Source: a virus. Taken from it: DNA of 27,636 nucleotides. Shown in pieces: positions 1 to 27,636 of this stretch (the first letter of the stretch is position 1; each line of letters begins with the position of its first letter). Location of the stretch: positions 1 through 27,636 of the IMG/VR virus record IMGVR_UViG_3300010413_000258; one strand, 5' to 3'. Below the pieces are notes generated by a model that was not told where the DNA came from, searched no databases, and was given only the letters and a program-made list of their open reading frames with translations. Both the position numbers and the translations under genes were made by a program.

Positions 1-223
1 TAACCTAAGGTTTGCAGAGGGCGCCGTACAGCAATTAACTTTCCGCGTACCTAACGGGGCCGCCTATATGGCTATGGATCGCCATAAAGACCGCCAGAAC
101 ATACATAAGCTTTACGAGTTTATGGGCGCCATGACAAAGCAGGCACCTAAGTTGTTCGCAAGCATGGACGCCCGCGACGTTAAATTCTGTCAGGGGGTCG
201 CGTTGCTTTTTTTGGGTTCGTAG
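1..223 (+). CDS. Tail assembly chaperone, zero-frame product (5' end outside window)
   Basis: The C-terminal 73 codons of an ORF are open from position 2 to a TAG at 221-223. The peptide contains 'MDRHKDRQNIHKLYEFMGAMTK' style charged helices and ends in LLFLGS. Length, ending and position directly upstream of the tape measure gene match the short chaperones (lambda gpG, P2 gpE, Mu gp41 type) that coat the tape measure protein before tail polymerisation. The start codon is off the left edge, so total length is unknown. A canonical -1 slippery heptamer lies three codons before the stop, which is the usual place for the G/GT-type frameshift. The family call rests on context, the ending and the frameshift signal more than on a specific domain motif. 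Confidence 0.75.
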   Translation, partial: NLRFAEGAVQQLTFRVPNGAAYMAMDRHKDRQNIHKLYEFMGAMTKQAPKLFASMDARDVKFCQGVALLFLGS

Positions 224-417
224 AGGCGCCTCTAGTCCGGAAGGGCGAGGACGTCCCCACCCGAGGGGTGGGGGTCTATATGGAAATGCTCCTGCAGATA
301 TGCCGGGACTATCCAGGACTCCCAGACCCCAGAACTTTAGAGGCCCCCGAGATTCGTTTCTTTTATGACGGGTTGCGTAATGAGCTTAAAGATCATACTA
401 AACCTAAGGGTAAATAA
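1..417 (+). CDS. Tail assembly chaperone, -1 frameshifted long form (5' end outside window)
   Basis: If ribosomes slip back one base at 208-214, translation continues from GGG at 214 with no stop until TAA at 415-417. That adds about 67 residues with a region rich in VYMEMLLQICRDYPGLP and a polar basic end. The extension has no start codon or ribosome binding site of its own, and its stop codon shares its last A with the ATG of the tape measure gene. This is the layout expected for the T extension of a G/GT chaperone pair, in which a minority of chaperones carry a C-terminal domain that recruits the tail tube subunit. Frameshifting itself is inferred; the open frame and slippery site are seen directly. 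Confidence 0.7.
208..214 (+). promoter_or_regulatory. -1 programmed frameshift slippery site T TTT TTG
   Basis: In the chaperone reading frame the codons are CTT TTT TTG GGT TCG TAG, so bases 208-214 form the X XXY YYZ heptamer T TTT TTG. The zero-frame stop comes two codons after the heptamer. A tandem slip moves both tRNAs to -1 with only a wobble change. Conserved -1 frameshifting between the two genes upstream of the tape measure is a general rule in long-tailed phages. Confidence 0.8.
255..273 (+). other. GC-rich hairpin downstream of the slippery site
   Basis: CCCCACCC (255-262) can pair perfectly with GGGTGGGG (266-273) around a GAG loop, giving an 8-bp stem of seven G-C pairs and one A-T pair. 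It lies about 40 nt after the slippery heptamer, farther than the 5-9 nt typical for a frameshift-stimulating structure. It may form part of a larger fold, or be unrelated to frameshifting. Confidence 0.4.
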
Positions 418-1793
418 TGGCCGGTAAATTCAGCATAGAGGCAGTCTTTAAGGCTATCGATCGTGTGTCGGCCCCGGTCTCGCGTATGCAGAACCGCGTA
501 GGGAAGTTTACACGTAGCGCCCAGCGTCACTTTAGATCGCTTAACAGCTCCCTTGATAGCTTTATAAGTAACTTAAAATCGGCGGGCGTCAGAGTTCTAG
601 GGGTCGCTACGGCGGCTTTTACGGGCCTAACTGCGGCTACTCTCGGCTTTATTAAGCAGGCCTCTTTAATAGAGGACGCTACAGCCGCCTTTACGCCGCT
701 ATTAGGGGGCGCTGAAAAAGCCGAACAGCTCCCGGTAATGCAGGGCGATATCAATAACACTATCAAAACTTTGCGCATGCTGGGCGATACGGCAGGCGGC
801 AACGCCCAGAAATTAGACTCTATTACCCGAGGCTTTACTAAAGCCATGCTTAAGGGTAAAGTGGACATGGAGTCCCTGAACATGATAGCAGAGGCGGGGG
901 TCCCTATATTTACGGAGCTGGCGGCGTCCATGGGTACGGAAGTAGGCGCGGACTTCTTTAAGATGATAAGCGCGGGCGAAGTCGCTACCGATGACTTAAT
1001 AGGCGCTTTCGACCGTATGACGCGTAAGGGCGGCGTATTTTTTGGGGGTATGGAGATAGCCAGCCGCACCCAGTCAGGCCTATGGTCCACTCTTAAGGAC
1101 AACGTGGCTCTAACCGCCGCGGCTATAGGCCAGCAGATCCTACCCATATCGAAGCAATACACGCGGCAGGCTATAGAGCTGGCGGGTAATATTCGCGAGT
1201 GGGTTAATGCTAATAAAGAATTGATAGGCCAGCGGATACAGGATACGCTAAGTTTTATAACGTCTAATCTCGGTAACTTCCTGAGGATCGCGCGCGGGGT
1301 ACTGAGCGTTATAGCCGCCATAGTGGCTGTAAGCGTAACGCTTAAAACCGTCATGTTGGCGTCAGCCGTGGCTACTAAGGCCTGGGCTATCGCTATGGGT
1401 GTCCTTAAGGGCGTAATGTTTGCGCTTAATTTAGCCATGAGTATAGGCCCCGTCGGTACTATACTTTTGTTAATAAGTCTTGCGGCGTTATTGATAACGC
1501 ACTGGGACGAAGTGGTAGCAGCCATAACCGCAGGCATAAACTTTATAGCAAAACCTTTCGAGGATATAATAGGGGGTATTACTGCGGTATTTAAATCCGC
1601 TAAGGCCATATTTGGCGGCGGTGAGTCTGAAATAGTGACGCCTCAGGAGCGCGTCGCTAAAACGACTGACGAGCGCAGAGAGACGAGCACCGCTGAACTT
1701 ACGATCCGGGACGAGACGGGTAAGGCGGAGCTTACAAAAAGTAATAACGTTAAGGGTATTGGTCTTACTCTTGCAGAGTCGGGGGCGTTCTAA
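417..1793 (+). CDS. Tail tape measure protein
   Basis: This 458-residue protein sets tail length and is threaded through the tail tube before DNA passes. The tape-measure domain is clear: residues near 85-110 give ATAAFTPLLGGAEKAEQL, then TLRMLGDTAGG, the MLKGKVDMESLNMIAEAGVPIF block, FFKMISAGEVATDDLIGAFDRMT and the GGLWSTLKDN-like segment. Hydrophobic helices follow at about 290-365. The C-terminus (TAELTIRDETGKAEL) resembles Mu-type tape measures. At under 500 residues it is short and predicts a tail of roughly 70 nm by the usual 1.5 angstrom per residue rule. Between EKAEQL and TLRMLGD the protein is shorter than family members I know, as if about 20 residues were lost. The ATG overlaps the TAA of the frameshifted chaperone, and its TAA overlaps the next ATG. 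Confidence 0.92.
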   Translation: MAGKFSIEAVFKAIDRVSAPVSRMQNRVGKFTRSAQRHFRSLNSSLDSFISNLKSAGVRVLGVATAAFTGLTAATLGFIKQASLIEDATAAFTPLLGGAEKAEQLPVMQGDINNTIKTLRMLGDTAGGNAQKLDSITRGFTKAMLKGKVDMESLNMIAEAGVPIFTELAASMGTEVGADFFKMISAGEVATDDLIGAFDRMTRKGGVFFGGMEIASRTQSGLWSTLKDNVALTAAAIGQQILPISKQYTRQAIELAGNIREWVNANKELIGQRIQDTLSFITSNLGNFLRIARGVLSVIAAIVAVSVTLKTVMLASAVATKAWAIAMGVLKGVMFALNLAMSIGPVGTILLLISLAALLITHWDEVVAAITAGINFIAKPFEDIIGGITAVFKSAKAIFGGGESEIVTPQERVAKTTDERRETSTAELTIRDETGKAELTKSNNVKGIGLTLAESGAF

Positions 1794-3028
1794 TGGCCTG
1801 GCAAGACCGGTTAACTGCGGCGGCGTATACGTCCCCGTCCGGCCTCCGGTTTGTTTTCAGCTATGAGAACGTTAGCAAATCAGTAAGCAAAAAGACCAGC
1901 GCCTATAACTTCCCGGACGCGGAAGGTACTTACATACAGGACTTAGGGCACACCGGGCGTAAGTACCCCCTCCGCGCTATATTCTGGGGCGACGACTACG
2001 ACGAACAGGCGGAAGCTTTCGAGGCGGCGCTTTTAGAGCGGGGCGCCGGTAAATTAGAGCACCCCCTGTATGGTATAAAAGACGTCGTACCTTTCGGCGA
2101 TATAGAGCGCAGCGACGACCTTAAGACCGCCGCGAATCAAGCTATTATACAAGTCCAGTTTTGGGAGACCATAGGCGTAGTATATCCCACGGGCCAAACG
2201 GACCCGGCGGACTCAGTAGTGCAGGCGGTGGAAGATTATAACGCTACAGCCTCCGAGCAGTTCGCGGAAACGGTAGAACTGGGGCTCGCGTCTGAAAGGG
2301 CGAATTTTAAAGGCCGCTATAACCTACTACTCGACACGGCACAGGCGACCCTTAAGGATATAGCGAATACGCAGGACGACGTAAGGCAGGCCTTTAACGC
2401 TGTCTACGATTCCATAAACTCCGGTATAGATACGCTCGTCTCAGACCCGTTGACACTGGCTTTTCAGACTACCATATTGTTACAGACGCCCGCGCTGGTC
2501 GCCTCAGGTATACAGGCGCGGCTCGACGCTTACGGTAATTTAATAGACCAGCTTACGGCCACCGTATGGACCCCGGGGCTTAATTCGGAGAATACTAACT
2601 CCTTTCTAACGGAAGAGCTTTACGCGTCCACCGCCGTCGTCTCCGTTGTGCTATCAGCCGTTAATAATCAATTTGAAACTAAAACGGACGCCTTGACCGT
2701 CGCCGATATGCTCTTGACTTTCTCCGACCAGGTTATAGCATGGCGCGACTTGAACTACGACTCGCTATCAGCGATAGACACGGGCGGCGCGTACCAGAAG
2801 TACCTGGAGGCTGTCAGCCTTGCCGCCGGGTTCCTGGTAGAGATATCCTTTAGCCTTAAGCAAGAGCGGCGCTTGACACTCGACCGGCCACGGTCTATTA
2901 TTGACCTGGTAGCGGAGTTGTACGGCGAGGTAGACGAACAGCTCGACTTTTTTATACAATCTAACGAGCTAACAGGGTCGGAGATTTTAGAGCTACCGAA
3001 AGGACGTAAAATTGTCTATTTCGTATGA
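1793..3028 (+). CDS. DNA circularisation / tail protein, Mu gpN (gp43) type
   Basis: This is a 411-residue protein. The first 130 residues match the DNA_circ_N family: the start MAWQDRLTAAAYTSPSGLRF, an internal 'FPDAEGTYIQDLG' block, 'RKYPLRAIFWGDDYDEQAEAFEAAL', then 'LEHPLYGIKDVVPFGDIERSDDLKTAANQA' and 'VQFWET'. In Mu the family member is a baseplate/tail-tip component; the name circularisation protein is historical. The C-terminal two thirds are helical and weakly conserved. The gene starts on the last A of the tape measure stop (TAATG) and runs 17 nt into the hub gene, which fits a single tail operon. Confidence 0.88.
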   Translation: MAWQDRLTAAAYTSPSGLRFVFSYENVSKSVSKKTSAYNFPDAEGTYIQDLGHTGRKYPLRAIFWGDDYDEQAEAFEAALLERGAGKLEHPLYGIKDVVPFGDIERSDDLKTAANQAIIQVQFWETIGVVYPTGQTDPADSVVQAVEDYNATASEQFAETVELGLASERANFKGRYNLLLDTAQATLKDIANTQDDVRQAFNAVYDSINSGIDTLVSDPLTLAFQTTILLQTPALVASGIQARLDAYGNLIDQLTATVWTPGLNSENTNSFLTEELYASTAVVSVVLSAVNNQFETKTDALTVADMLLTFSDQVIAWRDLNYDSLSAIDTGGAYQKYLEAVSLAAGFLVEISFSLKQERRLTLDRPRSIIDLVAELYGEVDEQLDFFIQSNELTGSEILELPKGRKIVYFV

Positions 3029-4244
3029 TGTAATAAGCGGCGATACTTTCGAGCTGGTAGCCCGTAAAAAGTACGGCTCTGAACAGTATAGCGACATTAT
3101 AACCGCCGCTAACCCAGGCGTAAAGGAGCCCCTTACCGCCGGTACGACCTTAATAATACCCGCGCTACCAGGCGCGCCTCTGGTAAGCCTGCAGAACAAA
3201 GCTACCGACACTCTGGACGAGGTAGCGCTAAGTATCGATGGCGAACGCTTTAGATTCTGGACAGGCATAACTATATCGCGGTCTATGGACTCTCTGGACT
3301 CTATAGAATTTAACGCGCCTTTCGAGCCCGAAAATACCACATTTCGCGAGAAGTTCCGACCGTTAAGCTATAAAGATGTGACTTTTACCGTAGGTGGCGA
3401 GCCGTTATTTACGGGTACTATGCTTACGCCGGTGCCGGACTCTACGGCAGAAGATAGGACCGTATCAGTAACGGCCTACTCGTTACCGGGAGTACTTAAT
3501 GACTGCACGCCTCCCGTATCTGCTTTCCCTCTGGAGTTCAACGGCCAGGGGTTACGGGAGATAGCGGCCACACTCGCTAAGCCCTTTGGTATATCTGTAG
3601 AATTTACGGCAGACCAGGGGGCCACATTCAAGCGCGTAGCGACTGAGCCTGAAAAAAAGATCTTCGATTTTCTATCAGAACTTGCAGGCCAGCGTAATTT
3701 AATTATATCCAGCACGCCTCGAGGGGCCTTACTCTTCCAAAGGTCTACGGCTGCAGGCCAGCCGGTAGCTAGATTACGGGAGGGCGACGCGCCGTTACTA
3801 TCGGTTAGGCCTAACTTTAAGCCCCAGGGGTATTACAGTCATATAACAGGCCTACGGGGCGCACGAGTAGGCAAGGCGGGGTCGAGCTATACCGTCGCTA
3901 ATCCGCGCTTAAAGGGGGCTATAAGACCCTTTATATATAAGGTCGAGGATACGGACGGGGCCGACCTAAAAAGCGCGGTAGAGGCCAAAGCGGGCCGCAT
4001 GTTTGCCAGCGCCGTAAGCTATACGGCGAGCGCCTTATCCTGGCGTAGCCCTTCGGGCCAGCTATGGGCGCCTAACACTACCGTTAAACTTACGGCGCCG
4101 GGGGCTATGATATATAACGAGTATGAATTTTTAATACGTTCGGTAAGCCTCACGCGCGCGGCAGATAACGAACTGGCCGAGCTTACGCTGGTTTTACCGG
4201 GATCTTTTGAAGGTAAAGCACCGGAGGCCATGCCGTGGGACTGA
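3012..4244 (+). CDS. Baseplate hub protein, Mu gp44 (gpP) type, with N-terminal LysM/gpX-like domain
   Basis: This 410-residue protein is a member of the trimeric hub family (Mu gp44, P2 gpD, T4 gp27-like) that joins tail tube and spike. Residues 1-55 (ISGDTFELVARKKYGSEQYSDII followed by NPGV and GTTLIIPALP) have the LysM/P2 gpX pattern fused in front of the hub, which starts around residue 60. The start is TTG at 3012. The sequence AAAGGA sits 7 nt upstream, and the only nearby ATG (3025) is out of frame, so TTG is forced. It overlaps the preceding gene by 17 nt. The end overlaps the spike gene by 10 nt. Family assignment is firm from sequence style and order; the boundary between the two domains is approximate. 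Confidence 0.87.
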   Translation: MSISYDVISGDTFELVARKKYGSEQYSDIITAANPGVKEPLTAGTTLIIPALPGAPLVSLQNKATDTLDEVALSIDGERFRFWTGITISRSMDSLDSIEFNAPFEPENTTFREKFRPLSYKDVTFTVGGEPLFTGTMLTPVPDSTAEDRTVSVTAYSLPGVLNDCTPPVSAFPLEFNGQGLREIAATLAKPFGISVEFTADQGATFKRVATEPEKKIFDFLSELAGQRNLIISSTPRGALLFQRSTAAGQPVARLREGDAPLLSVRPNFKPQGYYSHITGLRGARVGKAGSSYTVANPRLKGAIRPFIYKVEDTDGADLKSAVEAKAGRMFASAVSYTASALSWRSPSGQLWAPNTTVKLTAPGAMIYNEYEFLIRSVSLTRAADNELAELTLVLPGSFEGKAPEAMPWD

Positions 4245-4729
4245 TAGCGCGCGTAAGATCCTTTACACGGCAGCTTGTAGAGGGCGCCAGGTACTCCGAC
4301 GTTAAGCTCGATCCGGACGGGGGCTCTAATATTACGGGAGAGCACTTCGCGGACCCTGGGGATGACTCGCAGCCTCTACCGGGAGATACCGCAGCGCTCG
4401 TCAGCATGCAGCGTAGCGGTGGTTACGTCCCGGTAGGGTACGCCGATACCGTCAACGCTCCGGCGGCCGGTCCTGGAGAAAAGCGTATCTATGGACGCGA
4501 CCCGGCTACGGGCTTAACTGTAAATCAGGTATGGCTAAAAGCAGACGGCTCTGTTATAATATCAAATACACTCGGCGCGATAGAGCTTAAAGCCGACGGA
4601 AGCGTGGACATTAACGGCGCTTTAATAACAGTAACGGGTGAGGTTATTAGCTCGACAGGGACTATCTTAAGCCTGCATATTCACAGCGGGGTAACTAGCG
4701 GCGGAGGTACTTCAGGGCCACCAGTATGA
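4235..4729 (+). CDS. Baseplate spike protein, Mu gp45 (gpV) type
   Basis: This 164-residue protein is the central membrane-piercing spike. It has an N-terminal OB-like part (residues 1-95, with the family's PLPGDTAALVSM stretch), then beta-helix repeats with alternating short turns (LKADGSVIISNTLGAIELKADGSVDING). The apex motif LHIHSGVTSGGGTSGPP (147-163) has its HxH pair at His148 and His150. In P2 and Mu-type spikes the HxH of the three chains binds an iron ion at the needle tip. The start is GTG at 4235, with GGAGG 7 nt upstream. It lies between the hub and gp46-like genes as in Mu. Confidence 0.9.
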   Translation: MGLIARVRSFTRQLVEGARYSDVKLDPDGGSNITGEHFADPGDDSQPLPGDTAALVSMQRSGGYVPVGYADTVNAPAAGPGEKRIYGRDPATGLTVNQVWLKADGSVIISNTLGAIELKADGSVDINGALITVTGEVISSTGTILSLHIHSGVTSGGGTSGPPV

Positions 4730-5169
4730 GTCAACAGGGCGACGTAAAATTATACCAGACGGACGACGACGGCGATATAACCGTCGTTAATGGCGTCGTT
4801 GAAATGAGCGGAGGTCTGGAGACCGCCGCGTACCTTTCGTTATTCGGAGGTAACGAGGACGACGACGGGCGCGCCGATAATCCTAAAGGGTGGTGGGGCA
4901 ACCTTATAGAAGACGAACCAGCGCGCAAATATACGAGCGAAACGCAAAACCTGTTAACGTCCCTACCGGCCACGTCCGGCAATCTCGTAAGGCTGGAGCA
5001 GGCCGTTAAGCGCGACCTAGCGTGGATGATATCGGAGAGCGTGGCGTCAGATATAACCGTATCGGTAAGTATACCGGCTTTAAACAAGGTAGATATTGTC
5101 GTAAGCATAGAAGCGCTGGGCGAGGAGTCTACTTTTAAATTTACTGAAAACTGGAGGGCCGCCGTATGA
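4726..5169 (+). CDS. Baseplate wedge protein, Mu gp46 (W/gp25-like) type
   Basis: This 147-residue protein has the GP46 family pattern: a short beta N-terminus (GDVKLYQTDDDGDITVVNGVVEMSGGLETAAYLSLFGGNEDD), the tryptophan-rich WWGN segment at about 65, then a helical part (LRRLEQAVKRDLAWM-like) and a last beta strand ending FTENW. Members form the inner wedge of the baseplate and help start sheath assembly. It overlaps the spike gene by 4 nt (ATGA) and the gpJ-like gene by 4 nt, indicating translational coupling. Confidence 0.87.
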   Translation: MSQQGDVKLYQTDDDGDITVVNGVVEMSGGLETAAYLSLFGGNEDDDGRADNPKGWWGNLIEDEPARKYTSETQNLLTSLPATSGNLVRLEQAVKRDLAWMISESVASDITVSVSIPALNKVDIVVSIEALGEESTFKFTENWRAAV

Positions 5170-6353
5170 GCTTGCAGACCCCTACAACTAGCGATATAAA
5201 TGATAGCATTATATCGCAGCTACAAACTACCTTAAGCCAGACTATACCGCTACTGCCTAAGTCTTTTTTACGGGTACTGGCTAAAGTCCTGGCTGGCGTG
5301 TTTATGATGCTTTATAAATACTGCGGCTATATATTCCTGCAGATATTTGTAGCGACCGCCCAGAATAAAGACACGGTGGTAAACGGTATTATTGTAAATC
5401 CTCTGGTATTCTGGGGGCGGCTCGTAGGCGTGGGCGATCCGATAGCGGCCACACAAGCCGAGCTTATAATAACTATAACCGTGGAAAATCAAGTCGGCTC
5501 TTTACCTTCGGGGTCTCAGTTGGTTAATGCTGATAACGGCGTAACGTATATAACTATAGGTTCCGTACCTCTGGACGCGGCTACCAAGCAAGCGACCATA
5601 CGGGCGGTATCTGACCAGACCGGAGGCGGCGGGGCAGGTGCCATAGGTAACCTGGAGCCCGGCGACGTTGTGTCCTTTGCGAACCCGTTACCCAACGTGG
5701 CCCGCGACGCTACAGTCGATAGCCAGTCCGTAACGGGTGCCGACGCGGAGGGTACAGAGACTTACAGGCAGAGAGTTATTGACCGTTTCCAGAAGAGGCC
5801 ACAGGGTGGTGCGTACGCTGATTACGAGATATGGGGCGAAGAGGTCGCCGGTATTGCCAATATATACCCCTATACGGGCGACCCTGGCGAGGTAGACGTA
5901 TACGTGGAGTCTGCAACCGAAGTGGACGGCATACCCACGGGCGCGCAGCTTACCGCCGTAGCCGACGCTATAGAGCTTGATGACGCGGGCCTGGCGAGCA
6001 GACGGCCCGCTAATGCTTTCGTAAATGTGCTACCCATAACCCGTACAGGGTTCGACACGGTTATAGACGGGCTGGTAGTGGATAACCAGGCGCAAGTAGA
6101 GGCCGATATCGAGGCGGCGCTTATCGAATACTACCTCGCGGCGGAACCTTACATATATGGGCTGTCAGTTCCGCCCCGTAAGGACCGTATAACACGTAGC
6201 GCCCTTACGGGACTCGTGGAGGATATAGTCACGGCGGCGGACGGGATCTTTACAAGCGTAACTTTCGACGTTACCACGGTGGGCGGTAGCTTAGAGCTCT
6301 ACGTACTGCAGGAGGGCGAAAAGGCGAAGTCTGTAACGGTGAGCTTTATATGA
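5166..6353 (+). CDS. Baseplate J-like protein, Mu gp47 type
   Basis: The 395-residue protein carries the Baseplate_J pattern: an N-terminal helical segment (residues 1-75), the beta domain with LPSGSQLVNADNGVTYIT (about 113-130) and QTGGGGAGAIGNLEPGDVVSFANPLPNV (about 151-178), then GADAEGTETYRQRVIDRFQKRPQGGAYADYEIWGEEVAGI. The last block is the most conserved part of Mu gp47, P2 gpJ and T4 gp6 homologues. It forms the outer wedge ring of the baseplate. ATGA overlaps couple it to both neighbours. Confidence 0.93.
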   Translation: MSLQTPTTSDINDSIISQLQTTLSQTIPLLPKSFLRVLAKVLAGVFMMLYKYCGYIFLQIFVATAQNKDTVVNGIIVNPLVFWGRLVGVGDPIAATQAELIITITVENQVGSLPSGSQLVNADNGVTYITIGSVPLDAATKQATIRAVSDQTGGGGAGAIGNLEPGDVVSFANPLPNVARDATVDSQSVTGADAEGTETYRQRVIDRFQKRPQGGAYADYEIWGEEVAGIANIYPYTGDPGEVDVYVESATEVDGIPTGAQLTAVADAIELDDAGLASRRPANAFVNVLPITRTGFDTVIDGLVVDNQAQVEADIEAALIEYYLAAEPYIYGLSVPPRKDRITRSALTGLVEDIVTAADGIFTSVTFDVTTVGGSLELYVLQEGEKAKSVTVSFI

Positions 6354-7126
6354 TTTTTAATCATCTATTACCCGGGGCGAGAGCGTGGCGAATAACGGTA
6401 GATAAGCCGTTACGCCAGTTTTTCGAGGGTCTTACGGTTATAGATGCGGACGTTAAGGAGTTCGCGGACCTTATCTTTTATGATATAGACCCGCAGACTA
6501 CGCGGGAGCTGGAGCAGTGGGAGGCTCAGTTCGCTTTACCTAACGTACTCACGGTCGAGCAGGACCGCCGGGACCGGCTGGCCGCAACGTGGCAGGCCTT
6601 AGGCGGACAAAGCCCACGGTATATACAGGATACGCTGCGCAACGCCGGGTTTGACGTTTACGTCCATGAGTGGTGGGAGGTTCCGGTAGTAGGCAGTCCC
6701 GTAGCGCGTAACCCTCTGCTTTACTTGAACGACGGATCGCTGGGGGCGCTGTACCTTGTAACGTGCGGCTCCCAAGTGGCGAACTGTGGCAACGGGGAGG
6801 CGGTTTGCGGGGCGTCACTACAGACGAACGCATACCCGCTGGTAAATAAAATACTTATAGCGCTGCAGGGGGTCGTCTGCGGTTCACAGCTCGCAAACTG
6901 TGGCAACGCCGAAGCGGTTTGCGGTGCCAGACAGCCGCAGTATTCACAGAAGCAGTACACCATACCCCTCGACTCCGCAAAGTGGCCTTATTTTCTTTAT
7001 ATAGGCGGCCAGGCTTTCCCGGATCATGCGTCCGTTCCGACGGAGCGGCGTAACGAGCTGGAAACTTTATGCTTAAAAATATGCCCGACGCAACAATGGT
7101 TAGGCATGCTAATAGATTACATTTAA
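6350..7126 (+). CDS. Baseplate/tail protein, Mu gp48 type (DUF2313), with duplicated Cys motif
   Basis: This 258-residue protein has the DUF2313 pattern: LLPGARAWRITVD at the start, helical LEQWEAQFALPN, RRDRLAATWQALGGQSPRYIQDTLRNAGFDVYVHEWWE (73-110), and a C-terminal ERRNELETLCLKICPTQQW segment. The family links wedge to tail fibre. Unusually, a 17-residue cysteine motif is present twice: residues 139-155 (CGSQVANCGNGEAVCGA) and 177-193 (CGSQLANCGNAEAVCGA), each with three cysteines at matching positions. The two copies lie at about 6764-6814 and 6878-6928. The ATG overlaps the gpJ-like stop by 4 nt. An intergenic gap of 15 nt with AGGAGG leads to the fibre gene. Confidence 0.87.
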   Translation: MIFNHLLPGARAWRITVDKPLRQFFEGLTVIDADVKEFADLIFYDIDPQTTRELEQWEAQFALPNVLTVEQDRRDRLAATWQALGGQSPRYIQDTLRNAGFDVYVHEWWEVPVVGSPVARNPLLYLNDGSLGALYLVTCGSQVANCGNGEAVCGASLQTNAYPLVNKILIALQGVVCGSQLANCGNAEAVCGARQPQYSQKQYTIPLDSAKWPYFLYIGGQAFPDHASVPTERRNELETLCLKICPTQQWLGMLIDYI

Positions 7127-7141
7127 CAGGAGGTTAAAACT

Positions 7142-7996
7142 ATGGTTAATTTAGAGTCAGAATATCCGGGAGCCGTAGAACCGGCAGACGCGAACTATCC
7201 CTCGGGGGGTTTTAAGAACGAAACGTCACCGGGACTGTTCGACGGTACGCCCTACGAGAAAGCCTGGGCAAACGATGTTAACGCATTTATGCAGTCACTT
7301 ATCAAAGCGGCAGGTATTACACTTAGCGGTTCATCCGATACGGTCCTGGTATCTCAGTTAATGCAGGGGCTGTTATATCAGAACCTTACAGCCGATTTGT
7401 TCGCCGAGTCGGGAGTCGCAGACGTATATGTGTTATCGCCGCTTACAAATAATTACGCGCCGCATGCCTACAAAGACGGGGCTAAATACAGATTCACCCC
7501 CGGTAATACAAATACTGGCGCGTCTACGGCAAATATAGCAAGCCTGGGCGCAAAGAATATATTTCTTAACGGCGCGGCCTTGATAGCGGGGGTCCTGCTT
7601 GCCGGTATTGAATATGAGATAGTTTACGACCTGGCAAACGATAGGTTTAATCTACTGCCCTCCGGAGACATAAGGACCGACGGGACAACGTACTTTAAGC
7701 ATAAATTTGTGGATATAGGCGATTGGAACATGGATACGACCGCCAGCGTTAACGTGGCGCATGGATTGGTAGCCGCTAATATACGTAGCGTTGATGTGCA
7801 TATCCGGGACGACACGCCTACGAACTACTACCCCCTCGATTATGGGCCGAGCACGAGCGTTGATTCGGGCTGGTACAATTACAACGCCACCAACGTGGTG
7901 CTTACCAGAGAGGCCGCGGGGCTTTTTGATAGTGTTGATTTTGACGCCACCTCGTATAACAGGGGTTACATAGTTATAGAATATAAGATAGCTTAA
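7142..7996 (+). CDS. Tail fibre-like protein
   Basis: This 284-residue protein starts with ATG after CAGGAGG. The N-terminus (SEYPGAVEPADANYPSGGFKNETSPGLFDGTPYEKAWANDVNAFMQSLIKAAGITLSGSSDTVLVSQLMQGL, in outline) is the common attachment domain of short phage tail fibres that follow gp48. A middle beta region has a repeated-looking 'FTPGNTNTGASTANIASLGAKNIFLNGAAL' type turn. The C-terminal domain (residues 175-284), with many aromatic and aspartate residues, is the likely receptor-binding part. No chaperone gene follows, and no host can be named from it. Confidence 0.8.
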   Translation: MVNLESEYPGAVEPADANYPSGGFKNETSPGLFDGTPYEKAWANDVNAFMQSLIKAAGITLSGSSDTVLVSQLMQGLLYQNLTADLFAESGVADVYVLSPLTNNYAPHAYKDGAKYRFTPGNTNTGASTANIASLGAKNIFLNGAALIAGVLLAGIEYEIVYDLANDRFNLLPSGDIRTDGTTYFKHKFVDIGDWNMDTTASVNVAHGLVAANIRSVDVHIRDDTPTNYYPLDYGPSTSVDSGWYNYNATNVVLTREAAGLFDSVDFDATSYNRGYIVIEYKIA

Positions 7997-8007
7997 GGGG
8001 GGGGGGG
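7997..8007 (+). repeat. Homopolymer of 11 G directly before the amidase start
   Basis: Eleven consecutive G bases fill the gap between the fibre stop codon (ending at 7996) and CTT-ATG of the amidase gene. The tract serves as the only Shine-Dalgarno-like sequence for the amidase. Length changes by slippage would alter spacing to the start codon but not any reading frame. Long G runs are also error-prone in sequencing. Confidence 0.85.
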
Positions 8008-8010
8008 CTT

Positions 8011-8631
8011 ATGACAGACGACACTCGTATAACCTGGCTACTTGATAACGGCCACGGCGGTATTATAGACGGGGTGTACCAGACGGAGGGCAAGCGCAGC
8101 CCTGTATGGCCCGACGGCTCCCGGCTATTCGAGGGGGAGTTTAACAGGGCCATAGTGGCGCGGCTTATGGCGCATATGTCAAAGGCGGGGTACAATTATG
8201 TAAATTTAGTACCCGAGCATACCGACGTTTCGCTGGGCTCTCGCGTACAGCGGGCTAACAGTCTGCACGGGGCTAAAACCTGTATATACTTGTCCATCCA
8301 CTCTAATATGGGTGGCGGTAGCGGTTTTGAGATATACACGTCTAAAGGGGACACGCTCTCGGACAGGATCGCGCCGGTATTTTTTGAGGCTTTCAAACAG
8401 GAGTTCCCTAACGCGCCTATGCGGTCGGATATGACTGACGGGGACGTAGACAAAGAGGCGGACTTTTACGTCTTGAAAAATACCTACATGCCTGCTATAC
8501 TTACAGAATCATTCTTTTATGATAACCACGACGAGTGTATGCTGCTAATGAGCGACGCAGGCCGCGACCGTATCGCAAAGGCGCACTTTATGGCTATCAA
8601 GCATATAGAGGAAAAAGGAATAGGGGGTTAA
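8011..8631 (+). CDS. N-acetylmuramoyl-L-alanine amidase (Amidase_3), endolysin
   Basis: This 206-residue zinc hydrolase cuts the bond between muramic acid and L-alanine of peptidoglycan, and here it is the likely lysis enzyme. The metal ligands of the Amidase_3 family are visible: His15 in LDNGHGG, Glu43 in FEGEFN and His97 in LSIHSN. The catalytic Glu166 lies in ILTESFF. There is no signal peptide or cell-wall binding domain, so release would depend on a holin. The gene is followed after 2 nt by the 3-TM holin-like gene. Its only ribosome binding site is the G11 tract. Confidence 0.92.
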   Translation: MTDDTRITWLLDNGHGGIIDGVYQTEGKRSPVWPDGSRLFEGEFNRAIVARLMAHMSKAGYNYVNLVPEHTDVSLGSRVQRANSLHGAKTCIYLSIHSNMGGGSGFEIYTSKGDTLSDRIAPVFFEAFKQEFPNAPMRSDMTDGDVDKEADFYVLKNTYMPAILTESFFYDNHDECMLLMSDAGRDRIAKAHFMAIKHIEEKGIGG

Positions 8632-8633
8632 TT

Positions 8634-9083
8634 ATGGACTTGACGGGCATAGGGAGCGTTGCCGATTTTGCTAAGGACCTGGTAGAGCGGTTTTTCCCTA
8701 AAAAAATGGACGAAAAGGAAAAGCTGGCCGCAATCGCCAGTATGACCGATGCCATAGGCGAGCGCGAGGTTAGGGTCGTTGAAAGTAAAAAAGCGGTACT
8801 CGTGGCCGAGCTGAACCAGGGGGACAATTTCACAAAGCGGGCCAGGCCCTCAATAGTGTACTTCGGTTTGGCTGTTATCGGTCTTAACCATGTGGTTTTA
8901 CCATGGGCCGCCTGGTTTCTCGTAAAGGTCTTTAGTGTTAACGCGGAACTCCCCGAAATAGAATTGCCTACGGAGTTCTGGTATACCTGGGGCGGCGTTT
9001 GTTCCGTCTGGGTCTGGGGGCGCTCTCAGGAGAAGATAGGCGCGAAAGATAAAATAATATCACTTATCACAGGAGGTAAATAA
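8634..9083 (+). CDS. Holin-like protein, 3TM family type
   Basis: This is a 149-residue protein. The start is the ATG at 8634, preceded by TAGGGGG; an in-frame ATG 99 nt upstream lies inside the amidase gene and is unlikely. The N-terminal third is amphipathic and charged (AKDLVERFFPKKMDEKEKLAAIASM). Residues 45-72 are polar and basic, ending in NFTKRARPS. Hydrophobic segments follow at about 74-100 and 115-129, split by a short polar loop. This arrangement matches the GTA/phage 3-TM holin family. Position right after the amidase supports a lysis role. It ends in TAATG, coupling it to the small peptide gene. Confidence 0.75.
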   Translation: MDLTGIGSVADFAKDLVERFFPKKMDEKEKLAAIASMTDAIGEREVRVVESKKAVLVAELNQGDNFTKRARPSIVYFGLAVIGLNHVVLPWAAWFLVKVFSVNAELPEIELPTEFWYTWGGVCSVWVWGRSQEKIGAKDKIISLITGGK

Positions 9084-9154
9084 TGGCAACTAAACCGACA
9101 GCGACCGGCGGTAAAGGTAAGCAACGCCCAAAGCCAAAGCCTAAGGGAAAATGA
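9083..9154 (+). CDS. 23-residue Lys/Pro-rich basic peptide
   Basis: A tiny ORF starts with ATG at 9083, overlapping the holin stop, with a perfect AGGAGG 6 nt upstream. Its TGA at 9152-9154 overlaps the next gene's ATG. It encodes 23 residues: 7 Lys, 1 Arg and 4 Pro, no acidic residue and no hydrophobic stretch. The end is an alternating PKPKPKGK tail. The ideal ribosome binding site and both-side overlaps argue it is translated, at least as a coupling leader. Function is unknown. It could act as a peptide on membrane or nucleic acid, or only serve to carry ribosomes to the downstream gene. Confidence 0.6.
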   Translation: MATKPTATGGKGKQRPKPKPKGK

Positions 9155-9609
9155 CAATATCAATATTAATATTGATTATAGCCGCGCTGGCGATATTACA
9201 GCCAACGCCCACGCGGCAAAAGGCCGCGCTAGTCTGCGCTGCGGCGTATCTTATACACGACGCCTTATTCAGCGAATTAACAGGGCTGGAGTATTACGCG
9301 TCGGCAGCAGCTTTTGACGCGGGGGTAGTAGCTATAACTGCTAATATGACATACACGTGTAGACTTATAAAGGATATACACCGCGTGTGTCTAATATCGA
9401 TAGCGCTTAACGTGGCGGGCTGGGTTATATACATGCTGTATGTGCCGCCAGCTTTGTATAATTTTTCTTTTACTTTATTGTACTTATGGACTATCATAAT
9501 ACTTTTAAGGAAAGATAGGCAATATGCTGGAGACTATACGCTGGATAACTGGGCTAACTGTTTTCGCCTTAATCATACTGCAGGCGGTGGCAGTAATTAT
9601 TATTCGTAG
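9151..9609 (+). CDS. Polytopic membrane protein, lysis cluster
   Basis: This 152-residue protein has about five hydrophobic segments (roughly 2-17, 25-40, 53-68, 80-98, 104-119). The first is a run of isoleucine and leucine at the very N-terminus. The last 30 residues are polar and lie where a second ORF overlaps in another frame. I do not recognise a family. Small polytopic proteins in this spot of phage genomes are often holin partners or superinfection-exclusion proteins, but nothing here proves either. It is coupled to the basic peptide gene by ATGA. Confidence 0.6.
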   Translation: MTISILILIIAALAILQPTPTRQKAALVCAAAYLIHDALFSELTGLEYYASAAAFDAGVVAITANMTYTCRLIKDIHRVCLISIALNVAGWVIYMLYVPPALYNFSFTLLYLWTIIILLRKDRQYAGDYTLDNWANCFRLNHTAGGGSNYYS

Positions 9610-9673
9610 ACGGAGGGCGTTATATGAATCACGAATTGAAGCAGCAGGCCGTAGAGGTCCTACAGAACCCTAA
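9524..9673 (+). CDS. 49-residue single-pass membrane protein overlapping two genes
   Basis: The ORF starts with ATG at 9524, with AGG 4 nt upstream (9517-9519) and AAGGAAAG slightly further. It encodes a short polar N-terminus, one hydrophobic helix (about residues 11-27) and a strongly basic RRRR cytoplasmic tail. It overlaps the end of the preceding membrane gene by 86 nt and the start of the next by 50 nt, each in a different frame. Topology is that of small phage lysis accessory proteins. Its sequence looks more protein-like than the polar C-terminus of the overlapped gene. It may be a real nested gene. Confidence 0.4.
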   Translation: MLETIRWITGLTVFALIILQAVAVIIIRRRRALYESRIEAAGRRGPTEP

Positions 9674-9911
9674 AACGGGGGTTTTCGTAGGGACCAGCAC
9701 GACTGCGGTAGGTGTCGGCTCGTATCTAACCGCCGCGAGCACTATATTAAGCCTGGCGGCGTCTGGACTGGGCGTAGTGCTCGCCGGTGCGTCCCTTTAC
9801 TACATGGTAAGTAAAAGCCGCCTTGAACTTAAGATCCTTAAGCAAAAGGCCGAGGCCATAGATAAAGAGCATGCCGTTAAAGGTATTAGGCACCGCCGAG
9901 CGAGTGACTGA
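9624..9911 (+). CDS. Small two-helix holin-like protein
   Basis: This 95-residue protein has a GGAGG ribosome binding site about 7 nt upstream. The N-terminal 30 residues (a short helix then NPKTGVFVGTSTTAVGVGSYL) are followed by a hydrophobic Ala/Leu/Gly helix at about 38-62. A charged C-terminal helix follows (LELKILKQKAEAIDKEHA). The pattern NPKT...STT.VG...L, one or two TM helices, then a Lys/Glu coiled tail is familiar from small phage holins. It is the last gene of the rightward late operon, and its stop lies 5 nt before the 48-bp inverted repeat that ends array A. Confidence 0.6.
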   Translation: MNHELKQQAVEVLQNPKTGVFVGTSTTAVGVGSYLTAASTILSLAASGLGVVLAGASLYYMVSKSRLELKILKQKAEAIDKEHAVKGIRHRRASD

Positions 9912-9915
9912 CAAA

Positions 9916-9963
9916 GTAAGCCATGTACTTAACCTTTAACGGTCTTGTTATTCTTTGGTTAGC
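9916..9963. repeat. 48-bp terminal repeat of array A (inverted copy at 17927-17974)
   Basis: Read on the minus strand, this 48-bp stretch matches 17927-17974 on the plus strand at 46 of 48 positions. It begins GCTAACC, contains AATAACARGACC and AGGTTAAG, and ends with ATGGCTTAC. It is itself an imperfect palindrome (GCTAACC near one end, GGTTAAG near the other), as an attC-type site would be. In the other copy ATGGCTTAC is the true start of a gene. Here those nine bases run straight into the antisense of the holin-like gene, so this copy looks like the derived one. Confidence 0.85.
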
Positions 9964-9966
9964 TTG

Positions 9967-10191
9967 CTATTCAATGAAACCGTCTCTTTCTGCTTTAGGT
10001 AACTTACAAAAGCTTTCAATGGGTTTATCTTGGGCTATTTCCATGGCACTCCAATTTGCCCATGCTTTGCAGCCAGCATCCGAATAACTGCAACTTTCAT
10101 CGATTCTAAGATACTCGCAAGCCAACCCACCATTCAACGCAGATGCCTCATTAGCCTGTTCCTCTGTTTGTTGTTTCTCTTTTTCTCCCAT
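9967..10191 (-). CDS. Array A cassette gene 5: small acidic Cys-containing protein
   Basis: This 74-residue protein has AGGAGG 5 nt before its ATG. The N-terminus is Glu/Gln-rich (GEKEKQQTEEQANEAS). Four cysteines follow (in GLACEYLR, DESCSYSD, GCKAW and SFCKLPK), spaced through the second half. There is no signal peptide and no family I recognise. The cysteine and tryptophan pattern suggests a small folded domain, possibly metal-binding. The stop lies four bases before the GCTAACC core of the 48-bp terminal repeat. Base composition is visibly AT-richer than the neighbouring polymerase gene. Confidence 0.65.
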   Translation of the reverse strand: MGEKEKQQTEEQANEASALNGGLACEYLRIDESCSYSDAGCKAWANWSAMEIAQDKPIESFCKLPKAERDGFIE

Positions 10192-10205
10192 TGGTTCCTC
10201 CTTTT

Positions 10206-10244
10206 GTGCCTCTCAAGGCACTGGTTAATTTTTAGTTCTATTTC
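10206..10244. repeat. Palindromic inter-cassette spacer A4 (attC-like)
   Basis: It contains a core GTTCTATTTC (10235-10244), the exact inverse of GAAATAGAAC at 10444-10453 on the other side of cassette gene 4. It also has GGTTAA (10223-10228) and a hairpin GTGCCT/AGGCAC (10206-10211 with 10216-10221, loop CTCA). It separates cassette genes 4 and 5. Confidence 0.55.
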
Positions 10245-10414
10245 TTGAAGAAAACTTTATAGAACATCTCGCTAAAAGTTTCTGATGCTTTTTCGCATCC
10301 CTCACACACAGAAATTAAGCCATACAGTAAGCCTATTCCTATTAAACAGAACGGGAATAAAACAATCTTCCCAATTATGTTGAAACTATTCCAACATCCT
10401 TTTAATATGTCCAT
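10238..10414 (-). CDS. Array A cassette gene 4: small membrane protein
   Basis: The product is 58 residues from the ATG at 10414, which has GGAG with a 6-nt spacer; an ATG two codons earlier sits directly against the GGAG and is less likely. A central hydrophobic helix (about residues 14-34, IIGKIVLFPFCLIGIGLLYGL) is followed by a polar, cysteine-containing tail ending in KVFFKK. No family recognised. The stop codon lies inside the repeated core GAAATAGAAC. The gene is bracketed by a perfect 10-bp inverted repeat (10235-10244 and 10444-10453), which marks it as one mobile unit. Confidence 0.6.
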   Translation of the reverse strand: MDILKGCWNSFNIIGKIVLFPFCLIGIGLLYGLISVCEGCEKASETFSEMFYKVFFKK

Positions 10415-10443
10415 AGTCATCTCCTTTTCTCTCTAACCAGCGC

Positions 10444-10519
10444 GAAATAGAACCCCGCACTGGAGAGTGACCTCAAACCTTAGCGGTTTTCGGCCCCTCA
10501 GTTTAATTCGTTAGTTTGC
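10444..10519. repeat. Palindromic inter-cassette spacer A3 (attC-like)
   Basis: This 76-bp spacer runs between cassette genes 3 and 4. On the plus strand it runs from core GAAATAGAAC (10444-10453) to TTTAATTCGTTAGTTTGC (10502-10519). The right end resembles the TTAA...CGTTAG end of integron attC sites. The interior holds CGGTTTTCGG and other short complementary segments. The sequence from 10437 to 10454 (CCAGCGCGAAATAGAACC) recurs exactly at 11001-11018. Confidence 0.65.
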
Positions 10520-10750
10520 TATGCAATATTTTATGTACCACGGCTTCGGCAATCGTGGGTGATGCCCAGCATGCATTACTGGCATTTGGTTCAGTAAACA
10601 CATATGTGGCTCTTTCTTGCTGGTCTGCTTCAATTCCTTTGGGCTTAAAAACTTACAGTCGTCGCAAAATAACAAATCACTGCAAGCGGATTTGCTGCCA
10701 AGTCTGTTGAATTTTTGTTTTATCCATAACCATAGTTTTAAAAGTTTCAT
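10511..10750 (-). CDS. Array A cassette gene 3: small basic Cys/His protein
   Basis: This 79-residue protein has AAAGGAG followed by a short spacer and ATG. The N-terminal 20 residues are hydrophobic and basic (LLKLWLWIKQKFNRL). A CxxC-like segment follows (LFCDDCKFLSPKEL) with further Cys (in MCLLNQ and KYCIAN) and His (HAGHH) residues, suggesting a zinc-binding fold. No family recognised. The TAA stop is embedded in the core CTAACG at its 3' end. The bracket repeat for this gene is only 6 bp (GTTTGC/GCAAAC), weaker than for its neighbours. Confidence 0.55.
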   Translation of the reverse strand: MKLLKLWLWIKQKFNRLGSKSACSDLLFCDDCKFLSPKELKQTSKKEPHMCLLNQMPVMHAGHHPRLPKPWYIKYCIAN

Positions 10751-10767
10751 CTACTCTCCTTTCATTC

Positions 10768-10796
10768 GCAAACCGTTGAGTTTGCCGTTCTATTTC
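10768..10796. repeat. Short palindromic inter-cassette spacer A2 (attC-like)
   Basis: It contains hairpin GCAAAC/GTTTGC (10768-10773 with 10780-10785) and core GTTCTATTTC (10787-10796). The core is the exact inverse of GAAATAGAAC at 11008-11017. It is much shorter than the other spacers, so it is either a minimal site or a deletion derivative. Confidence 0.5.
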
Positions 10797-10984
10797 TTTT
10801 GCTTTTCAAACTTGCAGCATGTAAGCGTGTTTACGAAAATTGAAGCTACCAAACATTCTATCCATGTAAGTGTCGGCAACCTATGTTCCAAATAAATTAA
10901 TAAGTAATTTGAAAATACCCACAATATTGTTGCATTTAATAAACTTGTTAAAACGTCATATACTATGGCTTTCCAATCAAGCAT
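10790..10984 (-). CDS. Array A cassette gene 2: small membrane protein
   Basis: The product is 64 residues from the ATG at 10984, preceded by AAAGGAGAGG. An in-frame upstream ATG exists at 11029, but it lies inside the palindromic spacer and has no ribosome binding site. The protein has a hydrophobic helix at about residues 10-32 (LTSLLNATILWVFSNYLLIYL) and a second weaker one at 41-55, ending CCKFEKQKK. No family recognised. Its TAG stop lies in the core repeat. A perfect 10-bp inverted repeat brackets it (10787-10796 and 11008-11017). Confidence 0.6.
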   Translation of the reverse strand: MLDWKAIVYDVLTSLLNATILWVFSNYLLIYLEHRLPTLTWIECLVASIFVNTLTCCKFEKQKK

Positions 10985-11007
10985 TTTCCTCTCCTTTCTT
11001 CCAGCGC

Positions 11008-11070
11008 GAAATAGAACCACGCGCTCCAATCAGAGCGCTAACGCGCCTGTTGATCTTTAATGTTATTTGC
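11008..11070. repeat. Palindromic inter-cassette spacer A1 (attC-like)
   Basis: This 63-bp spacer lies between cassette genes 1 and 2. The left core GAAATAGAAC (11008-11017) pairs with the far end of cassette 2. The right core GTTATTTGC (11062-11070) is the exact inverse of GCAAATAAC (11285-11293) at the other end of cassette 1. The interior contains GAGCGC and GCGCTC, which pair as a stem. Confidence 0.65.
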
Positions 11071-11253
11071 TTATTGTCCTTCCGGCCATGTGAAGGCTTC
11101 GGCTCGGCATTGGAAAACTTCCCAAGCGTATTTTATCCTCTTTCGCAAAGAGAGGTATTTTTTCTTAAAATTCTCTGGTCTTGCTGGCACCCACTTACCG
11201 TTGATCTCAGTTTGGGGCATTTCAGGGTCTTGTAAGCTCTTCAACTTCCACAT
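11071..11253 (-). CDS. Array A cassette gene 1: 60-residue conserved-looking protein
   Basis: The ATG at 11253 has AAGGAG upstream. The protein has an ordered, evidently folded sequence: KSLQDPEMPQTEINGKWVPARP, then a Lys/Arg-rich helix, then AWEVFQCRAEAFTWPEGQ. I have seen the style 'INGKWVPARP... AWEVF.GRAEAFTWPEGQ' in small phage proteins of unknown function, so this cassette may itself be of phage origin. A perfect 9-bp inverted repeat brackets the gene (11062-11070 and 11285-11293). It is the first cassette after the DNA polymerase stop and reads in the same direction. Confidence 0.7.
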   Translation of the reverse strand: MWKLKSLQDPEMPQTEINGKWVPARPENFKKKYLSLRKRIKYAWEVFQCRAEAFTWPEGQ

Positions 11254-11284
11254 AGGTTTTCTCCTTGTCTCTTTAATTTACAGC

Positions 11285-11350
11285 GCAAATAACAAGGCAT
11301 TCAACCCCGCTGCGCTGGACGGCTACGCCGCCGGTTAATTTTGCGTTAGT
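11285..11350. repeat. attC-like site at the end of the DNA polymerase gene
   Basis: This 66-bp palindromic element most resembles an integron attC. On the plus strand it reads ATAACAAGGCATTCAA on the left, CGGC/GCCG as an inner hairpin (11320-11323 with 11327-11330), AACC/GGTT as an outer pair (11303-11306 with 11333-11336), and TTAATTTTGCGTTAG on the right. Known attC sites carry the same order: TAACAA...TTCAA, then TTAA...GCGTTAG. The right core overlaps the polymerase TAA stop (11346-11348). The left core GCAAATAAC matches the far end of cassette 1. Confidence 0.75.
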
Positions 11351-13517
11351 CCTTACGATACCGCCTACCCCTCCAGCCGCCACTGGCTTTTATAGGCCAG
11401 TCAGCGCACCATGGAGGTAGCGTCATCATTATGTCTTCAAACTCTTCAATCGACCCCCAGCCCTTAGGCACTTCCGCGACAGGTTCGTCGTGTACGTGCA
11501 GTACGACAGGATAGCCCGCCTTTTCCAGATTAACTATACAATACCGCAGTATATCGTTAGCCGTGGCTTGTACGACGTTCTCGCAGAGTTTTCCCCCGTA
11601 TGTGTCGCGCTCAGTCCACCCCATAGGGCCTTTAGTGCTATCGGAATTATAGCCCCAGAAGTAAATTTTATACGACTGTTTACCCCAGTCTGTAGCCTCC
11701 AGCTCTACCCGTGGCTTATGATAAGCGAGAGTACGGCCCGATAATAGCCTGCAGTATAAGACGTTATTTTTAACGCCGTAAGCGATACCGTTATACTGGT
11801 AGCACTGGCCGGGCGAAAGGATCGCCGCGACCGCTGCGTCCTGGAGGCCGTACCAGAACTTAACTATATTAGGGGACTCCCGGCGCCAGTCTTTAACGCT
11901 CTTTAATATTTCCTCTTCTGTCATAAACTTATCAGCCCCGAATTGTACCGCAGCACCTACGGCCCCCTGGTAACCGTAAGCAAGCTCTGGGATCTTACCG
12001 TACTTAGCGCGGTGCGGGTGGTGCGTCCCGTTTTCTTTCTTATACTGTACGAACTCCTCGAAAGGCACGCCGGTTATCTTACTTGCCGACATTTCGTATA
12101 TAAGCCCGTGGCCCCTGAAGACCTCGACGCGCCATTCTTCACGAGCCAGACAGGCCAGGACTACCGCCTCGATAGCATTATAGTCGGAGCATATAAACTC
12201 TTTATCTGGAGGCGTGCAGAACAGCGCACGTATACACCCGGCTACCGCCAGCATAGGGTCGCCCCATAAAGCCTCGACGGTATCAAGGTCTCGGGAGGCT
12301 ATAGCCTGTAGCGCCGCCTCTGCGGCTTTATATGACCATTCAGCCTTTTCGCTGTGTCTGCTACCGCACTGCGGGCAGAACGTCAAACCCCGCCAGTATA
12401 TGCCGCCACAATCTTGACACTCGTAGACCTCCGGCCCCGCCTTAGGGGAGTTATGCGGCTGTACACCTTTACCCGACCAGCGACCAGTAGCCCGCGCCCC
12501 GTTCATAACAAACAGGCCTCGCAGTCTATCGTCCGAACTTGCCGTCCGCTCCATGGCGGCGGTTTTCTTGACGCTTGCCGATCCCAGGACCTCGCGTATC
12601 TGTAGCGCCCGGTATATGTCCGGTGGTAAGTCTGTACGCTTTAGGGCGGCCTCTACGTGGGCGGCGTCAAGGGATGGCATGGAATAACCCCTCGAGTCCA
12701 GCCATTTACGTAGCTGTGCCAGTTTATCGACGGTTACGTCGGGTATGCCCGTTATCTGGGCGAGTTCTGCGGTGTATCGCTCTTTAGCTTGCCGGACTAT
12801 CTCCCTGCAGTCGGACAGGCCCTTTTTATCTATAGGTATGCCGCGCACGTTTATACGCTGATCGATAAGCCATAGCTCCAGCTCCTCCGGCGATAAGTCG
12901 GGAATCATAGAAGAGATAGACCGCTCGGCTATAATATCTTGTATATTGTAACGGTCGAAGCGCTCGAAATCCTCCGGAGCGGTTAACCGGGTATATCTCA
13001 GGTCGGGGTTATTCTTTGTAGGATTACGCGGGACGGATAGCTTACGTATAAGCGCCTTACCCGCAGAGTCTTTTTGATGGGGTGCGTTAAGCGCCTTTGC
13101 GGCCTCCTCCAGCTTACCAGGCAGGCCCCAGGCGTTGCACTTAGACTGTGAGCACCGTAACTGGTCGAGCGGTAGCTCAGGCCATCCCATACGGGCATAG
13201 CAAACATAATGCCATATAAAAAACTCAAATAAAGAGTTGTGAGCCTCTACCAGACCGCCAGCTCTTATATAGTCAAAAAGATCGACGGGAAGAGGTCGAC
13301 CAGGTATCCATTGTCGCGGCCCCTTCCCGTCGTTAATATCATACCCGAGGTTAATAACCTCGGTAGAGGGGTGCTCTGCGTAAACAGCGGCCCCTACTAT
13401 TTCAATGCCCTTTTTACCACTGGGCGCACCTTCCGGAGCTTTCCACTTGCGGGCTACCGGATCGTAAACATAGCCCGCCTCGGAATAAGTCTCGAAGTCT
13501 ATCTCAGCAAGTACCAT
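11346..13517 (-). CDS. DNA polymerase, family A, with 3'-5' exonuclease and zinc-ribbon insert
   Basis: This 723-residue protein is the phage replicative polymerase. The proofreading exonuclease is at the N-terminus: Asp7 and Glu9 in EIDFETYS, the HNSLFEFFIW segment at 93-102, and YNIQD (190-194) as Exo III. Polymerase motif A is SDYNAIEAVVLA with Asp445 and Glu450. Motif B is RAKYGKIPELAYGYQG (503-518). Motif C is HVHDEP with Asp677 and Glu678. Between them, after GRWSGKGVQPHNS, is an inserted CxxC...CxxC zinc ribbon (Cys367, 370, 381, 384) where many relatives have only a loop. The start overlaps the preceding gene by 19 nt and has no clear ribosome binding site. The stop sits in the attC-like core. 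Confidence 0.95.
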   Translation of the reverse strand: MVLAEIDFETYSEAGYVYDPVARKWKAPEGAPSGKKGIEIVGAAVYAEHPSTEVINLGYDINDGKGPRQWIPGRPLPVDLFDYIRAGGLVEAHNSLFEFFIWHYVCYARMGWPELPLDQLRCSQSKCNAWGLPGKLEEAAKALNAPHQKDSAGKALIRKLSVPRNPTKNNPDLRYTRLTAPEDFERFDRYNIQDIIAERSISSMIPDLSPEELELWLIDQRINVRGIPIDKKGLSDCREIVRQAKERYTAELAQITGIPDVTVDKLAQLRKWLDSRGYSMPSLDAAHVEAALKRTDLPPDIYRALQIREVLGSASVKKTAAMERTASSDDRLRGLFVMNGARATGRWSGKGVQPHNSPKAGPEVYECQDCGGIYWRGLTFCPQCGSRHSEKAEWSYKAAEAALQAIASRDLDTVEALWGDPMLAVAGCIRALFCTPPDKEFICSDYNAIEAVVLACLAREEWRVEVFRGHGLIYEMSASKITGVPFEEFVQYKKENGTHHPHRAKYGKIPELAYGYQGAVGAAVQFGADKFMTEEEILKSVKDWRRESPNIVKFWYGLQDAAVAAILSPGQCYQYNGIAYGVKNNVLYCRLLSGRTLAYHKPRVELEATDWGKQSYKIYFWGYNSDSTKGPMGWTERDTYGGKLCENVVQATANDILRYCIVNLEKAGYPVVLHVHDEPVAEVPKGWGSIEEFEDIMMTLPPWCADWPIKASGGWRGRRYRKD

Positions 13518-13810
13518 GCTATCAACAATATATTAAGGGGTGCGGCTATGATAGACAGATTAACCCACATAGCCGTAAGAAAGGTAACCTTGAAAGGCTT
13601 ACGGCCGCTACTTATAAAGCGGTAGGTAAGCCACAAAGCCGTAAGGCGGCCACGTACTCCCGCTTTAGCGAGTTTAATATACTTCGCGTTGTGGACTCCG
13701 CCAGGTGCTACTTTCTTAAGGTCGCATATAATCAAATCGTTATCGTAGGTAAGTATCAAGTCAGACCTCAGGTCTATATGTTGCTTACCCTCTTTGGAAT
13801 AAAAACGCAC
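13499..13810 (-). CDS. Small protein with C-terminal membrane helix
   Basis: This 103-residue protein starts at GTG 13810, with a strong AAAGGAGG 6 nt upstream. The N-terminal half is soluble (FYSKEGKQHIDLRSDLIL, DLIICDLKKVAPGGVHNAKYI). The C-terminal 30 residues are hydrophobic (FLTAMWVNLSIIAAPLNILL), giving one or two membrane helices. No family recognised. It overlaps the DNA polymerase start, so it could couple polymerase translation. The repeated D-LI pattern in the first half (SDLILTYDNDLIICDLK) hints at a beta hairpin. Confidence 0.6.
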   Translation of the reverse strand: MRFYSKEGKQHIDLRSDLILTYDNDLIICDLKKVAPGGVHNAKYIKLAKAGVRGRLTALWLTYRFISSGRKPFKVTFLTAMWVNLSIIAAPLNILLIAWYLLR

Positions 13811-13822
13811 GGTTTACCTCCT

Positions 13823-13999
13823 TTATTTTGCGCGGCTACCTATTTCGCCGTGCAGTGCTCGTACATACGTGCCGCCCGACCCGACGCGCCAGATCCACCG
13901 ACCGCGTAGCCAACGCTTAATGCGCTCTTTCTCGTCCTTCAATCTGTTTTTATAGGCCGCCTGCTTTTCGCCGTGGAGCCTCTTGTTTCCCTTTGTCAC
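13823..13999 (-). CDS. 58-residue basic protein
   Basis: A GTG start at 13999 with a perfect AGGAGG (14006-14011) and 6-nt spacer opens a frame of 58 codons to TAA at 13823-13825. About a third of residues are Lys or Arg (TKGNKRLHGEKQAAYKNRLK, ERIKRWLRGRWIWR). It has a helical basic start and an aromatic middle, and no acidic cluster. No family recognised; a nucleic-acid-binding role is possible but unproven. It lies between the ssDNA-binding gene and the GTG-started membrane gene in the leftward operon and fills an otherwise empty 230-nt gap. Confidence 0.6.
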   Translation of the reverse strand: MTKGNKRLHGEKQAAYKNRLKDEKERIKRWLRGRWIWRVGSGGTYVRALHGEIGSRAK

Positions 14000-14020
14000 T
14001 GTCTACCTCCTGTAAAGGAT

Positions 14021-14038
14021 GGCGGCCCGGAGGCCGCC
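14021..14038. other. Intercistronic GC hairpin
   Basis: GGCGGCC (14021-14027) pairs with GGCCGCC (14032-14038) around a CGGA loop, between the ssDNA-binding gene stop and the upstream small basic gene (leftward operon). No T-run follows on either strand, so it is not a clear terminator. It may stabilise or process the transcript. Confidence 0.5.
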
Positions 14039-14045
14039 GTTAAGG

Positions 14046-14954
14046 TTAATAAGGTATATCATCTTTGACCAGGTAGCCCTGCGCTATAAGGAGCTCGTCG
14101 GTCCATTTACCGGTCTGCATATACTGTGCGTACGTATAGTTACCAGCCTTAGGCGCCATAACGTAACCGAGCGGGGGCTGCGGACCCCTTAGGAAGTCCT
14201 GGGCGGGCTGTACGCCACCTGGGACAGCCGGTCCTGCGGGCGGTGCTCCGGGGGTGGCGGGGCCTGCGGGTGGTGCCGCTGGGCCTGCGGGTGGCGCTCC
14301 AGGGGTGGCGGGGGGTGACGCTACTCCTCCAGGCACTCCGCCCGGCGTTGCCAGTGGCGTACCGCCTACAGGAGTAGCACTCGCGCCGGGCGGTACATAG
14401 GCCGCAGGCGCCGCACCGAATACCTCGTCCCCGGACGGTCCGCTGGTAATTTCCTCACCGTAAGCGATAAACTCGACCATGTTAGGGTTAAGGTAAAGAC
14501 CGGGGTACATAGCGTCCAGGTTCGGAGCTATAGAGATATAAGCCCGTATGTAATGCCCGCGCTTTACTTGCTCCGGGTCCACTATCTGCGACGTGCCACC
14601 CTTAGTATACACGCGAGGCGCAAAGCTTGACTTAAGCTTAATTACGTGGCAGCCCTTAAAGGCCTCCTTATCCGCTTGCTCCGGGCTATCTCCGTTTATG
14701 TACTTCCATTTAAAAGTGGGTTTATTCCACTCCCCGTTAGGATAGCTTTGTTGCGCGAGTGTTGCTATTTGTTGCCAGAAAGGCCCCCACTCCGGGCTGG
14801 TTTTGGGTATGGCAAGAGCGAAAAAGTACTCGCTACGGGGGTTGCCTTTCTTATCCGTAAGCGGCGCTCCCTTCATATCCGTGTCGTTAGCTTCAAACAG
14901 GCTACCCTGTACCAAGCGCCCCACCGGGGTTAGTAAATCGATTCTTTGTCCCAT
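14046..14954 (-). CDS. DUF2815-like single-stranded DNA-binding protein with long Pro/Ala/Gly linker
   Basis: This is a 302-residue protein. The first 170 residues have the DUF2815 pattern: VGRLVQGSLFEANDTDMKGAPL, PRSEYFFALAIPK, WPF-like blocks, GHYIRAYISIAPN and GLYLNPNMVEFIAYGEEI. This family is structurally akin to T7 gp2.5-type ssDNA-binding proteins and is found beside phage DNA polymerases. Residues about 185-255 are low-complexity Pro, Ala and Gly repeats (PAGPAAPPAGPATPGAPPAGP), then comes a short folded tail ending in KDDIPY. An acidic or aromatic tip is typical of ssDNA-binding proteins that recruit partners. The start ATG has GAGGAGG 10 nt upstream. Confidence 0.75.
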   Translation of the reverse strand: MGQRIDLLTPVGRLVQGSLFEANDTDMKGAPLTDKKGNPRSEYFFALAIPKTSPEWGPFWQQIATLAQQSYPNGEWNKPTFKWKYINGDSPEQADKEAFKGCHVIKLKSSFAPRVYTKGGTSQIVDPEQVKRGHYIRAYISIAPNLDAMYPGLYLNPNMVEFIAYGEEITSGPSGDEVFGAAPAAYVPPGASATPVGGTPLATPGGVPGGVASPPATPGAPPAGPAAPPAGPATPGAPPAGPAVPGGVQPAQDFLRGPQPPLGYVMAPKAGNYTYAQYMQTGKWTDELLIAQGYLVKDDIPY

Positions 14955-14972
14955 TTTTTAATTACCTCCTCA

Positions 14973-15209
14973 TTAGCGTTTTGGAGCGACTTTGTCAAAG
15001 CCCGCGCCTTTTGAATTGTCTAAAATTATCGTCTTAGCCCCCACTCTCTCTAGTCGTTGCTCGTCTATCCATTCAGCGCCTATAACGCCATTTATCACAG
15101 GTGCCGCGATTAAAGCCTGATTACAACCTGTCAGGTATCTAACATAGCCAGTGCATATGCCTTGATACCCTGTTATCTTATCCCTATATTCACCGCCTAA
15201 CTCTACCAT
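14973..15209 (-). CDS. Small phage protein of unknown function
   Basis: This 78-residue protein starts with ATG after GGAGG and TAATTAAAAA, a leader identical to that of the next gene. It begins ELGGEYRDKITGYQGICTGYVRYLTGCNQALIAAP and ends DEQRLERVG... with a Lys-rich tip. The 'G..Y.D.ITGY.G....YVRYLTGC..ALI.AP...G....EW.DEQRLERV' pattern is one I know from small phage proteins with no assigned role. It lies between the ssDNA-binding and the DUF2800 genes and is likely part of the same replication module. Confidence 0.7.
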   Translation of the reverse strand: MVELGGEYRDKITGYQGICTGYVRYLTGCNQALIAAPVINGVIGAEWIDEQRLERVGAKTIILDNSKGAGFDKVAPKR

Positions 15210-15212
15210 TTT

Positions 15213-16313
15213 TTAATTACCTCCAAATATTTTTGCAGCTTTGTTATCTATCGCGAGTTTAACGCCCCTTTTGTTGCGAGCGCTAAAGGTTTGTATTACT
15301 TCCATAGGTACGCCAGCGTCCCGTAACTGCGCGGGCGTTTTAACCTTCGTGGCCTCCACACCGAATAGGGCGCCCAGTTGCCTTATCTCCTCTTCGGGCT
15401 TTGTCCACTCCATGTTACCTATGACCGGCTCCAGGCACCAGCCCGGTACTACTTTACCCATTTTAAGCAACGTTGATGCCTGGCTTTCCAGTGCCTCCTT
15501 TCTATTCGCCAGTCTATCATAGGCCGCCTTTATTACGTGCAGCTCTTTACCTATCGCCGCGGGGTCTTGATTAAAGGGCGTCGCTGCGTAGGCTACGTCT
15601 ACACCATTGTAGGCGGCTGCGTTCGATGCTGGGCATATGTAGCACGCCTCGCAGTTACCGCACCATGGGCCGCTACGCGCCTTAGGGTTTGGCCCCAGCG
15701 CCTCGTGGGCCGCCATATGCAGGCGGTTAACATAAGGGCGTAAAGCTTCGGCCTTAACGCGCCAGGTTCTTATAGGCCCTTCCGGGTGTGGCGCTTTCGG
15801 CTGGACTACTATAAAGCGAACCGTTACGCCCATATCGGATATGCGTAGTTTTTCCAGTATCCCGGCGTAATAATTTATAAACTGCCAGTTTTCGTACGCT
15901 TCAATTATTTTCCAGCCGAATTTAGCGTCCCATATGTATAGCTCTTTAGCCTTAGAGTTATACGCCCAGCAGTCAGTAGTCCCCTCGCTTTCCGGATGCA
16001 CCGCGGGTACTTTAATAAAGTCCTCCACGTTTAGCGCGGTGTGGTGGAAGGTACTTAACACGGCTTGCGTATAAGTACCTATAAAGCGCGCCCCTTCCGG
16101 AGTTATTAAGGTGCCTTTCGGGCCTTTCGATCCGATAAAGTCCGCGGGCTGTGCAACGCCCCGAAGTACCAACGCAGAGACGGAGTGCAGGTCGTTACCC
16201 TCGTCCGCAGCCTCACCGCTGGGCTCGTCCGGGACATGTTCGCGCAGTGCGACATATCCCGGACAATTAACCCATATGGGGGCCTTGCTCGGCCTTATCC
16301 GCGAGCCGCCCAT
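15213..16313 (-). CDS. DUF2800 protein, Cas4/RecB-type nuclease-like
   Basis: This 366-residue protein has the features of the PD-(D/E)XK nuclease superfamily as seen in DUF2800: GNDLH at 39-43, EGTTDCW with Asp114, YIWDAKFGW with Asp129 and Lys131, then NWQFINYYAGIL, the QxxxY type helix. A cluster of cysteines (CGNCEACYICPASN, around residue 225) resembles the Fe-S or zinc site of Cas4 and AddB-type nucleases. The N-terminal part begins IRPSKAPIWVNCPG. Such proteins lie next to the phage DNA polymerase and may process DNA ends or recombination substrates. It overlaps the preceding Pro-rich gene by 19 nt. Confidence 0.82.
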   Translation of the reverse strand: MGGSRIRPSKAPIWVNCPGYVALREHVPDEPSGEAADEGNDLHSVSALVLRGVAQPADFIGSKGPKGTLITPEGARFIGTYTQAVLSTFHHTALNVEDFIKVPAVHPESEGTTDCWAYNSKAKELYIWDAKFGWKIIEAYENWQFINYYAGILEKLRISDMGVTVRFIVVQPKAPHPEGPIRTWRVKAEALRPYVNRLHMAAHEALGPNPKARSGPWCGNCEACYICPASNAAAYNGVDVAYAATPFNQDPAAIGKELHVIKAAYDRLANRKEALESQASTLLKMGKVVPGWCLEPVIGNMEWTKPEEEIRQLGALFGVEATKVKTPAQLRDAGVPMEVIQTFSARNKRGVKLAIDNKAAKIFGGN

Positions 16314-17014
16314 ATATCCTGTAAGGCTTTAGCTATAAGGGGTATAAACGGGACGCCGTCGTCGCCTGCTTTAGCTAGTTCCGGTAGGTTAGTCACGCCT
16401 AAAGATACAGTGGCGCCGCACTGCTTACACGCGTCTACTATATCAAACGGCGCTAGCTTCGTGCCCGCTGCGGTTATAAATGAAACGAGCGCCCCGTAAT
16501 TCTGGGGTAAGTCAGCGGTCGGCCCTGCGGGAGTCGGCACGCTCGCCGCTGCCTCAGGTGCGGGCGGTCCAGTAGTCTCAGGTGCGGGCGGCGCTGGCGG
16601 TCCGGTGGTCTCGGGTGGCGGCGGTGTTGCGAATACGGCCGGGTCGCTCGGTGGCGCCTCTGGTACGGCGGTGGCCAAAAGTTCCGCCCTTACTTTCGCC
16701 AGCACGTCTTTATCAAGATTGCGCTTGACTCTCCAGGTGCCGTCTACATTAAGAGCGCGTGAGCTAGAATGTATGCGTACGTCCCACGGTAGACCCTCGG
16801 CGTCCATTTCAGCCTCAGGTATAGTCTCTTTCGGTATACCGCCCGCGTTAGCCACAGCTGCGTCGAGTCGATTCTCTAGAGCCTCGACCGTGTCCTCCGA
16901 CGGGTCCGCTATAACTTCCTGGCCGATAGCTAGTTGCTTAAGATAGTCCGCAGTCTTAAGCAGCACCCCCCTTTCCATTGGTATAGTAATACTAATTTTG
17001 TCTGGTCTTGTCAA
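16295..17014 (-). CDS. Phage protein with Pro-rich linker, unknown function
   Basis: The open frame of 239 codons starts at TTG 17014 (first codon after an in-frame stop two codons upstream) or at ATG 16978. KISITIPMERGVL near the start looks like protein sequence, favouring TTG, but neither start has a clear ribosome binding site. Residues 70-110 contain DAEGLPWDVRIHSSSRALNVDGTWRVKRNL, a block known from phage replication-associated proteins. A linker of Pro, Ala and Thr repeats (PPETTGPPAPPAPETTGPP, about 128-165) precedes a compact C-terminal domain with CKQCG. It is the first gene of the leftward operon. Function unknown. Confidence 0.75.
   Translation of the reverse strand: MTRPDKISITIPMERGVLLKTADYLKQLAIGQEVIADPSEDTVEALENRLDAAVANAGGIPKETIPEAEMDAEGLPWDVRIHSSSRALNVDGTWRVKRNLDKDVLAKVRAELLATAVPEAPPSDPAVFATPPPPETTGPPAPPAPETTGPPAPEAAASVPTPAGPTADLPQNYGALVSFITAAGTKLAPFDIVDACKQCGATVSLGVTNLPELAKAGDDGVPFIPLIAKALQDIWAARG
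16986..17014 (-). promoter_or_regulatory. Possible -35/-10 promoter for the leftward operon
   Basis: On the minus strand TTGACA (17014-17009), a 17-bp spacer and TATTAC (16991-16986) resemble a sigma70-type promoter. The predicted start of transcription falls near 16979, right at the ATG 16978. This would make the message leaderless and exclude the TTG start, so the similarity may be chance. In the plus direction TTGTCA (17008-17013) and TATTTT (17031-17036) are similarly spaced in this AT-rich gap. Confidence 0.35.
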
Positions 17015-17071
17015 TAATTATTTTTAATTTTATTTTTGAGGCGCATAACGAATAAACTAAGGAGCGAGCGG

Positions 17072-17329
17072 ATGACAAGAAAATGCGATCATGGCCCAAA
17101 TAGCCCAGGATGTTTTTATTGCAATGGGAAGAGACGAGCTAACAGCGAGTCGCCTTCAGTGATGGGTTCTAATGCCGGGTTGAAGCTGGCAGGATATGTA
17201 TTAAGTTGCAAAGCGGAAAATACTACCGACTGGATGCAGGGGCTGGCCGAAGAGCTTAACACTTTTGCCGAAAGCATAGGCTACACTGACAGATTCTATT
17301 TTGACGGAATATATATAAGGCGGCATTAG
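17072..17329 (+). CDS. Array B cassette gene 1: small Cys/His protein
   Basis: This 85-residue protein starts at ATG 17072, with GGAG 7 nt upstream; an in-frame ATG 36 nt earlier lacks a ribosome binding site. The N-terminus has a compact metal-binding pattern: CDH, then CFYC after seven residues, i.e. C-x-H-x7-C-x2-C. The rest is a helical region (MQGLAEELNTFAESIGY) and a basic end. No family recognised beyond the likely zinc finger. It is the first gene of the rightward array, next to a CATAACGAAT core-like sequence at about 17044. Confidence 0.65.
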   Translation: MTRKCDHGPNSPGCFYCNGKRRANSESPSVMGSNAGLKLAGYVLSCKAENTTDWMQGLAEELNTFAESIGYTDRFYFDGIYIRRH

Positions 17330-17337
17330 AACAATGG

Positions 17338-17399
17338 AAATAACCCGGTTTGACAACGTAGTTGGCAAATCCGATGGTTGATTGACCGGGTTAGATTGC
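17338..17399. repeat. Palindromic inter-cassette spacer B1 (attC-like)
   Basis: TAACCCGGT (17341-17349) and ACCGGGTTA (17385-17393) form a perfect 9-bp inverted repeat around a 35-nt interior. The right core GTTAGATTGC (17390-17399) fits the attC consensus GTTRRRY (GTTAGAT) and is the exact inverse of GCAATCTAAC at the far end of cassette gene B2. Confidence 0.75.
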
Positions 17400-17415
17400 G
17401 CGATGGGAGAAAGAC

Positions 17416-17613
17416 ATGACAGAGCATGAGTTATACGAAGAAGCTATAAAGGGCATGGAAAATAAAGCTAGGCACAAGTTGGCCAATTATCTTGCTCACA
17501 GCTACCTTATTACAAAGACAGGTGAAATGACGCTGATAGAGCGCAAGAAAGATAAGATGGCATTAATACTTGATAAAGAAGGAAACTTATGGATTGCGAA
17601 AAGAGCAATCTAA
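17416..17613 (+). CDS. Array B cassette gene 2: small charged protein
   Basis: This 65-residue protein has GGGAGAAAG ahead of its ATG. It is a mixed charged helix (EHELYEEAIKGMENKARHKLANYLA) followed by a beta hairpin (TKTGEMTLIERKKDK, then ALILDKEGNLWIAKRAI). No family recognised. The TAA stop is inside the core GCAATCTAAC (17605-17614). Together with GTTAGATTGC (17390-17399) this forms a perfect 10-bp bracket around the gene, so B2 is the clearest single cassette in the window. Confidence 0.7.
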   Translation: MTEHELYEEAIKGMENKARHKLANYLAHSYLITKTGEMTLIERKKDKMALILDKEGNLWIAKRAI

Positions 17614-17638
17614 CGAATAGCTCACCTGACGCGGTGAG
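17605..17638. repeat. Palindromic inter-cassette spacer B2 (attC-like)
   Basis: The core GCAATCTAAC (17605-17614) continues as GAATAG and a hairpin CTCACC/GGTGAG (17621-17626 with 17633-17638, 6-nt loop). ATCTAAC fits the RYYYAAC consensus of attC R'' boxes. Confidence 0.65.
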
Positions 17639-17661
17639 AAAGAAAGAGGAGGGACAAGGAA

Positions 17662-17931
17662 ATGGAAAACGAAGGCAAGCGGGATCAAAAGAAGCAAAAA
17701 GTGAGCGGTCTGGTGGAGCGTGGGGTTAGCCAACCCCTTGCCTATGTGGGACTGGCTTGCGGAAGACAATACTTGAAAGTTGCCGGGGTGATCGTGGCAA
17801 TTGAAGGAGATATTTGCAGGGATCCAATGATCCCAGATGAGTACCGGCACCCAAGGCCAGAACACCATTTGAAATGGATGCCGGAAATGCTGGAATATGC
17901 CGCCAAAACTATAAATGAGATGGTTGGCTAA
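17662..17931 (+). CDS. Array B cassette gene 3: small protein, unknown
   Basis: This 89-residue protein starts at ATG 17662 after GAGGAGGGACAAGG. It has a Lys-rich polar N-terminus, a middle with a hydrophobic stretch (YLKVAGVIVAIEGDICRD), a Pro/His-rich turn (EYRHPRPEHHLKW) and a final helix. No family recognised. The TAA stop is at the left edge of the 48-bp terminal repeat. No matching inverted core is visible at its 5' side, unlike B2. Confidence 0.65.
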   Translation: MENEGKRDQKKQKVSGLVERGVSQPLAYVGLACGRQYLKVAGVIVAIEGDICRDPMIPDEYRHPRPEHHLKWMPEMLEYAAKTINEMVG

Positions 17932-17974
17932 CCAAAGAATAACAGGACCGTTAAAGGTTAAGTAAATGGCTTAC
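17927..17974. repeat. 48-bp terminal repeat of array B (inverted copy at 9916-9963)
   Basis: It matches the array A copy at 46 of 48 bases in inverted orientation. It covers the stop codon of cassette gene B3, an imperfect palindrome (GCTAACC...GGTTAAG), and ends with ATGGCTTAC, the first three codons of the next gene. Identity stops abruptly at both ends. Confidence 0.9.
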
Positions 17975-18289
17975 AATACTAAAATACGCGAGGGTTGCAA
18001 GAAAGTAAAACAGCGCGCGAGAGACGCCAAAGAGCAAAAGCGACTTGATGGCCCCGCGCCCGAGTATCCGTTGCCCGTGCCAAATCTCCGGCGAATAGTA
18101 ATTGTTATCGACTTTGACTTCAACCGACGTATAGTAAAATTCTTTAAGATGTATAAAACCAAGCGATCCGATAGTTATAGGATAGTGGACGAGGAGGGTG
18201 TTACTGTCAAATCTGGCTGGGCTCGTTTTCTGAATAATTACCTTATGAAATGTTTTGTAAGAGTCCGGAGCCCCTATTCATGCAATTAA
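17966..18289 (+). CDS. Small basic phage protein, unknown
   Basis: This 107-residue protein starts with ATG at 17966, the first gene after array B. The N-terminus is a Lys/Arg helix (REGCKKVKQRARDAKEQKRL). A Pro-rich stretch follows, then RRIVIVIDFDFNRRIVKFFKMYKTKRSDSYRIVDEEG, which has the look of an alternating beta sheet with basic turns. No family recognised. The only upstream purine stretch is GGTTAAG about 5 nt before, a weak ribosome binding site. It overlaps the helicase start by 10 nt. Its first nine bases are duplicated at the end of array A. Confidence 0.6.
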   Translation: MAYNTKIREGCKKVKQRARDAKEQKRLDGPAPEYPLPVPNLRRIVIVIDFDFNRRIVKFFKMYKTKRSDSYRIVDEEGVTVKSGWARFLNNYLMKCFVRVRSPYSCN

Positions 18290-19983
18290 GACCTTACCAG
18301 ACGAAACAAAAAGAAGGTATTTACAACGCGTGGCGCTTTGCGCCTTGTCCGCTGGCCGTCACGCCTACAGGTGGCGGTAAGACCGTATTATTTTCCAGTA
18401 TACTAGAGGAGCACTCCGGCCCCCGTGTGGCTATAGCCCACCGCCAGGAACTTGTAAGCCAGATAAGCCTGGCCCTCGCACGTTACGGAGTGCGCCACCG
18501 GATCATAGGGCCTAAATCGGTCGTAAAGTTTATTAACCAGTTGCACGTAATGAAGTTGGGGGCCTCTTATTACGACGCGGGGTCGCCTTGCGCCGTAGCC
18601 GGAGTCGATACGCTCTTAAGCCGTAAGGATGACTTAAAGCCATGGCTGGATAAGGTGGGCCTCTGGGTAATGGACGAGGCGCACCATGTTTTAAGGGCCA
18701 ATAAGTGGGGTAAGGCCGTCGCTTTAATGCCTAACGCTAAAGGCCTGGGCGTAACTGCTAATACCATACGGGCCGACGGTAAAGGTATAGGCCGTCACGC
18801 CGACGGTTATTTCGACACTATAATCGAAGGGCCGGGCATGCGGGACCTTATTAACGACGGTTTCCTTACGCCTTATCGTATATTCGCGCCGCCCTCTGAT
18901 TTAAACCTTGACGCTGTACCCATAAGCGAAAGGACGGGCGACTATAACCAGACCCAGCTACGTGTAGAGGTCCGCCGGTCTCATATAGTGGGTGACGTGG
19001 TCGATCATTACCTCCGGCTCGCCCGTGGTAAGCTGGGTATAACTTTCGCTACCGACGTGGAGACCGCCACCGATATAGCCTTAAAATTTAAAGCGGCTGG
19101 GGTGCCGTCGGAAGTGGTAAGCGCAAAGACGCCCGACCCGGTACGTGTGGAAATATTAAGGCGCTTTGAACGGCGTGACGTGTTAAACCTGGTTAACGTC
19201 GACCTGTTCGGCGAGGGGTTCGACCTTCCCGCTATAGAGGTCGTTAGCATGGCGCGCCCTACCGAATCCTTTAACCTCTTTTGCCAGCAGTTCGGGCGCG
19301 GCCTCAGGCCCTTTTATGCCGGGGGCTACGACCTTACTACCCACGACGGGCGGCTGCAGGCTATCGCTCGATCTATAAAGCCCCAAGCCATAATAATAGA
19401 CCACGTTAATAACTGCGTACGATTTTCCACTACTCACGGCCTGCCAGACTCTAAAATAGCGTGGAGCCTTGACCGCAGAGAGCGGCGCACGCGCACGGAA
19501 AAAGATCCCGACCTTATACCCACGGTCTCCTGTCCCGGCTGTACCGCTCTTATAGAGCGCATACATAAGGTGTGTCCATACTGCGGGCATGTACGTATAC
19601 CGGCGGCGCGCAGCGCTCCGGAGTTCGTCGACGGGGACCTGTACGAACTGGACGAGGCTACGCTTGCTTTGATGCGCGGCGAGGTCGCTAAAATCGATAA
19701 GGACCCCGCGAGAGTGCGGGAGGAGTTAACGCGGAGCGGCCTACCCTACCCGGCGGCCAAAGGCGCGGAGAACAGGCACCGCGAGAGACAGGAGGCCCAG
19801 CAGGTACTACGGGAGGCTATAGCGATGTGGGCGGGCTATCAGAGAGCGCAAGGCCGTAAGGACCCGGAAAGCCATAGACGCTTTTATTTTATGTTTGGTA
19901 AAGACGTTTTAACCGCGCAGTCACTCGGACGTCCGGAAGCTTTGGAGCTGGCGGCTCGCATAAATAATAGTATGGGGGTGTAA
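18280..19983 (+). CDS. SF2 DNA helicase with zinc-ribbon tail
   Basis: The protein is about 567 residues from ATG 18280 (MQLRPYQ...); an in-frame ATG 30 nt upstream is inside the preceding gene. Helicase motifs: Walker A PTGGGKT (29-35), DEAH at 132-135, motif III region LGVTANTIRADGKG, and motif VI QQFGRGLRPF (336-345). CPGC (418-421) and CPYC (432-435) form a zinc ribbon near residue 420-435. Its C-terminal region (from about 440) is acidic and helical. The overall build is like the DEAD/DEAH ResIII helicases of phage replication modules. It probably works with the primase-helicase and DNA polymerase, with exact substrate unknown. Ile is almost always ATA in this gene (about 25 of 32). Confidence 0.9.
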   Translation: MQLRPYQTKQKEGIYNAWRFAPCPLAVTPTGGGKTVLFSSILEEHSGPRVAIAHRQELVSQISLALARYGVRHRIIGPKSVVKFINQLHVMKLGASYYDAGSPCAVAGVDTLLSRKDDLKPWLDKVGLWVMDEAHHVLRANKWGKAVALMPNAKGLGVTANTIRADGKGIGRHADGYFDTIIEGPGMRDLINDGFLTPYRIFAPPSDLNLDAVPISERTGDYNQTQLRVEVRRSHIVGDVVDHYLRLARGKLGITFATDVETATDIALKFKAAGVPSEVVSAKTPDPVRVEILRRFERRDVLNLVNVDLFGEGFDLPAIEVVSMARPTESFNLFCQQFGRGLRPFYAGGYDLTTHDGRLQAIARSIKPQAIIIDHVNNCVRFSTTHGLPDSKIAWSLDRRERRTRTEKDPDLIPTVSCPGCTALIERIHKVCPYCGHVRIPAARSAPEFVDGDLYELDEATLALMRGEVAKIDKDPARVREELTRSGLPYPAAKGAENRHRERQEAQQVLREAIAMWAGYQRAQGRKDPESHRRFYFMFGKDVLTAQSLGRPEALELAARINNSMGV

Positions 19984-19984
19984 C

Positions 19985-20140
19985 ATGACAGGCTATTTTA
20001 AGTTATTACCAGTGGGTAGATTTATAATGTACCGCGGGGAGCGCTTAGAGGTTCGCTCCGTATGGTACGGCGGTATCGTTTGTAATAACAATACCATAAT
20101 AGAGGGCGAGGAGGCGCTAAAATGTATTACGCCGATATAA
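19985..20140 (+). CDS. 51-residue small protein
   Basis: The ATG follows the helicase stop by one base. The protein is a compact beta-type sequence (FKLLPVGRFIMYRGERLEVRSVW, GGIVCNNNTIIEGEEALKCI). It ends inside the next gene, overlapping it by 19 nt. It has two cysteines and no membrane segment. No family recognised. Position immediately after the helicase stop and codon use matching the backbone make it likely real. Confidence 0.55.
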   Translation: MTGYFKLLPVGRFIMYRGERLEVRSVWYGGIVCNNNTIIEGEEALKCITPI

Positions 20141-20334
20141 CGTTCTACCGGTGCTTACCTTTAAATGCTAAAATAACTATAAAGACCTGCGACGGTATGG
20201 ACTCCCGCGCCGAACCGTGCCGAAGTTGTGGCGGCGCGGTAGGGCCGTCCGTGACTTTGAAAATAGCCGCCCAGGCGCCCTATGAAAAGGTATTAATCCC
20301 AAATATGTACGGAGGTTTTGATTATGTCAATTAA
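20122..20334 (+). CDS. 70-residue small Cys-containing protein
   Basis: It starts with ATG at 20122 after GAGGAGG. Residues include TFYRCLPLNAKITIKTCDGM followed by PCRSCGGAVG, a possible CxxC zinc site. It ends GGFDYVN. No family recognised. It overlaps both neighbours slightly, as is usual in this operon, and has the backbone's ATA-rich codon use. Confidence 0.6.
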   Translation: MYYADITFYRCLPLNAKITIKTCDGMDSRAEPCRSCGGAVGPSVTLKIAAQAPYEKVLIPNMYGGFDYVN

Positions 20335-20578
20335 AGAGGAGGCACTTAAGGCGCTGGACGAGATACGCGGGCGGCACCGTGATTTATTGAAAGAGACGAC
20401 TCTTATACGTCGCGCTCTCGACCGACTCAAGGACGACGCGCCCGTAGAGCCTAATATAAGCTGTTTTTATGCGCCGGTGCCTAATGTGGCGATACCGCTA
20501 TCGCAGGCGCAAAGTAACTATTACCCTGGCGGTACGATATGCCCGAGCTGTAACGCTTGCCAGACGGGGGCCAGATGA
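20324..20578 (+). CDS. 84-residue small protein with helical N-terminus
   Basis: The ATG at 20324 has GGAGG 8 nt upstream, inside the end of the previous gene; an in-frame TTG two codons before is too close to the ribosome binding site. An N-terminal charged helix (EEALKALDEIRGRHRDLLKETTLIRRALDRLKDD) is followed by a polar stretch. The end has CPSCNACQ, a cysteine cluster. No family recognised. Its stop overlaps the next ATG (ATGA). Confidence 0.6.
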   Translation: MSIKEEALKALDEIRGRHRDLLKETTLIRRALDRLKDDAPVEPNISCFYAPVPNVAIPLSQAQSNYYPGGTICPSCNACQTGAR

Positions 20579-21019
20579 TACTTGACGAGTGGGCGAAACG
20601 ATGGAATATACCACCCGTAGCGCTTCGGGACTTACGGGCCGCTATGGGTCTCTACGAGGAACCGGTAACCAACGCCACAAAGGGCGAGGCGGTAAACCAG
20701 CAGGCTATAAGGCTCGCGGCTCCAGGGCACGCGTGCCGCCTGTGGCGTAACAATAGAGGCGCGGCGGTCGACCCTAAGTCCGGGGCGCATATACGTTATG
20801 GGCTGGCCAATGATTCAAAGGAAATGGATAAACATATCAAGTCAAGCGACCTTATAGGAGACGGTGGGCCTCTTCCGCGCTGTGGAGGTTAAACCGGATA
20901 ACTGGGTGTACCGTGGAACCGAGCGGGAGGTCGCCCAGTTGGCTTACATATCGCTGGTTGTATCAATGGGGGGCTTTGCTTGTTTCGCACGGTCGCCGCG
21001 GGAGGTTTGGTCCCTATGA
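20575..21019 (+). pseudogene. VRR-NUC-type nuclease gene broken by small deletion and +1 frameshift
   Basis: The frame from ATG 20575 encodes an N-terminal helix, then LWRNNRGAA..., IRYGLAND and KSSDLIG, the nuclease-core style of VRR-NUC proteins. It then runs out of frame and stops at about 20892. In the +1 frame from about 20855 the rest of the protein continues: TVGLFRAVEVKPDNWVYRGTERE and FARSPREVWSL to TGA at 21017-21019, which overlaps the next ATG. The core Asp (SSDLIG) and the ExK (VEVK) are thus in different frames. Relatives have about ten residues between them that are missing here, so a short deletion is likely. It could also be a sequencing or assembly error. Confidence 0.7.
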
Positions 21020-22278
21020 TTACCTACGGCTCGGTGTGCAGCGGTATAGAATCCGCCAGTGTAGCGTGGGAGCCTCTGGGCTACAGGCCGCTATGGTTTT
21101 CTGAAATAGAGCCTTTCCCGTCTGCGGTACTGGCGCACCACTGGCCGACAGTGCCTAACGTGGGCGATATGCTGGCCCTGCCTTTTCTTATAGAGCGGCA
21201 AGTATTCCCGGCGCCCGACGTTCTGGTAGGCGGTACGCCATGCCAGGCTTTTAGCGTGGCCGGTATGCGCGCCGGACTGGATGACGCACGGGGACAATTA
21301 ACTATAAAATACGTGGAGGTGCTTAATGCAATCGACGAACAACGGGAAGAGGGCGACGAGTGCGTCGCAGTCTGGGAGAACGTGCCGGGCGTCCTCAGTA
21401 GTAAAGATAATGCTTTCGGATGTTTTCTCGCAGCACTCGTCGGGGAAGAAGAGCCGATACGACCAGCAGGGGCCAAATGGACGCACGCTGGTAGTGTGTA
21501 TGGACCCCAAAGAGCTGCAGCGTGGCGGGTACTCGATGCCCAATATTTCGGAGTGGCCCAACGACGCCGCCGTGTGTTTGTTGTCGCAAGTGCTCGAAAC
21601 GGGTTCGATCCCGCCGAAATACTTTTTGAGTTCGACGGCGTGCGCCGGGATACTCCGCCGAGCAGAGAAGCGGGGGAAGGTGTTGCCGGAGAAGCTGGAG
21701 GGTGCGCTCCTTTCGATATGCAAGCCTTTGGGGAGTATGGGCGGGGACTGACTGCATCCACTCTTAAAATGAGGGACTACAAGGACGCTATGGACTTAGT
21801 CGTCCACGGTACGCAAGACCCTTGCGTATCTGATAAAGCCTTTGCACTCGGGCGGAACAACGGACAGGAGAACGTGATTTGCGAGACACAGTTCGGTGTG
21901 GAAGTAGCAGGCACGCTTACCGCTCGGTACGATAGTTTGCCCTGCTCGGACAGGGGTGCTAATATGGTAGCCTACGGGGTTAATGGTGACGAAACGCCCA
22001 AGGTAATGAAAGAGCAGTCCCCCACTTTGCGGGCTGAACAAGGCGGCGAGGGTCGCTGGTGTATGACTCCTGACGCCCAAGTCCGCCGCCTCACGCCCGT
22101 AGAGTGCGAAAGGCTGCAAGGTTTCCCTGACGGCCATACTCTTATCCCGTGGCGCGGTAAGCCCGCCTCGGAGTGTCCGGACGGGCCGAGATATAAAGCG
22201 ATAGGTAATAGTAAGGCCGTGCCGGTGGTACGCTGGTTAGGCTTAAGAATTAAAAATTATCTGGAGGTAGGCCGATGA
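21016..22278 (+). CDS. C5-cytosine DNA methyltransferase
   Basis: This 420-residue protein is a DNA (cytosine-5) methyltransferase. Motif I is VCSGIESAS (7-15). Motif IV is GGTPCQAFS with catalytic Cys76. Motif VI is WENVPG (120-125), motif VIII QRRRRVF (182-188), motif IX RRLTPVECERLQGFPDG (357-373) and motif X KAIGNSKAVP. The ATG lies inside the end of the broken nuclease gene (ATGA). Between motif VIII and IX is the target recognition region, which here also encodes a second ORF in another frame. No endonuclease partner is visible, so it more likely modifies the phage genome against host restriction. Its target sequence cannot be read from the window. Confidence 0.93.
   Translation: MITYGSVCSGIESASVAWEPLGYRPLWFSEIEPFPSAVLAHHWPTVPNVGDMLALPFLIERQVFPAPDVLVGGTPCQAFSVAGMRAGLDDARGQLTIKYVEVLNAIDEQREEGDECVAVWENVPGVLSSKDNAFGCFLAALVGEEEPIRPAGAKWTHAGSVYGPQRAAAWRVLDAQYFGVAQRRRRVFVVASARNGFDPAEILFEFDGVRRDTPPSREAGEGVAGEAGGCAPFDMQAFGEYGRGLTASTLKMRDYKDAMDLVVHGTQDPCVSDKAFALGRNNGQENVICETQFGVEVAGTLTARYDSLPCSDRGANMVAYGVNGDETPKVMKEQSPTLRAEQGGEGRWCMTPDAQVRRLTPVECERLQGFPDGHTLIPWRGKPASECPDGPRYKAIGNSKAVPVVRWLGLRIKNYLEVGR
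21326..21751 (+). CDS. Nested out-of-frame ORF inside the methyltransferase gene
   Basis: A 141-codon frame in the +1 phase relative to the methyltransferase starts at ATG 21326. A perfect GGAGG (21315-21319) lies 6 nt upstream, which the methyltransferase itself has no use for at that point. The second half (SEWPNDAAVCLLSQVLETGS, KYFLSSTACAGILRRAEKRGK) looks like a real folded protein, and I recognise the style 'WP.DAAV..LS.VLE.GSIP..YFLS..AC.GILRRAE.RGK.LP' from small phage proteins. Whether it is expressed and what it does are unknown. If real, it is a genuine two-frame overlap across the methyltransferase recognition region. Confidence 0.55.
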   Translation: MQSTNNGKRATSASQSGRTCRASSVVKIMLSDVFSQHSSGKKSRYDQQGPNGRTLVVCMDPKELQRGGYSMPNISEWPNDAAVCLLSQVLETGSIPPKYFLSSTACAGILRRAEKRGKVLPEKLEGALLSICKPLGSMGGD

Positions 22279-22799
22279 CGCTAATACACTGCGATACGGC
22301 GGGGTACGAAGTGACGCCGGAGGACTGTTCGAAACGAATAAAACAAGCGCAAGACTTTAGAGACAGGGGCGAGCCTCATAAGTCGCTGGAAAAATGCGTC
22401 GCTTGCTCTCTACGTGAAGCGCCCGCGGTTACTGACAGTACGCCGTTGTGTCTATACTGCAAGCGGCCCCCGGATGCCGTAAAGGATTACTTTGTCCTTA
22501 AACACGGTATGCACTCCGAGTGTAAGAAAGCCCACGATAGGGGCCGTACTTTTAAAAAGAAAACGCCGCGGGTGGACGTCGACCGTGTGCCCGGCGAGGT
22601 AGACCTGGCGCACCAAAAGCACTACGAGGTACTACAAATACAGCCCATAGACTTTATCAGGGCTAACAATATGGACTTTTTAGAGGGTAATATTATAAAG
22701 TACGTTGCACGCTATAAACATAAAAAAGGCGTCGAGGATCTGCGAAAGGCGGCGGTATATCTCGACTGGCTTATAGAAAGGGAGGTACGGAAACAATGA
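22275..22799 (+). CDS. DUF3310 protein with N-terminal cysteine-rich region
   Basis: This 174-residue protein is linked to the methyltransferase by a 4-nt overlap. Residues about 110-170 match the DUF3310 helical domain: HYEVLQIQPIDFIRANNMDFLEGNIIKYVARYKHKKGVEDLRKAAVYLDWLI. This family is helical and related in fold to nucleotide pyrophosphohydrolases of MazG type, but activity is generally unproven. The N-terminal part has several Cys pairs (KCVACS, LCLYC), which probably bind zinc. The gene overlaps the next one by 4 nt. Confidence 0.82.
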   Translation: MTLIHCDTAGYEVTPEDCSKRIKQAQDFRDRGEPHKSLEKCVACSLREAPAVTDSTPLCLYCKRPPDAVKDYFVLKHGMHSECKKAHDRGRTFKKKTPRVDVDRVPGEVDLAHQKHYEVLQIQPIDFIRANNMDFLEGNIIKYVARYKHKKGVEDLRKAAVYLDWLIEREVRKQ

Positions 22800-23143
22800 C
22801 AACAAAGTGTGGAAAGTGCGGTAGCGAGGTTACGCCGAGTTACGAGCGTAAAAAGCCGGAGGACCGTAAACGGGAGATACTAAACGCAGCGGTAGACCTG
22901 GCGCGTAAGGTGGGTTACACAGCGTTACGGCGGGCCGACATAGCGCAGGCCGCCGGGTGCTCTGCGGGATTAATCACACCTTCTTACTTTCCTACTATGC
23001 TGGACCTGCAGAACGCCGTAATGAGGGAGGCGGTGCGCCTCAGAATACCGGAGATAATAGCGCAGGGGCTCGCTATAAAGGACCCCATAGCACGGCAGGC
23101 CCCGGAGTATGTGAAAAGAAACGCTCTGGAACTGTTAGCGTGA
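22796..23143 (+). CDS. TetR-type DNA-binding protein
   Basis: This is a 115-residue protein. The first ten residues carry CGKCGS, a zinc-knuckle-like piece. The TetR_N helix-turn-helix follows (REILNAAVDLARKVGYTALRRADIAQAAGCSAGLI). There is no ligand-binding C-terminal domain of usual length, so it is a short phage version, perhaps a local regulator. It ends TGATG with the primase-helicase start. Confidence 0.78.
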   Translation: MTTKCGKCGSEVTPSYERKKPEDRKREILNAAVDLARKVGYTALRRADIAQAAGCSAGLITPSYFPTMLDLQNAVMREAVRLRIPEIIAQGLAIKDPIARQAPEYVKRNALELLA

Positions 23144-25509
23144 TGCGGTGCGTACCCGAGGCCTTAAAGCCTTTCACCGCTTACAATCAATTCATAGTAT
23201 GGCGCGAGATACAGCGGGCCGGTAAGCCTAAACCGGATAAAGTGCCAGTTCACCCTCGTACGGGAGCGCCGCACGATCCGCACGACCCCGCGGCGTGGCT
23301 ATCAGCTACCGAGGCCCTGGCACTCGCTACGGCTGGCTTTAACGTTGGCTTTGTATTCACCAAGGACGACCCGTTTTTCTTCCTCGATATAGATAACTGC
23401 CTGCAGCCCGACGGTAAATGGTCGCCGCTTGCCGTTGACCTTTGCCAGCAGTTCGCCGGGTGCGCTGTGGAGGTCTCACACTCCGGTAAGGGCCTGCATA
23501 TATTCGGCTCCGGGGAAGTGCCGGCGCATGCCTGTAAAAATATACCGCTCGGGATAGAGCTATACACAGAGGGGCGTTTCGTAGCTCTCACGGGCGCCGG
23601 TGCGGTAGGTTCCGCAGCGTTCAGGCCCGCCACGCTGTCCCAGCTTGTTGCTACGTACTTTCCACCCTCTGAGCATACAGCCGGTGCGGAGTGGACCGAC
23701 GGCCCCTGCGCAGAGTGGAGCGGTCCGACGGATGACGACGAACTTATACGGCGCATGCTACAGTCCAGGAGCTCCGGCGCTGTCTTTGGTAACCGTGCGT
23801 CGGTCCAGGACCTCTGGACGGGTAACGTTGAGGCACTGGCCGCAGCCTACCCCGACGAAAGAGGCTTTGACCATTCCAGCGCCGATGCGGCCTTATGCCA
23901 GCACCTTGCTTTCTGGACGGGTAAAGACTGCGAGCGTATCGACCGCCTTTTCCGTATGTCAGCTCTCTACAGGGATAAGTGGGAGACGCGGGGCGACTAC
24001 CGCCACCGTACGATTATACACGCGGTAGGGCACTGCAAAGCCGTATACGGTGCGCAGCAGAGACCGGACGCAGCGGCGCCGCAGGGCACTACCGTAGACG
24101 CCAGTACGGATCCGGACGGATATAAGCAGGGGTTCCAGTTCCTACCCGTGTCGGAACAAATAAAGCATTTCGCCGGGTGTGTTTACGTGCAGGACCAGCA
24201 CCGTATATTTACGCCAGTGGGGACATTGCTTAGGAGTGAGCAATTTAAAGCTACTTACGGGGGCTACCTATTCGCCATGGACACCATTAACGATAAGCAA
24301 AGCAAGAACGCATGGGAGGTTTTCACGGAGTCGCAGGCTTACAAGTTCCCTAAAGTTCATACGACTTGCTTTCGACCAGAGAAGCCCTCCGGGGCTATAA
24401 TTAAAGCTGAAGGTCTCTCCGCCGTCAACACATATGTACCCGCCGAGGTAGAACTGTTAGACGGAGACCCTACGCCGTTTATTAACCATGGGGTTTTACT
24501 ACTGCCCCAGGGGCGAGACTGGGATATATTACTAGCCTACATGGCCGCCTGTGTGCAATATCCGGGTGTCAAGTTCCAATGGGCGCCTTTGGTTCAAGGC
24601 GTCGAAGGTAACGGCAAATCACTACTTTTTACAGCAGTCAGCAGGGCTGTAGGTCTCAGGTATACGCACAAACCGCCAGCCAGTGACATAAGTAACGTCT
24701 TTAATGCCTGGATAGCGCAAAAACTTTTTATAATAGTCGAAGAAGTTTATATGTCGGACAGACGCGAAGTTATGGATGCCGTTAAGCCCCTTATAACAGA
24801 TGACCGAGTACCGATCACGCCTAAAGGAGTCGACCAGACCACCGGAGACAATAGAGCTAACTTTATGCTCGGTACTAATCACAAAGAGGCTTATATCAAA
24901 ACTGTCAACGATAGGCGCATGGCTATGTTTTTCACCGCGCAACAAACAGCCGCGGATTTGGAAAATTGCGGAATGGGGGGTGATTATTTCCCCAACTTAT
25001 ATAAATGGCTGCGTAATGGCGGTTACGCTGTTGTCGCCAAGTATCTGCGGGAGTATAAGATCCCTGACGAGCTTAATCCTGCCACAAGTCTCATGCGCGC
25101 CCCCGAGACTACCAGCACTCGCGAGGCTATATCGGTCTCCATGGGTGGGGTGGAGCAGGAGCTACTGGAGGCTATCGACGAGGAGCGGCCGGGCTTTGCG
25201 GGCGGGTGGATCTCTTCCATGGCGTTCGACCGGTTACTGGAGGCCCGCAGGGATGACAAACGGATAACACGAAATAAGCGTAAAGAGCTATTATTAAATC
25301 TGGGCTACATACCGCACCCGGCGCTTAAGGACGGCCGCGTCAATACGCCTATATCACAGGAGGGGGGTAAACCTAGGTTATACATAAAGGACGGGATAGA
25401 AGCCCGTAACATAACCCAGCCAGCCGACGTAATGCGCCGATATATGGAGGCCCAGCCGGGTTATGTTATGGCCGCTACTGATATCTTTAAGGACAAACGG
25501 GCGCTTTAG
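23143..25509 (+). CDS. Primase-helicase (prim-pol plus D5-like helicase)
   Basis: This is a 788-residue protein. The N-terminal half is a prim-pol domain: LDIDNC with Asp82 and Asp84, SHSGKGLHIFG (112-122), and IELYTEGRFVALTG (138-151). The C-terminal half is an SF3/D5-type helicase: Walker A GVEGNGKS (486-493), Walker B IIVEEVYM with Glu533 and Glu534, and GTNHKEAY as sensor motif. Such proteins both prime and unwind DNA at the phage origin. The ATG overlaps the TetR-type stop. It is the last gene of the rightward operon and ends 4 nt into the convergent gene. Confidence 0.93.
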   Translation: MRCVPEALKPFTAYNQFIVWREIQRAGKPKPDKVPVHPRTGAPHDPHDPAAWLSATEALALATAGFNVGFVFTKDDPFFFLDIDNCLQPDGKWSPLAVDLCQQFAGCAVEVSHSGKGLHIFGSGEVPAHACKNIPLGIELYTEGRFVALTGAGAVGSAAFRPATLSQLVATYFPPSEHTAGAEWTDGPCAEWSGPTDDDELIRRMLQSRSSGAVFGNRASVQDLWTGNVEALAAAYPDERGFDHSSADAALCQHLAFWTGKDCERIDRLFRMSALYRDKWETRGDYRHRTIIHAVGHCKAVYGAQQRPDAAAPQGTTVDASTDPDGYKQGFQFLPVSEQIKHFAGCVYVQDQHRIFTPVGTLLRSEQFKATYGGYLFAMDTINDKQSKNAWEVFTESQAYKFPKVHTTCFRPEKPSGAIIKAEGLSAVNTYVPAEVELLDGDPTPFINHGVLLLPQGRDWDILLAYMAACVQYPGVKFQWAPLVQGVEGNGKSLLFTAVSRAVGLRYTHKPPASDISNVFNAWIAQKLFIIVEEVYMSDRREVMDAVKPLITDDRVPITPKGVDQTTGDNRANFMLGTNHKEAYIKTVNDRRMAMFFTAQQTAADLENCGMGGDYFPNLYKWLRNGGYAVVAKYLREYKIPDELNPATSLMRAPETTSTREAISVSMGGVEQELLEAIDEERPGFAGGWISSMAFDRLLEARRDDKRITRNKRKELLLNLGYIPHPALKDGRVNTPISQEGGKPRLYIKDGIEARNITQPADVMRRYMEAQPGYVMAATDIFKDKRAL

Positions 25510-25721
25510 ACCGTCATACCTTCGGGGTACTTGGTGGTTAAAGGCCTGTAGTCGTCGCTTGCTTTTTTGTGGCCTTTAGGGCACTCCATGGTGGGTATAA
25601 CATTTTGATGAAAATTAGCGTCATCATACCCGCCGCCCTCTTTTTTATGCCCGCAATGCTCGCACTCATAAATGGCGGTAAAGTCCCGCCTGTGTTGCCT
25701 TAATATTCTGTGAATTTTCAT
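25506..25721 (-). CDS. 71-residue zinc-ribbon-like protein
   Basis: GGAGG lies 7 nt before the ATG at 25721. Residues include YECEHCGHKKEGGG and, 25 residues later, MECPKGHKKA, giving a CxxC...CxxxH type zinc pattern. It is small, basic and of unknown function. It converges with the primase-helicase, overlapping its last 4 nt, with no terminator visible between the two. Confidence 0.7.
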   Translation of the reverse strand: MKIHRILRQHRRDFTAIYECEHCGHKKEGGGYDDANFHQNVIPTMECPKGHKKASDDYRPLTTKYPEGMTV

Positions 25722-25765
25722 ACTGATACCTCCGTTTTTTTTAAGGTTTAAGATAAGCCCACGCT

Positions 25766-25792
25766 GGGCGGCGGCCCCTTAAGGCCGCGCCC
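25766..25792. other. Strong GC hairpin over a stop codon
   Basis: GGGC, one unpaired G and GCGGCC pair with GGCCGC and GCCC around a CCTTAA loop (25766-25792), a 10-bp stem with one bulge. It overlaps the stop codon of the small membrane protein gene. There is no T-run afterwards on the minus strand, so termination is doubtful. mRNA stabilisation is as likely. Confidence 0.45.
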
Positions 25793-26033
25793 TTAGACTG
25801 AGCATAAAACATATAATAAAAACGATAGCGAATACGCCCGCATATATTATATCGCCCACTACGCCATCTACCGGGTACGTTACGAACGTACCGGCCAGAA
25901 TCCTATCGTGCAGCAGGGATTTAAGCTCTATCGCGGTATACTCGGCGTATTCAGGGTCGCGGGCCATGGCGCCCAGTTCTTTATCGAAATGGCCGGACTG
26001 TATCTCATCCATAATAGCGTCGCTAGTTTTCAT
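25779..26033 (-). CDS. Small protein with C-terminal membrane helix
   Basis: The product is 84 residues from ATG 26033, which has GGAGG 9 nt upstream; an in-frame ATG 48 nt before lies in the receiver gene. The N-terminal half is acidic and soluble (SDAIMDEIQSGHFDKELGAMARDPEYAEY). A hydrophobic helix lies at about 60-79 (IIYAGVFAIVFIICFML), with a short basic end. No family recognised. It overlaps the receiver gene by 11 nt, so the two are probably translated together and may act together at the membrane. Confidence 0.65.
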   Translation of the reverse strand: MKTSDAIMDEIQSGHFDKELGAMARDPEYAEYTAIELKSLLHDRILAGTFVTYPVDGVVGDIIYAGVFAIVFIICFMLSLRARP

Positions 26034-26361
26034 GGGACTTAACCTCCGTAATAAGTTCGTATATATCGGTCTTAAGTGCAAACGGTATACCCATACCCAA
26101 AGACGGCCCCCGTACGGTCGGATCGCCAGACATTAACACGGCGCGTATACCCTTGCATTTAAGCTTGTGCGCTATGGACAGGCCGGTCTCGCAGTCCCCG
26201 AGGTTATGATCCGTCAACACAAGATCCGGGGAGAGCCTTACGGCCTCCTCTACAGCCCCAGTACTTGTGTCCATGGTATGTACTTCATACCCCGACCGCT
26301 CCAGGTAGTGCTGGACTGCATTACGTACACTTTCGTCGTCATCTATTAATAGTATTTTCAT
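26023..26361 (-). CDS. Stand-alone response-regulator receiver domain (CheY-like)
   Basis: This 112-residue protein is a single receiver domain. The acidic pocket is in LLIDDDE (Asp8, Asp9), the phospho-acceptor Asp51 in LVLTDHNLG, the conserved Ser78 in VLMSGD and Lys97 in FALKTD. All residues needed for phosphorylation are there, and there is no output domain. In cells such proteins are phosphorylated by histidine kinases and relay signal by protein contact. In a phage cluster it could tap a host kinase or sequester phosphate signal. The start ATG at 26361 is directly inside the end of the zinc-ribbon gene. Confidence 0.88.
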   Translation of the reverse strand: MKILLIDDDESVRNAVQHYLERSGYEVHTMDTSTGAVEEAVRLSPDLVLTDHNLGDCETGLSIAHKLKCKGIRAVLMSGDPTVRGPSLGMGIPFALKTDIYELITEVKSHEN

Positions 26362-26536
26362 GCTTGGTTACCCCCCTTATTATTTTACCCTCGTCATGTT
26401 TACCGCAGGAGCACGTCTCTATCATAAGGCCCCCGCCTATCTCGTAAAACCTCGCCGCACAGTCCCAGCATACCATAGATATAGTATGATAGCCCCCGGC
26501 GTCGTTAGACCCGCAGCACGGGCACTTAGGGCGCAC
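26339..26536 (-). CDS. Small zinc-ribbon protein
   Basis: The likely start is GTG at 26536 with GGGGAG 8 nt upstream, giving 65 residues; a TTG at 26578 is possible. Three cysteine pairs are visible: CPCC near the start, CWDC in the middle and CSC before GKHDEGK. This suits a double zinc ribbon. It overlaps the next two genes slightly, suggesting coupling. Function unknown. Confidence 0.65.
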   Translation of the reverse strand: MRPKCPCCGSNDAGGYHTISMVCWDCAARFYEIGGGLMIETCSCGKHDEGKIIRGVTKHENTINR

Positions 26537-26801
26537 TGTGCGGTCTCCCCATATTAAGCGCCGAGGCTGTGTCCTCAATAGCGCGTTTGTCGTCGGGGTG
26601 TACCATTACAGTTACGGCGATAAGTCCGCTACGTGCGTCTGCCACGTTACGCCTAAAGCCTTTAGCCCTATCGGCTGTGCAGGATATACACAGTCCTGAC
26701 GAGACGTAACGCTGCGCCAGGTGGCCGTGCTTACAAGGCTTACCCGTGTAGTATTTAGTCTGTCCAAGTTGTGCCGCCTCTTTTCTTGTCTGTATTTCCA
26801 T
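26526..26801 (-). CDS. Small Cys-containing protein with TGKPCKHGH motif
   Basis: This 91-residue protein has AGGAGG and TAATTAAGTA before its ATG. The block YYTGKPCKHGHLAQRYVSS followed by LCISCTADR is a short zinc-binding motif seen in many phage and HNH-associated proteins. The second half (VTVMVHPDDKRAIEDTASALN) resembles a short ribbon-helix-helix type helix pair. It may bind nucleic acid, but that is inference. Confidence 0.7.
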   Translation of the reverse strand: MEIQTRKEAAQLGQTKYYTGKPCKHGHLAQRYVSSGLCISCTADRAKGFRRNVADARSGLIAVTVMVHPDDKRAIEDTASALNMGRPHSAP

Positions 26802-26824
26802 TACTTAATTACCTCCTGTTATTT

Positions 26825-27043
26825 TTAAGGTTTATTTGTGAATATCGGAATGCAACCTCGAGAGTTTCCACAATACCTAAAGTGGACTATGACGCCTTTG
26901 TCCTTTGGTACATTAAGGCCGGGTCTTACTAGCAGATTCAAAGGCGGCTCTATCTTAACATCTATATGCCCTCGGCGCATTACGTCCGCGTCAACATCAT
27001 CTACATACCGTACCCACTCGTCTAACTGTAACATAATCCTCAT
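26825..27043 (-). CDS. Small phage protein, unknown
   Basis: The product is 72 residues from ATG 27043, which has GGAGG 7 nt upstream; another in-frame ATG at 27064 precedes the ribosome binding site. It is a beta-rich sequence with many Val and Asp residues (RYVDDVDADVMRRGHIDVKIEPPLN), ending with HFRYCGNSRGCIPIF. No family recognised. It is AT-rich at its downstream end, where a 23-nt gap precedes the next gene. Confidence 0.6.
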   Translation of the reverse strand: MRIMLQLDEWVRYVDDVDADVMRRGHIDVKIEPPLNLLVRPGLNVPKDKGVIVHFRYCGNSRGCIPIFTNKP

Positions 27044-27120
27044 ACCATTACCTCCCCACCACATAATCTGGTTTATTAACCGCCGTATTTAAGGCTATCA
27101 AAGCCCGCGCCAGATCCACG

Positions 27121-27390
27121 TTAAGCCTCCGTAACCGCCAGTGGCCGCCAGTACTCCAGGCGACCTATGCGCTCGGCGGCCGTGTGGAAAGCGTAACCCT
27201 GCGATACGCAAGTCTTACCGGTATGCTTAACCCACGGGCAGCCGTCGCAGGGGCTCCCACCCGTTCCGTGGGTGGATGCGCAAAGAGGGCAGGGCGCACC
27301 GGTTACCTCTCTGTACGTCGGTGGTACAGCCTCCGGCTCGTACTGTCCGTAATACTCTATTAACTTGTCTATGGCCTGCAGTTCTGTCAT
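27121..27390 (-). CDS. Small zinc-binding-like protein
   Basis: This 89-residue protein has an N-terminal helix (ELQAIDKLIEYYGQYEPEA) followed by cysteines in CPLC, CDGC and TCVSQ. Upstream of the ATG is GGGGGTAACTT. The Cys arrangement suggests a zinc-binding fold. No family recognised. It is part of the leftward small-gene cluster. Confidence 0.65.
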   Translation of the reverse strand: MTELQAIDKLIEYYGQYEPEAVPPTYREVTGAPCPLCASTHGTGGSPCDGCPWVKHTGKTCVSQGYAFHTAAERIGRLEYWRPLAVTEA

Positions 27391-27403
27391 AAGTTACCCC
27401 CTG

Positions 27404-27636
27404 CTATTTGTTGATTATGCCGAAATCGGCGTTATTCTGATAGTTCTTTATGAGGCCTAGCGTTGCATCGATACCTGCGATCCGCACTCGCCCCCTGGCG
27501 TTCTCTACGGCCTTTTTGTAGGTGCGCGATCTACCTATCTTTATACCGGTGGTATACTCCGATACTACCTTTACCTCGGGAAAATGTGGGTCTTCATGCT
27601 GAAAGCACTTGATACCCTCGACGTCTACCTCTTTAC
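27404..27636 (-). CDS. Small protein, 5' end outside window
   Basis: An open frame on the minus strand runs from the right edge to TAG at 27404-27406, giving at least 76 codons. It includes VDVEGIKCFQHEDPHFPEVKVVSEYTTG followed by RSRTYKKAVENARGRVRIAG, a basic helix. Its codon use matches the backbone. No family recognised and its start is not visible. Confidence 0.6.
   Translation of the reverse strand, partial: KEVDVEGIKCFQHEDPHFPEVKVVSEYTTGIKIGRSRTYKKAVENARGRVRIAGIDATLGLIKNYQNNADFGIINK

Follow-up and report, generated by a model that had tools for sequence, protein, structure and literature searches.

An integron cassette begins at a G|TT crossover and ends in an attC site whose R'' box is complementary to the start of the same cassette. 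The attC site is defined by an R'' box ending in AAC and an R' box beginning with GTT, with 5-6-nt spacers to pairing L'' and L' boxes, one extrahelical base and a length of 57-141 bp (PMC3053210). In phages, CALINs have been reported in Tetrasphaera phage TJE1, Pseudoalteromonas phage PH101 and the Myoviridae MW202573 (Qi et al. 2023, PMC9892861), and TJE1 is among the phages for which recombination at attC sites was demonstrated (PMC9892861). The DNA analyzed here, a viral fragment of 27,636 nucleotides (the window), resembles these phage CALINs in having small genes flanked by attC sites and no integrase. It carries two groups of three and five attC sites, array B and array A, and no Phage_integrase domain in the 27.6-kb fragment, which is the composition of a CALIN, defined by two or more attC sites with no intI nearby; furthermore, neither a tyrosine recombinase nor an intI gene was found in the fragment, which is therefore not a complete integron. 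Positions 17043-17974 very probably represent a minus-strand array of three integron gene cassettes with an attI-like head at its right end, a sister of the five-cassette array at 9916-11351; both would be served by an integrase acting in trans.

Architecture and tiling of arrays A and B

Array B (region 17041-17974) is flanked by a leftward gene (17014-16295) and the helicase operon, contains three small ORFs, and is built of three minus-strand cassettes with crossovers at 17932, 17614, 17332 and 17049. Cassette B3 (17614-17932) measures 318 bp from crossover to crossover and shows a 124-nt attC site at 17608-17731 with the boxes GGCTAAC-5-GCTCCACC...GGTGAGC-5-GTTAGAT; its plus-strand ORF (17662-17931, 89 amino acids) has both start codon and Shine-Dalgarno sequence within the attC. 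Cassette B2 (17332-17614, 282 bp) has a 71-nt attC at 17326-17396, with L boxes AATCAACC/GGTTATT scoring 16.6 bits, and a plus-strand ORF (17416-17613) encoding 65 amino acids of no known family. Cassette B1 (17049-17332, 283 bp) has a 130-nt attC at 17043-17172, with L boxes ACTGAAGG/CCTTAGT scoring 17.3 bits, and a plus-strand ORF (17072-17329, 85 amino acids) that starts within the attC.

Array A consists of five plus-strand cassettes with crossovers at 9958, 10235, 10510, 10787, 11062 and 11345, all with plus-strand attC sites and minus-strand ORFs: A1 (9958-10235, 277 bp; attC 10120-10241, ORF 9967-10191), A2 (10235-10510, 275 bp; attC 10447-10516, ORF 10238-10414), A3 (10510-10787, 277 bp; attC 10667-10793, ORF 10511-10750), A4 (10787-11062, 275 bp; attC 11011-11068, ORF 10790-10984) and A5 (11062-11345, 283 bp; attC 11287-11351, ORF 11071-11253, PHROG 21988). 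The attC of A4 is the weakest site, with L boxes of 7.8 bits, while that of A5 reaches 22.2 bits with the attC scorer and 39 bits (E 7.8e-8) with the covariance model.

All eight cassettes start with GTT and 9-12 nt complementary to their own R'' box. In six cassettes the resulting R'/R'' brackets show no mismatch along their 9-12 nt, and in the other two they match at 9 of 10 positions; their sequences differ between cassettes. The L boxes show one extrahelical base and spacers of 5-7 nt, and score 7.8-21 bits over the eight sites of 58-130 nt. Thus R''/R' boxes with spaced, pairing L boxes, complementarity of each R'' to its own R', and end-to-end tiling were all found.

The earlier note had described B2 as an ORF bracketed by a perfect inverted pair, and GTTAGATTGC at 17390-17399 and GCAATCTAAC at 17605-17614 do match at 10 of 10 positions. 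B2 is not the sole bracketed ORF: B1 (17166-17177/17321-17332) and B3 (17724-17735/17922-17933) have brackets of 12 of 12 positions which the note overlooked. The 9-bp inverted pair placed before B2 (17341-17349/17385-17393) is real, as is the repeat of TAACGAATA at 17046 and 17611; however, the pair and the supposed TAACGAAT core both belong to attC sites, which the note had read on the opposite strand. The strand was also the weak point of the cassette idea itself, which otherwise held: attC and cassette polarity are antisense to the ORFs, so that the two arrays are indeed oppositely oriented and each leads away from a common 48-bp attI-like sequence. The GTTRRRY core which the note proposed is fitted in full by only one of 10 R' boxes (GTTAGAT, 17608-17614), the others showing GTT followed by other bases. 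Strict scans of the ORF strand for GTTRRRY/RYYYAAC gave a chance site as their sole result and were discarded.

Perfect 10-nt GTT/AAC brackets with their arms 90-900 nt apart occur six times in the window against 0.45 times per shuffle (maximum two), and all six fall within arrays A and B. A search for units combining own-cassette R'/R'' complementarity with attC L boxes found the eight cassettes as a gap-free chain, on both strands as expected; the only further unit in the window is a long alternative pairing in which the brackets of A2 and A4, both GTTCTATTTC, are combined. Neither 60 dinucleotide shuffles of the window nor the stretches retrieved from 27 related phage contigs and from two further loci with B3 homologues contained any such unit. 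The same search recovered many linked units from integron integrase loci on viral contigs.

The attC scorer was trained on 76 attC sites from 80 bacterial-genome loci around integron integrases, and the covariance model (Infernal) was built from 35 short bacterial integron attC sites only. Applied to the window, both methods found the minus-strand site at 17608-17731, with 33.7 bits in the scorer and 25.5 bits (E 1.5e-4) in the covariance model. This site and 11287-11351 are the two best scorer matches of the window, where the shuffle maximum is 16.6 bits. Five of the six best covariance-model matches are array sites, headed by the same two (E 8e-8 for 11287-11351), and the model gave no match in six relatives. 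Taken individually, only two of the eight sites reach significance; the other six depend on position, bracket and L boxes taken jointly. The attC and cassette reading is confirmed by the scorer, by the covariance model as a separate method, and by the way in which the units tile exactly. Cassette tiling accounts for the repeats with no need for group II introns, homing elements or transposons, and no Rfam family or tRNA was found.

Relatives with about 31-58% helicase identity have the same flanking genes with unrelated small genes between them and no attC units, so the brackets are not part of sequence conserved among relatives of the same gene content, the finding that the earlier note had named as contrary to its idea. 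In relatives that have the polymerase, other genes directly follow it. Such variation would also suit ordinary accessory-gene slots of a phage, in which inverted repeats and terminators arose by chance with no cassette system, and six of the eight site scores are near background when taken alone; however, the eight units tile perfectly where the 60 shuffles and the 27 loci of related phages hold no comparable unit, and this, together with the significant covariance-model matches, leaves this explanation hardly credible. A close relative with different cassette content was not found by cassette-protein, DNA-pattern or polymerase searches, and the polymerase query gave no closer relative. The only near DNA match of this phage in the phage collection is a DNA cytosine methyltransferase gene (20980-22278), which shows stretches of 77-86% DNA identity to methylases of Vibrio, Aeromonas, Enterobacter and Sinorhizobium phages.

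Folding, length and genes of the cassettes

In predicted bottom-strand folds of the linear arrays, pairing of the L stem ranges between 0.00 and 0.45, compared to a median of 0.62 in reference attC sites, and five of the eight sites fall below the 5th percentile. When the cassettes are folded as circles, the bottom strands of all three B cassettes show an R stem with a mean pairing probability of 0.98-0.99 and L stems of 0.57-0.89. In the circle the R'' box pairs with the R' box of the same cassette along 9-12 nt, and the B cassettes take on the layout of an attC, in which unpaired spacers separate the R stem from the L stem; the B3 circle gives a textbook fold with 5/5 spacers and a bulge. 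L-stem pairing in array A remains low in the circular form (0.04-0.54). Long R'/R'' runs also occur in reference cassettes and are therefore not a unique trait of these arrays.

Cassette length is nearly constant, at 275-283 bp in seven of the eight cassettes, despite a bimodal attC length (58-71 and 122-130 nt) and variable ORF length. Reference cassettes have a median of 497 bp (SD 188), and 14 of 109 are 318 bp or shorter. The uniform length and the circular-form folding may offer a handle on the limits of cassette size and on the timing of attC activity.

ORFs that begin with ATG and have a Shine-Dalgarno sequence are confined to the strand antisense to the attC sites, with five in array A and three plus a spurious one in array B; none occurs on the attC strand of either array. 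The start codon lies within the attC in A1, A3, B1 and B3; for every gene the ribosome-binding site is either part of the attC or next to it, and the stop codon is located at the R box or within 9 nt of it. The minus-strand genes of array A form a continuation of the polymerase operon. The GC content of the two arrays is 41% and 46%, against 52% for the window.

Homologues were found for the B3 and A5 proteins only and for none of the other six, and no cassette protein matched plasmids or PADLOC. The core of the B3 protein is 85% identical in amino acids to a gene product of an unrelated phage family (two loci), and B3 DNA is 75% identical to the unrelated phage over 17746-17916, strictly within the cassette body; the N-terminus of B3 encoded by the attC is absent from the homologues.

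Array heads and the possible origin of the cassettes

Directly upstream of the first crossover, both arrays show the same 48-bp stretch, at 9916-9963 on the plus strand in array A and at 17927-17974 on the minus strand in array B, where it ends at the first crossover, G|TTAGC. The two copies are 96% identical, and identity stops no more than 6 nt past the crossover. The block stands where attI would be expected and, judged by its sequence context, is likely attI-like; it could also be a duplicated gene start, as it includes the ATG and the likely ribosome-binding site of gene 17966. It had no clear match in the sequences of 160 integrase loci, and exact DNA patterns for the block and for TAACGAATWAAACTRAGG gave nothing or a chance coding match, with no further copy found.

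The gene start bears on a second explanation, in which a host integrase placed the cassettes at phage sites other than attI and the 48-bp repeat arose when the start of gene 17966 was duplicated by chance. Cassettes can indeed enter attG sites, which are neither attC nor attI and are found at many E. coli genomic loci (PMC12444791). In both arrays, however, the block is on the integration side and the two copies cease to be identical no more than 6 nt beyond the crossover, and we regard insertion of this type as quite improbable.

According to the preferred reading, integron-type cassettes mobilized in trans, each cassette would be a non-replicating unit consisting of the G|TT crossover, a small opposite-strand ORF and then the attC (R''-L''-loop-L'-R'). 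The integrase may come from an integron-bearing host or from a phage gene outside the 27.6-kb fragment; it would cut the folded bottom strand of the circular cassette between G and TT, and the cut cassette would be inserted at the attI-like site, or excised. Since the sequenced piece has no integrase, the virus seems to borrow a bacterial gene-swapping system. The cassette genes read towards attI, and their expression would therefore depend on phage transcription that runs into each array from its far end, in A from downstream of the polymerase operon and in B from the divergent region at about 17010-17040. A sigma-70-like promoter match on the plus strand lies just upstream of array B (17008-17036), although it is weak and of a kind no more frequent than expected by chance.

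The cassettes may still be mobile; it is possible, at lower odds than the preferred reading, that the arrays are a fossil: real cassettes that were copied as blocks out of a bacterial integron through illegitimate or homologous recombination, have since become fixed as ordinary phage genes and do not recombine any more. The absence of an integrase from the fragment, the weak linear folds, the attC loops that hold coding sequence and the partly degenerate attC sites of array A would agree with this. Decay should, however, have blurred the R'/R'' brackets, which are intact or nearly so although they differ between cassettes, and the same 48-bp block heading two arrays of different content points to two insertion sites and not to one copied block. 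A stronger proposal, which we consider unlikely, is that the phage has an integron of its own: two near-identical dedicated attI sites at operon edges, with a reverse polarity that would place minimal cassettes of about 280 bp under phage transcription, and an integrase from the missing part of the phage or from a regular host, by which small accessory genes would be swapped.

Integron cassettes in bacteria are known stores of anti-phage defence genes, according to works cited in PMC12444791. A phage stocking cassettes at two attI-like sites, if this is true, would use the same machinery for itself, and the arrays provide a concrete example on which the capture of cassettes by viruses can be tested.

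Comparison with known integrons and phage CALINs

Bacterial integrons and the integron arrays of viral contigs share with arrays A and B the R and L boxes, spacers, extrahelical base, cassette tiling and own-R'/R'' complementarity; they differ in that here there is no integrase gene, the cassettes are far shorter and more uniform, and the linear folds are weaker. Many IMG/VR contigs, filed as viral, encode an integron integrase together with attC arrays. The prophage integron of Shewanella phage M16-3 (MZ568829) likewise has attC sites (19.5-29 bits) adjoining phage genes but, unlike these arrays, carries its own integrase.

Among phage CALINs, the sites of TJE1 score 20.9-26.4 bits on the same covariance model and are similar to ours by scorer and model; their R' boxes also deviate from GTTRRRY (GTTATGC, GTTATAC). 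The TJE1 genes have the normal sense orientation, unlike those described here. In our own scans, the annotated genes of the H101 record (PH101; NC_029094, 26420-28482) and of MW202573 (2069-3738) appear antisense to the attC strand. The idea that reverse ORF orientation is unique to these arrays was dropped because the comparison with reference cassettes is noisy (34 sense, 50 antisense) and these two known phage arrays look reversed too.

In relation to the known phage CALINs, this phage shows two arrays, a common 48-bp attI-like head and cassettes of 275-283 bp in seven of eight cases. None of the open-access papers searched described paired arrays that have a single attI-like sequence in common and consist of minimal cassettes of uniform size. 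Phage CALINs as such are already known, while the paired arrays, the shared attI-like site and the uniform cassettes of about 280 bp appear to be new.
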